DNA of 64,000 nucleotides, from contig NZ_NINX01000015.1 of the NCBI RefSeq assembly GCF_002188635.1, positions 124,001-188,000 on the forward strand, in the 5' to 3' direction. A program made the translations under genes and the position numbers. Shown piece after piece: positions 1-64,000 of this stretch (positions within the stretch are counted from its first letter, which is position 1; each line of letters opens with the position of its first letter). The notes under the pieces are model-generated. The model was not told where the DNA came from and did no database searches. It worked only from the letters and a program-made list of their open reading frames with translations. The stretch comes from Pigmentiphaga sp. NML030171 (GTDB taxonomy: Bacteria > Pseudomonadota > Gammaproteobacteria > Burkholderiales > Burkholderiaceae_B).

Positions 1-383
1 CCGGACGCGTGGACGTCATGATCGACACCATGACCAACACCGCGCCGCTGTTCAAGTCGCAGCGCGTGCGGCTGCTGGCGACCACCGCGCCCAAGGGCGT
101 GCAGGCGCTGCCCGGCGTGCCGAGCGTGGCCGACACGCTGCCGGCGGTGGTCTTCGAATCGTGGCTGGGCATCGCCGCGCCCGCCGGCACGCCCGCCGAC
201 GTGGTCGCGCGCCTGAACCGCGAATTGCGCGCGGTGCTGGATACGCCCGCCGTGCACCAGCAACTGGTCGACTGGGGCGGTTCGCCGCGGGCCTCCTCGC
301 CCGACGAATTCCAGGCCCGCGTCGAGAACGACATCCGCCGGCTGCGCGCCGTCGTGGTCCAGCGCAACATCCAGGCCGAATGA
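1..383 (+). CDS. Bug/TctC-family binding protein, C-terminal fragment (cut by window edge)
   Basis: This is the C-terminal third (about 125 residues) of a periplasmic tricarboxylate-binding (Bug) receptor; the reading frame is open to the left edge, so the start and signal peptide lie outside the window. Family landmarks are visible: a GVPSVADTLP segment, then APAGTPADVVARLNRELR, which matches the conserved loop and helix near the end of Bug proteins (typical full length about 320 residues). Bug proteins capture carboxylates or other small acids in the periplasm, with or without TctAB membrane partners. No partner gene is visible on this side. The TGA stop lies 15 bases before the convergent azlD gene. 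Ligand unknown. Confidence 0.85.
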   Translation, partial: GRVDVMIDTMTNTAPLFKSQRVRLLATTAPKGVQALPGVPSVADTLPAVVFESWLGIAAPAGTPADVVARLNRELRAVLDTPAVHQQLVDWGGSPRASSPDEFQARVENDIRRLRAVVVQRNIQAE

Positions 384-398
384 AAGGGGCGCGGGCGC

Positions 399-749
399 TC
401 AGCCCGCCAGCCACCTCAGCAGCCACAGCGTGACCATGCCCGCGCCTATCATGGCGATCGTGTTGCGGGTGGCCACCATGACCGCCACCGCGATCACGGC
501 GGCCAGCGCGCGCCAGTCGAACACCGGCAGGCCGCCCGGCGCCCATGGCAGCAGGTCCGGCACGATCACGGCCGCCAGCGCCGCGGCGGGCGCATAGCGC
601 AGCGCCCGCCTGACGCCTTCGGGCAGGGGCACGTTGTCGCCCAGCAGCAGGAAGCCGGCGCGCGTGAGCACGGTGCACAACGCCAGCGCGATGATGACCA
701 GCCAGACGTACAGGGAATCGGATACCGGCGGCAGGGTGGACGGACTCAT
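399..749 (-). CDS. azlD: AzlD-type subunit of a branched-chain amino acid exporter
   Basis: A small hydrophobic protein of 116 residues with about four membrane segments, the usual size of the AzlD subunit. AzlCD proteins export branched-chain amino acids and their analogues across the inner membrane. A conserved-looking TRxGFLLLGD segment lies near residue 30, and the C-terminus carries ATRNTIAMIGAG followed by a last hydrophobic stretch. The start overlaps the end of azlC by four bases (ATGA), indicating translational coupling. The pair is divergent from ilvE, which makes and consumes the likely substrates. Assignment to the family is firm; the exact substrate is inferred. Confidence 0.88.
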   Translation of the reverse strand: MSPSTLPPVSDSLYVWLVIIALALCTVLTRAGFLLLGDNVPLPEGVRRALRYAPAAALAAVIVPDLLPWAPGGLPVFDWRALAAVIAVAVMVATRNTIAMIGAGMVTLWLLRWLAG

Positions 750-1501
750 GCCCCCGCCTCCTTGCGGCGCTCCAGCGCCCGCTCCGTGGCCACGCCGGCC
801 CAGACGCCCGCCACGACCGCCAGGACCAGCCCCAGCCGCAAGGGTAGCGGCTGGCCGGCCCACCCCACCAGGGATGCCGCCCCGACCGCCGCGGCCACAG
901 GCCAGCTCGCGACCATGGGCACCACGATCGCGATCAGCGCCAGCACCGCGGCGAACTCCAGCGACCACGACTGCGGCACCACGGCGCCCAGCAGGATGCC
1001 GGCCACCGAGCACACCTGCCAGGTCAGCCAGTTGCCCACCGCCGATCCCAGGAAGAACCAGGTCTGCTCCGGCGTGCCCTTGACGGCGGCATCGCCGTAG
1101 CGGGGCATGAACAGCACGAAGCCGATGTCGCTCGTCAGGAAGCCCAGTCCCAGGCGGCGCCAGCGCGAGTAGCGGCGGAAATACGGGTGCAGCGCCGCCG
1201 CGAAGATCACGAATCTCAGGTTGACCACGCAACCCGCGGCGAACACCAGCCAGACCGGGGCGCCCGCCACGATCAGCGGCAGGGCGGCCAGTTGCGCGGA
1301 GCCGGCGTACACCAGGAAGGTCATCGCCAGCGCCAAGGTCTGGCTGAGGCCGATCTTGACCATGGCCACGCCGCTGACCATGCCCCAGACGCCGATCGCG
1401 ATCGTGGTCGGGGCCAGCGCCTTCAGGCCCGCGACGACGGCCGCCCGGCGCTCCTGGGGGGACAGACCGGGCACTGCGGCGGACGGGCGCATGGCGGACA
1501 T
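746..1501 (-). CDS. azlC: AzlC-type permease (branched-chain amino acid exporter, large subunit)
   Basis: A 251-residue membrane protein of the AzlC family, the main subunit of the AzlCD branched-chain amino acid efflux system. Typical features are a first membrane helix with a GVWGMVSGVAMVKIGLS stretch near residue 40, the YAGSAQ motif near residue 65, and the NLRFVIFAAALHPYFR segment near residue 95, all characteristic of this family. The first ATG is used here; an alternative ATG lies nine bases downstream. The last four bases overlap azlD. About 200 bases separate it from the divergent ilvE, so both promoters share that interval; I do not see a clear Lrp or LysR site there. Confidence 0.9.
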   Translation of the reverse strand: MSAMRPSAAVPGLSPQERRAAVVAGLKALAPTTIAIGVWGMVSGVAMVKIGLSQTLALAMTFLVYAGSAQLAALPLIVAGAPVWLVFAAGCVVNLRFVIFAAALHPYFRRYSRWRRLGLGFLTSDIGFVLFMPRYGDAAVKGTPEQTWFFLGSAVGNWLTWQVCSVAGILLGAVVPQSWSLEFAAVLALIAIVVPMVASWPVAAAVGAASLVGWAGQPLPLRLGLVLAVVAGVWAGVATERALERRKEAGA

Positions 1502-1704
1502 GGGATCGGGGGGGAACGGCGGCGGGCTCCCGGCGAAGGCCGGCCGGGAAGGAGTAAAGTTATGGCTCGCAGCTATTGTAAGTGATTACCCGAATCTCCC
1601 TGGATTCCCGGGAAGCGGCGGGCGTGGACCCCTGCGCGCCCGCTTCGCCGCTGGATCCTGTCGCAGATTGGTACAATATCTGGTTCATTTCGGAGATCCC
1701 CATC

Positions 1705-2625
1705 ATGTCGATGTCAGACCGCGACGGCTTCATCTGGTACGACGGCAAGCTCGTGCCCTGGCGTGAAGCCAACACCCATGTGCTCACACACTCTCTGCAC
1801 TACGGGTTGGCGGTATTCGAGGGTGTGCGTGCGTACAAGACCGACATCGGAACCTCGATCTTCCGGCTCAAGGAACACACCGACCGCCTGGTCAACTCGG
1901 CCCACATCTACCAGATGCAGATCCCGTACAGCCGGGAAGTCCTGATGGAAGCGCAGAAGGAAGTGGTCCGCGTCAACAAGCTGGAATCCTGCTACCTGCG
2001 TCCCATCGCGTTCTACGGTTCGGAAAAGATGGGCGTCTCGCCCAAGGGCGCCAAGGTCCACGTGGCGGTCGCCGCCTGGGAATGGGGCGCCTACCTGGGC
2101 GCCGAGGCCCTGCAGAAGGGCATCCGGGTCAAGACCTCGTCCTATGCCCGCCACCACGTCAACGTGACCATGCCCCGCGCCAAGCTGGCCTCCACCTACG
2201 CCAACTCCATCCTGGCGAACCTGGAAGCCACCGAGGACGGCTACGACGAGGCCCTGCTGCTCGACACCGAAGGCTTCGTGGCCGAGGGCTCGGGCGAGAA
2301 CGTCTTCATCGTCAAGGACGGCGTGCTGGTCGAGCCCGAGATCGCCTCGGCCCTGACCGGCATCACGCGCTCGACCATCCACAGCCTGGCCGCCGACCTG
2401 GGCATCAAGGTCGTCACCAAGCGCCTGACCCGCGACGACATCTACATCGCCGACGAAGCCTTCTTCACCGGCACGGCGGCGGAAGTCACGCCCATCCGCG
2501 AGCTGGACCGCCGCAAGATCGGCGCCGGCCAGTGCGGTCCGATCACGGCGCGCCTGCAGCAGGCCTTCTTCGACCTGGTCGCGGGCCGCAACGCCAAGTA
2601 CGGCCACTGGCTCACGCACGTCTGA
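1705..2625 (+). CDS. ilvE: Branched-chain amino acid aminotransferase IlvE
   Basis: A PLP enzyme of fold type IV that interconverts valine, leucine and isoleucine with their 2-oxo acids, the last step of branched-chain amino acid synthesis, in the cytoplasm. The protein has 306 residues, close to the 309 of E. coli IlvE. Diagnostic segments are HSLHYGLAVFEGVRAY near residue 35, SSYARHHVNVTMPRAK containing the PLP-binding lysine region, and EGSGENVFIV and FFTGTAAEVTPI towards the C-terminus. An in-frame extension upstream to 1582 exists, but the ATG at 1705 follows a CGGAGA ribosome site and gives the family length. A TACAAT -10-like box lies at 1672 without a convincing -35. It is followed after 15 bases by the zinc-finger gene, probably cotranscribed. 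Confidence 0.97.
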   Translation: MSMSDRDGFIWYDGKLVPWREANTHVLTHSLHYGLAVFEGVRAYKTDIGTSIFRLKEHTDRLVNSAHIYQMQIPYSREVLMEAQKEVVRVNKLESCYLRPIAFYGSEKMGVSPKGAKVHVAVAAWEWGAYLGAEALQKGIRVKTSSYARHHVNVTMPRAKLASTYANSILANLEATEDGYDEALLLDTEGFVAEGSGENVFIVKDGVLVEPEIASALTGITRSTIHSLAADLGIKVVTKRLTRDDIYIADEAFFTGTAAEVTPIRELDRRKIGAGQCGPITARLQQAFFDLVAGRNAKYGHWLTHV

Positions 2626-2640
2626 TCGGGAGGAACGGCC

Positions 2641-2838
2641 ATGACCACCGAAGCCGCCAACGCCATCATCGAAGTCGATGCCGATGCGCTTCCGCTTTCG
2701 TGCCCGGGGCCGCATACTCCGCTGTGGAACATGCACCCCAAGGTATTCCTGGACATCGGGACGACCGGCGAAGCGAAGTGCCCATACTGTGGCGCCGAAT
2801 ACCGTCTGAAGGACGGCGCCAAGGTACATCATCACTAA
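2641..2838 (+). CDS. Small zf-CHCC zinc-finger protein
   Basis: A 65-residue protein of the zf-CHCC family (related to the zinc-binding end of mitochondrial complex I subunit NDUFS6). Putative zinc ligands are Cys21, His32, Cys47 and Cys50 in the order C-H-C-C, with CPYCGAEYRL at the C-terminal half. A strong GGGAGGAA ribosome site precedes the ATG. The gene sits directly behind ilvE, an arrangement common in betaproteobacteria. Its function is not established; metal binding is predicted from the motif only. Confidence 0.88.
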   Translation: MTTEAANAIIEVDADALPLSCPGPHTPLWNMHPKVFLDIGTTGEAKCPYCGAEYRLKDGAKVHHH

Positions 2839-2840
2839 AT

Positions 2841-2870
2841 CCCCCCGGGCGCTCGCGCGCCCCTGGGGGG
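2841..2870 (+). other. GC-rich hairpin after the zinc-finger gene
   Basis: A strong imperfect hairpin: the arm C6-GGGCGC pairs with GCGCCC-(CT)-G6 around a four-base loop. It has no T-tract. It may slow RNA decay or act together with the following terminator-like hairpin. Its sequence style resembles the GC-rich hairpins at other gene ends in this window. Confidence 0.6.
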
Positions 2871-2886
2871 GACATGGCTGACGCTG

Positions 2887-2915
2887 CCCCGGCCCGCCGG
2901 GGTTTGCTTTTTATT
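2887..2915 (+). terminator. Intrinsic terminator-like hairpin just before purU
   Basis: Stem CCCCGG (2887-2892), loop CCCG, stem CCGGGG (2897-2902), followed by a T-rich tail TTTGCTTTTTATT. This is a good Rho-independent terminator for the ilvE transcript. It ends only about 15 bases before the purU GTG, leaving no room for a separate purU promoter downstream of it. Confidence 0.75.
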
Positions 2916-2929
2916 CACAGGACCTCCCC

Positions 2930-3784
2930 GTGCAGCACAACGATTACATCCTGACGCTCGCCTGCCCCGATACGACCGGCATCGTGTACCACGTGTCGGG
3001 ATTCCTGTTCGAGCGCGGCTGCAACATCCTGGACTCGCAGCAGTTCGGGGACGAGGACACCAAGCTGTTCTTCCTGCGCGTGCACTTCTCGGTGCCGGAC
3101 GGCCTGGACGCCGACACCGTGCGCAAGGAATTCGCCGCCGTGGGCGAGCGCTTCTCCATGCAGTGGCAGATCCGCGACCCGCACCGGCGCGCGCGCGTGC
3201 TGCTGATGGTCAGCAAGCACGGCCACTGCCTGAACGACCTGCTGTTCCGCGCCAAGAGCGGGCAACTGCCCATCGACATTCCGGCCGTAGTCTCCAACCA
3301 CCCCGACTTCGCGCTGCTGTCCGCGTCGTACGGCGTGCCCTTCTACCACCTGCCGGTGGCGCAGGGCGGCAAGGAACAGCAAGAGCGCCAGGTACTGCAG
3401 ATCGCCGAGCGCGAGAACGTCGACCTGGTCGTGCTGGCCCGCTACATGCAGATCCTGTCGCCCGAGATGTGCCGGGCGCTGGCCGGCCGCGCCATCAACA
3501 TCCACCACAGCTTCCTGCCCAGCTTCAAGGGCGCGCGCCCGTACTACCAGGCGCACGACCGCGGCGTGAAGCTGATCGGCGCCACCGCCCACTACGTCAC
3601 GCCCGATCTGGACGAAGGCCCCATCATCGAGCAGGACATCGCCCGCGTGGACCACAGCATGTCGCCGGAAACCCTGACCCAGGTCGGGCGCGACGTCGAA
3701 TGCCTGGTGCTGGCGCGCGCCGTGCGCTGGCACGTCGAGCATCGCATCCTGTTGAACGGCCACAAGACGATCGTGTTCGCGTAA
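2930..3784 (+). CDS. purU: Formyltetrahydrofolate deformylase PurU
   Basis: Hydrolyses 10-formyltetrahydrofolate to formate and tetrahydrofolate, balancing one-carbon pools and supplying formate. The 284-residue protein has an N-terminal ACT regulatory domain (about residues 1-75, beginning YILTLACPDTTGIVYHV) and a C-terminal formyl-transferase hydrolase domain. The active-site Asn-His-Asp set is visible in AINIHHSFLPSFKGA and in GATAHYVTPDLDEGPII. It starts with GTG after a CAGGACC ribosome site. A terminator-like hairpin lies immediately upstream, so expression may depend on readthrough. The next gene begins on the base after the TAA stop. Confidence 0.96.
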   Translation: MQHNDYILTLACPDTTGIVYHVSGFLFERGCNILDSQQFGDEDTKLFFLRVHFSVPDGLDADTVRKEFAAVGERFSMQWQIRDPHRRARVLLMVSKHGHCLNDLLFRAKSGQLPIDIPAVVSNHPDFALLSASYGVPFYHLPVAQGGKEQQERQVLQIAERENVDLVVLARYMQILSPEMCRALAGRAINIHHSFLPSFKGARPYYQAHDRGVKLIGATAHYVTPDLDEGPIIEQDIARVDHSMSPETLTQVGRDVECLVLARAVRWHVEHRILLNGHKTIVFA

Positions 3785-4234
3785 ATGGTGCTCAAATCCC
3801 GCGGCGCTCCGCTGTTCGCCACCTCCGAAGAAGCCGAGCAGGCGTTCTACGACGCGCTGGAACAAGGCGATCTCGCGCAGTTGATGGCCGTCTGGGCCGA
3901 CGACGAAGACATCGTCTGCATCCATCCGGGCGGGCCGCGGCTGATCGGGCACGACGCCGTGATGGAATCGTGGCGCGAGATCCTGGGCAGTTCGCCGGTG
4001 CCGATACGGCCCACGCGCGTCCACGCCGTGCAAAGCATGATGAGTTCGGTCCACACCGTGGTCGAACAACTCATGGTCGACACCTCCCAGGGCAAGCAGC
4101 TCGTCAACTGCTATGCAACCAATGTCTTCCACAAGGGTCCCACAGGCTGGCGGCTGGTCTTGCACCACTCGTCGCAAGCCCCTGCCGACCTCGGCCCGAC
4201 CGAGCTCCAGGACGTTCCCGACCTATTGCATTGA
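3785..4234 (+). CDS. NTF2-like (SnoaL/DUF4440-type) protein
   Basis: A 149-residue protein with the NTF2-like cone fold signature: an N-terminal helix (AEQAFYDALEQGDLAQLMAV), the WADDEDIVCIHPGG strand, a GHDAVMESWREIL helix and a C-terminal sheet ending in WRLVLHHSS. Such proteins are small enzymes or ligand-binding domains; the substrate cannot be read from sequence. Its ATG directly abuts the purU stop codon, so it is almost certainly translated with purU and the following hydrolase gene. A link to one-carbon metabolism is only suggested by position. Confidence 0.8.
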   Translation: MVLKSRGAPLFATSEEAEQAFYDALEQGDLAQLMAVWADDEDIVCIHPGGPRLIGHDAVMESWREILGSSPVPIRPTRVHAVQSMMSSVHTVVEQLMVDTSQGKQLVNCYATNVFHKGPTGWRLVLHHSSQAPADLGPTELQDVPDLLH

Positions 4235-4252
4235 GTTGCCCGCCCATCTCGC

Positions 4253-5299
4253 ATGCCCGCCTACCTGGACACGACACCCTGCCCCACTCCCGCATGGTTG
4301 CCCGAAGGACATAGCCAGACCATCTTCGCGTCGCAGCTCTCGTCGCACCATCACGCCTCGTTCCAGCGCGAACGGGTGGACACGCCCGACGGCGATTTCA
4401 TCGACTTCGACTGGACCGCCCCGGGCCTCGGCCCCGATACGGTCGTCGGCCCCGAGCTGTTCGCGCGGCTGGCCGAGACGGCCGGCACCACCGCCGCGTC
4501 GCGCAACGGGCTCGTGCTGTTCCATGGTCTGGAAGGCAGCAGCGCCAGCCACTACGCGCAGGCCATCTCGCAGTATTTCCGGGCGCGCGGCTGGACCGTC
4601 GTCGTCCCGCATTTCCGCGGCTGCTCGGGCGAGCCGAACCGCCTGCCCCGCGCCTACCACTCGGGCGACTCGGCCGACGTCGGCTTCATGCTGGACGCGG
4701 TGCGGCAGCGCCTGCCACGGATGCACTGGCACGCCGCCGGCATCTCGCTGGGCGGCAACGCGCTGCTGAAATACCTGGGCGAGGCCGGCGCCACCGCCGG
4801 CTGGCTCGCCGCCGCCGCGGGCGTCTCGGCCCCGGTCGACCTCATGGCCGGCGGGCGCACGCTGGGCACCGGACTGATCAACCGCCGGATCTACACCCAC
4901 ATGTTCCTGCGCACGCTGAAGTCCAAGACGCTGCAGAAGGCGCAGCGCTTCCCCGGCACCATCGACGTGCTGCGCGTGGCCAACGCGCGCGACCTGTACG
5001 AGTTCGACGACGCCTACACCGCGCCCACGCACGGCTTCCGCGACGTCGACGACTACTGGACGCGCGCCTCCAGCAAGCCCCTGCTGATGGACATCGCCAT
5101 CCCGACGCTGGTGCTGAACGCGCGCAATGACCCGTTCCTTCCCGGCCGCTACCTGCCGACTCCCGAGCAGGCCTCCAGCCACGTGGTCCTGCACCAGCCG
5201 GCACAGGGCGGCCACGCGGGTTTCCCCACGGGCAGCTTCCCGAGCAACCTGAACTGGCTGCCGCGCAGGCTGGCGGACTTCTTCCGGAACGGCCGCTAG
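4253..5299 (+). CDS. YheT-type alpha/beta hydrolase
   Basis: A 348-residue member of the YheT/ABHD alpha/beta-hydrolase family, related to uncharacterised esterases. The nucleophile is Ser165 in the elbow GISLGGN; an oxyanion-type FHGLEGSS segment lies near residue 90; the acid is probably in NARNDPFLPG and the base in GGHAGF near the C-terminus. The N-terminal PAWLPEGHSQTIFAS is typical of this family. No signal peptide, so cytoplasmic. It lies 18 bases after the NTF2-like gene and probably ends the transcription unit. Substrate unknown. Confidence 0.9.
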   Translation: MPAYLDTTPCPTPAWLPEGHSQTIFASQLSSHHHASFQRERVDTPDGDFIDFDWTAPGLGPDTVVGPELFARLAETAGTTAASRNGLVLFHGLEGSSASHYAQAISQYFRARGWTVVVPHFRGCSGEPNRLPRAYHSGDSADVGFMLDAVRQRLPRMHWHAAGISLGGNALLKYLGEAGATAGWLAAAAGVSAPVDLMAGGRTLGTGLINRRIYTHMFLRTLKSKTLQKAQRFPGTIDVLRVANARDLYEFDDAYTAPTHGFRDVDDYWTRASSKPLLMDIAIPTLVLNARNDPFLPGRYLPTPEQASSHVVLHQPAQGGHAGFPTGSFPSNLNWLPRRLADFFRNGR

Positions 5300-5384
5300 C
5301 CCTGCCCGGCCCCGCATCGGGCAAGCCCCCGCTGACATCCCCGGCGTTTTCTTCGACAATGGAGAAAACCACACGGATGCTTCC

Positions 5385-7067
5385 ATGGCCTCGACTTCCA
5401 CGGTATCCAACGCCTCGGCCACCACCGGCGGCCGCCTCCTGGTCGACGCGCTGACCGCCAACGGCGTCGACCGCGTCTTCTGCGTCCCGGGCGAAAGCTA
5501 CCTGGACGTGCTGGATGCCCTGCACGCCCACGCCGACATCGACGTCGTCGTCGCCAAGCACGAAGGCGCCGCCGCCAACATGGCCGAAGCCGACGGCAAG
5601 CTGACCGGGCGGCCGGGCATCTGCTTCGTCACGCGCGGCCCCGGCGCCACCCACGCCAGCATAGGCGTGCACATCGCGCAGCAGGACTCGACGCCGCTCA
5701 TCCTGTTCGTCGGCCAGGTGCCCACCCGCGAGCTGGGCCGCGAAGCCTTCCAGGAAATCGACTACCAGTCCATGTTCGGCGGCATCGCCAAGTGGGTCGT
5801 CAGCATCGACGACGCCGCGCGCATACCCGAACTCGTGGCGCGGGCCTTCGCCTGCGCCACCTCGGGCCGCCCCGGACCGGTGGTGCTGGCCCTGCCCGAA
5901 GACGTATTGAGCGCCGCCTGCCCGTCCGCGCCGGCCGCGGTCGCCCCGGCAGTCGCCGGCGGCCCCGATCCCGACGCGGCCCCGCGCCTGCGCGAGATGC
6001 TGGCCCAGGCCCGCCGTCCGCTGGTCATCCTGGGCGGATCGAACTGGAGCGAGCCCGCCGCCTCGGACTTCTCGGCCTTCATCCAGGCATGGAACCTGCC
6101 CGTGGCCTGCGCCTTCCGCCGCCAGGACATCTTCGACAACCGGCGGCCCCAGTACGCGGGCCACCTCAGCCTGGGCATGAACCCCGAACTGGCCGAGCTG
6201 GTGCGCGACGCCGACCTCGTCCTGGCCGTGGGCACGCGGCTGGGCGAGATCGCCACCGGCGGCTACACGCTGCTGACGCCCCCCCGCCCGGCCCAGAAAC
6301 TGATCCACCTGCACGCCGACGCGGCCGAACTGGGCCGCGTCTACCAGCCCGACCTGGCCATCCAGTCCGCCCCGGCAAAGGCCGCCGCGCTGCTGCGCGG
6401 CCTGGAAGCCCCGGCCTCGCGCGCCTGGGACGACTGGACCCGCCGCGCCGGCGAACTGCACGCGCGCTACCAGGTCGTGCCCGCGCCGCATGCCGAGGCC
6501 CGCGGCGTCGACCTGGGCCGGGTCGTCGCCCATCTGGACCGCGCCCTGCCCGACGACGCCATCGTCGCCAACGGCGCCGGCAACTATGCGGTGTGGCTGC
6601 ACCGGTTCTACCGCTACCGCCGGCCGCGCACGGAACTCGCCCCCACCTGCGGCGCCATGGGCTACGGCCTGCCCGCGGCGATAGCCGCCAAGCTGCGCCA
6701 TCCCGACCGCACCGTGGTCTGCGTGTCCGGCGACGGCTGCTTCCTGATGTATCCCCAGGAACTGGCCACCGCGCTGCAATTCGGCTCCGCCGTCGTCGTC
6801 ATCGTCGTCAACAACGGCATGTACGGCACCATTCGCATGCACCAGGAAAAGCGCTTCCCGGGCCGGGTCAGCGCCACCGACCTGCGCAACCCCGATTTCG
6901 TCGCGCTGGCACTGTCGTTCGGCGCCCACGCCGAACGGGTGGAAAGCGCCGAAGCCTTCCCCGCCGCATTCGAGCGCGCCTGCGCGGCCGGCCGCCCGGC
7001 GCTGCTGGAACTGCGCACGGATCCCCGGCAAATCACGCCGCAGTCGTGGCTGGCGGGGCATGGATAG
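5385..7067 (+). CDS. Thiamine diphosphate enzyme of the acetolactate synthase-like family
   Basis: A 560-residue ThDP-dependent enzyme with the three-domain layout of acetolactate synthase large subunits. The catalytic glutamate is Glu60 in AKHEGAAANMAEA; the central domain is residues about 190-330; the ThDP-Mg motif GDGCF with downstream VVNNGMYGTIRMHQE lies near residue 450. It lacks an adjacent small regulatory subunit gene, and the segment after VNNGMYG differs from classical IlvB, so a decarboxylase or carboligase with another substrate is more likely than isoleucine-valine synthesis. The downstream gene overlaps its stop by eight bases. Confidence 0.88.
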   Translation: MASTSTVSNASATTGGRLLVDALTANGVDRVFCVPGESYLDVLDALHAHADIDVVVAKHEGAAANMAEADGKLTGRPGICFVTRGPGATHASIGVHIAQQDSTPLILFVGQVPTRELGREAFQEIDYQSMFGGIAKWVVSIDDAARIPELVARAFACATSGRPGPVVLALPEDVLSAACPSAPAAVAPAVAGGPDPDAAPRLREMLAQARRPLVILGGSNWSEPAASDFSAFIQAWNLPVACAFRRQDIFDNRRPQYAGHLSLGMNPELAELVRDADLVLAVGTRLGEIATGGYTLLTPPRPAQKLIHLHADAAELGRVYQPDLAIQSAPAKAAALLRGLEAPASRAWDDWTRRAGELHARYQVVPAPHAEARGVDLGRVVAHLDRALPDDAIVANGAGNYAVWLHRFYRYRRPRTELAPTCGAMGYGLPAAIAAKLRHPDRTVVCVSGDGCFLMYPQELATALQFGSAVVVIVVNNGMYGTIRMHQEKRFPGRVSATDLRNPDFVALALSFGAHAERVESAEAFPAAFERACAAGRPALLELRTDPRQITPQSWLAGHG

Positions 7068-7692
7068 CGATGTCCTGGCCGCCATGGCGCGCTGGCCCGA
7101 CGTGCCGGACGCGTATGGCTGGTTGTCGCTGGATGCCCGGGGCCGCTGGCGCCTGCATCCCGCCGGCGACGCCCTGGCGGGAGGGCCGGGCGTCTCCATT
7201 TCCAACACCGGGATCCTGGCCTTCATCGGACGCAACTACGGGCACGACGAGCAGGGCCGCTGGTTCTTCCAGAACGGTCCGCAACGCGTGTTCGTGAGGC
7301 TGGACGCGGCGCCGCTGATCCTGCGCCAGGCGGATGCGGCCGGTTCGCTGGCCACCCATACCGGCCATGCCGTGTCCCGCGTGGATCGCTGGGCGCTGGA
7401 CGCCATGGGCAGGCTCTACGCCGCGACCGAACACGGTCCCGCCATGGTCGAGGATCGCCATCTGCCCGACGTGCTGGAACGCATGAAGCTGGCATCGGGG
7501 CAGCCGCTGCTCGATGCCCCGCCGGGCTGGCTGGCCGACACCGGCCAGGCGCCGGCCGGGGCCGCGACCCTGTCCGTGGTCTATCCGCCGGTTGGCGCCG
7601 CCGCCGCGCCGCTGGCCCCGTTGCGCGGCCCGGCCGGCCAGGCCTTCGGCTTCGTCGACAGGCCCGAGCCCGTCAGCTCTGGAAGCGCTTGA
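7060..7692 (+). CDS. Conserved hypothetical protein translationally coupled to the ThDP enzyme
   Basis: A 210-residue protein I do not recognise. It starts with an ATG inside the end of the ThDP enzyme gene (ATGGATAG overlap). The N-terminal two-thirds looks globular: WRLHPAGDAL, ISNTGILAFIGRNYGHDEQGR and WFFQNGPQRVFVRLD alternate in a way suggesting a beta-rich fold. The C-terminal 50 residues are rich in Ala and Pro. No signal peptide or membrane segment. Its 3' end overlaps the convergent metalloprotease gene by 20 bases. The tight coupling suggests a role linked to the upstream enzyme, but nothing more can be said. Confidence 0.8.
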   Translation: MDSDVLAAMARWPDVPDAYGWLSLDARGRWRLHPAGDALAGGPGVSISNTGILAFIGRNYGHDEQGRWFFQNGPQRVFVRLDAAPLILRQADAAGSLATHTGHAVSRVDRWALDAMGRLYAATEHGPAMVEDRHLPDVLERMKLASGQPLLDAPPGWLADTGQAPAGAATLSVVYPPVGAAAAPLAPLRGPAGQAFGFVDRPEPVSSGSA

Positions 7693-9172
7693 GCAGGTCG
7701 CGCTCTTCCTTCAACCGGCGCTGGTATTCGCGCACCTTCGCGTCGATCTGCGACTGCTCGTAGAAATCCCTGGAAGCCGCGCGCGCCTGCTGCAACTGCT
7801 CGACCGCGGCCGGCAGGGCGCCGGTCATCGCGTAATAGTCGGCCATGCTGCGGCGCTCGTTCACGGTGCTGCCCAGCCGCGAATAGCTGACCGCGGCCAT
7901 CTGGTAGAAGCGGGGCTCGTCGCTCCACTTGAGCATCTGCTCTTTCAGGAAATCGACCGCCTCCTGGTTGCGGCCGGCGCGTTGCAGGGACTCGGCCATT
8001 GCCATGGCCAGGCCGCGCTGCTCGGGCCAGCGCGCGACGGCGCTACGCGCCAGGCTCATGGCCTGTTGCGTGTCGTTGCGCGCCAGCGCCAGGTCGATGG
8101 CCAGGTGCTCGAGCATGAAATGGGTGCGCGCGCCCGACGTGGCGGCCAGGTAGGCGTCGTTGGCCTTGCCGTATTCGCGCTGGCGCACATAGCCCAGCGC
8201 CATGCCATAGTAGGCTGCGGCACGCTCGATGCCCTGGGCCTCGGTGCTGCGGTTCTGGAAATAGCGGATGGCCTCGATGGTATCCTGGCCGCTGTTTGCC
8301 TGCAGCATGCGCATCTTGGCGCGCACGAAATAGAAATCCGAGGAACTCGGGCGGTCATGGATCACCACGCCGCGCGCCCGGTTCTGCATGTCGGACATGC
8401 GCTCGATGGACAGGGGGTGGGTGCGGGTGAAGGCCTGGCCGGTCCTTTCATTCAGCCCCGACGCCTGCATCAGCCGGCCAAAGAACGAGGCCATGCCGTT
8501 GACGTTGTAGCCGGCCGCCTCCAGCATCTGGAAGCCGGTGCGGTCGGCTTCGCGCTCGGCCTCGCGCGAGAAGCCCAGTTGCGAGTTGATCGCCGCGGCC
8601 TGGCCGAAGGCCATCGCCGCCTCGGGCGCCTGCGAGTTGCCGCGCGCGGCCACCAGCGCCGCCAGCAGGGCCGCCACCATGATCAGCGTGTCCTGCTTCT
8701 GCTGCACCAGGCCCCGGGCGATGTGCCGCTGCACCACGTGGCCGATTTCATGCGCCAGCACGCCGGCCAGCTCGGACTCAGACTGCGCGGCCACCACCAG
8801 CCCGGTGTGCACGCCTATGTAGCCGCCCGGCATCGCGAAGGCGTTGATGCTGGGATCGCGCACCGCGAACACGTTGATGTTGGGCGTGCCTGCGGGCGCC
8901 TGGGCCGACAGCTGGCGCGCCATGCCGGTCAGGTACTGGAGCAGGTCCGGATCGTCGATATAGGCCGGGTCGCGCAGTGACTCCATCATGATGGCGTCGC
9001 CCAGGCGCTGCTCCAGCCGCGGCGAGAGCTCCTGCGCCGCCGAGTCCCCCAGGTCGGGCAGCCCGACCGGCTGGGCGGGCGCCAGCGCCGGCGCGGCCGC
9101 CGCCAGCAGGGCCGGCAGCAGCAGCGCGACGGCCTTGCGGCGCAGCGACGGGGAACGTTCGGAATTCGGCAT
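7673..9172 (-). CDS. BepA-like periplasmic M48 metalloprotease with TPR domain
   Basis: A 499-residue exported protein: a signal peptide (about 35 residues, RRKAVALLLPALLAAAAPALA), a peptidase family M48 domain with zinc motif HEIGH at 141-145 and the third ligand in SREAEREAD (202-210), then about 200 residues of helical TPR repeats. This is the architecture of BepA/YfgC, a periplasmic protease-chaperone that controls assembly of outer-membrane beta-barrels such as LptD. Length matches BepA (487 in E. coli). Transcribed alone, divergent from sseA. Assignment to the family is firm; orthology to BepA is likely. Confidence 0.92.
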   Translation of the reverse strand: MPNSERSPSLRRKAVALLLPALLAAAAPALAPAQPVGLPDLGDSAAQELSPRLEQRLGDAIMMESLRDPAYIDDPDLLQYLTGMARQLSAQAPAGTPNINVFAVRDPSINAFAMPGGYIGVHTGLVVAAQSESELAGVLAHEIGHVVQRHIARGLVQQKQDTLIMVAALLAALVAARGNSQAPEAAMAFGQAAAINSQLGFSREAEREADRTGFQMLEAAGYNVNGMASFFGRLMQASGLNERTGQAFTRTHPLSIERMSDMQNRARGVVIHDRPSSSDFYFVRAKMRMLQANSGQDTIEAIRYFQNRSTEAQGIERAAAYYGMALGYVRQREYGKANDAYLAATSGARTHFMLEHLAIDLALARNDTQQAMSLARSAVARWPEQRGLAMAMAESLQRAGRNQEAVDFLKEQMLKWSDEPRFYQMAAVSYSRLGSTVNERRSMADYYAMTGALPAAVEQLQQARAASRDFYEQSQIDAKVREYQRRLKEERDLLKRFQS

Positions 9173-9288
9173 ACCGGTATGATAGCCAGCTTGGGCGACG
9201 GGTTCCCGCTCCCCTGTCGAAACGTGAAAAATTTACCTATAGCGGCCGGTATCGGGCCGGCCGCACGGCAACGCTTACAGGACATGCC

Positions 9289-10146
9289 ATGAGCCTCAGC
9301 ACCCTGATTTCCGCGCAGGCGCTGCACGCGCTGCTGCAATCCCCCTCGCCGGTCGTCGTGTGCGATTGCAGCTTCGACCTGGCGGACACCGGCGCGGGCG
9401 AGCGCGCCCACGCGGCCGCGCATGTCCCCGGTGCCCGCTACGTCCACCTGGACCGCGACCTGAGCGGCGCCAAGACCGGCGGCAATGGCCGCCACCCCTT
9501 GCCGCGGCGCGAGGACTTCGCCGACTTGATGGCCCGCCTGGGCGTCTCCGACGCCACCCAGGTGGTGTGCTACGACACCGCCGGCGGCGCCATGGCCGCC
9601 CGCCTCTGGTGGCTGCTGCGCTGGGCGGGCCACGAGGCCGTCGCGGTGCTGGACGGCGGGCTGGCGGCCTGGCGCGAGGCCGGCTACCCGCTGGAGGCCG
9701 GCCAGCCCGCCGCGCCCGCCCCGGGCGCGTTCACGCTGCGGCCACCGCTGGTCGCGACCGCGACCTACGAGGACGTGCGGGCCAACCTGGACACGCGGGC
9801 GCGCCTGGTCGTCGATGCGCGCGCCCCCGACCGCTTCCGCGGCCAGAACGAGACCCTGGATGCCGTGGGCGGCCACATCCCCGGCGCCGCCAACCGCTTC
9901 CTGCGCGACAACCTCCAGCCCGACGGACGCTTCAAACCCGCCGCGCAGTTGCAGGCCGAGTTCGAGGCCGTGCTGGGCGGCACGCCCGCCGACCGGGTCA
10001 TCAGCCAGTGCGGCTCCGGCGTCACCGCCTGCCACAACCTGCTTGCCATGGAAGTGGCGGGCCTGACCGGGGCGGTGCTGTACCCCGGCTCGTGGAGCGA
10101 ATGGAGCAGCCGCCCCGGCTCGCCCATCGCCACCGGAGACGCATGA
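9289..10146 (+). CDS. sseA: 3-mercaptopyruvate/thiosulfate sulfurtransferase
   Basis: A two-domain rhodanese of 285 residues. The C-terminal catalytic loop is CGSGVTA with Cys241, the loop form typical of 3-mercaptopyruvate sulfurtransferases (SseA); the N-terminal rhodanese domain lacks a catalytic cysteine ([15 protein letters not shown]). It transfers sulfane sulfur to cyanide or thiols in the cytoplasm. The stop codon overlaps the moaC start region by the ATGA arrangement, pointing to coupled translation; a sulfurtransferase next to a molybdopterin gene may be functionally relevant because molybdopterin synthesis requires sulfur. Confidence 0.92.
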
Positions 10147-10631
10147 TGGCGCAATCCCCCCTGACCCATTTCGACGCGGCCGGGCAGGCCCATATGGTGG
10201 ACGTCGGCGCCAAGCCGGCCACCGCGCGCGTGGCCGTGGCGGCCGGCACGATACGCATGCAGCCGGCCACGCTGGCCCTGGTCCGCGACGGCAACGCCAA
10301 GAAGGGCGACGTGCTGGGCATCGCGCGCATCGCCGCCATCATGGCCGCCAAGAAGACCTCGGACCTGATCCCCCTGTGCCATCCCATCCCCTTGACGCAC
10401 GTGGCCTGCGATTTCTTGCTGGACGAGGAAGCGAGCGCCGTGCGCTGCACCGTGCGCGCCGAGACCGTGGGCGGCACCGGCGTGGAGATGGAGGCGCTGA
10501 CCGCCGTCAACGTCGCGCTGCTGACGATCTACGACATGTGCAAGGCGGCGGACCGGGGCATGGTCATGACCGACGTGCGGCTGATGGAGAAGAAAGGCGG
10601 GAAGTCGGGGACGTGGCGCGCAGAGGGTTGA
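10146..10631 (+). CDS. moaC: Cyclic pyranopterin monophosphate synthase MoaC
   Basis: Makes cyclic pyranopterin monophosphate from the MoaA product in molybdenum cofactor synthesis. The protein (161 residues) contains [16 protein letters not shown] at the start, [10 protein letters not shown] with the conserved Cys-His near residue 75, and [20 protein letters not shown] near the end, all diagnostic. Two ATGs occur in tandem at 10143 and 10146; the second sits at better distance from GGAG at 10135 and is chosen. A second molybdenum cofactor gene (mog) lies near 22 kb. Confidence 0.96.
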
Positions 10632-10640
10632 GCCGGCCGC

Positions 10641-11033
10641 CTATGCTTCCCAATCTTCGACCCGCAACGCGGGTATGCGCGGGAACTCGCGTACATTGTG
10701 CGTGATGAGCGTCAGACCACGCGCCAGCGCCTGACCGGCGATGAGCACGTCGTACGGGCCGATCGGTGTTCCGGCAGCGTTCAGCGTCGCGCGCAGCTCG
10801 CCAGCCTGCCGCGCATCTTCCTGATCGAAGGCGAGAACTTCGAATTGCAGGGCGTCGAGTCGCGCCAGGTTCTGCGTAGTCCGCAGTCCTTTGTACGCGC
10901 CATAAAAAAGTTCGTGGGCCACGATAGCGGAGAGCGCGAAATCCGCGGGTTTGTGGCGCCGGAGTCGCTCCAGGAATCCGGGATGGCCCTTCAGAAGCGC
11001 AATGACGGCGTTGCTGTCAAGCAAGTATTTCAC
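10641..11033 (-). CDS. vapC: VapC-type PIN-domain toxin (ribonuclease)
   Basis: A 130-residue PIN-domain protein. Acidic metal-binding residues are visible: Asp6 in YLLDSNAVI, Glu41 in AHELFYGA, Asp95 in PYDVLIAG, with the Asn113 position in THNVREF. VapC toxins are Mg-dependent site-specific RNases that halt translation by cutting tRNA or rRNA. It overlaps its antitoxin gene by four bases, as usual for vapBC. The predicted product is the plasmid/VagD-type subclass. Nothing suggests inactivation. Confidence 0.93.
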   Translation of the reverse strand: MKYLLDSNAVIALLKGHPGFLERLRRHKPADFALSAIVAHELFYGAYKGLRTTQNLARLDALQFEVLAFDQEDARQAGELRATLNAAGTPIGPYDVLIAGQALARGLTLITHNVREFPRIPALRVEDWEA

Positions 11034-11272
11034 TTGAAGTAGTCCAGCTCGGGACGCTCCTGCTCCCGTGCCGCTTCTGTGGCGGCCCGTTCGAAATCTT
11101 CATCGACCGGCCCTATGACGGCATCGAGCCAGGCCCAGTTCTGTGCGACCGGTTCCAGGATGACGGCATTCCCCTGACGCCGAATGCGGACCTCCTCAGT
11201 GTCGAAACGGTATTCCTTGGGTAGCCGCACCGCTTGCGAACGGCCGGACCAGAAGATCTTGGCAGTATCCAT
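11030..11272 (-). CDS. vapB: VapB/VagC-type antitoxin (AbrB-like DNA-binding domain)
   Basis: An 80-residue antitoxin. The N-terminal SpoVT/AbrB swapped-hairpin domain is seen in AKIFWSGRSQAVRLPKEYRF, the classic VagC opening; the acidic, helical C-terminus (DEDFERAATEAAREQERPE) would wrap the toxin. An in-frame upstream extension to 11317 reads through the operator region and is rejected; the ATG at 11272 follows GGGAGA. VapB normally binds its own promoter with VapC, and a matching inverted repeat is present just upstream. Confidence 0.92.
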   Translation of the reverse strand: MDTAKIFWSGRSQAVRLPKEYRFDTEEVRIRRQGNAVILEPVAQNWAWLDAVIGPVDEDFERAATEAAREQERPELDYFK

Positions 11273-11284
11273 GGAGATCTCCCA

Positions 11285-11318
11285 GAATGATATATACCAA
11301 AAAAATATACCATTCAAG
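11285..11318 (-). promoter_or_regulatory. vapBC promoter embedded in an inverted-repeat operator
   Basis: On the minus strand TTGAAT (-35, 11313-11318), a 17-base spacer and TATATC (-10) precede vapB. The same stretch holds an inverted repeat: GAATGATATA at 11285-11294 and TATACCATTC at 11306-11315, differing at a single position per arm, with a run of seven A between. This fits autoregulation by the VapBC complex. Confidence 0.72.
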
Positions 11319-11366
11319 CTACTGCGGGAGCAAGTTCCCCCTGAGGAGACCCTTAGACGTTACGAC

Positions 11367-12419
11367 TCAGAAACTCGACCACGCCGGCGTCGTCATCCCC
11401 TCGGGCGTGACGGCGCTGTACACCCCGCGCGCGACGGCGCGGGCCAGCACGTCGGCGGCCAGCGCGCCCAGCCGGCAGACGATGAAGGGCCGCGGGTCCA
11501 CCGGGCCTTCCATCATCGGCGCCTGGCGCTGCCCGGTGGAGATCGCGAACACGGTATCGCCGTCGAACGGCGCATGGATGGGGCGGATGGCGCGGGCCAA
11601 GCCGTCCTGCGCCATGGTGGCCACGCGCTGCAACTCGTCGGGCGACAGCGCGACGTCGGTGGCGACGCAGGCGATGGTGGTGTTGGCGCGGGGGCGGGGA
11701 TCCAGCTTGGCGTATTCCCAGTTCTCGCCCTCTGCCCGGGTATTCGCCGGGCCCAGGCCGCCGAACTCGTCGCCGATCTCGAAGGCCCCGGCCCAGAAGC
11801 GCCGCCCCTGCGGCGCCACCACCGAGCCGAAACTATTGCAGGCCACGATGGCGCCCACGGTCATGCCGTCGTGCGTGACGTAGGACGCCGATCCCAATCC
11901 CCCCTTGAGCGCCCCCGCCGAGGCGCCGAAGCCCGCGCCGTGCGTGCCCAGGTCGAAACCGGGCTGGGCTTGGCGAGCGGCCCGCAAGGCCAGGTCGCGA
12001 TAGGGCGGGGCCTCGCCCCATTGCTTGTCGCCGCCGTTGGCGAGGTCGTACAGCACCGCGGTCGGCACGATGGGCGAAGGCGGCACGCCGGGCTGGTGCA
12101 GCAGCGTGAAGCCGCGCCCCTGCGCCCCCAGCCAGGCGGCCACGCCGTCGCCGCTGGCCAGGCCGTAGACGGAACCGCCGGACAGCACGATGGCATCGAC
12201 CGAACGCACGAGATTGGATGCGCCCAGGGTGTCGGTCTCGCGCGTGCCGGGCCCGCCGCCGCGGATGTCCACCGCGGCCATGGCCCGCTCGTCCGGCAGG
12301 ATCACGGTGACGCCGGTGCAGGCCCGGGCGTCGTGCGCCTGCCCCACCCGCAGGCCGGCGACGTCGGTGATCAGGTTGCGCCCGCCCGGGCGGCCGGCCA
12401 TTGCGTCGCGTGCGTCCAT
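11367..12419 (-). CDS. P1-family (S58/DmpA-like) peptidase
   Basis: A 350-residue member of the P1 family of N-terminal nucleophile aminopeptidases related to DmpA and beta-aminopeptidases, which self-cleave into two chains. Recognisable segments are NLITDVAGLRVGQA at the start, DIRGGGPGTRETD near residue 50, AIVLSGGSVYGLASGDGV near residue 80, and the HGAGFGASAGALKGGLGSAS region near residue 160-180. No signal peptide. It is monocistronic between vapBC and the MarR gene. Substrate is probably a peptide or D/beta-amino acid amide, but that is family knowledge and not readable here. Confidence 0.9.
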   Translation of the reverse strand: MDARDAMAGRPGGRNLITDVAGLRVGQAHDARACTGVTVILPDERAMAAVDIRGGGPGTRETDTLGASNLVRSVDAIVLSGGSVYGLASGDGVAAWLGAQGRGFTLLHQPGVPPSPIVPTAVLYDLANGGDKQWGEAPPYRDLALRAARQAQPGFDLGTHGAGFGASAGALKGGLGSASYVTHDGMTVGAIVACNSFGSVVAPQGRRFWAGAFEIGDEFGGLGPANTRAEGENWEYAKLDPRPRANTTIACVATDVALSPDELQRVATMAQDGLARAIRPIHAPFDGDTVFAISTGQRQAPMMEGPVDPRPFIVCRLGALAADVLARAVARGVYSAVTPEGMTTPAWSSF

Positions 12420-12492
12420 GCTGGAACTCCGTCGGGGAAATGAAGTGGGGGCTATTGTAGGGACCGGCCGGCGGGCCGGCCACCCGCCCGCT

Positions 12493-12987
12493 TCATTCCT
12501 GGTCGCTTAGTTGCCTGGCCCGGGCGATGAAACTGTCCAGCATGGTGAAGAACCTGGCCACGTCGGCCGCGGAATGCCCGTCCAGCACGTGCCGGTTCCG
12601 GGCCTGGGCGGCGGCGGTCAGTTCCGCGTGCATGGCCAGTCCCTGCGGCGTCAGCGACAGCTCCGCCTCGCGGCTGTCGCGCGCGCTGCGCGCGCGGTTG
12701 ACGTCGCCCCGCGCCACCAGCGAGGACACCGCCCGGCTGATCTGGGCGGCATCGAGCATGGCGTGATAGGCCAGTTCGCGTATGGACACCGGCTGGAACA
12801 CGCCCAGCAGGGTGACGACCTGCCACTCCACCTGGGACAGGCCATAGTGCGCCTTGGCGAACTGGACGGCGCTGCGGGTCAGCGCCTTGCTCAAGGTACT
12901 GACCCGGGGCGCCAGCAGGCCGCCTTCCGGGAAGGCCTGCGAGTGCCCGGGCCGGCGCGGCGGATTCGCCGATGAAGATCGTGCCAT
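12493..12987 (-). CDS. MarR-family transcriptional regulator
   Basis: A 164-residue winged-helix regulator. The core is LSQVEWQVVTLLGVFQPVSI, the recognition-helix region AAQISRAVSSLVARGD, and the wing RARSARDSREAELSLTPQG. It lies three bases downstream of the amidohydrolase that ends the ABC-transporter operon, so it is likely the last cistron and may respond to that operon's ligand. A 25-bp near-palindrome upstream of the operon's first gene is a candidate operator. Confidence 0.9.
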   Translation of the reverse strand: MARSSSANPPRRPGHSQAFPEGGLLAPRVSTLSKALTRSAVQFAKAHYGLSQVEWQVVTLLGVFQPVSIRELAYHAMLDAAQISRAVSSLVARGDVNRARSARDSREAELSLTPQGLAMHAELTAAAQARNRHVLDGHSAADVARFFTMLDSFIARARQLSDQE

Positions 12988-12990
12988 GGC

Positions 12991-14340
12991 CTACTCCAGC
13001 CCCGCGCGCGCCAGCGCCGCGTCGAGTTCGTCGAAGGACGGCGGCGACACGGCCAGCAGCCGGCCGTCGCGGACGACCAGGCGGTCGGACTGGGGCCGGG
13101 CCAGCAACTGGGGAATGCCGCGGGCGTCGAAAATCACGAAATCCGCCGGCTCGCCAGGTTCGAGCCGCCCCGATCCGGCCTGGCGCATCCGGGCCGCCGG
13201 GATCGCCGTCACGCTGGCGGACCAGCGGCCGGCGTGCCGGTCCAGGTGGCCGTTGCGCACGGCTTCGCGGAATACCTCCAGCATGTCGTAGTCTCCGTAG
13301 GCGTGGAATGCATCTGCGCAATTGTCGCTCGATAACGCCACGGCAATGCCACGGGCCGAGATTTCCTGCAACGGCGGCAGCCCGCGCAGCCGGGGCGTGC
13401 GGCCCGCCTTCCTGTCCTGCAGGAACAGGTTGACCAGCGGCAGGCTGACGATAGCCAGGCCCGCGTCGCGGCAGGCATCCAGCACGCGCTCGCGGGTCTC
13501 GTCCTCCTGGACGGCCAGGCTGCAGCAATGGCCGCATACGACCCGCCCGCCCAGGCCGCGCGCCTGGGTGCGCCGCGCGACCTCCAGCAGGGAATCGGCC
13601 TCGGGTTCGCAGGATTCGTCCACGTGCAGATCCACGTCCAGGCCATAGCGCACGGCCCAGTCGAACAACGCATCCAGGGCCAGCCCCAGGCGCTGCCGCG
13701 CGGCGGGCGGCGCCAGCCCGGGCACGCGCGTCACGCCGCCCAGTACGCCGCCGGTCTCGGCCACCCGGCGCACGAAGTCCTCGGCGCCGTCGCCCAGATA
13801 GGTTTCCATGGGCGCCATGGCCACCATCTGCACCCGCACCCGGTGCCTCCATCGCTCGCGCAGCCCCAGCATGACGTCCCATGCCATGCGCGCCTGCGGA
13901 CCGGCCGCATCCAGGTGCGTGCGCAGGCCGGCCGTACCGTGCGCCCAGGCGCAGCGCAGGGCGAAGTCGGCGCGCGCCTCGAGCTCGGCCGGCCGCCAGC
14001 GCGCATGATCGGCCATCACGGCCTTGACCGCCCCCAGCAGCGTGCCGTCGTCATTGGGCGCGCGCGCCAGCGTGTGCGTCTTGTCCAGGTGGGTATGCAG
14101 ATCATGGAAGGCCGGCCAGACCTGCCGGCCGGCCAGGATCGGCCCCGCGCCCCCTTGCAGCGTCCCGGCGGGCGCGACCGCGCCCAGGCGCCCTCCTTCG
14201 ACCGCCAGGTCCACGTCCGCCAGGCCCTGGGCGTCGGCCAACCCGGCCAAGGCCGCGGGCAGCAGCGCCGCGGGCGCCCGCGCGCCGCGCAGGACGTAGG
14301 CGCCGGCCGCCCGTTCGAGCTCCGCGGCCAGCGTTTTCAA
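12991..14340 (-). CDS. Cytosine deaminase-like amidohydrolase
   Basis: A metal-dependent hydrolase of the CodA (cytosine/isocytosine deaminase) type, about 449 residues. Motifs: HTHLDKTHT near residue 82 (HxH metal pair), HVDESCEPEADSL, VVCGHCCSL, and SSDNCADAFHAYGDYDM carrying the metal-binding Asp. It probably deaminates a pyrimidine or related amino-heterocycle. There is no ATG in a sensible place; a TTG at 14340 overlaps the permease stop (TTGA) and gives a full-length protein, so it is chosen, with the start uncertain. Translational coupling to the upstream ABC permease argues that the transporter brings in its substrate. Confidence 0.85.
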   Translation of the reverse strand: MKTLAAELERAAGAYVLRGARAPAALLPAALAGLADAQGLADVDLAVEGGRLGAVAPAGTLQGGAGPILAGRQVWPAFHDLHTHLDKTHTLARAPNDDGTLLGAVKAVMADHARWRPAELEARADFALRCAWAHGTAGLRTHLDAAGPQARMAWDVMLGLRERWRHRVRVQMVAMAPMETYLGDGAEDFVRRVAETGGVLGGVTRVPGLAPPAARQRLGLALDALFDWAVRYGLDVDLHVDESCEPEADSLLEVARRTQARGLGGRVVCGHCCSLAVQEDETRERVLDACRDAGLAIVSLPLVNLFLQDRKAGRTPRLRGLPPLQEISARGIAVALSSDNCADAFHAYGDYDMLEVFREAVRNGHLDRHAGRWSASVTAIPAARMRQAGSGRLEPGEPADFVIFDARGIPQLLARPQSDRLVVRDGRLLAVSPPSFDELDAALARAGLE

Positions 14341-15128
14341 GATTCGCGCTCCATGGCGCTTTCGTGCCAGCGCCGCAGGATGCGCTGCGACACCCACGAG
14401 GTCGCCAGGAAGATCAGTACCCCGGTGCAGGAAATCATCAGCAGGGCCGCGAACATGCGCGGCGTCTTCAACTGGTAGCCGGCCTCGAGGATGCGATAGG
14501 CCAGGCCCGAGCCCTGGCCGCCCGCCCCGGCGACGAACTCGGCGACCACCGCGCCGATCAACGACAGCCCGCCCGAGATGCGCACGCCCGCCAGAAAGTA
14601 CGGCATGGCCGACGGAATGCGCAGCCGGCGCAGCGTCTGGCCAGGCGTGGCGCCGTAGAGCCGGAACAGGTCGCGCAGGTTGTGGTCGGCGCTGTTCAGG
14701 CCGACGATGGTGTTCGACAGGATGGGAAAGAAGGCCACCAGCCACGCGCAGATCAGCAGGGCCGCCTGCACGTTGTCCACCCAGATGATCAGCAGGGGCG
14801 CGATGGCGACCACCGGCGTGACCTGCATGATGACCGCATAGGGGAAGAAGGTCAGCTCTATCCACTTCGACAGGCTGAACAGGATCGCGATGGCGCCGCC
14901 CACCAGCACGGCGCTGACGAAGGCCGAGGCGGTGATCTTCAGCGTGACCCACAGCGCCGCCGACAGCAGCGGCCAGTCCTCGACCAGCGCCCGGCCGATG
15001 TCGGCCGGGCCGGGCAGGATGTGGGGCGAGATGCGCAGGCCGCGCACGATCGCCTCCCAGGCCAGCAGGCAAAGAACGCCCATGACGACGGGCAGGACGA
15101 TGCGCGCGGTACGGAGCTTGGGGTTCAT
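14337..15128 (-). CDS. ABC transporter permease (nitrate/sulfonate/taurine type)
   Basis: A 263-residue inner-membrane permease of the SsuC/TauC/ThiX family. About six membrane segments; the cytoplasmic EAA loop is seen in LRDLFRLYGATPGQTLRRLRIPSAMPYFLAG in two overlapping parts around residues 155-185. The ATG at 15128 overlaps the ATPase stop by four bases, so a much longer upstream reading frame is rejected. The downstream deaminase-like enzyme and upstream ATPase and binding proteins make a complete uptake system, probably for a pyrimidine-like compound. Confidence 0.92.
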   Translation of the reverse strand: MNPKLRTARIVLPVVMGVLCLLAWEAIVRGLRISPHILPGPADIGRALVEDWPLLSAALWVTLKITASAFVSAVLVGGAIAILFSLSKWIELTFFPYAVIMQVTPVVAIAPLLIIWVDNVQAALLICAWLVAFFPILSNTIVGLNSADHNLRDLFRLYGATPGQTLRRLRIPSAMPYFLAGVRISGGLSLIGAVVAEFVAGAGGQGSGLAYRILEAGYQLKTPRMFAALLMISCTGVLIFLATSWVSQRILRRWHESAMERES

Positions 15129-15889
15129 GCGTTCATCGCCTTTTCGAGGGCTTCCGAGGCCTGCCTGCACAGGTGCGCGTATTCGGCCGAGGTGCGGAAC
15201 GATTCGCCGCGTTCGGCGTCGGGAGAAATGGACAGATCGGCATGGAGCCGCCCCGGCCGCGCGGCCATGACGATCACCCGCTGGGACAGGTACACCGACT
15301 CGAACACCGAGTGCGTGACGAACACGGCGGTGAAGCGCTGGTCCTGCCACAGCCGCAGCAGGTCGTTGTTGAGCTTGAAGCGCGTGATCTCGTCCAGCGC
15401 CGCGAAGGGCTCGTCCAGCAGCAGGACCTGCGGCCGGGTCACGATGGCCCGGGCGATGGAGACGCGCATCTTCATGCCGCCGGACAGCTCGCGCGGCAGG
15501 GCATGCTCGAATCCCTTCAGCCCGACCTTCTCGAGCGCCTCGGCGGCGCGCCGCCGGGCCTCGTCGCGCGGCACGCCCGCCAGGTCCAGCGGCAGCGTGG
15601 TGTTGGACAGCGCCGTCTCCCAGGGCATCAGCGTGGGCTCCTGGAAGACGAAGCCGACCGCCCCCTTGGCCCCCTGCCGCACGACATCGCCGGCGGTCGG
15701 CTCGGACAGTCCGGCGATCATGCGCAGCACCGTGCTCTTGCCGCAGCCCGAGGGTCCGAGCAGGCTGACGAAGGTTCCCCGCGCCAGCGACAGGCTCAGG
15801 TTCTCGACCGCCAGCGTGCCGTTGCCGAAGCGCTTGGAAATGTTCCGCAGTTCCAGCACGCGGCCGGTATCCATGGCCGTTCCAGTCAT
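15125..15889 (-). CDS. ABC transporter ATPase (SsuB/TauB-like)
   Basis: A 254-residue ATP-binding subunit. Walker A is GPSGCGKST near residue 45, the Q-loop FQEPTLMPW, the signature LSGGMKMRV, Walker B LLLDEPFAALDE and the switch histidine in VFVTHSVFES. This subclass energises uptake of sulfonates, nitrate or thiamine precursors. Four-base overlaps at both ends couple it to the binding-protein gene and the permease. Complete, no odd residues. Confidence 0.94.
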   Translation of the reverse strand: MTGTAMDTGRVLELRNISKRFGNGTLAVENLSLSLARGTFVSLLGPSGCGKSTVLRMIAGLSEPTAGDVVRQGAKGAVGFVFQEPTLMPWETALSNTTLPLDLAGVPRDEARRRAAEALEKVGLKGFEHALPRELSGGMKMRVSIARAIVTRPQVLLLDEPFAALDEITRFKLNNDLLRLWQDQRFTAVFVTHSVFESVYLSQRVIVMAARPGRLHADLSISPDAERGESFRTSAEYAHLCRQASEALEKAMNA

Positions 15890-16905
15890 CGCATGCCGAC
15901 CTTCTTGTTGACGAACTTCAGCGTGTAGGCCTTGCGCACGTCCAGGCCGGAGGGCAGCACGCCCACGTCCACCATGGACCGGTAGAAATGCTCCCAGCGC
16001 GCGTCGGTCATCGCCCCGATGCCCAGGCGCTTCGCATCGCCGGAATCGATCAGGCCGCGCTCCTTCATGGCCTGGATCGCGAAGGCGATCTGCTCGTCGG
16101 TCATCTCGGGGTTGTTGCGCTTGATCAGTTCATTGCCGGGCGACGGGTCGTCGTACAGGTAGCTGTACCAGCCCTCGATGGACGCATCGACGAACTTCTG
16201 CACGAACTGCGGCCGCTTCTCGACGTTGTCGCGCGTGGTGACGATGGTGGTCATGTAGGGATCCCAGCCGTAGTCGGCCAGCAGGAAGGACACCGGGTTC
16301 TCGACGCCGGCCTTCTTCAGCGCCAGCGGTTCGTTGGTGATGAGCCCCTGCTGCACCACCTTCTTGTCGGCCAGGAAAGGCGCCAGCGAGAAGGTATAGG
16401 GCTTGACCTGGTCGTCGGTGAAGCCGAAGCGCCCGCGCAGGTAGGGCCAGAAGGTCGCCATGCCCAGCGCGCCCACCAGCACCGTGCGGTCCTTGATCTG
16501 CTCGATCCTGTCCACGCCCTGGTTGGGATGGGCGATCAGCACGCGCGGGTCCTTCTGGAAGATCGCGGCCACCGACATCAGCGGAGCGCCTTCGCGCGCC
16601 GCGTTGAGCGAGGTGCCGCTGCTGCCCGCCGTGAAATCCACGCGCCCGGCTAGCAGCATGGGCGTGGGATTGCTTTGCGGATTGCCCAGGCGGATCTCGA
16701 CGTCCAGCCCGTGCTTGCGATAGATGCCCTTGGCCACGGCCTGGAAGAAGCCGCCCCACTCGGCCTCGGCTCGCCAGCCGATGAACATCACGGCTTTCTC
16801 CGGCGCGGCGCCGGACGGCTGGGCGCCGGCAAGGCCCGGCTGCGCGCAGGCCAATGCCGCGCAGAACAAGAGCGCGCGGCGAACCCTGGAACTGGACTGC
16901 TTCAT
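15886..16905 (-). CDS. ABC transporter substrate-binding protein (NMT1/SsuA-like), exported
   Basis: A 339-residue periplasmic binding protein with a signal peptide (KQSSSRVRRALLFCAALACA) and a type II periplasmic-binding fold of the NMT1/THI5-like group: GGFFQAVAKGIYRKHGLDVE, then GRVDFTAGSSGTSLNAARE and LITNEPLALKKAGV. The ATG at 16905 is preferred over a start ten codons upstream because the signal peptide begins there. Members of this group bind sulfonates, nitrate or formylaminopyrimidine, the last being consistent with the deaminase in the same operon. Confidence 0.9.
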   Translation of the reverse strand: MKQSSSRVRRALLFCAALACAQPGLAGAQPSGAAPEKAVMFIGWRAEAEWGGFFQAVAKGIYRKHGLDVEIRLGNPQSNPTPMLLAGRVDFTAGSSGTSLNAAREGAPLMSVAAIFQKDPRVLIAHPNQGVDRIEQIKDRTVLVGALGMATFWPYLRGRFGFTDDQVKPYTFSLAPFLADKKVVQQGLITNEPLALKKAGVENPVSFLLADYGWDPYMTTIVTTRDNVEKRPQFVQKFVDASIEGWYSYLYDDPSPGNELIKRNNPEMTDEQIAFAIQAMKERGLIDSGDAKRLGIGAMTDARWEHFYRSMVDVGVLPSGLDVRKAYTLKFVNKKVGMR

Positions 16906-16956
16906 GACGATCTCCCGACAGTGACTAACATCCATCCGCGCGCGGCGGCTTCGAAA

Positions 16957-17871
16957 TCAGAAGAACTGCTCCACGTCGATGTCGTGGTCGAGCAGGCCGG
17001 CGCCGCGCAGCACGGTCACCCAGCTGCGGTACATGGCCTTGACCTCGGGATCGTCCATGCCGAAGGGGTGGAAGAGCGTGGTCTTGAACCCGATCTCGCG
17101 CAGCAGCGCGGAGTCCTGGCCGGTATGGCGGGCCATCGCGTCCAGCGCGGCCGACGGATCGGCGTACACGACGCCCACGGCTTCGGCCAGCGCATCGGCC
17201 GTGGCGGCGAACAGCCCGGGATCGCGTGCGTAGGCCGCCTGCGTGGTCCACCAGTTCGACACCAGCGACGGATTGCCGGTGCTGGCCATCGCCAGCGAGC
17301 CCTCGCCCAGCACCTCGTCCACCGCGCGGCCCAGGCCGCGCCGCAGCATCAGGGTGACCAGCGGCTCGACGCAGATGGCGACGTCGATCTCGCCCGCGGC
17401 CAGCGCGTCCGGCATCTTGTGGAAAGGCATCGGCACCCACTGCACGCGCGAGACGTCGACGCCGTGCAGGTTGAACAGGTGCAGCGGCGCCGAGTGCGTG
17501 ATACCGCCGTCCAGCGCGAAGGCACCCAGGCGCTTGCCTTCGAAGTCCGACGGCCGTTCGATGGCCACGCCGTGGCGGGCGATGAGATTCATGAAGTCGG
17601 CGCTGCGGCCGGCATAGGAGCCGCGCAGCGCGGCGGCCGACACGAAGCGGGACGGCAGGTCGAACCGCTCGCGCGCCATGATGGTAAGCGTGGGGCCGGA
17701 GAAGGTCAGGTCCATGCGGTCGGCGCGCATGTCCTCGATGGCCTGCACCGCCGACCGCTGCACGAACACGGGTTCGATGCCGCGCTTGGCGAACAGGCCG
17801 GCGTCGATCGCGGTGAACAGGGGAACCAGCCCCATCATGGGGTCGGGATGGGCATCGATTCTGAGTTTCAT
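16957..17871 (-). CDS. Second NMT1-like binding protein, without signal peptide
   Basis: A 304-residue protein with the same fold as the next gene (LVPLFTAIDAGLFAKRGIEP, RMDLTFSGPTLTIMARERF, GEIDVAICVEPLVTLML), but it starts directly with the mature domain and lacks a signal peptide or lipobox. It is the first gene of the operon, 51 bases before the exported paralogue. It may be a cytoplasmic ligand-binding or THI5-like enzyme, a soluble sensor, or a receptor whose start is misplaced; no upstream in-frame signal sequence is apparent because the intergenic DNA is AT-rich and palindromic. Confidence 0.85.
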   Translation of the reverse strand: MKLRIDAHPDPMMGLVPLFTAIDAGLFAKRGIEPVFVQRSAVQAIEDMRADRMDLTFSGPTLTIMARERFDLPSRFVSAAALRGSYAGRSADFMNLIARHGVAIERPSDFEGKRLGAFALDGGITHSAPLHLFNLHGVDVSRVQWVPMPFHKMPDALAAGEIDVAICVEPLVTLMLRRGLGRAVDEVLGEGSLAMASTGNPSLVSNWWTTQAAYARDPGLFAATADALAEAVGVVYADPSAALDAMARHTGQDSALLREIGFKTTLFHPFGMDDPEVKAMYRSWVTVLRGAGLLDHDIDVEQFF

Positions 17872-17901
17872 GTCGCTCCGGCCGCTGTGCAGGTCATGAC
17901 G

Positions 17902-17926
17902 ATTTACATGACTTTATCATGCAAAT
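17902..17926 (-). promoter_or_regulatory. 25-bp near-palindrome upstream of the ABC-deaminase operon
   Basis: The arms ATTTACATGA and TCATGCAAAT flank CTTTA; the inner CATGA/TCATG match is perfect and the outer ATTT/AAAT also matches, with one mismatch. It lies about 30-55 bases upstream of the first gene's ATG, in the only AT-rich patch there. It looks like an operator for a dimeric repressor; the operon's own MarR protein is the natural candidate. Confidence 0.55.
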
Positions 17927-18090
17927 TTCGGCTGTCAATGGAACCTGGGACAGGGACAAACCCTGGGCTGGAGGACGCGTGGCGGGGACTAGGCGGAATC
18001 GACATTCATGTTCTTTACCCGGTCTTGTTGAACGGGAGAAGGAACCCTCGCTATGTCTTGATCTGCGATCGTCACTTATCACCACCGTAG
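17927..18090. other. Non-coding interval, nothing recognised
   Basis: Between the operator-like palindrome and the large inverted repeat I find no credible gene, RNA or terminator. Short reading frames here do not resemble any protein and have no ribosome site. Confidence 0.5.
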
Positions 18091-18334
18091 TCCTTGGTCG
18101 GTGGGGCGGGGCGGCCCGCTCGGGGGGCGCATTCGGAGCCGCCGGTGAGGGTGGGCTTGGCGGGGAAGCAAGGGCGCAGCTGTTTGAGGGCGGCAGTAGG
18201 CACAGTCCGGGGGACTGTGCCCGCCCGAGTTCTGCGCCCACCCCGCCAAGCCTGCCCTCGCCGGGCAGTCCCGCGCAGCGGGACCGGCTTCGCTGCGCCC
18301 CCCGAGCGGGCCGCCCCGCCCCACCGATCAAGGA
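18091..18334. repeat. 244-bp nested inverted-repeat element
   Basis: Outer arms of 41 bases (18091-18131 and 18294-18334) are reverse complements with one mismatch. Inside them a second pair of arms (about 18142-18180 and 18232-18262, sharing GGCTTGGCGGGG and GGGCGCAG) and a central CACAGTCC-GGG-GGACTGTG hairpin (18201-18219) continue the symmetry, so the whole element can fold into one long cruciform. No reading frame inside is convincing. It lies in the 3' flank of the NDH-2 gene. A non-autonomous mobile element or a large intergenic repeat is possible. Confidence 0.8.
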
Positions 18335-18391
18335 CGGTTCAAGAACTCAATCCCCGCCACTGAGGACACCCCCCATGCATGGCGATTCAGC

Positions 18392-19696
18392 CTAGTGCAG
18401 CTTGACCCGGGGCTGCGAGCGGCGGCTCAGGAAGCGGCTCAGCGAGCGCACGCTGGCGCCCCACCACCCCAGTACCGCGGCGTAGTGCGACCAATGCGTG
18501 CCGGCATACATCATGCGGGCGATCCAGCCTTCCACCAGCAGCTTGCGGCCGGAAAGATTGCCCATCAGGCTGCCCACCCCCCCGGCATGGCCGATCGACA
18601 CCAACGAGCCGAAGTCGCGGAAGCGGAACGGCGCCGCGAAGGCCGACTCCCCGCGTATGCGGGCGGACAACAGCGGCAGCAGATACGAGGCCTGCTGGTG
18701 CGCGGCCTGGGCCCGCGCGGGCACGGTCTTGCCGGTCTCGCGCCACGGCGCCGCGGCGCAATCGCCCAGGGCGTAGATGTCGGGGTCCTGGGTGCGCAGC
18801 GTCTCGTCCACCTGCACCTGCTGCATCGGGTTCAGCGGCAGCCCCAGCCGGGACAGCAGCGACGGCGCCTTGATGCCCGCCGCCCAGACGCACAGGTCGG
18901 CGTCGAACACTTTGTCCTGGGCCACCACGGTATGCGGCGTGACCTCGGAGACGCGGCAGTCGGCCACCACCGTCACGCCCCGCTCCACCAGCAGCTCCTC
19001 GGCCGCCTTGGCGACGCGCTCGGGCAGCGGCCCGAGTATGCGCGGACCGCCCTCGATCAGCGTGATGCGCAGGTTCTGGCGCGTCATGCCGGGCAGCCCG
19101 TAGGCGGAGATCGTATTGCCCGCCTCGTGCAATTCGGCGGCCAGCTCCACGCCGGTGGCGCCGCCCCCCACGATCACGACGTTGACGACGCCCGGCGTGG
19201 CCTCGTCGATGCCGGCCGAGGCGCGTGCCATGGCCTTGAGCAGCGCGAGCCGGAAACGCTCGGCCGCGTCAGTGGTGTCCAGCGAGATCGCATACTGGTC
19301 GGCGCCGGGCGTATTGAAGAAATTGCCCAGGCTGCCCACGGCCAGCACCAGCGTGTCGTAGGGGACCTTCCGTTCGGGCAGGATGGCCGTGCCGTCGGCG
19401 TCGCGCAGGGCCGCCACCCGCACGTCGCGCGCCTGGCGGTCGACGTCCTGGATTTCTCCCAGCACGAAGCGGAAACCGTTGTCGTGCGCGAGCATCGCAT
19501 AGGAAAGCCCGTCGCGGTGGATGTCCACCGTGCCCGCGGCGACCTCGTGCAACGAAGGCTTCCAGATGTGGAAGGGCGTGGCGTCGATCAGCGTGACGTG
19601 CTCGGGACCATGGCGCCGCCCCAGGCGTACCGCCAGCTCGAGTCCACCCGCGCCGCCGCCGGCGATGACGATGCGATGCAAAGGCCGTGCGTTCAT
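18392..19696 (-). CDS. Type II NADH dehydrogenase-like FAD oxidoreductase
   Basis: A 434-residue NAD(P)/FAD oxidoreductase of the NDH-2 family, which passes electrons from NADH to quinone at the inner membrane without pumping protons. The FAD site IAGGGAGGLELAVRLGRRHG is at residues about 11-30, the NADH site VIVGGGATGVELAAELHEAG near residue 180, and the second FAD-contact DIYALGDCAAAPW near residue 310. The C-terminal ISWARM-like stretch with WIARMMYAGTHWSHYAAVLGWWG is typical for the membrane-anchoring end of NDH-2. Start chosen at the ATG after AGGAG; an upstream in-frame start 21 codons earlier lacks a ribosome site. Monocistronic. Confidence 0.9.
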   Translation of the reverse strand: MNARPLHRIVIAGGGAGGLELAVRLGRRHGPEHVTLIDATPFHIWKPSLHEVAAGTVDIHRDGLSYAMLAHDNGFRFVLGEIQDVDRQARDVRVAALRDADGTAILPERKVPYDTLVLAVGSLGNFFNTPGADQYAISLDTTDAAERFRLALLKAMARASAGIDEATPGVVNVVIVGGGATGVELAAELHEAGNTISAYGLPGMTRQNLRITLIEGGPRILGPLPERVAKAAEELLVERGVTVVADCRVSEVTPHTVVAQDKVFDADLCVWAAGIKAPSLLSRLGLPLNPMQQVQVDETLRTQDPDIYALGDCAAAPWRETGKTVPARAQAAHQQASYLLPLLSARIRGESAFAAPFRFRDFGSLVSIGHAGGVGSLMGNLSGRKLLVEGWIARMMYAGTHWSHYAAVLGWWGASVRSLSRFLSRRSQPRVKLH

Positions 19697-19820
19697 AGGC
19701 TCTCCTGAGTGACGCATGGAACGCCGGGCCATTCGCTCCGGCGGCACATCTTTCAGCACCCGGCGTGCCCGCCGGCCGACACCAGGGCCTGTTCACGCGA
19801 AAAGGAGCCCCGCGCAGGCC

Positions 19821-21212
19821 CTAGCGTCCGGCGATCGACATTTCCGGCAACAGGATGGACCCGGTCGTCTTGGTGCCGCGCGTGAGCGTGTCCGCCCCCA
19901 CGGCAGCAATGCTGCCGAACATGTCCTTGAGGTTGCCGGCGATGGTGATTTCCTGCACGGCATGCTGGATCTCGCCGTTCTCGACCCAATAGCCGAACGC
20001 GCCGCGGGAATAGTCGCCGGTCACGTAGTTGATGCCTTGTCCGATCAGCTCGGTCACCAGGAGGCCGGTGCCCAGCTTGCGCAGCATGGCACGGAAATCG
20101 TCGCCCCGGCGCGTCGTGCGCGAGGCCAGCACCAGGTTGTGCGAGCCGCCGGCGTTGCCGGTCGTGACCATGCCGAGCTTGCGGGCCGTGTAGCTGGACA
20201 GGAAATAGCCCTGGACCACGCCGCCGTCGACGACCTTGCGCGCCTGCGTGCGCACGCCTTCGTCGTCGAACGCGGCACTGCCCTGGGCGCCCTTGATGGC
20301 GGGATCCTCGAGCACGTCGATGTGCCCCGGGAAGATCTGCCGGCCCAGGCTGTCGACCAGGAAGCTGGATTTGCGGTACAGCGCCCCGCCGCTCAGGGCC
20401 TGCGTGAGCGAGCCCAGCAGGCCGCAGGCCAGGGGCGCCTCGAACAGCACGGGATATTTGCCGGTGGGGATGCGACGCGCGGACAGCCGGGACAGCGCCC
20501 GTTCCGCCGCGTAGCGGCCGACGCTGGCCGGGTCGGCCAGCCGGGCCCAGTCGCGGTCGCTGGTGTACCAGTCGTCGCGCTGCATGTTATTGCCCCGCCC
20601 CGCAATCGGCGATACCGACAGCGAATGGCGCGAGTACGGATAGCCGTTCAGGAAACCGCGGGTGTTCCCCATCACGAAGTGTCCTTCGTACGAGGACACC
20701 GACGCGCCGTCGGAATTGGTGATGCGCCGGTCGGTGGACAGAGCCGCGCGCTCGGCCCGCAGCGCCAGTTCGGCCGCGGCCTCGGCCGGCAGATCCCACG
20801 GGTGGTAGAGATCCAGGTCCGGGAATTCGGTGGCCAGCAGGTCGGCGTCGGGCAGGCCCGCGGCCGGGTCCTCGGCGGTATGGCTGGCGATGTGGAAGGC
20901 GGCCTGGACGGTGTCGCGCACCGCCTGGTCCGAGAAATCCGAGGTCGAGGCCGAGCCACGGCGCTGCCCGACGTACACGGTGATGTCAAGGGACCGGTCG
21001 CGCGTCTGTTCGACCGTCTCCAGCGAGCCCCGGCGCACCGACACGGCCAGCCCCTGGCTTTCGGACACCTCGGCCGCGGCGTCGGTGGCGCCGACGCGCC
21101 TGGATTCGTCCAGCACCCGTTGGATCAACTGGCGGAAGGCGGCGGGATCGGTATCGAGCGCGGGACGGGCCGGCGCGGCGGTCGTTTTCTTGCGGGACGG
21201 GGATGTGGCCAT
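19821..21212 (-). CDS. pmbA: Metalloprotease PmbA/TldE
   Basis: A 463-residue TldE/PmbA protein, partner of TldD in a cytoplasmic zinc protease that trims peptides such as microcin B17 and modified RiPPs. Conserved segments include [63 protein letters not shown], and the C-terminal [18 protein letters not shown]. As usual for TldE, it lacks the HExxxH motif of TldD. No tldD is in the window. Divergent from darP, 116 bases between the starts; this head-to-head pairing is also seen in other proteobacteria. Confidence 0.95.
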
Positions 21213-21328
21213 GGAATTTCTTCGGGAAGGAGGCGGCCCGGGCACGCGGGCAAGGCGGCCCGGGCGGGAAGGCAAGGCTTTATGATAGCTGGTGTCAGCC
21301 TTCTTACCGTCGAAGCACGTCATTTTCC

Positions 21329-21940
21329 ATGTCCCGCTCCAAACGTAGTCCATCGCCCCTGGTCCCGGCGCAAGAAGCCGATCCGGACGGCGAATACCAG
21401 TCCCCCAGCAAGTCGCAGCTCAAGCGGCAGATGGCCGCCCTGCAGGACCTGGGGGAACGCCTGGTCGGGCTGCCCGACGCCAAGCTGCGGCAACTGCCCC
21501 TGGCCGAACGCCTGTACGACGCGATACGCGAGGCGCAGCGCATCACCTCCCACGAAGGCAAGCGCCGGCAATTGCAGTATGTCGGCAAGCTGATGCGCGA
21601 GGCGCACGTCGAGCCCATCCAGGCCATGCTGGCCGAGTGGGACGGCGAATCCATGGAGCAGATCGCCGCCTTCCACCAGCTCGAACTGTGGCGCGACCGC
21701 CTGCTGGCCAGCGACGAACACTTCACGGGCTTCATGGACCTGTACCCCCACGCCCAGGCCCAGCCCCTGCGGGCACTGATACGCGCCGCCCGCAAGGAAC
21801 AGGCCGCCAACGCCGCCCTGCTGCCCGGGCGCGAACCGCAGCGCAAGCACTACCGCGCGCTGTTCCAGGAAATCAAGCGGCTGCAGGCCGCTCCCGATGC
21901 CGGGTCGCCGTCCCCCGACGACGACGAAGACGACAACTGA
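21329..21940 (+). CDS. darP: Ribosome-associated protein DarP/YjgA (DUF615)
   Basis: A 203-residue DUF615 protein, known in E. coli as DarP/YjgA, a factor binding late 50S ribosomal subunit precursors. The family core is [44 protein letters not shown] and [12 protein letters not shown]. The N-terminal 20 residues are basic and the C-terminus ends in an acidic PDDDEDDN tail. The ATG at 21329 gives the family length; an upstream in-frame extension overlaps the pmbA promoter region. Followed after 13 bases by mog, probably in one transcript. Confidence 0.94.
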
Positions 21941-21953
21941 TCCCACCGCCGCC

Positions 21954-22598
21954 ATGACGACTTCCGCCAAGCGCCTCGTGCGCAACCATCCCGACGAACT
22001 GCTGTGCGGCCTGGTGTCCGTCAGCGACCGCGCCTCCAGCGGGGTCTACGCCGACGAGGGCATCCCCTCGCTCAAGGCCTGGCTCGACGGCGCCCTGCGC
22101 ACGCCGGTGCGCTACGTCGAGCGGCTGATCGCCGATGACGCGCCGGCCATCTCGGCCACGCTGACGGAACTGTGCGACGAACTCGGCTGCGACCTGATCC
22201 TGACCACCGGCGGCACCGGCCCGGCGCGGCGCGATGTCACACCCGAAGCCACGCTGGCCGTGGCCTCCAAGGAAATGCCCGGGTTCGGCGAGCAGATGCG
22301 CCAGATCTCGCTGCGCTTCGTGCCCACCGCCATCCTGTCGCGCCAGGTCGCCGTCATCCGCGAACGCGGCACGTCGGCGGCGGACGGCGCCGCCCTCATC
22401 ATCAACCTGCCCGGACAACCCAAGGCCATACGCGAGACCCTGGAAGGACTGCGCGAAGCCGACGGCAAGCTGGTGGTCCCCGGCATCTTCGCCGCCGTGC
22501 CCTACTGCATCCAGCTCCTCGAGGGCCCCTACGTCGAAACCGACGAAACCGTGTGCAAGGCGTTCCGCCCCAAGACGGCGATCCGTCCCGCCTCTTAG
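21954..22598 (+). CDS. mog: Molybdopterin adenylyltransferase Mog
   Basis: A 214-residue MogA-type protein that adenylylates molybdopterin before molybdate insertion. The MoCF signature TTGGTGPARRDVTPEATL lies near residue 85, with ISLRFVPTAILSRQ and IINLPGQPKAIRETL following. LVSVSDRASSGVYADEG near residue 20 is the typical MogA opening. Downstream, 28 bases away, is a carboxylesterase gene. With moaC 11 kb upstream it shows that the host makes molybdenum cofactor. Confidence 0.94.
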   Translation: MTTSAKRLVRNHPDELLCGLVSVSDRASSGVYADEGIPSLKAWLDGALRTPVRYVERLIADDAPAISATLTELCDELGCDLILTTGGTGPARRDVTPEATLAVASKEMPGFGEQMRQISLRFVPTAILSRQVAVIRERGTSAADGAALIINLPGQPKAIRETLEGLREADGKLVVPGIFAAVPYCIQLLEGPYVETDETVCKAFRPKTAIRPAS

Positions 22599-22626
22599 CG
22601 CCGGCCCCTCAATCATCGAGAATGCC

Positions 22627-23298
22627 ATGACCGATACCCTGCTCGACTGCGTCCAGACCGAGACCGGCCCGAACCCCACCCGCGCCGTGATCTGGCTGCA
22701 CGGCCTGGGCGCCGACGGCCACGATTTCGAGCCCATCGTCCCCGAACTGGACCTGCGCGGCCTGCCACCCGTGCGCTTCGTCTTCCCGCACGCCACCGTG
22801 CAGCCCGTGACCATCAACGGCGGCATGGCCATGCGCGCCTGGTACGACATCATCGTCAGCGACCTCGTCCGGCGCGAGGACGATGCCGGCATCCGCGCCT
22901 CGCAGCGCCTGGTCGAAAACCTGATCGCGCGCGAGAACCAGCGCGGCATCGCCACCGAACACATCGTGCTGGCCGGCTTCTCGCAGGGCTGCGCGATGAC
23001 CCTGCACACCGGGCTGCGCCTGCGCGACAAACTCGCCGGCCTGGTGGCCCTGTCCGGCTACCTGCCCCTGGCCGCCAGCTTCGCCGCGGAACGCAGCCCC
23101 GCCAACGCCGGCACGCCCATCTTCATGGGCCACGGCACCGCCGACCCTATCGTCATGCTCGACCGTGCCACGGCCTCGCGCGACCTGCTGCGGCAGGAAG
23201 GCTACGACGTCGAATGGCATGCCTACCCCATGCCCCATTCGGTCTGTGCGCCGGAACTCGGGGACATCTCGGCCTTCCTGCGCAAGGTACTGGCTTGA
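22627..23298 (+). CDS. Phospholipase/carboxylesterase family hydrolase
   Basis: A 223-residue alpha/beta hydrolase of the acyl-protein thioesterase/carboxylesterase II type. The opening IWLHGLGADGHDFEP, the nucleophile elbow GFSQGCAM (Ser near residue 118), LSGYLP, the acid in GHGTADPIV and the histidine in PMPHSVCAPE are all present and in order. Cytoplasmic. Hydrolyses short-chain esters or thioesters; the true substrate is unknown. Likely the third gene of the darP-mog unit. Confidence 0.94.
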   Translation: MTDTLLDCVQTETGPNPTRAVIWLHGLGADGHDFEPIVPELDLRGLPPVRFVFPHATVQPVTINGGMAMRAWYDIIVSDLVRREDDAGIRASQRLVENLIARENQRGIATEHIVLAGFSQGCAMTLHTGLRLRDKLAGLVALSGYLPLAASFAAERSPANAGTPIFMGHGTADPIVMLDRATASRDLLRQEGYDVEWHAYPMPHSVCAPELGDISAFLRKVLA

Positions 23299-23412
23299 TG
23301 CCGATCAAGACACAGCCGCCCAAGATGTGGTGTACTGCGCGGTAACGAAAACGCCCGCGCACCGCACCGGCGTTCGAGCGGTCATCTTCGTGATCTTCAA
23401 GGAGAAAACGTC

Positions 23413-23901
23413 ATGTTCAAGAAAATCCTGATCCCCACCGATGGCTCGCCGCTGTCCGCCCAGGCCGCCAACGCCGGCGTCAGCTTCGCCCGCTCGGTGA
23501 ACGCCGAAATCGTGGCCCTGCACGTCACCCAGCCCTTCGCCGCCACCATCGGCTTCGACGGCATGGCCGCCGCCTACGCGATCACCGACGACGCCTACGA
23601 GAAGGCCTCGGCCGAACAGGCCGCCAAGTACCTGGACGCCGTCACCAGCCGCGCCGACACCGCCGGCGTCAAGAGCACCGCGCTGTCCGTCTCCAACTTC
23701 AACGTCGCCGACGGCATCGTCCAGGCCGCCGCCGAAACCGGCTGCGACCTGATCTTCATCGGCAGCCACGGCCGCAGCGGCCTCTCGCGCCTGCTGCTGG
23801 GCAGCGTCACCGCCAAGGTCCTGTCCCTGGCCCACGTCGCCGTCCTGGTCTACCGCGTGAAAGAAGAGAAAGAAAAGAAGGGGCCCCCCCCTACGCGCTG
23901 A
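23413..23901 (+). CDS. Universal stress protein UspA family
   Basis: A 162-residue single-domain Usp. ILIPTDGSPLSAQAANAG opens the domain and GSHGRSGLSRLLLGSVTAKVL carries the ATP-binding GxxGxxGxxxGS pattern, so an ATP-binding subtype is likely. The last five codons and the stop lie inside a GC-rich interspersed repeat, and the KEEKEKKGPPPTR tail is therefore not a natural family end; the domain itself finishes at VAVLVYRV. Strong AAGGAG ribosome site. Confidence 0.93.
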   Translation: MFKKILIPTDGSPLSAQAANAGVSFARSVNAEIVALHVTQPFAATIGFDGMAAAYAITDDAYEKASAEQAAKYLDAVTSRADTAGVKSTALSVSNFNVADGIVQAAAETGCDLIFIGSHGRSGLSRLLLGSVTAKVLSLAHVAVLVYRVKEEKEKKGPPPTR

Positions 23902-24040
23902 CGCGCGCCCAGAATGGTGGGCCCCCAGCCGCTACGCGGCAGCCCCCCAAGGGGGCCGGGACCCGCCTTGGGGCGGCCCGGCGCCGGGTCCCGTGGGCGA
24001 TGCGGGTGGACCGGCGAAGCCGGATCCACCGCATCCTGGG
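23881..24040. repeat. Composite GC-rich interspersed repeat, copy 1
   Basis: Begins with CCCCCCCTACGCGCT in the end of the stress-protein gene, continues with a GCCCCCCAAGGGGGC hairpin and CTTGGGGCGGCCCGGCG (as in the copy near 36.0 kb), and ends with a 42-base block at 23999-24040 that recurs in inverse orientation at 59999-60040 with one difference. That block itself folds on CCGGC/GCCGG. It separates two convergent genes and probably affects their 3' ends. Confidence 0.75.
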
Positions 24041-24074
24041 GCCGATACGCTCCGGACGCCGCCGTCTCAAGAAC

Positions 24075-24998
24075 TCAGGGCTCCCCCTGCCCCCTGACCA
24101 CCTCCCTCAGACACTCCAACGCCACCTCCACCCCCGCCGGCCGCAACGCGTCATTGCGCCAATACATTTCCACCGACCCGAACCCCGACAGCCGCAGCGG
24201 CACGATCCGCACCGCGTTCATCGTCACCAGCCGCATCGCCGCCCGGTGCGACGCCACCCCCACCATGTCGCTGTGGGCCAGCAGCGTCATGTTCAACGTG
24301 GCCGAGTTCGACTCCACGTAATCGACGGGCAGGCTGCGTCCCGCCGCCGCCAGCGCCGCATCCAGCGCATTGCGTATGGGCGTGCCCCTGGGCCACAGGA
24401 TCCACCGATACCGCGCCACCGCATCCCAGGTCGGCTCGCTTGCCTCGAACAACGGATGCAGCGGCCGAACCACGAAATGGATGGGCTCCAGATACAGCGC
24501 CTCCGACCGGATCGCCGGATCGTGCAGCTCGGGCGCCGAACGCCCCACCACGATGTCCAGATCGCCGCGCGCCAGTTGCTCCATCAGTTGGTCCATGGTG
24601 CTTTCCACCACCCGTATCCGGGCCTGCGGCATGCGCCGCAGCAGGGCCAGCATCGCCAGGGGGACCGTGTCCGGCGCCGCCGCGCCCGAGGTGCCGATCA
24701 ACACCTGCCCGCTCCCCCCTTCGCGCATGGCTTCCATGTCACTGTGGGCACGGTCAAGCTGGGCCTCGATGCGCCGGGCATGGGCAATCAGCGCCTCGCC
24801 ATAGGACGTGGGCCGCAGCCCGCGCGCATGCCGCTCGAACAGCGGCAGCCCGATGTCGTCCTCCAGCTCGCGCAGCCACTTCGACAGCGCGGGCTGCGTG
24901 GTGTTGAGCGCGGCGGCCGAATGGCTGATGTTGCGGGTCTGGGCAAGGCTGAGCAGCATCTGGAGATTGCGCAGCCGCAGGCGGTGGGTCCAATCCAT
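24075..24998 (-). CDS. LysR-family transcriptional regulator
   Basis: A 307-residue LysR regulator: N-terminal winged helix (RNLQMLLSLAQTRNISHSAA, TTQPALSKWLRELEDDIG) and a C-terminal effector-binding domain starting near residue 95. It belongs to the CbsR/GbpR-like branch by its WTHRLRLRNLQML opening. It is divergent from a Bug gene 130 bases away, which it probably controls in response to a carboxylate; an inverted repeat lies between. Confidence 0.92.
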   Translation of the reverse strand: MDWTHRLRLRNLQMLLSLAQTRNISHSAAALNTTQPALSKWLRELEDDIGLPLFERHARGLRPTSYGEALIAHARRIEAQLDRAHSDMEAMREGGSGQVLIGTSGAAAPDTVPLAMLALLRRMPQARIRVVESTMDQLMEQLARGDLDIVVGRSAPELHDPAIRSEALYLEPIHFVVRPLHPLFEASEPTWDAVARYRWILWPRGTPIRNALDAALAAAGRSLPVDYVESNSATLNMTLLAHSDMVGVASHRAAMRLVTMNAVRIVPLRLSGFGSVEMYWRNDALRPAGVEVALECLREVVRGQGEP

Positions 24999-25031
24999 GG
25001 GCGAAAACCGGGAACGAAAGCGTCACCCCAG

Positions 25032-25051
25032 CCATATCGTGCTGGATATGG
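25032..25051. promoter_or_regulatory. Inverted repeat between LysR and Bug genes
   Basis: CCATATC (25032-25038) and GATATGG (25045-25051) form a perfect 7-bp inverted repeat with a 6-base spacer. It is 33 bases from the LysR ATG and 77 from the Bug ATG, followed by an AT-rich tract. It fits a regulator site in the divergent promoter, though not the strict T-N11-A geometry. Confidence 0.5.
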
Positions 25052-25128
25052 ATGAGAATAAAAATTCATTTTCCAAAGCATATCGCTTTCCGCATACTGC
25101 CAGGAGACCACACCAAGGAGACATCGAG

Positions 25129-26088
25129 ATGCCGAGACCCCTGCGCGCGCTGGGCGCCCTTGCCCTGGCCTGTTCGTGCGCCAGCGCCTACGCCTGGCCC
25201 GACCGCCCCATCACCTTCATCGTCCCCTACACCCCCGCCACCGGCATCGACCTGGTGGCTCGCCAGCTCTCCACCCAGCTGGGCAAGACCCTGGGCCAGC
25301 CCATCGTGGCCGAGAACGTGGCCGGCGCCAGCGGCAACATCGGCAGCGAGCGCGCCGCCCGCGCCGCCCCCGACGGCTACACCTTCATGGTGCAGGTCAA
25401 TACCCTGGTCATGAACCGCAGCCTGTACAAGTCGCTGCCCTACGACCCGGTGGCCGACTTCGACCCCGTGGCGCTGACCTCGTGGGGCACGCTGCTGCTG
25501 GTGTCGCCCACGTCGCGCAAGCCCGGCACGGTGGCCGAACTGGTGGCCGCGGCCAAGGCGGCCCCCGGCAAGCTGACCTACGCCACCCCGGGCGTGGGCA
25601 CGCCCCACCACCTGTCCATGGCGCTGTTCCTGCAACAGACCGGCGCCGAGATGATGCACGTGCCCTACAAGGGCACGGCGGGCGCCGTCACCGACATCCT
25701 GGGCGGACGCATAGACGCGATGTTCCTGCCCGTGCACGTGGCCCTGCCGCAGATCAAGGGCGGCAAGCTCAAGGCCATCGCCACCGGCAGCGCGAAACGC
25801 CTGGCGCAGTTGCCCGGCGTGCCGACCCTGGAGGAAGCGGGCATCAAGGGCGGCAACGTGGACATGTGGTACGGCGTCTTCGCGCCCAAGGGCACGCCGC
25901 CCGAGATCATCGCCCGCATGAACAAGGAAATCTCGCAGGCGCTGCAATCGCCCGCCACGGCCTCGGCATTCGAGTCCCAGGGCATGGTGCCGGCCACCTC
26001 CTCGCCGGCCGAATTCGGCAAGCTCGTCGCCAAGGACGCCCAGCGCTGGGCGGACGTGGTGAAGGCGGCGCACATCACCGCCGAATGA
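25129..26088 (+). CDS. Bug-family periplasmic binding protein
   Basis: A complete 319-residue Bug receptor with a signal peptide (ALGALALACSCASAYA) cleaved near residue 22. Family landmarks in order: FIVPYTPATGIDLVARQL, ENVAGASGNIG, APDGYTFMVQ, LPYDPVADF, HVPYKGTAGAVTDILGGRID and GVPTLEEAG. The first ligand loop reads YTPATGID where most Bugs have FPPGGxxD, which hints at an altered ligand. Gene order puts it under the divergent LysR regulator. No TctAB membrane components nearby. Confidence 0.93.
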   Translation: MPRPLRALGALALACSCASAYAWPDRPITFIVPYTPATGIDLVARQLSTQLGKTLGQPIVAENVAGASGNIGSERAARAAPDGYTFMVQVNTLVMNRSLYKSLPYDPVADFDPVALTSWGTLLLVSPTSRKPGTVAELVAAAKAAPGKLTYATPGVGTPHHLSMALFLQQTGAEMMHVPYKGTAGAVTDILGGRIDAMFLPVHVALPQIKGGKLKAIATGSAKRLAQLPGVPTLEEAGIKGGNVDMWYGVFAPKGTPPEIIARMNKEISQALQSPATASAFESQGMVPATSSPAEFGKLVAKDAQRWADVVKAAHITAE

Positions 26089-26226
26089 ACCGCCGGGCGG
26101 CCGGGAATGCCGCCCGTGGCCTGTGGTATGGTGGGCCGGCGCGGGCCGAAATCCCCCACGGTCCTTGGGCTTGTTTCGGCCGCGAACGCCCCTATCCTCT
26201 CCTAGAGAATCATCCGGGAGGCCCAC

Positions 26227-27174
26227 TTGGCCGATCTACAGACGCTGCTCGTGCTCTACGGGGCATGGCTGGTCTTCTTCAACGTGCTGCTGGAACAGGC
26301 GGGGCTGCCCATACCCGCCTATCCGCTGCTGGTCGTGGCCGGCGCGCTGGCCGCGCAGGACCAGCTTTCGTGGCCGCTGATCCTGGCCGGCACCGTGGCG
26401 GCCAGCCTGATCGCCGACAGCGCCTGGTACGCGGCCGGCCAGCGCCACGGCGCACGGCTGCTCAGCACCATCTGCCGCATCTCCCTGTCGCAGGACTCCT
26501 GCATACGCCAGACCCAGAGCCGCTACCTGCAGGTGGGGCCGCGCCTGCTGCTGGTGGCCAAGTTCCTGCCCGGCGCCGGCGCCCTGAGCACCGTGATGGC
26601 CGGCCTGACCCGCGCGCCCTACCGCACTTTCGTCGGCTACGAGATCGCCGGCACGCTGATCTGGGGCGGTTCGGCGGTCCTGCTGGGCGCGCTGTTCCAT
26701 CCCGTGGTGGCGGACATCCTGCTGGCCATCGACCAGTACGGCCAGATGGGCCTGCTGTTCCTGGGCACGCTGCTGGCGCTGTACATCGCCTATCGGCTGG
26801 TCCAGCGGTGGCGGGTCATCAAGTACCTGCGCACCGTCCCCCGCCTGCCCGTGGACGAACTCGCGTCCTGGGAACGCGAGGGCCGGCGGCCGGTGCTGCT
26901 GGATGTGCGGCCCCAGCCCGAAGATCCCCTGCCGGGCGCCATCGCCGTCGACGTGCACGCGCCCCTCGACCAGTTGCAGCTCGGTCCCTACGACACCGAC
27001 ATCGTGGTGTACTGCGCCTGCCCCAACGAAGTCTCGGCGGCTTTGCTGGCGACCAAGCTGCGCGCGGCGGGCTATACCAATACCTGGGCGCTGCTGGGCG
27101 GGCACGATGCCTGGCGGGCCTACCGCGAAACGCCCGAATCCCCACTCGCTTCCCCGGCCACGGAGCAATCATGA
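26227..27174 (+). CDS. DedA-family membrane protein fused to a rhodanese domain
   Basis: A 315-residue fusion. Residues about 1-190 are a DedA/SNARE-associated (VTT) membrane domain: EQAGLPIPAYPLLVVAGALA, the SAWYAAGQRHGARLL loop and LVAKFLPGAGALSTVMAG. Residues about 205-300 are a cytoplasmic rhodanese domain with LLDVRPQPEDPLPGAIAVD and active loop CACPNEVS. DedA proteins act in lipid-carrier recycling and membrane homeostasis. Starts with TTG, backed by GGGAGG five bases upstream. Overlaps the OsmC-type gene by ATGA, suggesting joint work on reactive sulfur or peroxide. Confidence 0.9.
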   Translation: MADLQTLLVLYGAWLVFFNVLLEQAGLPIPAYPLLVVAGALAAQDQLSWPLILAGTVAASLIADSAWYAAGQRHGARLLSTICRISLSQDSCIRQTQSRYLQVGPRLLLVAKFLPGAGALSTVMAGLTRAPYRTFVGYEIAGTLIWGGSAVLLGALFHPVVADILLAIDQYGQMGLLFLGTLLALYIAYRLVQRWRVIKYLRTVPRLPVDELASWEREGRRPVLLDVRPQPEDPLPGAIAVDVHAPLDQLQLGPYDTDIVVYCACPNEVSAALLATKLRAAGYTNTWALLGGHDAWRAYRETPESPLASPATEQS

Positions 27175-27566
27175 GCGTACACGTCAAATCGAACATGCCC
27201 GGCGGCATGCGCTACACCATCTCCCTGGGCGCCCACGACGTGCCTCTGGACATGCCGGTCCCCAAGGGCGAAGGCCCGTCCCCGCACGACTACTTCGACG
27301 CCGCGCTGGGCGGCTGCAAGGCGCTGACGCTGATGGTGTACGCCAAGGGCAAGAACATCCCCCTGGACGGCGTCGAGGTGGAAATCGTGCGCGACGACAA
27401 GGACGAGCGGCGCGGGGAATACCGGTTGACCGCCCGCCTGGCGCTCAGCGGCGACCTGACCGACGAACAGGTGGCCGAGCTGCACGCCGTGGCCGACCGC
27501 TGCCCCGTCCACAAGCTGATGACCACCACCACGATCAAGATCGATACCGAGGTCGCGCGCGCCTGA
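27171..27566 (+). CDS. OsmC/Ohr-family peroxidase-like protein
   Basis: A 131-residue OsmC-like protein with the two redox cysteines Cys49 (AALGGCKALT) and Cys111 (RCPVHK). OsmC proteins reduce organic hydroperoxides via a cysteine pair; some small OsmC proteins handle sulfane sulfur. Coupled by a four-base overlap to the DedA-rhodanese gene. The protein lacks the N-terminal extension of Ohr and is a YhfA-like short form. Confidence 0.9.
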   Translation: MSVHVKSNMPGGMRYTISLGAHDVPLDMPVPKGEGPSPHDYFDAALGGCKALTLMVYAKGKNIPLDGVEVEIVRDDKDERRGEYRLTARLALSGDLTDEQVAELHAVADRCPVHKLMTTTTIKIDTEVARA

Positions 27567-27575
27567 CCGGCCGGC

Positions 27576-28499
27576 TCAACTGGCGGCGATCCCCGCCCGC
27601 TTCAATAGTTGCCGCTGCTCGGCCTGCGCCACATCCTGCAGCCAGGCGACGAACGACTGGGCGGCGGGCCCCGCGTCGGGCGCGATGCCGTAGTAGTAGC
27701 GGTCCAGCGCCAGCCGCAGGTCCGGCAGGGGCGCCGCCAGGCGGCCCCTGGCCAGGTCGTGGCCCAGCAGCGACACCGGAGCCAGCGCCAGCCCCAATCC
27801 ATCCAGCGCCGCCTGCATCACGAAATGCAGGTGATCGAACTGCAGCGTCTGCTGCTGCCGCGCACGCGGCCGGCCGACCTGCGTGAACCACGCCTCCCAG
27901 TCCGCGCGGCGGGAACGGGAATACAGCAGGACATGTCCGGCCAGGTCGGCGGGACGCCCGATCGGCCGTGCCCGCAACAGCTCCGGCGCTGCCACGACCA
28001 GGCCTTCGTCCTGCATGAAGGCGCGCGCCTCGATCGACGGGGGCCAGCCGCGGCGGCCGCGCCGGATGGCCACGTCGAAGCTCTCGAGCGCCTTCTCGGG
28101 CGCCAGGGTGCTGGTCACCACTTCCGGCTTGACCTGCGGATGGCGGGCCACGAAATCCGGCAGGCGCGGAATCAGCCAGCGCACCGCGAAGCTGGGGCGC
28201 ACGTTGATCCGTACCGCCCGCGGCGCGCTGCGCCCGACGAAGACTCCGGCGGCGGCCGAGATGCTGGCCAGCGCGGGCGCGGTATCGGCCAGGAACTGCG
28301 CGCCCGCCGCCGTCAGCACGATCTGCCGCGTCCGGCGCTCGAACAGTTCCACGCCCAGGTAGTCCTCCAACTGGCGGACCTGGCGGCTGACCGCGCCATG
28401 GGTCACGCCCAGTTCCTGCCCGGCGCGGGTGAAACTCAGGTGGCGGGCGGCGGCGACGAAGGCCCGGACGGCATTGAGAGGCGGCGGACGATGGAGCAT
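27576..28499 (-). CDS. LysR-family regulator (GcvA-like)
   Basis: A 307-residue LysR protein of the GcvA subgroup by its opening LNAVRAFVAAARHLSFTRAG and THGAVSRQVRQLEDYLG. The effector domain begins near residue 90 (VRINVRPSFAVRWLIPRLPDF). It is divergent from an MFS gene with 76 bases between, and is likely to control it. Its 3' end comes within nine bases of the convergent OsmC gene. Confidence 0.92.
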   Translation of the reverse strand: MLHRPPPLNAVRAFVAAARHLSFTRAGQELGVTHGAVSRQVRQLEDYLGVELFERRTRQIVLTAAGAQFLADTAPALASISAAAGVFVGRSAPRAVRINVRPSFAVRWLIPRLPDFVARHPQVKPEVVTSTLAPEKALESFDVAIRRGRRGWPPSIEARAFMQDEGLVVAAPELLRARPIGRPADLAGHVLLYSRSRRADWEAWFTQVGRPRARQQQTLQFDHLHFVMQAALDGLGLALAPVSLLGHDLARGRLAAPLPDLRLALDRYYYGIAPDAGPAAQSFVAWLQDVAQAEQRQLLKRAGIAAS

Positions 28500-28575
28500 G
28501 CGTGCAATTTTCTCACGTGTCGCGCCAGTTTAAATCGTTTGTCGCCCTGTCACGCGAACGTCACCATGTCGGCCT

Positions 28576-29700
28576 ATGTCCGATCCCGACACCGCCACCG
28601 CCGATCGCCATTCGCGCGACGCCTCCATCGTCCTGGGCCTGTGCCTGCCCGCCGATACCGTCCTCTATCTGCTGCTTCCCGTCCACGCGGGCCAATTCGG
28701 CATAAGCCTGGCGCAGGCCGGTGTGTTGCTGGCCGCCAATCGGCTGGTCCGGATAGCCGGCTATGGCTGGGTCGCCAGGCTGTACGCCGAGCGCGGCGAT
28801 CGCGCCGTCTGCACGCTGGCGGCGCTGGCCTCGGCCTGCTGCGCGCTGGGCTATGCGCTGTTCCCGGGCTTCTGGCTGCTGCTGGCCGTCCGGCTGCTGT
28901 GGGGCCTGTCCTACGCGGCGCTGAACCTGTCCACCCTGGCGCTGGCCACCGCCAGCCTGTCCGGATCGGCGCAGCGCACCGGCCGCTCGCGCGCCCTGAT
29001 CGCCGCGGGCCCCATGCTGGCCCTGCCGGCGGGCGCATGGCTGGCGGACCTGGCCGGACCGCGCTTCATCTTCTTCATTCTGGCCGCCCTCGCCCTGCTG
29101 GCCCTGCCGCTAGCGCGCCGCCTGCCCGCCCACCGCCGGCCCCGGAGCGCGCCGCAGCCCGCGCGCCGCATACGGCCACCAGGCAGCCTGGATGCCTGGT
29201 CCTTCATGGAAGGGCTGACGCTGGACGGCCTGTTCATCATCGGCCTGTCGCTGCTCGCGCAGGACGCACTGCCCGACTGGGCCCTGCTGGCGGCCGGCGT
29301 GCTGATGGCGCTGCGCTACCTGTCGGAGATCCTGCTCAGCCCGCTGGGCGGGCGCATCGCCGACCGCCTGGGCGCCGAACGCATGCTGGTGGTCCTGTCG
29401 CTGGCCACCTCGGCCGCGCTGGTGGGTTTCGGCGCCGGCTGGCTGTGGGCCTGCGCCTTCCTCATCGTCGTGCTGCGCGCCCTGCAACTGCCGCTGCTGG
29501 CCCCCATCGTCGCGCATCGCCACCCCGGCAACGAACGCATCCAGGCACTGGCCTCGCGCGCGGTCTGGCGCGACATCGGCGCAGGCACGGGGCCGATGCT
29601 GGCCGGCCTGCTGCTGCCGGCCGCCCCCGCCGTGCTGGTCTACGGCGGGGCCGCCCTGCTCTTGTCGGCCGCGGCGCTGGCCTGCCTGCGCCGCCCCTGA
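28576..29700 (+). CDS. MFS transporter
   Basis: A 374-residue major facilitator with about 11-12 membrane segments. The loop 2-3 signature is degenerate (NRLVRIAGYGWVARLYAERGDR), and the second-half repeat is seen as LSPLGGRIADRLGAERMLV. A proline- and arginine-rich central loop (PAHRRPRSAPQPARRIR) separates the halves. Short for the family. Substrate unknown; gene context with a divergent LysR regulator suggests inducible export or uptake of a small molecule. Confidence 0.88.
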   Translation: MSDPDTATADRHSRDASIVLGLCLPADTVLYLLLPVHAGQFGISLAQAGVLLAANRLVRIAGYGWVARLYAERGDRAVCTLAALASACCALGYALFPGFWLLLAVRLLWGLSYAALNLSTLALATASLSGSAQRTGRSRALIAAGPMLALPAGAWLADLAGPRFIFFILAALALLALPLARRLPAHRRPRSAPQPARRIRPPGSLDAWSFMEGLTLDGLFIIGLSLLAQDALPDWALLAAGVLMALRYLSEILLSPLGGRIADRLGAERMLVVLSLATSAALVGFGAGWLWACAFLIVVLRALQLPLLAPIVAHRHPGNERIQALASRAVWRDIGAGTGPMLAGLLLPAAPAVLVYGGAALLLSAAALACLRRP

Positions 29701-29716
29701 TCCGGCGCGGCCCGCA

Positions 29717-30685
29717 TCAATCGATGCGGATGCCCGTCTGCCGCACGATCTGCCCGTAGCGCTCGACCTCCCGGGCCATCATGGCCGCCAGGTCGGCCGG
29801 CGTGCCGGTCTGGATCTCGAAGCCCTGCATGGCGAATTTCTGCATGACGTCCGCATCCCGCAACGCGCGGTTCATCGCCGCATTGATGCGCGCGACGGTC
29901 GCCTCCGGCGTCCCCGCCGGGGCGAACAGGGCCAGGCCGCTCGGCACGTCGACGCCCGGCATGCCGGCCTCCGCCATGGACGGCACGCCCGGCACCAGCG
30001 CCGACTCGGCCGCCGTCGTCAGCGCCAGCGCGCGCAGCTTGCCCTCGCGGATCTGCGGCACGACGGCGACGTCGGCGATCATGAAGTCCACCTGGTTGCC
30101 CAACAGCGCGACCACCGCCGGCCCTACGCCCTTGAACGGCACGTGCGTGAACGACACGCCGGCGGAGCGCGCGATGATTTCGGTTACCAGGTGGGGCGCG
30201 GCGCCGTTGCCGCTGGAGGCATAGCTCAGCCGCCCCGGCTGCCTGCGCGCCGCCTCCAGCAGGTCCTTCAGCGACTTCGCCGGCGAGGCGGGATGGACCA
30301 CCACGATGAACGGCGAGACGGTCATGTTGCCGACCGGCGCGAAACCGCGCAGCGCGTCGTAGGGCAGCTTCCTGTAGAGCGCCTGCGAACTGGCGTGGGT
30401 GATCGGCCCCGTCACGTACAAGGTGTAGCCGTCGGGCGCGGAGGAAGCGACGTAGGCGGCGCCGATCGTGGTGCCGGCGCCGGGCTTGTTCTCGACATAG
30501 ACCGGCTGGCGGAACTCGTCGGCCAGCCTGGCCGCGAGAATGCGGGCCGCCACGTCGGTCGAACCACCCGGCGGAAAGGGCACCACGATCTTGACAGGCT
30601 TGGCCGGATATTCCTGGGCGTGAAGACCCGCCATCGGCAACAACGCGGCCAGCGCCAGCGCCGCGATGCGGCGCGCGCCCATCAT
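29717..30685 (-). CDS. Bug-family periplasmic binding protein
   Basis: A 322-residue Bug receptor with a signal peptide ending at LHA near residue 23. Canonical ligand loops are present: VVPFPPGGSTDVAAR, ENKPGAGTTIGAAYVASSAPDGYTL in two parts, LPYDALRGF, HVPFKGVGPAVVALLGNQVD and GVPSMAEAG. It is the last gene of the minus-strand operon and overlaps the DHDPS-like gene by four bases (ATGA), so it should bind the substrate or a product precursor of that pathway. Confidence 0.93.
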   Translation of the reverse strand: MMGARRIAALALAALLPMAGLHAQEYPAKPVKIVVPFPPGGSTDVAARILAARLADEFRQPVYVENKPGAGTTIGAAYVASSAPDGYTLYVTGPITHASSQALYRKLPYDALRGFAPVGNMTVSPFIVVVHPASPAKSLKDLLEAARRQPGRLSYASSGNGAAPHLVTEIIARSAGVSFTHVPFKGVGPAVVALLGNQVDFMIADVAVVPQIREGKLRALALTTAAESALVPGVPSMAEAGMPGVDVPSGLALFAPAGTPEATVARINAAMNRALRDADVMQKFAMQGFEIQTGTPADLAAMMAREVERYGQIVRQTGIRID

Positions 30686-31698
30686 GCCTGCCTCCCGGCG
30701 GCGTCCATCCGGGTCTGCTCCCGGACCACCTCGATGCCCGCCCCGCGCAGCAACTGGTCGATGCGGCGGATCTCTTCGACGCGCGGCTCGGGCATGGGCG
30801 GACGCATGCGCGGCGACTCGATCAGGCCCCGCAGCCAGGTCGCGATCTTGTAGCGCACGTGCAGCCGGCCGGGCTCGGCGTAGATGTATTCGTGCAGGCG
30901 CGCCAGGCCCGCGTCCCAGATGCGGCGCGCGGCGACGAGGTCATTGGCGCGCATCGCCTCGATGTGGTCCAGCATGGGCTCCAGCGCATAGTTCCACGAG
31001 CCGCTGATGGTGCCGTCGAAATTGCCGCTGGCCAGGTACTCGTGGAAGAAATGCGCGCTCGAGCACAGCAGCGCGACGCCGGGCGCCTGGTCGCGCATGG
31101 CCCGCGCAAGGATGCGGTGGCCCTGGTAGGCGTAGGTCGTCTTCCAGCCCACGATGTTGGGCACCTCGCGGCAGAATTTCAGCGTGGGTTCCAGGGGCAG
31201 GCCCAGTCCCCAGGGCTGCGACGCGTTGGTGATGGGGTGGGTGAAGATGGGCAGGTCCACGGCCTCGTCCTGCGCCTTGATCTGGTCCAGCCACACCTCC
31301 GGATAGCGGACCGAGTCCCAGGCGATGGCCACGTCCATGGAACCGGCCGGCGGCACCACGAAGATGCCCTGGGCACCCAGCGCCTTCGCGTCGAGCGCCG
31401 TCTGCACGGTCTCCGCGGTGGTCCAGGCGAAGGTGCCGGCCAGCACCGGCATCCGGCCCGCGGCTTCCTCCATCACGATTTCCAGCACCCGCCGCTTTTC
31501 CTCGCGGGTCAGGTAGAAGGCTTCGCCCGCCTCGGGATTGGCGATGAGGCCGCCCTCGGCGGCGAACCTCGGTTGTTGCAGGTAATAGCGCACCAGCCGG
31601 CGCAGGCCCGGCTCGTCGATGCCGAGGTCGTCCCGCAGCGGCAGGACCAGCGCCGTGTAGAGGCGGCGTGCGATGGGATGGAGGGAGGTGTTGCTCAA
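30682..31698 (-). CDS. Dihydrodipicolinate synthase-family aldolase, atypical
   Basis: A 338-residue class I aldolase/lyase of the DHDPS/NAL family. The Schiff-base lysine is in NIVGWKTTYAY, and LIANPEAGEAFYLTREEKRRVLE matches the family's first substrate loop. The usual Tyr-Asn of the YNxP motif is replaced by PIFTHPITNAS, so the catalytic tyrosine is missing at the expected place. It also has a C-terminal extension. No suitable ATG exists; a TTG at 31698 follows CAGGAG and is used. Reaction unknown; likely addition or cleavage of a 2-oxo acid. Confidence 0.85.
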   Translation of the reverse strand: MSNTSLHPIARRLYTALVLPLRDDLGIDEPGLRRLVRYYLQQPRFAAEGGLIANPEAGEAFYLTREEKRRVLEIVMEEAAGRMPVLAGTFAWTTAETVQTALDAKALGAQGIFVVPPAGSMDVAIAWDSVRYPEVWLDQIKAQDEAVDLPIFTHPITNASQPWGLGLPLEPTLKFCREVPNIVGWKTTYAYQGHRILARAMRDQAPGVALLCSSAHFFHEYLASGNFDGTISGSWNYALEPMLDHIEAMRANDLVAARRIWDAGLARLHEYIYAEPGRLHVRYKIATWLRGLIESPRMRPPMPEPRVEEIRRIDQLLRGAGIEVVREQTRMDAAGRQA

Positions 31699-31732
31699 CG
31701 GAAGCTCCTGAAAGAAAGAATGGGACGGTGCA

Positions 31733-32701
31733 TCATTCGGGGGTGATGCCCGCATCGGTGATGATCTGTTTCCACTTGCGCCGGTCGCGCGCGACGCGTT
31801 CGGCGAAGGCCGCGCTGGTGCCGCCCGCGGGGTCGGCCGCCAGGCTGGTGATCTCGGTGCGCAGGTCGGGCGACGCGATCGCGGCGTTGAGCACGCCGTT
31901 GAGCCGCTCGACGATGGGCGCGGGCGTGCCCGCCGGCGCCCACAGGCCGAAATAGGCTTCCATGTCGAAGCCCGGCACGCCGGCCTCGATCAGCGTCGGC
32001 ACCTCCGGTAGCACCGGCGTGCGCTTGCGCCCGGCCACGGCCAGCGCGCGGATGCGCCCGCCCTTGAGCACCGCCAGCGCGGACACGGCGCTGTCGAACA
32101 TCATCGTCAACTGGCCGCCTATCAGGTCCTGCACGGCCAGCGACATGCCCTTGTAGGGAATGTGCGTCATCTCGACGCCGGCGGCGCGCTTGAAGGCCTC
32201 GCCGTTCAGGTGCGCCAGGGTGCCCACGCCGGCCGAACCGAAATTGTTGTCGGCGCCGCGGCTTTTCATCAGCTTGACCAGCGAGGCCACGTCCTGGATG
32301 CCCGAAGCGCTGGATACCAGCAGCACGCTCTTGCCGTTGGCGATCTCGACGATGGGCGCGAAGCTCTTCTCGGGATCGTAGGGCAGCGAGGACTTGATGG
32401 CGGCGGCCAGGGAATGGGTGCTGGTGGTGGACAGCAGCAGGGTGTAGCCATCGGGCGCCGCACGGGCTACCGCCGCCGCGCCGATGATGCCGCCCGCGCC
32501 GGGCTTGTTCTCGACCGCCACCGGCTGGCCCAGCGATTCGCTCATCTTGCGTGCGACCAGCCGCGCCATCACGTCGGCCGCGCCGCCCGGCGGGAACGGC
32601 ACCTGCAGCAGGATGGGCCGGACGGGATAGGCATCGCCGCGCGCCACGGCCGGCGCGAGCAAGGCTCCGCCCGCGACCTTCAACAATTGACGTCGATCCA
32701 T
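31733..32701 (-). CDS. Bug-family binding protein with Tat-type signal
   Basis: A 322-residue Bug receptor. The N-terminus DRRQLLKVAGGALLAPAVARG has a twin-arginine pattern (RRQLLK) instead of a plain Sec signal. Mature landmarks: VPFPPGGAADVMARL, ENKPGAGGIIGAAAVAR, APDGYTLLLST, LPYDPEKSFAP, HIPYKGMSLAVQDLIGGQL, EVPTLIEAGVPG. The ATG at 32701 is preferred; a TTG four codons upstream lacks a ribosome site. Lies between the PEP-mutase-like and DHDPS-like genes, so the operon has two different receptors. Confidence 0.92.
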   Translation of the reverse strand: MDRRQLLKVAGGALLAPAVARGDAYPVRPILLQVPFPPGGAADVMARLVARKMSESLGQPVAVENKPGAGGIIGAAAVARAAPDGYTLLLSTTSTHSLAAAIKSSLPYDPEKSFAPIVEIANGKSVLLVSSASGIQDVASLVKLMKSRGADNNFGSAGVGTLAHLNGEAFKRAAGVEMTHIPYKGMSLAVQDLIGGQLTMMFDSAVSALAVLKGGRIRALAVAGRKRTPVLPEVPTLIEAGVPGFDMEAYFGLWAPAGTPAPIVERLNGVLNAAIASPDLRTEITSLAADPAGGTSAAFAERVARDRRKWKQIITDAGITPE

Positions 32702-32752
32702 GTTCGTTTCCAAGAAGGAAGAAGAAAGGTGGGCCGGCCGCGCCGGCCCCGG

Positions 32753-33733
32753 TCACTTCGGAGGCTGCCTGCCGCTCTGCTCCAGCGTGCCGCCGTGGCC
32801 CCAGGTGCTCTCGTAGTCGGGGCGGCTGCCCTCGGCCAGGAACCGGCGCTCCAGCTCCATCACTTTCGGGATGCCGGACAGGGTCTTGTAGTCGGCCGGC
32901 CCGTCCGGGCAGGCGTTGACCTGGGCGGCCCAGTCGGCCAGCGCCGCCTGGCCGCGCCGGCGGAAATCGTGCAGCACGCGCCAGGCGGCCTGCATCCCCG
33001 ACGAGGCCGCGATGGTCGGGTACAGCACCACCCGCAGGCCGAGATCGCGGTACTCCTCCAGCGTCGGCGCCGGCCCCTGCCCGCCCCAGATGGTCAGCAC
33101 CGGGACGGGAATCTCGCGGCAGGCGATCTTCAGTTGCTCGCGGCTTTGCACCGAATTGAGCCAGACCAGATCCACGCCGCCCTGCTCGGCATAGGCGACG
33201 CAGCGGTTCAGCGCGGACTCGAAGGTCTCGCCGGCGGCCCCGAGCGCGTCGCAGCGCGCGCACACCACGAATTCCCTGTCGATCTCGTCGCGGGCGGCGA
33301 CGGCCGCGCGGTACTTGCCCACGGCTTCGTCCACCGGAATGCAGCGGCGGCCGGCACTGGTCCCGGACTTCTTGGGCGCCTCCTGGTCCTCGATCTGCAA
33401 TCCCGCCACGCCGGCCCGCACCGCTTCCTGCACCGCATACCAGACGTTGACCGCATTGCCGAAGCCCGTGTCGAAGTCGAGGAAGATGGGGATGTCGGTC
33501 CGGGCCGCCACGTGCCGCGCATGATCGACCACGTCGCGCATGCCCATCACGCCGGTGTCGGGATATCCGTACAGGAACGCGCACAGTTGCGAGCCGGCGA
33601 TGAAATAACTTTCAAAGCCCGCGTCCTGCGCGATGCGGGCCAGCAGGGGGCTGAAGCCGCCGGGCATGACCAGTAGTTCGTCCCTGGCCAGTAGTTCGCG
33701 GAATTGGCGCCGCTTGGCTGTCGCCTCGTTCAT
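32753..33733 (-). CDS. Isocitrate lyase/PEP mutase superfamily protein, atypical loop
   Basis: A 326-residue TIM-barrel protein of the ICL/PEP mutase family. The metal site is seen in IFLDFDTGFGNAVNV and LQIEDQEAPKK. The gating loop reads KKSGTSAGRRCIP, whereas lyases carry KKCGH or KRCGH; the catalytic cysteine is therefore absent, arguing against (methyl)isocitrate lyase and for a PEP-mutase-like, oxaloacetate-decarboxylase-like or hydrolase activity. First gene of the operon, with GGGAGA before the ATG at 33733. Substrate unknown. Confidence 0.88.
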   Translation of the reverse strand: MNEATAKRRQFRELLARDELLVMPGGFSPLLARIAQDAGFESYFIAGSQLCAFLYGYPDTGVMGMRDVVDHARHVAARTDIPIFLDFDTGFGNAVNVWYAVQEAVRAGVAGLQIEDQEAPKKSGTSAGRRCIPVDEAVGKYRAAVAARDEIDREFVVCARCDALGAAGETFESALNRCVAYAEQGGVDLVWLNSVQSREQLKIACREIPVPVLTIWGGQGPAPTLEEYRDLGLRVVLYPTIAASSGMQAAWRVLHDFRRRGQAALADWAAQVNACPDGPADYKTLSGIPKVMELERRFLAEGSRPDYESTWGHGGTLEQSGRQPPK

Positions 33734-33826
33734 CGTCCCGTCTCCCGTCGCCCCGTCCGGCCTGGCCGGCGGGTGCATTTGTGCTGCTTGCGGGAAATTC
33801 TAGGAACAGCCTTTTAATTTGTCTAA

Positions 33827-33839
33827 TATATCTCTTATA
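33827..33839. promoter_or_regulatory. LysR-type T-N11-A dyad in divergent promoter
   Basis: TATA-TCTCT-TATA fits the T-N11-A consensus with a symmetric dyad. It sits in a strikingly AT-rich stretch between the LysR gene (start 33860) and the PEP-mutase-like operon (start 33733), the expected position for an autoregulating LysR protein. Confidence 0.5.
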
Positions 33840-33859
33840 TCTATTGATTTAGGTTACTT

Positions 33860-34801
33860 ATGAATCTCTCGATCCGGCATTTCAAGGCTTTTCTTTCCGT
33901 GGTGCATACTCGCAGCTTCACGCGCGCGGCGGAGCAGATGCACATCAGCCAGCCCGGCCTGAGCCTGATGATGCAGGACATGGAGGGCCAGCTGGCGTGC
34001 CGGCTGTTCGAGCGCACCACGCGTTCGGTCCACCTGACCGCGGCCGGCCAGCGGCTGGTGCCCGTGGCCCAGCACGTGGTGGACGAAGTGGAAACCATCG
34101 CCCCCGTCCTCAGCCAGCTCTCGGAAGAGCGGCGGCGCACGCTGCGCGTGGGCGCCACGCCCATATTCTCCGCCAGCGTGATGCCGCACGTATACATGAA
34201 GCTGCGCGTCACCCAGCCCACGCTGGACCTGCATGTGTTCGACCTGCCCAAGCCCGAGGTCGAACGCCGCGTGCGCAGCGGGGAACTCGATTGCGGGCTG
34301 GGCATCTTCCCGCGGCACGTGCCCGAGGTCTCGCGGCGCCCGCTGTTCGAGTTCGACTTCCTGTACGTGGAATGCCGCAACGCCCCGCTGCGCCTGAAGG
34401 CGCAGGGCAGGGCCCGGCGCATACGTTGGGACGACCTGCCCGACGTGCCCTTCGTGGAGCTGCACCCCACCTCGGAACTCCAGCAACTGATCGACAAGCG
34501 CAAGGCCGCGTCCAGGCGCCTGCGGCCGGAGGGCGGCATCCGGATGAACAATCTGGAATCGCTGATCGGCATGGCGGCGGCCGGCGTCGGTCCCACCATC
34601 GTTCCGTCCTTCGCCGCGCCGGTCGGACCCGACGTGCCGGTCGTCACCGCGCTGCTGACCGACCCCGTGCTGTCGCTGGGCTTTCACCTCATCACCAAGC
34701 GCGGAAGGGAACAGCCTGCGGTCCTGGAGGCGTTCACCGGCACGCTGCTGGAGGTGATCGCCGAACGCGGGGAACGCACTTACGGGACGCCGGAAAACTG
34801 A
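33860..34801 (+). CDS. LysR-family transcriptional regulator
   Basis: A 313-residue LysR regulator: winged helix in FKAFLSVVHTRSFTRAAEQM and ISQPGLSLMMQDMEGQLA, effector domain from residue 93 (RRRTLRVGATPIFSASVMP). Divergent from the four-gene PEP-mutase-like/DHDPS-like/Bug operon, which it most likely activates. The intergenic region carries a good T-N11-A dyad close to its own start. Confidence 0.93.
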   Translation: MNLSIRHFKAFLSVVHTRSFTRAAEQMHISQPGLSLMMQDMEGQLACRLFERTTRSVHLTAAGQRLVPVAQHVVDEVETIAPVLSQLSEERRRTLRVGATPIFSASVMPHVYMKLRVTQPTLDLHVFDLPKPEVERRVRSGELDCGLGIFPRHVPEVSRRPLFEFDFLYVECRNAPLRLKAQGRARRIRWDDLPDVPFVELHPTSELQQLIDKRKAASRRLRPEGGIRMNNLESLIGMAAAGVGPTIVPSFAAPVGPDVPVVTALLTDPVLSLGFHLITKRGREQPAVLEAFTGTLLEVIAERGERTYGTPEN

Positions 34802-34908
34802 CGTTCCGCTGAACGGCCGGAGGAACGGAAACTCGACATCCCTTCAACGAAAATTCGACGCACGCCCGACCATACTGGCGCCGTTCTGTCGTTCCCTCCG
34901 AGTGTTCC

Positions 34909-35961
34909 ATGGATGTCCAACACGATCTGGATGGCTTCGGCCCGGCGCTGCCCGGCGTGGTCCTGCCTCTGCCCGAGGCAGCCGCGCCCAGGGATTCCGC
35001 CTTCCACGATGCCCATGTCAGCTGCGTCCTGCCCTGCCTGAACGAAGCCCGCAACCTGCGCGAACTGCTTCCCCTCTTGCGAGCCCGCCTCGACACGCTG
35101 TGCCGAAGCTGGGAGATCATTGTGGTGGACGACGGCAGCACCGACGAGACCCCTGAACTCATGGCCCGCTGGAGCCAGGTCCCCGGCTTCCGCTACCTGC
35201 AGCTGTCGCGCAACTTCGGCAAGGAAGCCGCGCTCAGCGCCGGGCTGGAATCGGCGGACGGCGACGTCGTCATCAGCATGGACGCCGACCTGCAGCACTC
35301 GCCCGACCTGATCGACAGGATGCTGGTCAAGTGGGCCGCCGGCGCGGACATGGTCTACGCGGTGCGCAGCCATCGCGACGACGAGCCGGCGCTCAAGCGC
35401 CTGGGCTCGCGGCTGTTCTACCGGCTGCTCAGCTCGCACGGCCGCGTCAACGTCCCGGCGCATGCCGGCGACTTCCGGCTGATGGACCGCCGCGTCGTCG
35501 ACGCCCTGATCGCCCTGCCCGAACGCACCCGCTTCATGAAGGGCCTGTACGCCTGGGTCGGGTTCAAGGCCGAGCCGCTGCCCTACGTTCCCGCCGACCG
35601 TGCCCACGGCAGCAGCCACTTCCGGCCGCTGCAGCTCGGGCGCCTGGCCCTGGACGGGCTGACCGCCTTCACCACCTGGCCGCTGCGCATGGCGAGCCTC
35701 GTGGGTGGGCTCTTCGCGGCGCTGTCCATCGCCTATGGCTGCTACGTGGTGGGTGAATACCTGGTCAAGGGCAACATCGTCGCCGGCTGGACCACCATCG
35801 TCGCCGCCTTGCTGTTCTTCGCCGGCCTGAACCTGATCTCGCTGGGCATCGTGGGCGAGTACGTCGCCCGCATCTTCGACGAGGTCAAGGGCCGGCCGCT
35901 GTACGTGGTCCGCTCGCGCCGGGGCACGGGGACGCGCAGCCGCCGCGCAGGCATGCGATGA
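34909..35961 (+). CDS. lgmA: ArnC/GtrB-like polyprenyl-phosphate glycosyltransferase (Lgm locus)
   Basis: A 350-residue GT2 enzyme that loads a sugar onto undecaprenyl phosphate. Motifs: VSCVLPCLNEARNLREL, VVDDGSTDETPE, metal-binding DADLQHSPDL, and two C-terminal membrane helices before an EVKGRPLYVV tail. By content and neighbours it matches LgmA of Bordetella, which prepares the donor for glucosamine addition to lipid A phosphates. An unusually long N-terminal extension of about 35 residues precedes the catalytic domain; the next ATG options lie inside that domain. Followed by a repeat and the ArnT-like gene. Confidence 0.85.
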   Translation: MDVQHDLDGFGPALPGVVLPLPEAAAPRDSAFHDAHVSCVLPCLNEARNLRELLPLLRARLDTLCRSWEIIVVDDGSTDETPELMARWSQVPGFRYLQLSRNFGKEAALSAGLESADGDVVISMDADLQHSPDLIDRMLVKWAAGADMVYAVRSHRDDEPALKRLGSRLFYRLLSSHGRVNVPAHAGDFRLMDRRVVDALIALPERTRFMKGLYAWVGFKAEPLPYVPADRAHGSSHFRPLQLGRLALDGLTAFTTWPLRMASLVGGLFAALSIAYGCYVVGEYLVKGNIVAGWTTIVAALLFFAGLNLISLGIVGEYVARIFDEVKGRPLYVVRSRRGTGTRSRRAGMR

Positions 35962-36038
35962 AAAACGGCCCCCACGCTTGCCGCTGCGCGGCTGCGCTGC
36001 CCCCCAAGGGGGCGTTTTCATCTTGGGGCGGCCCGGCG
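35962..36038. repeat. GC-rich interspersed repeat, copy 2, between lgmA and lgmB
   Basis: Contains GCCCCCCAAGGGGGC (35999-36013), a 6-bp hairpin followed by GTTTTC, then CTTGGGGCGGCCCGGCG, both shared with the copy near 23.95 kb. It fills the whole gap between the two genes; the lgmB ATG begins directly at its end, so the ribosome-binding region (GGGGCGG) is repeat-derived. The hairpin plus T-run could attenuate transcription into lgmB. Confidence 0.72.
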
Positions 36039-37589
36039 ATGAAAAAAACCAGCCTGTTCTTCGCCGCCATCGCGGCCTGGCTCGCCATGCTGTCCTGGGT
36101 GCGGCCGCTGATGCTGCCCGACGAGGGGCGCTATGCCGGCGTCGCCTGGGAAATGTTGCGCAGCCACTCCCATGCCGTGCCGCTGTTGAACGGCATGCCC
36201 TATTTCCACAAGCCGCCGCTGTTCTACTGGCTGGCCGAGGCCTCGTTCTCGGTGTTCGGACTGAACGAGTTCGCGGCGCGCCTGCCCTCGGTCCTGGCGG
36301 CCTGGCTGGCGGCGGCGGGCCTGTACCTGTTCGTGCGCCGGCGGCGCGACGCCGGCACCGCCGCGGTCGCCACGCTGATCCTGGTCACCCTGCCCTTCTT
36401 CTACGGCGCCGCGCAGTTCGCCAACCTGGACATGCTGGTGGCCAGCCTGATCTCGCTGTGCATCCTGGCCGGCGCCGAAGCGCTGCTGCGCGCCCGCGAA
36501 GGTGCCTCGCCCCGCGGCATGATGCTGGCCTGCGCGGTGCTGGCCGGCCTGGCCGTGCTGGCCAAGGGCCTGATAGGCGTCGCGCTGCCGGCGGCCGTGC
36601 TGGTGCTATGGGTGGCGTCGGCGCGCCGCTGGAAAGACCTGCTCGTCCTGCTGTGGCCGCCCGCCATCGGCGTCTTCCTGGCCGTGGCGGTGCCGTGGTT
36701 CTGGCTGATGCAGCTGCGCTATCCGGAGTTCTTCCACTACTTCTTCATCTACCAGCAGTTCGAGCGCTTCTCCGCCGGCGGCTTCAACAACGTACAGCCG
36801 GCCTGGTTCTACCTGCCGGTGCTTGCCGCGCTGGCGCTGCCCTGGTCGGCCTGGGCGGCCGGCCTGTTCGACAAGCGCTTCTGGAGCACGCCCGACGGCG
36901 GACTGCGACGGCTGATGCTGGTCTGGCTGGCCGTGATCCTGGCCTTCTTTTCCATCCCCAGTTCCAAGCTCATCGGCTACATCGTGCCGGCGCTGCCCGC
37001 CTTCGCCTTCCTGCTGGCCGAGGTCGTCATGTCGGTCCGGCGCAGCGGCCGCAGCCTGCGCTGGCGGCGCCTGTTCCCCTTGTCCGTCATGGGCGCCGCC
37101 ACGCTGTGCGGCGCCGCCATGGCCGCAGCCGCCGCCTATTCGCACCAGGCGCCCAAGTCCCTGGCCACCGATATCGGCACGCGGCTGCGGCCCGGCGACA
37201 CGCTGGTCGCGCTGCACGAGTACCCCTTCCAGCTACAGCTCTATTCCCGCTCCCCCGCCCCCATCTGGGTCGTGGACGACTGGCTGGACCCGCAGATTCC
37301 CTTGCGCGACAACTGGCGCAAGGAACTGTACGACGCCGCGCATTTCGACCCGGTCCAGGGCCAGCAGGTGCTGCTGTCGGACCGGCTGCTGCGCGAACGC
37401 CTGTGCGCGGCGCCCGCCGGGGAACGCTACTGGATCTGGGGCGGCGCCGACGACGCCGCGCGCAAGCCATTCCTGGCGAACCGGCAGCCCGTGCTGAGCG
37501 AAGACCGCAGCCGGGTATGGCTGGTCGAGGCCGGCGACGGGCTCATGCGCCAGGCGTGCGGCGAAACGCCCATAGCCGGCTTGCAATGA
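36039..37589 (+). CDS. lgmB: ArnT-like lipid A glycosyltransferase (Lgm locus)
   Basis: A 516-residue GT83 membrane enzyme. The catalytic periplasmic loop has PDEGRYAGVAWEML and HKPPLFYWLAEASF near residues 28-65; about 12 membrane helices follow, then a C-terminal periplasmic domain from about residue 400. ArnT-type enzymes move an amino sugar from undecaprenyl phosphate to lipid A phosphate; in Bordetella the homologue LgmB adds glucosamine, lowering surface charge and raising resistance to cationic peptides. Start chosen at the ATG before the first helix. The last 47 bases overlap the convergent GtrA-like gene. Confidence 0.86.
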   Translation: MKKTSLFFAAIAAWLAMLSWVRPLMLPDEGRYAGVAWEMLRSHSHAVPLLNGMPYFHKPPLFYWLAEASFSVFGLNEFAARLPSVLAAWLAAAGLYLFVRRRRDAGTAAVATLILVTLPFFYGAAQFANLDMLVASLISLCILAGAEALLRAREGASPRGMMLACAVLAGLAVLAKGLIGVALPAAVLVLWVASARRWKDLLVLLWPPAIGVFLAVAVPWFWLMQLRYPEFFHYFFIYQQFERFSAGGFNNVQPAWFYLPVLAALALPWSAWAAGLFDKRFWSTPDGGLRRLMLVWLAVILAFFSIPSSKLIGYIVPALPAFAFLLAEVVMSVRRSGRSLRWRRLFPLSVMGAATLCGAAMAAAAAYSHQAPKSLATDIGTRLRPGDTLVALHEYPFQLQLYSRSPAPIWVVDDWLDPQIPLRDNWRKELYDAAHFDPVQGQQVLLSDRLLRERLCAAPAGERYWIWGGADDAARKPFLANRQPVLSEDRSRVWLVEAGDGLMRQACGETPIAGLQ

Positions 37590-37938
37590 AGGTACCCACG
37601 GCAATCCCCGCCAACACCGCTGCCAGCAAGACGTCATACCGCACCGAGGACACATGGAGCAGCCAGGCATAGGCCATTTCGTTGACTGCGAAGCCGCCCG
37701 CGGATACGAGAAAGAATCTCGCCGCGGCGCGCTGCCACGCATGCAGCGGATGCCGGAATGTGAACAGCAGATGGCCCGCGAACGACACGCAGAAAGCGGC
37801 CAGCCAGCCCACCACGTTGGCCCGCAGGGGCGCGAGGCCCAGCATTTCGACGCAGGCCACGGCCACGACCCAGTGGGTCGCGGCGGCCAGGCAGCCGACG
37901 GCGACGAAGCGGAGGATCTGTCCGGCAAGCAGGCGCAT
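37543..37938 (-). CDS. lgmD: GtrA-family small membrane protein, probable lipid-linked sugar flippase
   Basis: A 131-residue GtrA-like protein with four predicted membrane helices; typical landmarks are GQILRFVAVGCLAAATHW, NVVGWLAAFCVSFAGHLLFTFRH and FLVSAGGFAVNEMAY. GtrA proteins are thought to flip undecaprenyl-linked sugars. Its place among the ArnC-, ArnT- and ChbG-like genes makes it the likely flippase of the Lgm pathway; the symbol lgmD is my best match and less certain than the others. It is on the opposite strand, converging on lgmB and divergent from lgmC with only 24 bases between starts. Confidence 0.8.
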   Translation of the reverse strand: MRLLAGQILRFVAVGCLAAATHWVVAVACVEMLGLAPLRANVVGWLAAFCVSFAGHLLFTFRHPLHAWQRAAARFFLVSAGGFAVNEMAYAWLLHVSSVRYDVLLAAVLAGIAVGTFIASRLWAFRRTPGA

Positions 37939-37962
37939 GAAGAGCCATCCAACGGATACGTG

Positions 37963-38781
37963 ATGAACGGAACGCCATTATCCGGCAGGCGGATCGTCGT
38001 GTGTGCGGACGACTTCGGCATGGACGCATCGGTCGACCTGGCCATCCTGGCCCTGGCCGCGCACGGGCGCGTCAGCGCCGCCAGCTGCATGACGCTGGGC
38101 CCCAGCTTCGGCGCCCATGCCGGGCTGCTGGCCGGCTCGGGCATCGAGACCGGCCTGCATGTGGACTTCACGGCCTTTCCTGACACGCCCGCCGAGCGGC
38201 TGTCCCTGTCCGTGCTGATTGCCCGCGCCTATGCGGGCCTGCTCGACGGTGGCTGGATCGACGCAAGGCTCGCCCGGCAGTTCGACGCCTTCGAACGGGC
38301 CTTCGGCCGCCCGCCCGACTACGTCGACGGCCACCAGCACGTGCACCAGTTGCCCCACATCCGCGCCCGCCTGGTCGCGCTGCTGGCGCGGCGTTATGGC
38401 GACGCCCCGCCGTGGCTGCGCGCCACGCGCGCCGCGTCCCTGCCCGGCATGCCGCACCCGCCGCGCCTGAAGGCGCACGTGATCGCCGCGCTGGGCGCCG
38501 CCGGGCTGGCCCGCCTGGCGCACGGCCATGGCATGCGAACCAATGCCCGCCTGCTGGGCGTGTACGGTTTCCAGGGCGGAGAACAGCACTATGCCGCGCT
38601 GGTGCGCAACTGGCTGCGGCACGCGGGCGACCGGGACGTGCTGATGTGCCATCCGGCCGTCGCCCCGGTGCCCGACGATCCTCCCGGCGGGCAGCGCGTG
38701 GCCGAATACCGGGTGCTGGCCGGCCCGGCCTTCTCGCGCTGGCTGGACGAGGAAGGCCTGCGCGTGGGGCCGCTGGCCTGA
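37963..38781 (+). CDS. lgmC: ChbG/HpnK/YdjC-family deacetylase (Lgm locus)
   Basis: A 272-residue YdjC-type carbohydrate deacetylase. The metal site is read from VVCADDFGMDASV (Asp), GLHVDFTAFP (His) and VDGHQHVHQLPHI (His-x-x-His). In the Lgm pathway it would remove an acetyl group from undecaprenyl-linked N-acetylglucosamine so that free glucosamine is transferred to lipid A. The ATG at 37963 lacks a strong ribosome site; a GTG directly before it is possible. No room for a promoter between it and the divergent GtrA-like gene except inside that gene. Confidence 0.82.
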   Translation: MNGTPLSGRRIVVCADDFGMDASVDLAILALAAHGRVSAASCMTLGPSFGAHAGLLAGSGIETGLHVDFTAFPDTPAERLSLSVLIARAYAGLLDGGWIDARLARQFDAFERAFGRPPDYVDGHQHVHQLPHIRARLVALLARRYGDAPPWLRATRAASLPGMPHPPRLKAHVIAALGAAGLARLAHGHGMRTNARLLGVYGFQGGEQHYAALVRNWLRHAGDRDVLMCHPAVAPVPDDPPGGQRVAEYRVLAGPAFSRWLDEEGLRVGPLA

Positions 38782-38964
38782 GCGGACGCCTCCCGGCTCA
38801 GTGTCTGGCAAACGGCAGGCTGCGCGAGGCCGCGCTGGCCGACGACAGCGGCGAACGGCTCGCCCGGCAGCTCTCGGGCATCGCGCAGCAGGCGTGAGCA
38901 TGAGGTCTAATTGAAAGCTGCGGCCATTCCGGCGCCCGCCCGTTCCATCCATCGAGGAAACCGC

Positions 38965-39396
38965 ATGGTAACCATCCATGTCATGCCGGTCGAGATCGGC
39001 TTCAAGCACTGCGATCCCGCCGGCATCGTGTTCTATCCACGCTACGTCGAGATCCTGAACGACACCGTCGAACACTGGCTCCGGCACGGCCTGGAAACCG
39101 GCTTCGCCGCCCTGCATGGCGAGCGGCACATCGCCATTCCCATCGTCAACCTGCAGGTCGACTTCCTGGCTCCCAGCCGGCTGGGAGAAGACATCGTCTC
39201 GGCGCTGCGCATCGACGGCGTCGGACGCACCTCGCTGAAGATCGCCATCGAACTGAGCCGCGCCGGCGACGACCAGCCGGTGCGCCTGCGCGCCGCGCTG
39301 GTCCTGGTGTTCATCGACATGCACACCATGCGGCCCATCGAGGTGCCCGAGGACGTGCGCCGCGCCATCGAAGCGGGCGGCTATTGGCGGGGCTGA
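38965..39396 (+). CDS. 4-hydroxybenzoyl-CoA thioesterase-like (hotdog) protein
   Basis: A 143-residue single-hotdog acyl-CoA thioesterase. The active-site signature FKHCDPAGIVFYPRYVEI with the catalytic Asp is at residues about 12-29. Related enzymes cleave 4-hydroxybenzoyl-CoA or other aryl/acyl-CoAs. GAGGAAA precedes the ATG at 38965. It converges on the six-gene operon to its right, ending nine bases from it, and is not obviously part of that operon. Confidence 0.9.
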   Translation: MVTIHVMPVEIGFKHCDPAGIVFYPRYVEILNDTVEHWLRHGLETGFAALHGERHIAIPIVNLQVDFLAPSRLGEDIVSALRIDGVGRTSLKIAIELSRAGDDQPVRLRAALVLVFIDMHTMRPIEVPEDVRRAIEAGGYWRG

Positions 39397-39404
39397 GCGG
39401 CCCG

Positions 39405-40367
39405 TCAATCGACCGTGATGCCCTTGGCCTTGATCAGGCGCCCCATGATCTCGGTCTCCTTGCGTATGGCCGCGGCCGCATCCGCCGGCGTGGTCGCTAT
39501 CGGCTCCAGTCCCGCTTCGGCGATCATCCGCTGCATGCCCGCGGAATGGGTAACGGCCTGGATCTCGCGGTTCAGGCGCTCGACGATGGACACCGGCGTT
39601 CCGGCCGGCACCCAGAAGCCGAGCGACGTGAAGATCTCCACGCCCGGGTAGGACTCCGAGACGGTCGGTACGTCGGGCAGCGCCGCGCTGCGGCGATTGC
39701 CCGTATAGGCAATCGCGGACAGCTTGCCCGACCGGATGGCCGGCAGCGCCGAGACCGGCGGCTCGAACCCCAGCATCACGTGCCCCGCCATGACGTCCGG
39801 CAGGGCCGCCCGCTTGTACGGAACATGCAGCAGCCGTACCCCTGACGCATCCTGCAGCAGTTCGAACCCCAGGTGGGCGGTGCTGCCCGACCCGTACGAG
39901 GCGTAGCTGATCCTGCCCGGCTCGCGGCGCGCCGCGGCCACCAGGTCCGGCACGCTACGAATCGGCACCGCGTTGTTGGCGACGATGAATGATCCCCCGC
40001 GCAGCGCCTGGGTCACCGCGACGAAGTCGGCCTGCGGATCGTAGGGCAGGCGGCTGAACAGAAAAGGCGTGATGGCGAACGGATTGCTGGTCGAGAACAG
40101 CAGGGTATAGCCGTCCGGCTTGGACTTGGCCACCGCGTCGGTCCCGGTCACCGATAGCGCGCCAGGCTTGTTCTCAACATATACCGGAGTGTTCAACGCC
40201 TCCGACAGGCGCTCGGCATAGGCTCGCGCGAAAAGATCGGAGCCGACGCCCACCGGACTGGGCGTGATGATCTTGATCGGATGGCTGGGCCAGGGTGCCT
40301 GCGCCAGCGCGGAAGTCGCGACAGCCTGAAGAATGGCGGCCAGCAGGAACGGAACGAATGCACGCAT
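39405..40367 (-). CDS. Bug-family periplasmic binding protein
   Basis: A 320-residue Bug receptor with a signal peptide (PFLLAAILQAVATSALA). The first ligand loop reads TPSPVGVGSDLFARAYAERL, departing from the common FPPGG form; the rest is canonical (ENKPGALSVTGTDAVAKSKPD in two parts, LPYDPQADF, HVPYKRAALPDVMAGHV, DVPTVSESYPGV). Last gene of the six-gene operon, 23 bases after the 391-residue unknown. Different from the other Bug of this operon, so two ligands or two affinities are served. Confidence 0.93.
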   Translation of the reverse strand: MRAFVPFLLAAILQAVATSALAQAPWPSHPIKIITPSPVGVGSDLFARAYAERLSEALNTPVYVENKPGALSVTGTDAVAKSKPDGYTLLFSTSNPFAITPFLFSRLPYDPQADFVAVTQALRGGSFIVANNAVPIRSVPDLVAAARREPGRISYASYGSGSTAHLGFELLQDASGVRLLHVPYKRAALPDVMAGHVMLGFEPPVSALPAIRSGKLSAIAYTGNRRSAALPDVPTVSESYPGVEIFTSLGFWVPAGTPVSIVERLNREIQAVTHSAGMQRMIAEAGLEPIATTPADAAAAIRKETEIMGRLIKAKGITVD

Positions 40368-40390
40368 GGGAGTCTCCTGATGTCGGTTGT

Positions 40391-41566
40391 CTAATAGGCG
40401 CAGCCGTCCAGCCCCGGCACGACGACCCGCGCCGGATCGTTGTCGTGGGCCTGCAACTGGTCGACCGCGTAGTCGGCCACACACCCCGACAACAATTGCC
40501 GGGGGTCTTCCAGCACCACGCGCAAGCGCGTGTTCATCGCCCACCAGTCGTCGGGCCCGGCGATCGCCGGCAGCTCGGCCACCTCGGTGGTCTCGGGCGT
40601 CAGGCGGGGATGCGCGGCCGCCGCCGGCGCGAAGCGCGGATAGCCGTCGTACATCAGCGGCCCCAGGTCGCTGACCGTGCGCGTGCGCGACCACAACTGC
40701 CGCAGCGGCGACTCGAACGCGCGCGCCGCCGCGACGGCCTGCTCCGGATCGGCCGGCAGTTCCGGGCTGGGCACGTGGGGGGCGATCAGCACGCGCTCGA
40801 GCGGCAGCCGGTAGCGCGAGGCCGCGCGTATCGATGCGCACACCGAATTGGAGGTCCACGTGACGCCGGCGGTGGGCCTGCCCTGCTTGCCGACGATCAG
40901 CGCCATGCTGCGGTCCCAGTCGATATCGTGCCGGTCGAACCAGCCGATGATGCGATGGCCGGTGTCCAGTCCAACCAGGAAGAAGGTCGCGATCATGACG
41001 GCGTTCATGGGCACGGTCGCACCTATGGCGCCGCCCTTGGCCTCGAGATACTGCTCGCGCATGTCCCGGGCGGTGAAGCAGGACGGCTCGCGCAGCGCGC
41101 GCTCAAGGTAGCGCAGCGTCATGGCGCACGCGTAGTCCACCATGCCGGCGATGGCCTGCTCGCGCCCCCGGTACGCCGCCACCGCGATCTCGTCGCGCCA
41201 CAGTGCCGCCGAGTTGGCGGCCCGGACCGCGCGGGTCGCGTCCATCATGCGCCGCGCCTCGCCCTGCCACGCCTGGCCGTCGGGATCCAGCTCCCGCATC
41301 TTCAGCAGCGACGCCACGGCCGGCCCCAGGTGGGAGACGGCGGCCAATTCCTTGAAACCCCGGTTGAACAGGCGATAGCCCTGGACTTCGGGAGCGCGCC
41401 CGGCGCCCGGATACAACACGATGTCGGTGCTGGTGGCGACGATCAGCGGATCCCCCGCCAGGGCGGCGCCCATCATGGCGGCCAGCTTGGCGCCCAGGCT
41501 GTCGGCCGCGGCCGTGTAGGTTTCATACAGGCGCAGGAAATCCGGATTCTGGTAGGCGGGATTCAT
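40391..41566 (-). CDS. Protein of unknown function in the EAR/aldolase operon
   Basis: A 391-residue soluble protein I do not recognise. It has no signal peptide. A hydrophobic MNAVMIATFFLVGLDTG stretch near residue 195 is too polar at its ends to be a clear membrane helix. Segments such as WFDRHDIDWDRSMALIVGKQGRPTAGVTW and the C-terminal WWAMNTRLRVVLEDPRQLLSG look conserved. The pattern is compatible with an enzyme. It overlaps the EAR gene by four bases, so it acts in the same pathway. AGGAAA precedes its ATG. Confidence 0.85.
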   Translation of the reverse strand: MNPAYQNPDFLRLYETYTAAADSLGAKLAAMMGAALAGDPLIVATSTDIVLYPGAGRAPEVQGYRLFNRGFKELAAVSHLGPAVASLLKMRELDPDGQAWQGEARRMMDATRAVRAANSAALWRDEIAVAAYRGREQAIAGMVDYACAMTLRYLERALREPSCFTARDMREQYLEAKGGAIGATVPMNAVMIATFFLVGLDTGHRIIGWFDRHDIDWDRSMALIVGKQGRPTAGVTWTSNSVCASIRAASRYRLPLERVLIAPHVPSPELPADPEQAVAAARAFESPLRQLWSRTRTVSDLGPLMYDGYPRFAPAAAAHPRLTPETTEVAELPAIAGPDDWWAMNTRLRVVLEDPRQLLSGCVADYAVDQLQAHDNDPARVVVPGLDGCAY

Positions 41567-42675
41567 GTCGTTTCCTTTCCATCGCCGCCCGGCACGGCCG
41601 GGTCGAGCTCGTAGATGCGGGTCGGCGTGCGAAAGCGCACCTGCGGCGACAGGCTGTTCGCCACCACGAGATAACGTTTGCCATCGTGGCGGAAATACGC
41701 CGCGTCGGTAGCGCCGTGGGTGGGGAACGACATGGCGGGAACCAGCCTGTCGTCGGCGAACCGGTAGATGACCGACTCCAGGTCGGTGATGGGCGCCTCG
41801 CGGGTGCCGCGCAGGAAATTCACTACTACCAGCGCCTGTATGTCGTCCAGCCATGCAAACTCCCTGCCGCCGGGGCCTGAGACCGTCTGGTGCGGCACGA
41901 AGCGGCCGTCCGACCACCTGTACAGCAGCGTGTCGCCGAGCAGATTGCAGAAGGCCAGCCAATGCCGCCCTCGCGTCTCGAAATGGCAGAAGGCGCGCCC
42001 GCTGTTGCCGTCCAGGTCCTGGAAGTGCTCGAACGACGAGCCGTTCCAGCGCAGCAGCCGTGACGGCCGGACATGGTCGGCATAGGCCAGCAGCCGGTGT
42101 CCGTCGACGTCGATATCGGCCCAGTTGTAGCCCCAGGCGGAGTCGATGTGCTGAAAGGGCGAGAAATCCCGGCCAGTCCATTCATACAGGGTCGACATGT
42201 CCTGCCGGGCCGGCGTCTCTCCCGGCGCAGCCACGCACTGGGCCAGCGCCAGAAAGTGGCGAGTTCCGACCGCGAGGTACTTCCATTGCTTGGCCGCGAA
42301 GCTCGGTACCTGCTGCAAAGGCAGGAAACGTCCGGCGTGCAGTTCGAAGATGGTCGATCCCGGGCGCATGTCGTAGGGGCCGGCGCCGTGGCGAAGGCTG
42401 GCCACGGCCAGGAAAGCGCGTTCGCCGATGCGGAAGAACTCCGCGTCCTCGCCGCCCGGGGCGTCCAGGGCCGCGTCCGGCACGAAGCGGCCGCCTTCCC
42501 AACGGTAGATCAGCGTCTGCGTATCGCTGTTCCCCGCCGTCATGTCGGCGGGCGTTCCTTCGACGTCGCGCGCCAATTGCGGCACGGCCAGGTAGCGCGC
42601 CCCCTCGTGCTCGAACGTGGCCGCGGCCCGTGCTCCCGACGTATCCAGTTCCTGGATGCAACGCAGGCCGATCAT
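41563..42675 (-). CDS. Seven-repeat EAR/EPTP-type beta-propeller protein
   Basis: A 370-residue protein made of seven repeats of about 45-50 residues, each of the form hydrophobic-Q-x-h...FxxxGxxYLAVAN followed by hYRWxxGxFVP. Examples are GARYLAVPQL, ERAFLAVASL, TRHFLALAQC, HRLLAYADH, RHWLAFCNL and KRYLVVANS. This is the EAR (EPTP) repeat pattern known from LGI/VLGR1 proteins, predicted to form a seven-bladed propeller. There is no signal peptide. Four-base overlaps on both sides tie it to the amidohydrolase and the 391-residue protein. Role unknown; propeller enzymes, lactonases and scaffolds are all possible. Confidence 0.88.
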   Translation of the reverse strand: MIGLRCIQELDTSGARAAATFEHEGARYLAVPQLARDVEGTPADMTAGNSDTQTLIYRWEGGRFVPDAALDAPGGEDAEFFRIGERAFLAVASLRHGAGPYDMRPGSTIFELHAGRFLPLQQVPSFAAKQWKYLAVGTRHFLALAQCVAAPGETPARQDMSTLYEWTGRDFSPFQHIDSAWGYNWADIDVDGHRLLAYADHVRPSRLLRWNGSSFEHFQDLDGNSGRAFCHFETRGRHWLAFCNLLGDTLLYRWSDGRFVPHQTVSGPGGREFAWLDDIQALVVVNFLRGTREAPITDLESVIYRFADDRLVPAMSFPTHGATDAAYFRHDGKRYLVVANSLSPQVRFRTPTRIYELDPAVPGGDGKETT

Positions 42676-43568
42676 GGCCGCCTCGCCTCGGGAAAGCCGA
42701 ACAGCCTGGCGGGATTCTCGACCAGGATGCGTTTTCGCCCCTCCGGCTCGGGCACCCAGTCCGCCAGCAGGTTCAGCAGATTGCCCGTATCCAGGGCGCC
42801 GTCGGGAATATGCGGCCAGTCGCTGCCCCAGATCACGCGATCGGGCAGGGTCTCGACGATGGCGCGGGCCAAGGGCCGCAGCCGGACATAGTTCCTGTCC
42901 TTGGCCAGGCGATAGGGACCGGACAGCTTGAACCAGCCGCGCCCCTCGTGCGCCGCCCGCAGCAGGCGGTCGAAATCCTCGCGGGTCAGGCCGTCGGTCT
43001 CCAGCATGTAGCCCATGTGATCGATGACGAAATCGGCCCCGATCGACGGCAGGAACGGAATCAGGTCGCGCACCACCCATCCCGGGGTATAGAACTGCAC
43101 GTGCCAGCCCAGGCGCGAGGCGCGGCTCACGCTGCGTTCGATGTAGGCCCGCAGTTCCCGGCCCGGCAATTGGGCGCGCAGGAAGAGATCCAGCCTGAGC
43201 GCGCGGACGCCCCGTTCGTGCATGCGCGCCAGCGTCTCCTGATCGACGTCGTCGTCGACCATGGCCACGCCGCGCGCGTGACCGCCGCAGCGGTCCAGCG
43301 CATCCAGCATGCAGCGGTTGTCGGTGCCGTAGTAGCTGGGCTGCACGATCACGTAGCGCTCCACCCCCAGTGCATCCAGCGCGCCCTCCAGCTTCGATTG
43401 TTCGCCGTCGGGCAGCGTGTAGTGGGGATGCGGGACGCGCGGATACCGGTCGGCCGGCCCGAAGACGTGCACGTGGGCATCGCAGGCCCCCGGGGGCACC
43501 TCGAAACGGGGGCGCTCCAGCGTGGAAGGCGCGCGCATGGGCGTGGAAGTCAGCATGGAATCTGTCAT
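42672..43568 (-). CDS. Amidohydrolase_2-type TIM-barrel hydrolase/decarboxylase
   Basis: A 298-residue metal-dependent hydrolase of the amidohydrolase 2 family (lactonases, ACMSD-like decarboxylases). The N-terminal metal motif is ACDAHVHVFGPADRYPR, with VIDHMGYM in the middle and the catalytic Asp in VIWGSDWPHIP. The proteins closest in style are 2-pyrone-4,6-dicarboxylate lactonase relatives. The ATG at 43568 is used; a TTG at 43589 overlapping the upstream stop is an alternative. Overlaps the EAR gene by four bases. Confidence 0.9.
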   Translation of the reverse strand: MTDSMLTSTPMRAPSTLERPRFEVPPGACDAHVHVFGPADRYPRVPHPHYTLPDGEQSKLEGALDALGVERYVIVQPSYYGTDNRCMLDALDRCGGHARGVAMVDDDVDQETLARMHERGVRALRLDLFLRAQLPGRELRAYIERSVSRASRLGWHVQFYTPGWVVRDLIPFLPSIGADFVIDHMGYMLETDGLTREDFDRLLRAAHEGRGWFKLSGPYRLAKDRNYVRLRPLARAIVETLPDRVIWGSDWPHIPDGALDTGNLLNLLADWVPEPEGRKRILVENPARLFGFPEARRP

Positions 43569-43585
43569 GGCAGGACCGTGGTGTA

Positions 43586-44563
43586 TCAATCGAGATGGAC
43601 GCGCCCGCTCGCGGCGACGCGCCGGTTACGGACCAGTTCGGAAGAAATCGCCTCGCGCATCGCGGCAGGATCGTAGGCCTGGAGCTCGAATCCCTGGCCT
43701 TCAAGGGAAAGACGCAGCCCCGGTTCGGCCATTGCTTCGCGCAACGCGCGTCCGACCGCCTCCTGCTGGGCCGCGGGCGCCCCCGCCGGCATGACCAGGC
43801 CCACCCACGAGCGATAGCTGTAGTCGGTCAGCGCGGGCAGTCCCGATTCGGCGTAGGTCGGCACCTCGGGCAGCAGGTCCCAGCGCTGCGCGCCCGTCGC
43901 CGCCAGCGCGCGTACCCGGCCGCTGCGCACATAGGGCACGATGGGTGCCGTGACGTAGACCATCATGTCGACTTCGCCGGCCACGAGCGCGTTCATGGCC
44001 TGCGCCTCGCCCTTGTACGGCACGTGCCGCGCGGCGATCCCCAGCGCCTGCAGCAGTTCCTCGCTTTGCAGGTGCAGGCTGGTGCCGACGCCGAAGGACC
44101 CGTAGGTCAGCCCGTCGGGATGGGCCTTTGCATGTTCGACCAGTCCCGCCAGATCCGCCACCGGCAATCCCGCACGGACGGCCAGCACTCCCGAGTTCGC
44201 CGCCACGATGGCCAGCGGCGTGAAATCCTTCAACGGGTCGTAGCCGACGGCGCGGTCCACCACCGGGTTCACAGTCAGGATGGACGGCGACACCGCCAGC
44301 AGCGTCTGGCCATCCCGCGGGGCTCGCAGCGCGGCCTGGGCGCCGATCTTGCCCGCCGCGCCCTGGCGGTTCTCGACCACCACCGGGACCTCCAGACGCG
44401 GTTGCAGGTACTGGGCAACCACCCGCGCCACACGGTCGATCGGTCCGCCGGGCGGCGTCGGCACCACGATGGTGAGCGCGCGCTGGGCGTGGGCCGGCGG
44501 GATCCCCGCCATCAATACGGCAGCCAGGGCCAGCGCCCCGCGCCAGCAGCGGTCACGTCGCAT
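43586..44563 (-). CDS. Bug-family periplasmic binding protein
   Basis: A 325-residue Bug receptor with a signal peptide (GALALAAVLMAGIPPAHA). Ligand loops: VVPTPPGGPIDRVARVV, ENRQGAAGKIGAQAALRAP, VGYDPLKDFTP, HVPYKGEAQAMNALVAGEVD and EVPTYAESGLP. Its ATG at 44563 lies inside the 3' end of the aldolase gene; a GTG five codons upstream is also possible. Second gene of the operon. Distinct from the terminal Bug in the same operon. Confidence 0.92.
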   Translation of the reverse strand: MRRDRCWRGALALAAVLMAGIPPAHAQRALTIVVPTPPGGPIDRVARVVAQYLQPRLEVPVVVENRQGAAGKIGAQAALRAPRDGQTLLAVSPSILTVNPVVDRAVGYDPLKDFTPLAIVAANSGVLAVRAGLPVADLAGLVEHAKAHPDGLTYGSFGVGTSLHLQSEELLQALGIAARHVPYKGEAQAMNALVAGEVDMMVYVTAPIVPYVRSGRVRALAATGAQRWDLLPEVPTYAESGLPALTDYSYRSWVGLVMPAGAPAAQQEAVGRALREAMAEPGLRLSLEGQGFELQAYDPAAMREAISSELVRNRRVAASGRVHLD

Positions 44564-45377
44564 CGCCGGCCCCCACACAAGCCAGGGCCTGGACGACGCG
44601 CTCGCGCATTGCCGCGGCCAGCAGGTCGCTGTCTATGCCCGTCATCATGAACGGCGCGGCGCCGCGTTCGATCAGGTCCGCCACATAACGAACGTCGGCA
44701 ACCCCTCCGATGACCAGCGGCTTGCCCGCCCGCAGGCACGCGCGCAGGGCCGCCTCGTGCGCCTCGCGCACGCGGGGATGGGTGGCCTCGCCGGGCACGC
44801 CCAGTTCGGCGCTCAGGTCATTGGTGCCGATGGCCACCAGATCCACGCCGGGTACGCTGGCGATGGCCTCGGCATTCTCGATCCCGAGCGGGCTCTCCAA
44901 CAGCACCTTGACGAGGGTGGCGCGGTTGGCGGTGGCATAGAGTTCCGCCGCCGGCACCCGGCGGAATCCGACGCAGGGCAGCGTCGCGATGGCCGACCGG
45001 TGTCCCTGGGGCGGGAATCGGCAGGCGGCCACCAGGTCCGCGGCCTGCCCGGCCGTTTCGACCCGGGGGAAAATGATGCCCGAGGCCCCCGCATCCAGCA
45101 GCCGTCCCACGACGCCATATTCGCGCTCGGGCACCCTGACCAGCGCCGCCATCCCCAGATCTGCCGCGGTGCCGCACAACGCGCCCGCCACATCCACGGG
45201 CATGGTGCTGTGCTCCAGGTCCACCCAGACCGCGTGGTGTCCCGTGGCCCTGGCCCACCGCACGACATCGGGCGTACGCGCGCATCGCAGGCCCAGCGCC
45301 GCCACCGGCAGCCGGCGAACCAGCCGGTCGATGACGGGATGGACGGCGTCTGTCCGCGAGTTGTCTCGTTGATCCAT
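44553..45377 (-). CDS. HpcH/HpaI-family class II aldolase
   Basis: A 274-residue TIM-barrel aldolase of the HpcH/HpaI (2,4-dihydroxyhept-2-ene-1,7-dioate aldolase) family. Recognisable are VWVDLEHSTM, IIFPRVETAGQAADLV, LLESPLGIENAEAIA and LVAIGTNDLSAELG carrying the metal-binding Glu and Asp. Such enzymes split 4-hydroxy-2-oxo acids to pyruvate or oxaloacetate plus an aldehyde. First gene of the six-gene operon and divergent from a LysR gene 94 bases away, so probably the operon's committed or final carbon-splitting step. Confidence 0.92.
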   Translation of the reverse strand: MDQRDNSRTDAVHPVIDRLVRRLPVAALGLRCARTPDVVRWARATGHHAVWVDLEHSTMPVDVAGALCGTAADLGMAALVRVPEREYGVVGRLLDAGASGIIFPRVETAGQAADLVAACRFPPQGHRSAIATLPCVGFRRVPAAELYATANRATLVKVLLESPLGIENAEAIASVPGVDLVAIGTNDLSAELGVPGEATHPRVREAHEAALRACLRAGKPLVIGGVADVRYVADLIERGAAPFMMTGIDSDLLAAAMRERVVQALACVGAGDAT

Positions 45378-45428
45378 TATCTGTTCTCGCCTCCTCGATG
45401 CCCCGCATCCTAAGCCTCCTTTTTTATA

Positions 45429-45441
45429 TTCTGAAATACAA
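45429..45441. promoter_or_regulatory. Candidate LysR T-N11-A site between the aldolase operon and its LysR gene
   Basis: TTCTGAAATACAA has T-N11-A spacing with TTC-T-GAA inside it, in the AT-rich divergent interval, 31 bases before the LysR ATG. A nearby GATATC-CTAAA-GATAT direct repeat (45458-45473) may be a second contact. Weak but well placed. Confidence 0.4.
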
Positions 45442-45471
45442 TTTGAATGAGGCTTTCGATATCCTAAAGAT

Positions 45472-46362
45472 ATGATCGAGCTACGCCACCTGCGCTACTT
45501 CATCGCCGTCGCGGAAGAACTCAACTTCACGCGCGCCGCCCAGCGGCTGCACATGGCGCAGCCGCCGCTCAGCATCCAGATCCGCGCGCTGGAAGAAGAA
45601 CTCGAGGTGCAATTGTTCGAACGCGACAAGCGGCGCGTGGCGCTGACCCAGGCGGGGCGGCATTTCCTTGAGCGCGCCCGCGGCATCCTGCGCGAGGTCG
45701 AGGATGCGAAAGGAGAAGCCCGAAGCGCCGCCTCGGGCGAGATCGGCGCCATTTCGCTGGGCTATACCGCGTCGTCGATGCTGTCCTCGCTGCCGTCCAT
45801 CCTGCGGGATTTCCAGCTCGCCCATCCCCAGGTGCACATGAACCTGCACGAGATGACCTCGGTCGATCAGCTCGATGCCGTCAACGCGCGCACGCTGGAC
45901 CTGGCCATACTCCGGCATCCCGGGGTGGAGATCCCGGCGGGCATCGCCATCGAGGAATGGCTGCGCTCGCCGCTCGTTGCGGCTATCCCCGCCGGCCATC
46001 CTCTGGCGGCCGCCCCGCTCCACATACGCGACCTGCGCGACCATCCGCTGGTCATGTATCCGCGCCAGGCAGGCATAGGTTTGTATTGGAAGGTGCAGGA
46101 CCTGTGCGCGAAAGCCGGATTCCGGCCGCGCATGGTCCAGGAAGCCCGCGAAGCCTCCACCATCATCGGGCTGGTCGCGGCCGGCGTGGGCATCGCCATC
46201 GTGCCATCGCACACCCGCTGCATCGCCCTCGGTGGAGTGATCTACCAGCGTATCCTGGACAAGGACGCGGTATCGCCGCTGCACCTGGCCTACCGCACGG
46301 CCGATCAGGGCGTTCACCTGCGCAAGTTACTTGTCCAACTGCGCGCGCGCCGGAAAATGTAA
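45472..46362 (+). CDS. LysR-family regulator (BenM/CatM-like opening)
   Basis: A 296-residue LysR protein starting MIELRHLRYFIAVAEELNFT with RLHMAQPPLSIQIRALEEEL, the sequence style of aromatic-catabolism regulators such as CatR/BenM. The effector domain starts near residue 92. Divergent from the aldolase/Bug/amidohydrolase/EAR operon, which is probably its target, and that relationship hints at a ring-derived dicarboxylate as inducer. Confidence 0.93.
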   Translation: MIELRHLRYFIAVAEELNFTRAAQRLHMAQPPLSIQIRALEEELEVQLFERDKRRVALTQAGRHFLERARGILREVEDAKGEARSAASGEIGAISLGYTASSMLSSLPSILRDFQLAHPQVHMNLHEMTSVDQLDAVNARTLDLAILRHPGVEIPAGIAIEEWLRSPLVAAIPAGHPLAAAPLHIRDLRDHPLVMYPRQAGIGLYWKVQDLCAKAGFRPRMVQEAREASTIIGLVAAGVGIAIVPSHTRCIALGGVIYQRILDKDAVSPLHLAYRTADQGVHLRKLLVQLRARRKM

Positions 46363-46649
46363 CTCGGCCATCATGACCGGCCATGCTCCCGCCATGTGTA
46401 TCCGTTCGCTAGCAAGCGAGCTGTTCGTCCTCGGCCACACGGCCTTCGTTCCGGGTTTCCCCGGAAGCTCCATCCCTCATTCAGCCACTGTTCAGGCGCC
46501 TTTGTTGCTCCCGGAGCAATTTCCCCCGCCCGCTCGACGCGCTTTTCGCAGAAAAAAGAAATGGGCTCTTTCTAACAATTGAGACATCCTGCAAACTTCC
46601 GATAACACACGCCCCCTATACTCGTTCGCGCAATTACAACGGGAAAAGC

Positions 46650-46844
46650 ATGATTGTTTTCATTGCCATCATCGCTGCCATCTGCGTAGGGGTCATCGTG
46701 GTCAAGGCTCGCCAACGGGCGAAGGCTCGCGAGATCGCCCGCGAAAGGCATGGCAAGCAGTGCCCGAGCTGCGGCAAGTACGTGCATCCCGCCGCCGCTA
46801 TTTGCAAGCACTGCTACGCCCGGCTGCCGGCGTCCAAGACCTAG
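46650..46844 (+). CDS. Small single-pass membrane protein with a zinc ribbon
   Basis: A 64-residue protein: one N-terminal membrane helix (residues about 2-19), a basic linker (KARQRAKAREIARERH) and a zinc-ribbon with Cys38, Cys41, Cys52 and Cys55 (CPSCGKYVHP, CKHCYARL). Double zinc-ribbon membrane anchors of this kind are of unknown function. GGGAAAAG precedes the ATG. Its TAG shares the palindrome CTAG with the stop codon of the convergent methyltransferase gene. Confidence 0.75.
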   Translation: MIVFIAIIAAICVGVIVVKARQRAKAREIARERHGKQCPSCGKYVHPAAAICKHCYARLPASKT

Positions 46845-47656
46845 GGTTTGCGGAATTTCAACAGGAAGCCATCGGCCTCTCCGATCGCGGCGTAGCGTTC
46901 GCGATCCTTGTCGCCCAGCCGGAAGGTAGGCGGCAGCGTCCACACCCCCGCCGGATGATCCTTGGTATCCCTGGGATTGGCCAGCGCCTCCGAGCTGCCG
47001 ACGAAGACGAAGCCGGCCTGCCGGGCGAGCTGGATCGCGTAATCCTGCCGTACGTAGCCATCGGCGGCGCGCGGGTCCTGGGGCTTGTCGGTCCGGCCGC
47101 GGTGGGCCTCGATGCCCAGGATGCCGCCGGGTTTGAGGGCGCGGTAGAAGGCGGCCATCACCTCTTCGGCGTAACCGTCGTTCATCCAGTTGTGCAGGTT
47201 GCGGAAGGTCAGCACGATGTCGGCGCTGCCCGGCGGGGCGATGTCGTAGCGCCCCTTGCCGAAGGCCGTCACCCGGACCCGGTCGTACCAGGCCGGATTA
47301 GCATCCAGCTTGGCGCGGAAATTCCGGTAGTACTCCTGGTAGTAGGCGCGCCCCCCGCCGTCCTGCGGATACTGGGCGGCGTAGTAGGTGCCGCGCGGCT
47401 TCAGGTACGGCGCCAGGATCTCGGTCCAGTAGCCGGCCCCGGGCGAGATCTCGACCACGGTGGCGTCCGGCCGCAGCTCGAAGAAGTGCAGGACCTCGTA
47501 AGGCTTGCGCGCGGCGTCCCGGGCGACGAAGGCCGGCGTGCGCGCCGGACTGGCGATGGCCTGCTTCAACGCGGTGTCCTCGCCGACCGGCGCGACGGCG
47601 CACCCCGCGCCGACCAGCGACACGCCAACGACCGCGACCAAGGCTTTGAATGACAT
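46841..47656 (-). CDS. Class I SAM-dependent methyltransferase-fold protein with lipoprotein signal
   Basis: A 271-residue protein. Its N-terminus ALVAVVGVSLVGAGCAVAP is a lipoprotein signal with Cys19 as the predicted lipidation site. The rest is a Rossmann methyltransferase: motif I is VVEISPGAGYWTEILAPYL, motif with IVLTFRNLHNW follows near residue 150, then ALKPGGILGIEAH. SAM is not expected in the periplasm, so export of such a fold is odd; similar exported methyltransferase-like proteins occur in other proteobacteria, function unknown. Start at 47656 chosen for its GGGAG ribosome site. Confidence 0.85.
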   Translation of the reverse strand: MSFKALVAVVGVSLVGAGCAVAPVGEDTALKQAIASPARTPAFVARDAARKPYEVLHFFELRPDATVVEISPGAGYWTEILAPYLKPRGTYYAAQYPQDGGGRAYYQEYYRNFRAKLDANPAWYDRVRVTAFGKGRYDIAPPGSADIVLTFRNLHNWMNDGYAEEVMAAFYRALKPGGILGIEAHRGRTDKPQDPRAADGYVRQDYAIQLARQAGFVFVGSSEALANPRDTKDHPAGVWTLPPTFRLGDKDRERYAAIGEADGFLLKFRKP

Positions 47657-47862
47657 GCGAAAGGCTCCCATGGAGAAGGACCCTGCACCGGTGTCGGTGC
47701 GGTCCGTGGCTGCGCATACAATGACGCCGTTCCCCGTTTTAACACCGGCCCGCCCAGGCGGGCCATGCCCAGACCGCATATCGATCTGCGTTTCCCGTCG
47801 CGTCCCGTCCACGGCCGGAAAGCAGACCCCATCGGGGCGCGGCGCCTTTTTCCTTTCCCTCC

Positions 47863-49116
47863 ATGATCTCAAACGCATGCGGCGTCGATTTCGGGACGTC
47901 CAACTCCACTGTCGGCTGGCACCGGCCCGCCGCTCCCTCCCTGCTGCCGCTGGAAGACGGGCAGCCCACCTTTCCCTCGGCGGTCTTCTTCCACGCCGAG
48001 GACATCGAGACCAGCTTCGGCCGCGCGGCGGTCCGGGATTACCTGGAAGGCTATGACGGCCGGTTGATGCGGGCGCTGAAAAGCCTGCTGGGCACGCCGC
48101 TCATGGAAGGCCACACCGAGGTCCAGGGCCGGGCGCTGCCCTTCCGCCTGCTGCTCTCGCATTTCATCGGAGAACTCAAGCGGCGCGCCGAGCACGCGGC
48201 CGGCAGGACTTTCGACCAGGCGGTGTTCGGCCGCCCCGTCTTCTTCGTCGACGACGATCCGCGCGCGGACGCCAAGGCGCAGGAGACCCTGGCGGAGATC
48301 GCCCGCGAGGTAGGCTTCCGCCACGTCGAATTCCAATACGAGCCGATGGCGGCAGCCTTCGACTACGAATCGCAGATCGCCGGCGAGGAACTGGTCCTGG
48401 TGGTGGACATCGGGGGCGGCACGTCGGACTTCACGCTGATACGCCTGAATCCCGCGCGCGCAGCCGCCGCCGAGCGGCGCGAGGACATCCTCGCCAACGG
48501 CGGCGTCCACATCGGCGGCACCGACTTCGACAAGTACCTGAGCCTGCGCACCGTGATGCCGCTGCTGGGCCTGGGCAGCCGCCTGACCAGCGGCAAGGAG
48601 ATGCCCTCGACGCCCTACTTCAACCTGGCATCGTGGCACACCATCAACCAGGTCTATGCCCGCAAGTCGGCCACCATGCTGGCCGAACTGTTCCACGAAT
48701 CGGCCGAGAAGGACAAACTCGCCCGGCTGCTGGAACTGGTCAAGGAGCGCGCCGGCCACTGGGTGGCTTTCCAGGTCGAGGAAGCGAAGATCGCGCTGGC
48801 CGCCGCGCCCGAGGCCCGGATGGACCTGGGCCGCGTCGAGCCCGGTTTGATCCAGGTGGCGACGCGCGCCGACCTGGATGCCGCCATCGAACACCTGGTG
48901 GACCGGATAGGCAGGACGATCGCCGAGCTGCTGGACACCGCCGGCATCGCCGCGCGGGCGGTCGATACGGTGTTCTTCACGGGGGGATCAAGCAGCGTAC
49001 CGCTGCTGCGCAACCGGGTCGCCTCGCTGCTGCCCGCGGCGCGCGCGGTCCAGGGAGACACGTTCGGCAGCATAGGAACGGGCCTGGCCCTGGACGCCGC
49101 GCGGCGCCTGGGGTGA
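47863..49116 (+). CDS. yegD: Hsp70-family chaperone-like protein (YegD type)
   Basis: A 417-residue actin-fold ATPase related to DnaK but lacking the substrate-binding domain, as in YegD. The phosphate loops are CGVDFGTSNSTVGW at the start and VVDIGGGTSDFTLIRL near residue 180; FFTGGSSSVPLLRNRV near residue 375 is the third nucleotide motif. Cytoplasmic. Its ATG lies at the end of a 206-base interval from the divergent methyltransferase. No DnaJ or GrpE partner nearby. Confidence 0.9.
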   Translation: MISNACGVDFGTSNSTVGWHRPAAPSLLPLEDGQPTFPSAVFFHAEDIETSFGRAAVRDYLEGYDGRLMRALKSLLGTPLMEGHTEVQGRALPFRLLLSHFIGELKRRAEHAAGRTFDQAVFGRPVFFVDDDPRADAKAQETLAEIAREVGFRHVEFQYEPMAAAFDYESQIAGEELVLVVDIGGGTSDFTLIRLNPARAAAAERREDILANGGVHIGGTDFDKYLSLRTVMPLLGLGSRLTSGKEMPSTPYFNLASWHTINQVYARKSATMLAELFHESAEKDKLARLLELVKERAGHWVAFQVEEAKIALAAAPEARMDLGRVEPGLIQVATRADLDAAIEHLVDRIGRTIAELLDTAGIAARAVDTVFFTGGSSSVPLLRNRVASLLPAARAVQGDTFGSIGTGLALDAARRLG

Positions 49117-49131
49117 GACGCCGGCCGGGGC

Positions 49132-49950
49132 TCAGCGCCCCGAGACCTGCTCGCTTTCCACGGTCATGTCGAGCACGTAGGCGTAGCGGGAGGCGTCCGC
49201 CGGCGGATTGGCGAGGGTGTAGCGCTTGATACGCAGCACGTTGCGCACGCCGGCCGTATGGGTATAGCCCTGGATGTTGCCGTAGAAGGCTTCCCAGTCG
49301 CCATAGCCCTGCTTGACGCCGGCGGCGTCGTAGCTGACCGTGCGCACCCGCATGCATTTCATGTTCGGGATGAGGGGATGGCTGCAGGGAACCAGGTCCG
49401 GCGCCACCTCCAGGAACATGGTCTCGCCCGCCGACCCGTAGCGCGTCTCGTCGGTGGGCGTGCCGGCCAGCCGCCATTGGCTGCCGTCGGCGAAGGTGAG
49501 TTTCAGGGCGGGCTGCGCCCCCGCCTCGGGCCGCGCGGCGCCACCCAGGATCTCCCAGCCCGACACCGTCGGCAGCCGCTCGGCCACATCCCGTTCGTAC
49601 TTCATCAAGGCCTGGTCCGGGCACATGCGCAAGGTGCCGGCCATCTGCGTGATGGTCATCCGCGCGCCATCCACGCGGTAGCCGCCGCCCAGCATGTTGC
49701 ACAGCCCGGCCACGGAAACGCGCTCCCCGGCGAAGGTCAGTTGCAGCGCCTGGCCACCGTGGGTGTTTACCGCATCCGGCTGGGGCGCGCCGGTCGCGTT
49801 CAGCGCCTGTTGCAGGCGCCAGTGATAGGCCGCCAGGATCGAGGCATCGGTCTTGGCGCCGGAGCCGCCCGCCGCGCCGCCCTGCTGGGCACAGGCCGCC
49901 AGCCCCTGCACCACGACCGCCGCGAGCAGGATTTTCCAGGTCCGTTTCAT
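49132..49950 (-). CDS. META/DUF4377-domain lipoprotein
   Basis: A 272-residue lipoprotein: signal RTWKILLAAVVVQGLAAC with the lipidated Cys at residue 20, a Gly/Ala-rich linker, a META (HslJ-like) domain around residues 40-140 (LTFAGERVSVAGLCNMLGGGYR, MAGTLRMCPDQALMKYE), and a C-terminal DUF4377 domain (CMRVRTVSY, WEAFYGNIQGYTH). Likely in the outer-membrane inner leaflet. HslJ-type proteins relate to envelope stress and novobiocin resistance in E. coli. AAGGAG precedes the ATG. Confidence 0.88.
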   Translation of the reverse strand: MKRTWKILLAAVVVQGLAACAQQGGAAGGSGAKTDASILAAYHWRLQQALNATGAPQPDAVNTHGGQALQLTFAGERVSVAGLCNMLGGGYRVDGARMTITQMAGTLRMCPDQALMKYERDVAERLPTVSGWEILGGAARPEAGAQPALKLTFADGSQWRLAGTPTDETRYGSAGETMFLEVAPDLVPCSHPLIPNMKCMRVRTVSYDAAGVKQGYGDWEAFYGNIQGYTHTAGVRNVLRIKRYTLANPPADASRYAYVLDMTVESEQVSGR

Positions 49951-50080
49951 GGACGTTCTCCTTCTTCTTGAGGCCATCAAGCGTAGCATTCCACGGCGCC
50001 CAGGCGCGCGGCGGCCCGCCGGGGAGTGCTACAACTGCAATAATCGCCCCATACCCGCAACAAGTCCTGACAAAGAAACG

Positions 50081-50537
50081 ATGCCGGCGCACTATTTCAT
50101 GGCCATCGGCCTGACCGTGGTCTTCTCCATCGGTTACCGTCGCCCTGCACTACGAAGCCTTGCGCTTCATTTCCTCCATCCATCCGCGGCGCTGGAGCGG
50201 GCGGGCGAACATAGGCGTGCTGATCTGCGCCATCATCGCCGCCCATTGTCTGGAGGGCATGCTGTTCGGGGCCGGCTACTGGATAGGCGCGGAATGGCTG
50301 GGGCTGGGGCACCTGACCGGCGCGGCCAGCGCGGGCCCCCTGGCCTACATCTACTTCGGACTGGAAACCTTCACCACCCAGAGCCTGGGCGACATCTTTC
50401 CCACCGGGCCGCTGCGTCTGCTGGCCTCGGTGGAACCCCTGGTGGGCCTGATCCTGATCGGCTGGTCCACTTCGTTCACGTTCATTCTCATGCGGCGCAA
50501 CTGGCGCGAGCGCCAGGACGGCGAAAACCGCCGCTGA
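50081..50537 (+). pseudogene. Two-helix ion channel gene with a frameshift
   Basis: Two reading frames together encode a single small Ion_trans_2-type potassium-channel-like protein. The first, from ATG 50081, gives MPAHYFMAIGLTVVFSI and then goes out of frame at about 50131-50133; the second continues as VTVALHYEALRFISSIHPRR and runs to 50537. Removing one G from the GG at 50132-50133 restores one frame of 151 residues. The filter region reads TTQSLGDIFP, a variant of the TxGYGD type, between two membrane helices. Either a recent loss of function or a sequencing error. Confidence 0.75.
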
Positions 50538-50558
50538 GCGCCCCCGCGCGCCCCGGGC

Positions 50559-50714
50559 CTATATCCTTCCCATCAACAGCAGGACGATCAGCACGACCAG
50601 GATTACCCCGATGATGCCCGAGGGCCCGTATCCCCAACTGGCAGCATGGGGCCATGCGGGAAAGGCGCCGATCAGCGCCAGCAGCAGGATGATCAGAATT
50701 ATTGTGGTGAGCAT
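50559..50714 (-). CDS. DUF3309-family small membrane protein
   Basis: A 51-residue peptide with two hydrophobic helices around WPHAASWGYGPSGIIG, the typical DUF3309 layout (TIILIILLLALIGAFPAWPH). Function unknown; such proteins are common in proteobacterial envelopes. GAGGAG ribosome site just before the ATG. Between the ion-channel and GAF-LytTR genes. Confidence 0.82.
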   Translation of the reverse strand: MLTTIILIILLLALIGAFPAWPHAASWGYGPSGIIGVILVVLIVLLLMGRI

Positions 50715-50794
50715 GGCGTTCTCCTCGATAGCGAAGGAAGCGGCCTTGGCAAGGCCTGCCTGCCCCTCAGCAAGATGCGCGCCCGCCCTCGGCT

Positions 50795-51724
50795 TCAGAC
50801 CCCCAGCCTGGCGCGCAGCGCCTGGCGATAGGGCCGCGACACCGACCAGGGTTGGCCCAGGCCGCGCAACTGGACGGTCCACGGCATCGAAGCGCCCCGC
50901 TCCAGCGCCTTGACGTGCCCCAGGTTGACCAGCGCCGTACGGTGGATGCGCATGAAGCTCTCCTGTGGCAGCAGCTCTGCCCAGGCGGACAAGGGCCGCA
51001 TGTCCTTGACCGAGCCCCCGCCCGCCAGCCAGATCAGGGAATAATCGCGCGCCGAGCGCACGCCCAGGATGTCCGCCGGGGCCAGTCCGCGGGTTCCGTG
51101 CCCCAGCCGCAGGTAAAGCAGGGGCTCGTAGAGCTGCGCGCGCGCCCGGCTGCGCTCGGTTTCCGTGCCGCCATAGCGGGCCTGCGCGATCAGGTCCGCG
51201 CACAGGAACAGGCCCAGCGCCTGCGCCGGCTGCCAGCGCACCGGCGCGCGCGTCGCATCGAAGCCTATGCAGGCGCGCAGGCGGCCTTCATGGAACACAG
51301 GCACGCTCAGCACGCTGCGATCCTGCTGGCGCAGCATTTCCGCCTGTACCGACCTTGCCGCGCGCGGCATGCGCGCCACGTCATGGATCATGACGGCGCG
51401 CCGCTGGTTCAGGGCGCGATGCAGCCACGCGATCATCGTGACCGGCGCATCCTGGAGATCGCTCACATGGGAGGTGATGCCGGACCGGCACCACTCATGG
51501 GTGTTGCGAAAGCGCAGGGCGCGCGCATCGTATTCGAACATCCATGCGCGATCGACCTGCGCCAGCGTTCCCAGCGCCTGCAGGGCAAGAAAGATGGCCT
51601 CGTCCTGGGGCCGGCTCATCAGTGCCAGGGCAACCTGGTGGACCCAGGCCCCCAGCGCCGGAGCCGACGCGCACTGGTCGCGCTCCAGGGTCTCGAACGG
51701 CGCGTCGCTGTCCATGCTGTCCAT
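50795..51724 (-). CDS. GAF-LytTR transcriptional regulator
   Basis: A 309-residue one-component regulator. A GAF sensor domain occupies about residues 25-185 (WMFEYDARALRFRNTHEWCR, SVLSVPVFHEGRLRACIGFD) and a LytTR DNA-binding domain about residues 205-309 (DILGVRSARDYSLIWL, ESFMRIHRTALVNLGHVKAL). There is no receiver domain, so a bound ligand rather than phosphorylation must signal. The upstream serine-hydrolase gene ends 18 bases before its ATG, suggesting cotranscription with it. Confidence 0.9.
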   Translation of the reverse strand: MDSMDSDAPFETLERDQCASAPALGAWVHQVALALMSRPQDEAIFLALQALGTLAQVDRAWMFEYDARALRFRNTHEWCRSGITSHVSDLQDAPVTMIAWLHRALNQRRAVMIHDVARMPRAARSVQAEMLRQQDRSVLSVPVFHEGRLRACIGFDATRAPVRWQPAQALGLFLCADLIAQARYGGTETERSRARAQLYEPLLYLRLGHGTRGLAPADILGVRSARDYSLIWLAGGGSVKDMRPLSAWAELLPQESFMRIHRTALVNLGHVKALERGASMPWTVQLRGLGQPWSVSRPYRQALRARLGV

Positions 51725-51742
51725 GGCTGGCCTCTTGCGGCG

Positions 51743-52774
51743 CTATTTGCGGATGGCGTCCACGCACGCCTGCAACACCGGGCGCACGGCCTTCACGAAC
51801 GCCTGGAAAGGCGCGCCCGTGCTAGTTTCCGGACCGCGCCAGTTGTAGGTGAAGCAGAACGTGACCGGCACCCGGTCGACGATCATCTGGCCGGGAAAGC
51901 TGATGGTGTGGAAGTCCAGCCAATCGATGCTGCCTCCCTTGCCATACGCAATGATGTCCGCCGGCACCACCAGCGAGATCGCGTCGGCCATCGCCAGTAT
52001 CCGCTTGTATTCCGTCAGGGTCGCCGGCTGGGTGAAGAACTTGCCCGACAGCGATTGCCGGTACCACGCCACCAGCTCGGTGGCCGTGCTGAGCATCGAC
52101 TGCCTGTCGTTGATCGCCTGCCGCGCGTTCGGCAGCGAAGGCTGCGCCAGCTCCGCCATCAAGGCCTCCCAGCCCAGGTCCACGCCGTCGGGCGCCCCGG
52201 CCAGGTACGAGAACAGGCGGCGCGTCGAATCCGGGATCCGCGTATGCGTCAGCCCCGCCCGGGCGATCAGTTGCCGCACCCGGTCCGCCCCCACCGCGGC
52301 ATAGGCCATGTCGGTGGCGGTGTTGTCGCTGTGGGCGATCATCGCCTCCAGCGCGTACTTGGCGGGCAGCGTGCCGTTCAGGTCGACGAATACAGGGCTG
52401 CCGGGCGAGCGGACCCCGTCGTCGATGGTCTGCGGCATGTTCCCGGAAATGCCGTTGTACGACGTTTCCGCATCGATCACGAACTGGCCCAGGATGAAGG
52501 TCTTGATCGCGCTGCCGATGAACAGTTGCCGGTCGGGGTTGTAGCTTGCGCTCCAGGAAGCATTGGGAACGTCGGCCCGCACCAGGCAGTGCGTGCCTTC
52601 GGGCGCCAGCGCGCCAAAATCGGCCACCGCCTTGAGAACCGCGTCGCTGGCATTGCCCTCGGCGGCCTGGGCATCGCCCCCGCACGCGGCCACGGCCTGC
52701 ACGGCCAGCGCCGACGCGGTGAACTTGAAAAGCCTGCGGCGCTGCTGATCGGCCGGGTCGACGGGGAATTGCAT
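51743..52774 (-). CDS. Class A beta-lactamase-like serine hydrolase, Tat lipoprotein
   Basis: A 343-residue exported protein. Residues about 12-31 hold a twin-arginine motif (RRRLFKF) followed by a lipobox (AVAACGG), so a Tat-exported lipoprotein. Class A signatures: Ser88-x-x-Lys91 (GSAIK), SDN at 149-151, and KGGS near residue 285 in place of KTG. The Glu166 omega-loop is not obvious, so carbapenemase or penicillinase activity cannot be claimed; a peptidase or esterase is just as likely. The ATG is used; a GTG four codons upstream is possible. Confidence 0.87.
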   Translation of the reverse strand: MQFPVDPADQQRRRLFKFTASALAVQAVAACGGDAQAAEGNASDAVLKAVADFGALAPEGTHCLVRADVPNASWSASYNPDRQLFIGSAIKTFILGQFVIDAETSYNGISGNMPQTIDDGVRSPGSPVFVDLNGTLPAKYALEAMIAHSDNTATDMAYAAVGADRVRQLIARAGLTHTRIPDSTRRLFSYLAGAPDGVDLGWEALMAELAQPSLPNARQAINDRQSMLSTATELVAWYRQSLSGKFFTQPATLTEYKRILAMADAISLVVPADIIAYGKGGSIDWLDFHTISFPGQMIVDRVPVTFCFTYNWRGPETSTGAPFQAFVKAVRPVLQACVDAIRK

Positions 52775-52985
52775 GGTCGGGGACACTCCGCTGGTTGACG
52801 CCCGCTCACGCGCGGCCCGCCACCCCGGCAGCCGTCATGCGGAGCACGCATGGACGTCGCGGATGTTGGAAGTCGGTGTGGGAATTGTCAATCAGGAACG
52901 ATCAATCGACGTTATTCGCCGACGAATCGACATACGCCCCCGCCGTCAGCCGGCGCCAGCGAAGGCTGGCGCCGGCTGCCGCGAC

Positions 52986-53429
52986 TCATCGCCGCATCGA
53001 ACCTCCCGACGACGCGCCGTTGTCAGGCGAAGGAACCGGCTTGCCCGACGCGCCCGAGGACGGTCCCATGTCGGTCCGGGATTCCCGGTCGTTGCCGCCC
53101 GGCCGGGTGCGGTCGCCCGAAGGCTGAGCCGCATCCGAGCCGCTGCGGCCGGCGGGCAAGGGCTTGCCCGAGGCCCCGCTGGAGGGCCCCATGTCGCTGC
53201 GGCTTCCGTGCTCGACGGGCCCGGTCCGCTTGGTGGATTCGGGCTGCGGGCTGTTCTTCCCCTGGTCCGCGGGCAGGGGCTTGCCGGACGAGCCGGTCGA
53301 CGGCCCCATGTCGGTCCTGGCATCCTGGCTCGTCCGGTCGGGCGAACTCGTCTGCGCGATGGCGAACGGCGTGGCAGCCGCCAGCAGGACGGCGAGCAGC
53401 GTGTTGCGAGTGGTACTCGAGCATTTCAT
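52986..53429 (-). CDS. Secreted protein with three RTDMGPSxGxSGKPLP repeats
   Basis: A 147-residue protein: signal peptide (NTLLAVLLAAATPFAIAQ), then a low-complexity Ser/Gly/Pro/Asp-rich mature part with three near-identical 15-residue repeats at about 38-52, 78-92 and 118-132 (RTDMGPSTGSSGKPLP, RSDMGPSSGASGKPLP, RTDMGPSSGASGKPVP). No known domain. Predicted disordered and exported. AGAGGTG precedes the ATG; an upstream frame that reads through a tRNA gene is rejected. The repeats suggest internal duplication. Confidence 0.78.
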   Translation of the reverse strand: MKCSSTTRNTLLAVLLAAATPFAIAQTSSPDRTSQDARTDMGPSTGSSGKPLPADQGKNSPQPESTKRTGPVEHGSRSDMGPSSGASGKPLPAGRSGSDAAQPSGDRTRPGGNDRESRTDMGPSSGASGKPVPSPDNGASSGGSMRR

Positions 53430-53524
53430 GGCGTCACCTCTTTGGTTTTGGATATGAACCCGGGCTGCCGCAAAACGCGTACCCGGCTTCGCGAGGCGGC
53501 GAATGCCATGTCGAACGCCCAAAC

Positions 53525-53559
53525 AAAAAGGGCTAGTGGCTGCTGGCGCACTAACCCTT
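53525..53559 (-). terminator. Terminator of the left tRNA cluster
   Basis: On the minus strand AAGGGTTAGTG and CACTAGCCCTT pair with one G-U around a ten-base loop, followed by a T-run (TTTTTGTTT). It lies directly after tRNA-Asp and would end the tRNA transcript. Confidence 0.8.
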
Positions 53560-53568
53560 GGAATTCCT

Positions 53569-53645
53569 TGGCGGAGCGGACGGGACTCGAACCCGCGACC
53601 CCCGGCGTGACAGGCCGGTATTCTAACCAACTGAACTACCGCTCC
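53569..53645 (-). tRNA. tRNA-Asp (GTC), copy 1
   Basis: 77 bases including the encoded CCA. The acceptor stem GGAGCGG/CCGCTCC, T-arm GGTTCGAGTCC and anticodon loop CTGTCAC give Asp GTC. Last gene of the left Ala-Glu-Asp cluster. Confidence 0.96.
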
Positions 53646-53681
53646 GCAGCGGCGTTTTTACTGCTGCCAACCTGTGGCGGT

Positions 53682-53757
53682 TGGCGTCCCCTAGGGGATT
53701 CGAACCCCTGTACTCACCGTGAAAGGGTGATGTCCTAGGCCTCTAGACGAAGGGGAC
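53682..53757 (-). tRNA. tRNA-Glu (TTC), copy 1
   Basis: 76 bases including CCA. Acceptor GTCCCCT/AGGGGAC, anticodon loop CTTTCAC (anticodon TTC). It is charged by GltX, whose gene is 1.5 kb upstream on the same strand. Confidence 0.96.
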
Positions 53758-53774
53758 CTGGAACTGCTGTTTCG

Positions 53775-53850
<76 letters not shown>

Positions 53851-53924
53851 ACGGTTACTGCCATTCAGTTACCGCCATCCATCTGGGTGGATGCCCGCTG
53901 AAATGTTTTTCAAGCGGGATCTGG

Positions 53925-53930
53925 ATTATA
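53925..53930 (-). promoter_or_regulatory. -10 box of the left tRNA cluster
   Basis: Minus-strand TATAAT, a perfect -10, about 75 bases before tRNA-Ala copy 1; a -35 is weak (GACTTG with 16-base spacing). The leader between holds a CCCGCT...AGCGGG hairpin. Confidence 0.6.
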
Positions 53931-53992
53931 GCCATATTTCAGCTTGCAAGTCCACGCAGGACCCGCCTGAGACACAGGCGGAGCAGAAAAGC

Positions 53993-54035
53993 AAAAGCCC
54001 TGCTAAACACGGGATTTAGCAGGGCTTTCTGATTC
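53993..54035 (-). terminator. Terminator of the right tRNA cluster
   Basis: A perfect hairpin: AAAGCCCTGCTAAA and TTTAGCAGGGCTTT around CACGGGA. On the minus strand it is followed by TTTTGCTTTTC. It ends the gltX-proximal tRNA transcript and separates the two clusters. Confidence 0.85.
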
Positions 54036-54036
54036 T

Positions 54037-54113
54037 TGGCGGAGCGGACGGGACTCGAACCCGCGACCCCCGGCGTGACAGGCCGGTATTCTAACCAACT
54101 GAACTACCGCTCC
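54037..54113 (-). tRNA. tRNA-Asp (GTC), copy 2
   Basis: Sequence-identical to copy 1 over the mature 77 bases as far as I can read, with the same anticodon loop CTGTCAC. Confidence 0.96.
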
Positions 54114-54150
54114 GCAGCGGCATATTTTTACTGCTGCCAACCTGTTCGGC

Positions 54151-54226
54151 TGGCGTCCCCTAGGGGATTCGAACCCCTGTACTCACCGTGAAAGGGTGAT
54201 GTCCTAGGCCTCTAGACGAAGGGGAC
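54151..54226 (-). tRNA. tRNA-Glu (TTC), copy 2
   Basis: Identical to copy 1 over the mature 76 bases as far as I can read; anticodon loop CTTTCAC. Confidence 0.96.
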
Positions 54227-54256
54227 CCGGAACTACAGTACTGCTTCTTCCCGGAC

Positions 54257-54332
<76 letters not shown>

Positions 54333-54350
54333 GTCCTGCGAAGAAGCGAG

Positions 54351-54379
54351 ATTATGCACGGTTTTTAAACCGTGTGCAA
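54351..54379 (-). promoter_or_regulatory. Promoter of the right tRNA cluster, overlapping the gltX stop
   Basis: Minus-strand TTGCAC, a 17-base spacer and CATAAT. The -35 lies in the last codons of gltX. The spacer with one flanking base forms the palindrome CACGGTTT-TT-AAACCGTG, which also contains the gltX TAA stop. The tRNAs can therefore be expressed separately from gltX. Confidence 0.7.
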
Positions 54380-55792
54380 GCGGGCCAGCACTTTCTCGCG
54401 GCCAAGCAGTGACAGGACCGCATCGATGGCCGGCGTCTGCGCCCGTCCCGTCACGGCTACCCGCAGCGGTATCCCGAGCGCCGGCATCTTGACGCCATGC
54501 TTGGCCAGGGTGGCCTTCATCAGCGCCGAGATCTGTTCCCGGGTCCATTCGATCGAGCCGGCCTCTTGCGCGAAGTCGCGCAGGATCGCGCGCGCGGCAT
54601 CGGTCAGGTGCTGCGCGACCAGGTCCGGCGGCGTGGCCGCGGCATCGAATTCGCCGCAGAACAACATGGCGTCGTCGGCCAGTTGCTCGAGCGTTTCGGC
54701 GCGTTCCTTGAGCAGCGCCATGATGGCCGGCAGGTCCACGCCGTCGACCGCCCCGCCCCGCTTGGCGATGCGCGGCGCGACGCGCGCGGCCAGGTCGGCG
54801 TCGGCGCTCTGCTTGATGTAGTGGGCGTTGACCCAGTTGAGCTTCTTGGGATCCCACTGCGCCGCGGACTTCGACAGGCTGCGGGTATCGAACCACTCGA
54901 CCAGTTGTTCGCGCGTGAAGATCTCGTCGTCGCCGTGGCTCCAGCCCAGGCGCGCGAGGTAGTTGATCATGGCTTCCGGCAGATAGCCCTGGTCGTCGTA
55001 CTGCATGACGCTGACCGCGCCATGGCGCTTGGACAGTTTCTCGCCGTCCGGTCCCAGGATCATGGGCACGTGGCCGTATTCCGGCAGCGTGGCGCCCAGG
55101 GCCTTCAGGATGTTGACCTGGCGCGGCGTGTTGTTGACGTGGTCGTCGCCGCGGATGACGTGGGTGATGCCCATGTCCCAGTCGTCCACCACCACGCAGA
55201 AGTTGTAGGTGGGCGTGCCATCGGGCCGGGCGATGATGAGGTCGTCCAGTTCGGCGTTGGCGATGGTGATCGGGCCCTTGACCAGGTCGTTCCAGGTGAC
55301 GTCGCCGTCCAGCGGATTGCGGAAGCGCACCACGGGCTTGCGGCCCTCGGGCACCGGCGGCAGGGTCTTGCCCGGCTCGGGCCGCCACGTGCCATCGTAG
55401 CGCGGCTTGCGGCCTTCGGCCCGGGCGCGCTCGCGCATGGCTTCGAGTTCGTCGGGCGAGCAGTAGCAGTAATAGGCCGACCCGGCGGCCAGCATGCCCG
55501 CCAGCACCTCGCGATAGCGGTCCATGCGCTGCATCTGGTAGAACGGGCCTTCATCGTGATCGAGCGCCAGCCACGCCATGCCGTCCAGGATGGCTTGCAC
55601 CGCTTCGGGGGTGGAACGCTCCAGGTCGGTATCCTCGATCCGCAGCACGAAGGTGCCGCCGTGGTGACGCGCGAACGCCCACGAGAACAGCGCCGTGCGC
55701 GCGCCGCCCAGGTGCAGAAAGCCCGTGGGCGACGGTGCGAAGCGGGTACGGACCGCGGGGTTGCGGCCGGACGACGAGGAATCGGTGCTCAT
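54365..55792 (-). CDS. gltX: Glutamate-tRNA ligase GltX
   Basis: Charges tRNA-Glu with glutamate in the cytoplasm. 475 residues, as usual for class I GluRS. The HIGH-type motif is [16 protein letters not shown] (residues 18-33) and the KMSKS-type motif is [11 protein letters not shown] near residue 257; the zinc-region Cys-x-Cys appears as [10 protein letters not shown] near residue 115. The upstream in-frame extension is rejected because the motif is only 20 residues from this ATG. Two tRNA-Glu genes follow downstream on the same strand. Confidence 0.97.
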
Positions 55793-55936
55793 AGGAAAAC
55801 GGCTCTCGTGCAGGAGTGAATACTGGGCGCGCGAAGCGCGCCAGGGTCGGCTGACCGGGGTAGTATTGTATTGCAGCAAATCCGTGCGGCCCCGGGCCGC
55901 CACGCGCCTGCGCGTCCTCATCCAGAAAGGAGGGCC

Positions 55937-58669
55937 ATGTCCCGGCACGCCCTGTCCCCGCTGTTCGATCCCCACTCGCTGATCGCCATCAGCGACCGGC
56001 CGCTGCCGATGATGGCCTCCCTGCCCGCCGCGCTGCGCGCCCGCACCACCGAGCTGCGGCTGGACGAGCGGCGCACCTGCGTCCTGCCCGCCGGGCTGGC
56101 CCAGGCGGCCGAGCGGCCCGACCTGGCGGTGGTGTCCGTTCCCCGCGACGCGCTGCGGACCACGCTGGAGACGCTGGCGCCGGCCCGGCCGCGAGCGGTG
56201 GCGGTGCTCACCCACGAGCCATCGCTCGAGGACAACGATTTCTGCTGTGCCTGGGCCGCGGCCCACGATTGCATACTGCTGGGGCCGCACAGCTTCGGGC
56301 TGCAACGGCCGCACGCCGGCCTCAACGCCAGCGTGCACCCCTCGCTGGGGCGCTCGGGCCGCGTCGCCCTGGTCACGCAATCGCGCTCCATCATGGCGGT
56401 CGTGATGGATTGGGCCGATGACAACCGGACCGGCTTCTCGACCGTCGTTTCCCTGGGCAGCGAAGCGGCGCTGGACGTGCCCCGCGTGCTGGATTTCCTG
56501 GTGGCCGACGCGCGCACCGATAGCATCGCGCTCTACCTGGAGGACGTGCGCGACGCCCGCGAATTCATGAGTGCGATCCGCGCCGCCGCCAGCGTCAAGC
56601 CGGTGGTGGTGCTCAAGGCCGGGCACGGCGGCCGAGAGCGCACTAGCGTGCGGCCCCTGGCCGCCGACGAGTCGGCCTCCGCCGCGCCGCCTCCGGTCCC
56701 GTCCGACATGGTCTTCGATGCCGCGCTGCGGCGCGCTGGCGCGGTGCGCGTCCGCTATTTCGTGCAACTGTTCTCGGCGGTGAAGGCGCTGGGCTTCGCC
56801 AAGCTGCCCAGCGGCCGGCGCATCGCCGTGCTGGCCAACGGCAGCGGTCCGGCGCAGCTGGCACTCGACCAGTTGGGGCCGGGCCGGCCGGTCATGCGCG
56901 CCGAACTGGGCGAAGACACGCGCAGGCAACTGGCTGCCACGCTCAGCGCCAATGCCTGGACCGACAATCCGGTGGTCGAGTTCTCGGCCCCCGATCCCCA
57001 GGCCTGCGCGCAGGCCGTGCAGGCCATCGTCGCCGACGCCGGCGTGGACGGCGTGCTGGCCGTGCTGTCGCCCGATCCCGAGGCCGACATGCGCGCGGTG
57101 GCGCAGGCCCTGGCCGCCACCGCGCCCAAGGCCTCGAAGCCGGTCATCACCTGCTTCATGGGCGATGCCGCCATGCGGCCGCTGCGCCGCATCCTGGACG
57201 ACGCCGGCTCGCCCTCGTTCCGCACGCCCGAAGCGGCGGTGGACGCCTTCGGCAACCTGGCCACCTATCACTACAACCAGCAATTGCTGCTGCAGACCCC
57301 GCCCCCCGAGCCGCCCGGCCAGGAGCCCGATCTGGCCGGCGCGCGCATCCTGCTCGACGGCGCGCGGCGCGAGGGCCGGCTGACACTGACCGAACCCGAG
57401 AGCAAGGCGCTGCTGGCGGCCTTCCACATCCCGGTGGTCCAGGTCCTGCTTGCCCGCACCCCCGCCGAGGCGGTGATCGCCGCGCAGCAGATCGGTTTTC
57501 CCGTGGCCATCAAGATCGACTCGCCCGACGTGGTGCGCAAATCGGCGGTCCGGGGCGTGCACCTGGACATCCGCAACAGCACCGAACTCGTCACCGCCTA
57601 CCAGCGCATGCTGGCGAATGCCCACGCCGCCGCGCCGCAGGCCTACATCGAAGGCATCACGGTGGAGGCCATGGCCGGCCCGCCCGGCTCGGCCAAGGTC
57701 TCCATGGGCGTGGCCCGCGACGCGCTGTTCGGACCGGTGATCCGTTTCGGATCCGCGCGCTCGCGCAGCGAAAGCCCCTCCAACCGCAGCCTGGAACTGC
57801 CGCCGCTCAACGGCTTCCTGGCGCGCCGCCTGATGGAGCGTTCGCCGGTCTGGCGCTACGCGTTGGCGGGCCAGCTATCGCCGCGCGCACTCGACGCGCT
57901 GGAGGACGTGCTGGTCCGCATTTCCGAGATCGTCTGCGCGCTGCCCGATATCGAGACCATAGACATCGACCCGGTCATGATCGACGGCGACCGGGTCGTC
58001 GCGGCCGACACCCGCATCACGCTCACGCGCGAGACCGCGGGCGACGCCGACGCGGGCCTGGGCGGCTACGCCCACATGGCCATCCACCCCTACCCCGCCC
58101 GCCTGGTCAGGCACCTGCAATTCAAGGACGGCTCGCCCTACACCATCCGCCCCATCCGGCCCGAGGACGCGGCACCGTTGCAGGACTTCACCCGCCAGTT
58201 GTCCGAACACACGCGCTACATGCGCTTCATCTCGTTCATGCGCGAGCTCTCGCCGCGGACACTGGCGCGCTACACCCAGGTCGACTACCACCGGGAACTG
58301 GCCCTGGTGGCCACGGTCTGGGAAGCCGACCCCGACCACCCCGGCGAACTGCGCGAGGCCATCATCGGCGTGGCGCGTTATCTGCTGAACGCCGACGGCG
58401 AAAGCGCCGAATACGCGCTGGTCATCGGCGACGCGTGGCAACGGCGCGGACTGGGCATCCAGCTCATGACGACGCTGGTGGACGCGGCGCGCAGGCAAGG
58501 ATTGGCCGTCATCGAAGGCTTGGTACTGGGCAACAACCGGCCGATGCTGACGCTGATGGGCCGGCTGGGGTTCCACGTCGACGTGGACCCCGACGACTTC
58601 AGCATGCGGCGGGTGTGGCTGCGCCTGAAAGGCGACGGCGCCCCGGCGGGCGACGGTCCGGCGGGCTAG
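55937..58669 (+). CDS. Pat-type protein lysine acetyltransferase (PatZ/YfiQ-like)
   Basis: A 910-residue two-part protein. Residues about 1-700 are an NDP-forming acyl-CoA synthetase-like region: CoA-binding domain with [19 protein letters not shown], ligase domains, and an ATP-grasp segment ([36 protein letters not shown]). Residues about 735-900 are a GNAT domain with acetyl-CoA loop [11 protein letters not shown]. This is the YfiQ/PatZ architecture that acetylates and inactivates acetyl-CoA synthetase and other enzymes. AAAGGAGGG ribosome site; alone on its strand. Confidence 0.93.
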
Positions 58670-59898
58670 CGCGGACGGGGGCTTTCCTTCCTGGCCAGGC
58701 CGGCGACGAAACCCAGCGCGGCCAGGGCAACCAGCGCGGATACGGCAAATCCGGACACCGCACCGTGCGCCAGCAAGCCCGCGCCCAGCGCGGTCCCCAG
58801 GGCGATGCCCAGGTAGATGCAGGAGGCGTTCAGCGCGACCACCAGCGGCGCCTCCTGCGGCGCGGCGTTGGTCAGGCGCAGTTGCTGCGGCGGTGTCTGA
58901 CCCCAGCTGCTCATGCCCCAGACCAGCACGAGCAGCCCCACGGCCACCTCGTGGCCGGCGCCCGCCACGGCCAGCCACGCCATGATTGCGAATGACGCCG
59001 CCATGGCCACGTATGCGGTGACCGACACCGGCGTGGGCCCCCAGCGATCGGTCCCGTAACCGGCAAGCAGGTTGCCCAGCACCGCCCCGACGCCGTAGCA
59101 GAGCAGCATCGCGCCGATGTGTCCGTCGGCGATCCCCAGGGCCTGCAAGGCGGGCACGCTGTAGGCATACACGATGTAGCAGGCCGTCATGCCCACCACC
59201 GTGAGCGGCAGCACCCAGGCCACCGCCGGCCGGCGCAGCACCGCCAGGCGCGCGCGCAGCGACGAACGCGCCTGCCCCGGCAGGGCGGGCATGATCAGCG
59301 CCACGCCCACGCAGGCCAACGCCGCCAGCGCGGCCACCATGCCCAGCGCCGTGCGCCAGCCGAACCACTGGCTGACCAGATTGCCCAGCGGCACGCCCAG
59401 TGCCGTCGCCACCGTCAACCCGCCCGTGACCAGCGAAAACGCCCGCGCCCGCAGCTCAGGCCGCACCAGCGCCCCACCCGCCGCCGTGGCCGTCGGCGTA
59501 TAGGCCGCCGCCCCCACCGCCGCCAACGCTCGGCTTGCCAGCAGCGTCCAGATGTCCGGTGCCAGCGCCGAAAGCAGATTGGCCAACGCCAGCACCGCCA
59601 GCGCCCCCACCAGCACCCGATTGCGCGACCACGGTGCCGTGACCGTCGCCAGCACCGGCGCCAACAACGCATACGTTCCCGCGAACACCGTGACCGACAG
59701 CCCCGTCATGGAATTCGATGCCTGCAACGACTGCGCGATCGAAGGCAGGAACCCCGACACGATGAACGCATCCGTCCCCACCGCGAACGTCCCCAGCGCA
59801 AGAATGGCAACCGATCCCAACCCCTGCCCCGGCAAGGCACTGACAGACGAAGAAGCGCTACGCGTCATGATGAAGAACTCGGCAAGAAGCGAGGCCAT
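58666..59898 (-). CDS. MFS transporter (DHA1-type drug/arabinose exporter family)
   Basis: A 410-residue, 12-helix major facilitator of the DHA1/AraJ type: GTFAVGTDAFIVSGFLPSIA in helix 1, LAPVLATVTAPWSRNRVLVG as the loop 2-3 signature, and the helix 5 stretch LVTGGLTVATALGVPLG with the antiporter GxxxGxxxG pattern. Likely a proton-coupled exporter. Start at 59898, or the ATG ten codons later. Just upstream is a perfect 21-bp palindrome, suggesting repression by a dimeric regulator. Its stop shares CTAG with the stop of the acetyltransferase gene. Confidence 0.9.
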   Translation of the reverse strand: MASLLAEFFIMTRSASSSVSALPGQGLGSVAILALGTFAVGTDAFIVSGFLPSIAQSLQASNSMTGLSVTVFAGTYALLAPVLATVTAPWSRNRVLVGALAVLALANLLSALAPDIWTLLASRALAAVGAAAYTPTATAAGGALVRPELRARAFSLVTGGLTVATALGVPLGNLVSQWFGWRTALGMVAALAALACVGVALIMPALPGQARSSLRARLAVLRRPAVAWVLPLTVVGMTACYIVYAYSVPALQALGIADGHIGAMLLCYGVGAVLGNLLAGYGTDRWGPTPVSVTAYVAMAASFAIMAWLAVAGAGHEVAVGLLVLVWGMSSWGQTPPQQLRLTNAAPQEAPLVVALNASCIYLGIALGTALGAGLLAHGAVSGFAVSALVALAALGFVAGLARKESPRPR

Positions 59899-59906
59899 GC
59901 CTCTAT

Positions 59907-59927
59907 TCTGGATATCTTATATCCAGA
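59907..59927 (-). promoter_or_regulatory. 21-bp perfect palindrome upstream of the MFS gene
   Basis: TCTGGATAT (59907-59915), spacer CTT, ATATCCAGA (59919-59927), no mismatch. It lies 8 bases from the MFS start codon at the edge of an AT-rich tract, so a bound repressor would sit on the promoter or the ribosome site. No regulator gene is adjacent. Confidence 0.65.
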
Positions 59928-59998
59928 TTAAAAACAAAACAAACCCCAACCGCAGCCAGCGAAGCACAAATGCCACAACCCAAGAAACAGGTACTAGA

Positions 59999-60076
59999 CC
60001 CAGGATGCGGTGGATCCGGCTCCGCCGGTCCACCCGCATCGCCCCCTGGGGGGCGCGCGAAGCGCGTAGGGGGGGA
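59999..60076. repeat. GC-rich interspersed repeat, copy 3 (inverted relative to copy 1)
   Basis: 59999-60040 is the reverse complement of 23999-24040 (42 bases, one difference in the loop). It is followed by a GCCCCCTGGGGGGC-type hairpin and ends with CGCGTAGGGGGGG, the reverse of the copy 1 opening. It directly abuts the stop codon of the DUF748 gene. Confidence 0.78.
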
Positions 60077-60077
60077 C

Positions 60078-63000
60078 CTACCTCAAGCTGAAGTCCACCC
60101 CCGTCTGCTTCGCGCCCTCGGCGGGCTTGGCCTCGATCTTGGGCGCGACCACGAAGGCCCGCTCGCCCAGCTTGGCCTCGCGCAGCACGGCCATCACGGC
60201 CTGCGCGCGCCGCACGGCCAGTTCGCGCAACTGGTCCGGCCCCACGTTGACGCTGGCTGCCAGCAGCGCCTCCATATCGGGACCGGGCAAGGACTTGGCA
60301 AGGCCGATCACGTTGCGCGGCTTGTCGATCTTGGCGGCCTTGTAGGCGCTTTCCAGGTAGCGGGCCCGCTGCGCGGCATCCAGCGGCGGCAGGTCCTTCC
60401 CGTCGGCGTCGTCCCCCTTCTTGCGCAGGTCTTCCCGCTGCTGGACGCGGATCAGGGCGTCGACGCCGGCCTTGCGCAGGCCCTCGGTGTCCACGGACGG
60501 GTTGGCCCGGCCGGCCACGTCCAGCTTCAACGCCGGACGGTCGTTCAAGGCCTTGACCAGCGTTTCGACGCGTTTGCGCGTATCGTCGTCGAGCACGGCG
60601 CGGCCCGGCGCGAAATCGATGTGGGACAGCTCCTCGCCCGAGCCGAAGGCCGAGGCCAGCAGCGAGAACGGCGCCGTCACCGCCCGCACGATCAGGTTGA
60701 CCAGCGCGCGGAAGATGATGCCGCCCACCGAAAACTGCGGGTCGTCCAGCGATCCGGAGATGGGCAGTTCGATGTCGATTTCGCCCCGGCTGTTCTTGAG
60801 CAGCGAGACCGCCAGCAGCACCGGCAGCTTCAGGGCATCGGGGCTGTCGACGCGTTCGCCGAAGGTGAGCTGGTCGAGGAAGATCTTGTTGCTGGCCTGG
60901 AGCTTGCCGTCCTGGATCAGGTAGTGCACGTCCATCGACAGCTTGCCGCGTTCGATGGCATAGCCGGCGTACTTGGCGGCATAGGGAGTCAGCGCCGGCA
61001 GTTCCACGCCCTTGGCGCTGGCATGGATGTCCGTGTACAGCCGCGGACCGAAGGGGTGGAGCTTGCCCGTGATGTCCACCGGCGCGTCGCCGTCCACCTT
61101 GGCCGTCACCTGCACGTCGGCCGGCTGGCTGTCGGCCGAGGATACGGCCGAGATGCTGCCGGCGATGTCGGTCAGGTTGGCGCGGTAATTGGGCTTGACG
61201 AAGTTGTCGGTGAAATTGATGTGGCCTCGCGCCAGCTGCACGGCGCCCACCCGGATGTCGCGCGGCATTCCGCCCGCCTCGGGGGCTGCCGCGCCTGTTT
61301 CCTTGGCGCCCTGCACCCGCTGTTCCGATGCCGCCGGCTCGCCGGCCTTCGTTGCCGGCCCGGCCGGCTTCTCGTCGGTGATGGAACCGGCCTGTTCGCC
61401 CGGCTGGACGATCAGCTGCGACAGGTTCAACCGCCCCTGCTCGCTCAGGATCACCCGTGCGAAGAAATCTTCCAGCGAGATGTCGCCCAGGTCGGCCTTG
61501 AGCGTATCGCCCGCGCTGGCCACGTCCAGCCGCTTGAACGCCAGCCGCTTCCATTTCAGGAAATCCGCCGAGTTGAGCTTGTCGATCAAGTCGAGATTGG
61601 TGATCTCGGCGGCGCCGGTCCAGGCCGCGCGCTGCGGCTGCCTGCCGGTGGCGGCCGCGAACTCCAGCCTGCCGTTGGCGCCGGCCACGACGCTCTTGAC
61701 GGTGGCGTTGAGCCGCTCCGCCAGGTAGGGGGCGAGCGCGGTCAGGTCCAGCCGGTCGGCGCGCACCTGGGCCTTGACCGAAAGCGGCTCGGGCACGACC
61801 GTGCCCTTGATGTCGGCGGTGCCGCGCCCCTGGACGGACGAGCGCAGCGAGAAATCGACGGGCGCCCGCAGGTCCGACCCGAGGTTGCGCGCCTCCATCT
61901 GCAAGCCGTCCAGCCTCAGCGCCACGCGGGGCGACACGGACTCGTCGGTCAGCCTGAGTGAGCTCTTGGCGACCGACAGTGTGCCCGCGCTCACCTTCCA
62001 CGCGGCCTGGCCATGGCCAGCGGGGGCCGGGGTCGGCTTGCCGGCGGGTCGGGTCCGGGGCGCGGCCGGAATGGCGATATCCGCCCAGCTCACGGCCGAC
62101 GAGGCCGAGCGGGTGGCCGCCAATGCCAGGCCGTCGATGGCGATGCGTTCGATCCGTGCCATACGCCCCGCCAGGTCGCCAGCCAGCCCGCCCACCTCCA
62201 GCGACTCCAGTTTCAGGCTGGATGCCTTGTCCGAGACCGGTGCCGCGGCCAGCTTGCGCAGCGCGACGCTGCCATCGCTCCAGCGCACCGCCAGGGATTC
62301 GCCCTGCTCCACGTGCAGCCTGGCTGCCGCGCCCAGCGAGCCATCGTCGATGCGCAGCGCCAGGTACGGCTTCCACAGCGGCGCCAGCGCAGGCAGCGCC
62401 AGCGAATCCAGCTTGAGGTCGAGGTCCGCCGACAAAGGCTGGAGGCGGACCGGGCCGCTGACGTCCAGGCGGCCCGCCTCGCCCACGCGCGCGGCCACGG
62501 TCAAGGGCACGGCCTGGTCCTGCGCCGCGGGCAGGTTCAGATCGCGCAGCTCCGCCGCGAACTCCGAGATGCGGTAATCGAAGCGATCCTGCTCATCGTG
62601 CCAGGCGAGTTCGCCGTCCTGCAGCGCCACGGTTCCCACCGACACATGCCAAGCATCGGCCTGTGCGGGCGCGGGCGCGGAAGAAGGCGCCGGGGCCGGG
62701 CTGGCGGACGGCGACGGCGCGGCCGGCGCCGCGGGCGCAGGCGCAGCGGGCTGCTGGAAACGGCCAGCCACCTCGGCCAGGTTCACGCGCCCGTCGGCCG
62801 AGCGGCTGGCATGGATCGAGGGGCCGGCCAGGACGATGCGCTCGGCCTGGAACCGGCGCGCCAGCGGCTCCAATGCGAACTTCTCGAGCGCCAGGCTCTT
62901 GAACGCCAGCAGCGCGGCATCGCCCTGGTCGCGCACGTCCACCTCGCGCACCGTGGCATTGCCTTCCAGGCGGACCTTGGGCGCCGCCGAGCCGCCTTCC

Positions 63001-63806
63001 TCGAACACCAGCTGGGCATCGCTGTCGAGCCGGGCGTGCTTGAGCACCACCGGCATCGCGCCCGGCACGGCATCGGCCAGCGCATCCAGCCCCAGGTCGT
63101 CGATCTTGAGATGCAGCGAGGACGTACGCGGCGTATCGAAGGGCCGCGCGGTGCCCTCCAGGTTGAGCGGACTGCCGTTGACCAGCGCCGACAGCCTGGG
63201 TTGCACGTCGATGTCGGTGGCATAGGCCAGCGTGGACAGGAAGGGAATGCCCACCTGCAGGTCGCGCACGGTGTGCTGGCGGCCCGTGACCTTGTCGTCG
63301 ACAGTGATCTCGCCGCCGTCCAGCTTGACGTTGTTCAGCGAAAACCGGGGCGGCGGCCCGTCTTCCGAGGGCTTGGCGGCCAGGCGGTCGAGCATGTCGC
63401 TGATGTTGAAGCGTTGCGGCCCCTCGCGGACCAGCGAGACGCGCGGCGCGGTGATCGTCAGCCCGTCCACCACCGGCGCGAGCCGGAACAGCGACGAAAC
63501 CGAGGCATTGACCTCGACCTGCTCCACCGAGAAATCCGGATGGGTGCCCGCCTGGTCGAGAATGGCGAAGTCATGGACGCGCAGGCGCAGCTTGAAAGGA
63601 TTGAACGACACCTCGCCCACGCGTGCCGTACGCCCCAGCACCTCCGGCACCTGGGCCAGCGCCACGCTGCGGACCAGCCGGGGAATGCCCCAGGCGGTCA
63701 GGGCCAGGAACAGCAGCCACAGGACCAGCAGGGCAATGAGAATACGAACCAGCGGCTTGCGCCGCCGCCTGATGCCGTCGACCGTCCCCCCCAGCGTGAA
63801 AGCCAC
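60078..63806 (-). CDS. Large DUF748/AsmA-like envelope protein
   Basis: A 1242-residue protein with one N-terminal membrane helix (residues about 20-42) and a very long periplasmic part. AsmA-like traits: VLGRTARVGEVSFNPFKLRL near the start, repeated beta-rich DUF748 segments, an Ala/Pro linker near residue 360-390, and a C-terminal section LSHIDFAPGRAVLDDDTRKR reminiscent of OmpA-like ends. AsmA-family proteins are now thought to bridge the envelope and move lipids. Two bases before a repeat. Expression context unclear; nothing suggests truncation. Confidence 0.87.
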   Translation of the reverse strand: MAFTLGGTVDGIRRRRKPLVRILIALLVLWLLFLALTAWGIPRLVRSVALAQVPEVLGRTARVGEVSFNPFKLRLRVHDFAILDQAGTHPDFSVEQVEVNASVSSLFRLAPVVDGLTITAPRVSLVREGPQRFNISDMLDRLAAKPSEDGPPPRFSLNNVKLDGGEITVDDKVTGRQHTVRDLQVGIPFLSTLAYATDIDVQPRLSALVNGSPLNLEGTARPFDTPRTSSLHLKIDDLGLDALADAVPGAMPVVLKHARLDSDAQLVFEEGGSAAPKVRLEGNATVREVDVRDQGDAALLAFKSLALEKFALEPLARRFQAERIVLAGPSIHASRSADGRVNLAEVAGRFQQPAAPAPAAPAAPSPSASPAPAPSSAPAPAQADAWHVSVGTVALQDGELAWHDEQDRFDYRISEFAAELRDLNLPAAQDQAVPLTVAARVGEAGRLDVSGPVRLQPLSADLDLKLDSLALPALAPLWKPYLALRIDDGSLGAAARLHVEQGESLAVRWSDGSVALRKLAAAPVSDKASSLKLESLEVGGLAGDLAGRMARIERIAIDGLALAATRSASSAVSWADIAIPAAPRTRPAGKPTPAPAGHGQAAWKVSAGTLSVAKSSLRLTDESVSPRVALRLDGLQMEARNLGSDLRAPVDFSLRSSVQGRGTADIKGTVVPEPLSVKAQVRADRLDLTALAPYLAERLNATVKSVVAGANGRLEFAAATGRQPQRAAWTGAAEITNLDLIDKLNSADFLKWKRLAFKRLDVASAGDTLKADLGDISLEDFFARVILSEQGRLNLSQLIVQPGEQAGSITDEKPAGPATKAGEPAASEQRVQGAKETGAAAPEAGGMPRDIRVGAVQLARGHINFTDNFVKPNYRANLTDIAGSISAVSSADSQPADVQVTAKVDGDAPVDITGKLHPFGPRLYTDIHASAKGVELPALTPYAAKYAGYAIERGKLSMDVHYLIQDGKLQASNKIFLDQLTFGERVDSPDALKLPVLLAVSLLKNSRGEIDIELPISGSLDDPQFSVGGIIFRALVNLIVRAVTAPFSLLASAFGSGEELSHIDFAPGRAVLDDDTRKRVETLVKALNDRPALKLDVAGRANPSVDTEGLRKAGVDALIRVQQREDLRKKGDDADGKDLPPLDAAQRARYLESAYKAAKIDKPRNVIGLAKSLPGPDMEALLAASVNVGPDQLRELAVRRAQAVMAVLREAKLGERAFVVAPKIEAKPAEGAKQTGVDFSLR

Positions 63807-63818
63807 GTCGCGATCCGG

Positions 63819-64000
63819 TCAGAGGGAATTGCTGGCCGACATGAACAGCTTGGTCGATCGCGCTCCGCTGCGGCAGAAGGCCAGGACCGGCCCCGGCAGG
63901 GTCTTGAGCAGGGAAGCGAAGGTGGAAACGTCGCCGGGCTGGATGTTCGCGCCGTTGACCGGCTGGTGGACGTAGTTCAACCCCGCCGCCTGCGCCGCGG
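63819..64000 (-). CDS. TIGR01244-type sulfurtransferase/phosphatase-like protein, C-terminal part
   Basis: The last 60 residues of a gene whose start lies beyond the right edge. GLNYVHQPVNGANIQPGDV leads to VLAFCRSGARSTKLF, the CxxGxRS loop (Cys-Arg-Ser-Gly-x-Arg-Ser) of the TIGR01244/BLH domain related to dual-specificity phosphatases and linked to sulfide metabolism. It is on the same strand as the DUF748 gene, 12 bases before it, so probably cotranscribed. Confidence 0.85.
   Translation of the reverse strand, partial: AAQAAGLNYVHQPVNGANIQPGDVSTFASLLKTLPGPVLAFCRSGARSTKLFMSASNSL

Follow-up and report, generated by a model that had tools for sequence, protein, structure and literature searches.

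Pairing of an EAR beta-propeller with a DUF5624 protein in a candidate mobile catabolic cassette of Pigmentiphaga

Genes and layout of the cassette

Six minus-strand genes and a divergent plus-strand LysR gene make up the cassette considered here, which lies within the window (the whole stretch of 64,000 nucleotides analysed). The minus-strand series starts with a HpcH/HpaI-family aldolase/lyase (44553..45377; 274 aa; Pfam PF03328, 106 bits) and continues with Bug1, a TctC-type periplasmic receptor (43586..44578; 330 aa from a GTG, or from an ATG at 44563; PF03401, 207.4 bits); an amidohydrolase-2 family protein, AH2, a LigI-like lactonase candidate (42672..43568; 298 aa from an ATG, or from a TTG at 43589; PF04909, 153 bits); an EAR/EPTP seven-bladed beta-propeller (41563..42675; 370 aa; PF03736, 127 bits); a DUF5624 protein (40391..41566; 391 aa; PF18538, E 2e-47, 160.9 bits); and Bug2, a second TctC-type periplasmic receptor (39405..40367; 320 aa; PF03401, 205.5 bits). 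The LysR-type regulator (45472..46362; 296 aa; PF00126 and PF03466) is 94 bp from the HpcH gene; the divergent promoter region between them (45378..45471) holds a conserved element, TATTTCNNN[AG]TA, which is a candidate LysR operator.

AH2 overlaps EAR, and EAR overlaps DUF5624, by 4 nt each; the HpcH/Bug1 overlap is 26 or 11 nt, set by the choice of Bug1 start; the Bug1/AH2 junction is a 4-nt overlap or a 17-nt gap, also set by start choice; and 23 nt separate DUF5624 from Bug2. The six-gene order, the short junctions and the divergent LysR gene had been described in an earlier sequence-only reading, and all are present at the coordinates it gave. All seven proteins score above their Pfam cut-offs (HpcH_HpaI, TctC twice, Amidohydro_2, EPTP, DUF5624, LysR), including the gathering cut-offs of 21 bits for EPTP, 25 for DUF5624 and 27 for TctC (PF03401). 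The same reading counted seven repeats in the EAR protein: Pfam delimits six EPTP stretches, and the seventh blade is visible in the structure model. Its ‘391-residue unknown’ is indeed uncharacterised, but is not without a family: it belongs to Pfam DUF5624, which has one solved member.

Recurrence, regulation and uptake

Twenty-six usable loci were compared; L065-L067 came from an EAR search, the others from a DUF5624 search or from the window itself. The entire seven-gene unit recurs in Alcaligenaceae SAGV5; G1874 has a six-gene order identical to that of the window; Variovorax EL159 and Agromyces Soil535 keep HpcH-AH2-EAR-DUF5624 in the window's order; and Sinorhizobium pBSY16_1 carries HpcH-AH2 and EAR-DUF5624 in a single cluster around an ABC importer. 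The cassette is found in every complete 20-kb locus from Variovorax-genus genomes (15/15). Judged by sequence comparison, the arrangement is not due to chance, as it is kept in other genera and in another phylum. The co-occurrence of EAR with HpcH and amidohydrolase that had been proposed as a check in Burkholderiales is seen, but the system is not restricted to them; EAR and the DUF5624 protein, proposed as components of the operon, are both conserved with it in relatives.

The distribution is patchy, taking in Variovorax, Alcaligenaceae, Agromyces and a Sinorhizobium plasmid. A wide presence in the window's own group was considered and dropped, as the order and family samples yield only the window's genome: the DUF5624 protein is in 1/399 genomes of the order sample, and EAR in 1/151 of the family sample. 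The phylum sample has EAR matches in 2/398 genomes, the window's own and G915; in the latter, four matches all fall inside one 19,352-codon frame, and G915 is not counted among the 26, since the EPTP repeats there do not make up a propeller standing alone.

None of the five same-genus genomes listed has an EAR match. The thioesterase and methyltransferase genes that flank the cassette adjoin each other in two of the five (G797 and G886); in G824 and G847 the methyltransferase is represented by a 50-52% relative alone, near which no thioesterase lies, and G867 has no match. The cassette site is occupied in the window and empty in G797 and G886. The cassette appears to be mobile; alternatively, the empty site in these two relatives could be a loss. 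Among the called neighbours of the Variovorax-genus loci, none is common to the loci beyond the cassette itself and the genes for porin and MFS proteins, except within a few locus pairs.

The regulator had been called BenM-like, which holds only in a general sense: against the BenM model (NF040709) it scores 176.1 bits, below the curated cut-off of 600, and identity with BenM was dropped; among the LysR models of NCBIfam, AlsR fits best (272.6 bits against a cut-off of 430). A divergent LysR orthologue is present in L002, in L003 and in 15/15 complete Variovorax-genus loci; at L078 there is no LysR orthologue, and at L004 a GntR gene takes its place. The candidate operator recurs in 18/18 LysR-HpcH intergenic stretches; in 17 of these its offset from the LysR match is 33 nt, and in L053, where that match begins one codon later, it is 37 nt.

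Uptake had been claimed as part of the unit, and receptor or importer genes do belong to it. A Bug1 orthologue lies within the operon in L002, in L078 and in 5/15 complete Variovorax-genus loci; a Bug2 orthologue is found in L002, L003, L078 and 14/15 of the Variovorax-genus loci (three on the other strand). Across the loci, four importer kinds are found alongside the same enzymes; an aromatic-acid-symporter-type MFS gene occurs in 5/26 sources, and a porin gene in 13/26.

The EAR-DUF5624 pair

The EAR gene adjoins a DUF5624 gene in 26/26 usable loci, and the plasmid records matched by EAR and by DUF5624 are the same two of 72,556. In L059 the two are joined in a single 754-codon frame that lacks an internal start close to the DUF5624 portion and retains all seven of the ring residues described below; this fusion is known from one assembly, without reads. 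Constant pairing and one natural fusion together make EAR and DUF5624 look like halves of one enzyme. HpcH and amidohydrolase accompany the pair in 21/26 loci. Neither is present in the other five, of which four have a PcaD-like alpha/beta-hydrolase and one has the pair with neither partner set; the role of the pair need therefore not be pathway-specific, and it looks like a separate two-protein module recruited by the pathway. In the DUF5624 tree neither partner type forms one clade, with at least two changes for each; branches are long and deep placement is unsure. When 19 loci are compared pair by pair, the identities of the four proteins rise and fall together (r 0.91-0.97), in part due to shared ancestry. 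In L066 both EAR and DUF5624 have apparent signal sequences, as read by eye, so that an exported role fits better there than a cytoplasmic pathway step.

Structure prediction makes the 370-residue protein a confident seven-bladed EPTP/EAR propeller (28 strands, pTM 0.86), and LGI1 fills the top six rows of a fold search with this model. The epilepsy-associated EPTP domain of LGI1 is the nearest fold, at 16% identity in structural alignment; unlike LGI1, the window protein is bacterial and stand-alone, lies in an enzyme operon and is paired with DUF5624. Its blades bear an asymmetric polar ring: R16, E76, K129, Y183, R227, R271 and T323. Six of these seven positions are invariant in 22/22 EAR sequences and the seventh is kept in 21/22; none of the 41 other offsets compared exceeds 3/7. 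The count uses 22 of the 26 extracted EAR rows, leaving out L054, L059, L064 and L068 as over-extended, fused, damaged or partial; L078 is outside the ring set, and the ring of L059 was examined separately. The EPTP repeats of the giant frame in G915 have other residues at the ring positions, as read by eye; the ring is thus not needed for the EPTP repeat. Propeller rings, though conserved, can serve protein binding instead of substrate binding.

The sole solved DUF5624 homologue is 4jx2, lpg1979 of Legionella pneumophila (phmmer E 1.9e-22; full-length profile E 1e-139). That structure is titled a putative secreted protein, whereas in the window protein, which is encoded in an operon of catabolic type, no signal sequence can be made out by eye. 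The model of the window protein is poor (mean pLDDT 47.6): its top Foldseek match is 4jx2, at E 1.9e-5 but with TM 0.28-0.30, and besides 4jx2 this search returned nothing at E <= 0.001. Invariant DUF5624 positions were taken from 24 of the 26 rows, with L066 and L068 left out.

Partner enzymes and candidate pathways

The best solved relatives of AH2 are 2-pyrone-4,6-dicarboxylate hydrolases (4d8l, 4di8, 4di9 and 4dia; E 1.7e-47). Among what we take to be the functional residues of LigI, H31, H33, Y49, R124, Y156, H180, R217 and D248 have their equivalents in 20/20 rows and S77 in 19/20; D248 is the residue altered in 4dia and 4di8. At the position of LigI R130, presumably the carboxylate binder, the 20 rows have A (9), S (8), Q (2) or R (1), and the window protein has an Arg one position ahead. 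(The residue counts for AH2 and HpcH cover 20 loci, L078 excluded.) AH2 thus shares with LigI its family and most residues, but R130 is replaced and AH2 is partnered by genes other than those of the PDC pathway. The 4-sulfomuconolactone hydrolase assignment (NF042924) was dropped, at 172.5 bits against a cut-off of 500. As to the alternative partner, the alpha/beta-hydrolase of L005 has as its best NCBIfam model the 3-oxoadipate enol-lactonase PcaD, at 77.6 bits and below the cut-off of 255.85; its elbow, unlike that of PcaD, reads GFASxGH, which makes a serine nucleophile uncertain.

The HpcH protein retains the active-site His base, the Arg and the metal-binding Glu and Asp in 20/20 rows (in YfaU, we take these to be H49, R74, E153 and D179), and has Leu in place of the usual Gln, presumably YfaU 151, also in 20/20. 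It has the family and the catalytic and metal residues in common with the class II aldolases HpaI, YfaU and GarL, but scores far below the curated cut-offs: HpaI 4-hydroxy-2-oxoheptanedioate aldolase (TIGR02311; 107 bits, cut-off 368.8), GarL (92 bits, cut-off 406.75) and RhmA, that is, YfaU (PRK10128; 86.6 bits, cut-off 441) were all dropped. Macrophomate synthase (1izc, E 5.2e-16) is among its relatives. A malate synthase G scores above its cut-off in the Agromyces operon, which hints at glyoxylate among the cleavage products; as a general partner it was dropped, being found in 1/26 sources.

The reading towards which we lean, with reserve, is that of a self-contained mobile catabolic cassette in which EAR and DUF5624 function as a single unit, probably an enzyme, alongside a lactonase and a C-C lyase. 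We infer uptake, an EAR-DUF5624 complex, an enzymatic role for it and an order of steps, as follows. Bug receptors (elsewhere an MFS symporter or ABC importers) would import a small organic acid; turning on the cassette genes would fall to the LysR protein. Cytoplasmic EAR and DUF5624 would make a two-subunit unit, probably an enzyme that holds its substrate inside the propeller's central channel or above it, at the conserved Arg/Glu/Lys/Tyr/Arg/Arg/Thr ring. Their step would be non-hydrolytic (isomerisation, lactonisation, hydration or elimination), and would make or tailor a lactone-type acid; the LigI-like amidohydrolase would then open the lactone, and the HpcH-family enzyme would cut a C-C bond to give fragments for central metabolism. 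The LigI-like residues of AH2 and the occurrence of the aromatic-acid-type MFS gene are suggestive of an aromatic-derived substrate, and only suggestive. A bolder form is offered tentatively: EAR and DUF5624 may be an undescribed two-subunit enzyme class, with the EPTP propeller as its catalytic or substrate-binding half and a lactone-type acid as its product, partnered by one or other of two lactone-type hydrolases that are unrelated to each other (LigI-like AH2 with the HpcH lyase, or the PcaD-like enzyme) and passed across phyla.

No function was found in the literature for DUF5624 (lpg1979 included, in open-licence papers) or for EAR propellers that stand alone in bacteria. The cassette had been put forward as an undescribed pathway, and open-licence papers, seen mostly by title and abstract, hold no description of it; those covered by title and abstract give nothing on bacterial EAR operons, and none matches the combination of HpcH/HpaI aldolase, amidohydrolase and Variovorax. 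With their constant pairing, a natural fused frame and sharply bounded cassettes, two families that had been orphans become a single unit open to testing, complete with regulator, candidate operator and receptors; through regulator and receptors the substrate can be approached directly. Should the pair prove to be an enzyme, the fold of epilepsy-linked animal proteins gains a catalytic branch.

Other accounts of the same genes must be weighed. The unit might parallel the lower part of the gallate/protocatechuate 4,5-cleavage route: AH2 would act first, opening a pyrone-type lactone, EAR and DUF5624 would stand in for the tautomerase and hydratase of the middle steps (which we take to be LigU and LigJ), and HpcH would take the place of the final aldolase, presumably LigK. 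The solved relatives of AH2, its retention of the nine LigI residues and the match of four cytoplasmic proteins to four steps are all in its favour; it is still unlikely, as R130 is replaced in 19/20 rows, the pair is present also without AH2 and HpcH, and no cassette gene is of the LigU, LigJ or LigK family by Pfam name. We give slightly less credence to a sugar-acid route, with AH2 as a sugar lactonase, EAR and DUF5624 dehydrating the acid, and HpcH splitting a 2-keto-3-deoxy acid into pyruvate plus an aldehyde, which for a C5 diacid would be glyoxylate: its fold match ties with WD40 propellers, the cassette has no sugar dehydrogenase or enolase-type dehydratase gene, HpcH lacks the usual Gln (20/20 rows), and one MFS variant is of the aromatic-acid type.

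No better placed than the sugar-acid route is the proposal that EAR and DUF5624 are a non-enzyme pair for binding, scaffolding or sensing that serves different metabolic cassettes, much as animal EPTP domains bind proteins. LGI EPTP domains are, in one account (PMC3691968), thought to act in protein-protein interactions, and two unrelated sets of partners accompany the pair, with neither of them present in one case; but EAR proteins 34-40% identical to that of the window still keep the ring, whose seven residues mostly differ from one another, and the repeat itself can dispense with it, as in G915. Least probable by far is a biosynthetic or detoxifying operon in place of a nutrient pathway: the patchy distribution and the kinship of HpcH with macrophomate synthase would fit it, but the conserved unit includes no synthase, ligase or efflux gene, and the same enzymes are accompanied by four importer kinds and, in half of the sources, by a porin gene.

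L003, L006 and L056 also have, close to the cassette, a secreted alpha/beta-hydrolase that does not resemble the PcaD-like one; it is not counted as part of the unit. Two further DUF5624 pieces are carried by G1500, and the Streptomyces plasmid NZ_CP108478.1 has a second DUF5624 copy.

The EAR–DUF5624 unit

Operons that combine a lactonase, an aldolase and Bug receptors for catabolism are of a known kind. The gene arrangement proposed by the sequence-only reading was confirmed in the window: six tightly spaced minus-strand genes, in the order HpcH (HpcH/HpaI-family lyase), Bug1 (TctC-type receptor), amidohydrolase, EAR (seven-bladed propeller), a 391-residue protein and the receptor Bug2, with a divergent LysR gene. 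Family assignments of the cassette proteins exceed Pfam cut-offs. The supposedly unknown 391-residue protein is a member of the Pfam family DUF5624. The new element is the EAR–DUF5624 unit, of which no description was found in open-licence literature. The whole is probably a catabolic cassette in which EAR and DUF5624 form one unit with an enzymatic role; the unit would act before or beside the lactonase and the C–C lyase.

DUF5624 adjoins EAR in all 26 usable loci, with the order inverted in three (L065–L067). A 3.6-kb contig (L068) is consistent with this adjacency; another (L076) is uninformative, as it begins inside DUF5624. Separate searches of a plasmid collection with EAR and with DUF5624 match the same two of 72,556 records. 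At one locus (L059, genome G1460; one assembly), the two genes make a single 754-codon reading frame, free of stops, with no start codon near the DUF5624 part and with all seven polar ring residues of the propeller in place. Considered with the 4-nt overlaps and with how constantly the genes adjoin, this fusion makes it likely, on sequence grounds, that the two proteins are physical or functional partners. In the gammaproteobacterial genome G579 (L009/L066), both proteins open with an apparent signal sequence (judged by eye), which suggests an exported version of the pair.

The DUF5624 profile, built from nine members, matches 4jx2, a solved Legionella pneumophila homologue, almost end to end (27–430 of 431, E 1e-139). 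That entry is titled ‘putative secreted protein (lpg1979)’; no mention of DUF5624 or lpg1979 was found in open-licence literature. Among the positions that are identical in 24 of 24 DUF5624 sequences are R65, E73, H79, W100, W123, E136, Y145, W217 and R347; the predicted structure (pLDDT 47.6) is too poor for use.

Partner enzymes and the likely product

The amidohydrolase retains the residue set of LigI, the 2-pyrone-4,6-dicarboxylate lactonase, including D248 (the residue altered in the 4dia and 4di8 rows), but R130 differs in 19 of 20 rows. HpcH keeps its base, arginine and metal ligands; glutamine is replaced by leucine in 20 of 20. Neither enzyme reaches any curated equivalog cut-off, which leaves both without a named reaction.

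Five loci (L005, L064, L065, L066 and L067) carry EAR–DUF5624 without HpcH and amidohydrolase within the stretch read, L005 being on a Streptomyces mirabilis plasmid. In all of these except L066, an alpha/beta-hydrolase directly adjoins DUF5624 (42–55% identical to the Streptomyces one over the matched part). Compared with PcaD, the 3-oxoadipate enol-lactonase, this hydrolase scores 77.6, under the cut-off of 255.85, and its elbow reads GFASxGH, so that the serine nucleophile may be missing. Nevertheless, a lactone-type product is supported by the company that the pair keeps: a LigI-like or a PcaD-like hydrolase, from families that are unrelated to each other but both include lactonases. Malate synthase G, above cut-off in the Agromyces operon (one of 26 sources only), gives a hint of glyoxylate.

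At L064 (G1500 contig, Variovorax genus), a locus of this second type with EAR, DUF5624 and the alpha/beta-hydrolase, part of the EAR gene matches on the opposite strand and the hydrolase is shortened beside IS21-like genes (named by eye); either the locus has suffered damage, or the contig was wrongly assembled. Near the cassette at L003:3803-4573, L006:924-1697 and L056 there is a further alpha/beta-hydrolase, to all appearances a secreted one (65–78% identical among these).

Distribution

The complete set of HpcH, amidohydrolase, EAR and DUF5624 occurs at 21 loci, the window included: Alcaligenaceae SAGV5 (L002, 87–96% identity), Variovorax EL159 (L003), 15 further Variovorax-genus genomes (L049–L063), L078, a Sinorhizobium RAC02 plasmid (L006, where an ABC importer lies between two halves separated by about 7 kb) and, in a different phylum, Agromyces Soil535 (L004, 44–54%).

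In the Variovorax genus, DUF5624 was found in 18 of 101 genomes, EL159 counted. The other genome samples show the system to be rare. DUF5624 was found in 1 of 399 genomes of the order sample, 2 of 165 of the family sample of Variovorax EL159 (EL159 counted), 2 of 150 of the family sample of the Agromyces genome (that genome counted) and 1 of 246 of its class sample (the Agromyces genome itself). EAR was found in 4 of 369 genomes of the class sample, the window's counted; in the phylum sample the matches came to 2 of 398, the window's own genome and a single giant repeat protein. The latter is in G915 (C1:431756-435781, L022–L025), where EPTP repeats lie within a reading frame that stays open for 19,352 codons and seems to encode a giant surface protein rich in repeats. 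The S. mirabilis plasmid (NZ_CP108478.1) carries a second DUF5624 copy at 912407-912796, about 220 kb from the first and of equal score.

Probable insertion site and candidate operator

In the window, LysR to Bug2 (39405-46362) lies between a thioesterase gene, 8 bp away, and a methyltransferase gene, 478 bp away. In two genomes of the same genus (G797 and G886) these flanking genes are adjacent, their tblastn matches about 570 and about 310 bp apart; the other three comprise one genome without a match and two that have just a 50–52% methyltransferase relative, with no thioesterase close to it. EAR itself finds no match in any of the five. Relatives may have lost the cassette, rather than the window's lineage having gained it; as the distribution is patchy, insertion at a site empty in relatives is the simpler reading. 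In SAGV5 the same borders enclose the cassette and an additional, adjoining LysR-Bug-amidohydrolase set (L002:379-3322), so the site may collect catabolic genes.

The surroundings of 15 complete Variovorax-genus loci mostly differ, and LysR, HpcH, Bug1 (optional), amidohydrolase, EAR, DUF5624 and Bug2 thus seem to move as a block. A porin gene accompanies the cassette in 13 of 26 sources, and an MFS gene of the aromatic-acid-symporter type in five of 26.

The stretch between LysR and HpcH contains TATTTCNNN[AG]TA in 18 of 18 loci, and the spacing of this element from LysR is almost constant. A candidate LysR operator is its natural reading; part of its conservation reflects shared descent, as the 18 loci are related.

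Elsewhere in the window, an ArnT-like membrane protein and a small GtrA-like protein (both named by eye) lie together with a YdjC-family deacetylase (Pfam) downstream, at 35958-38781, and a tRNA-Asp/Glu/Ala cluster is present in two tandem copies on the minus strand at 53569-54332.
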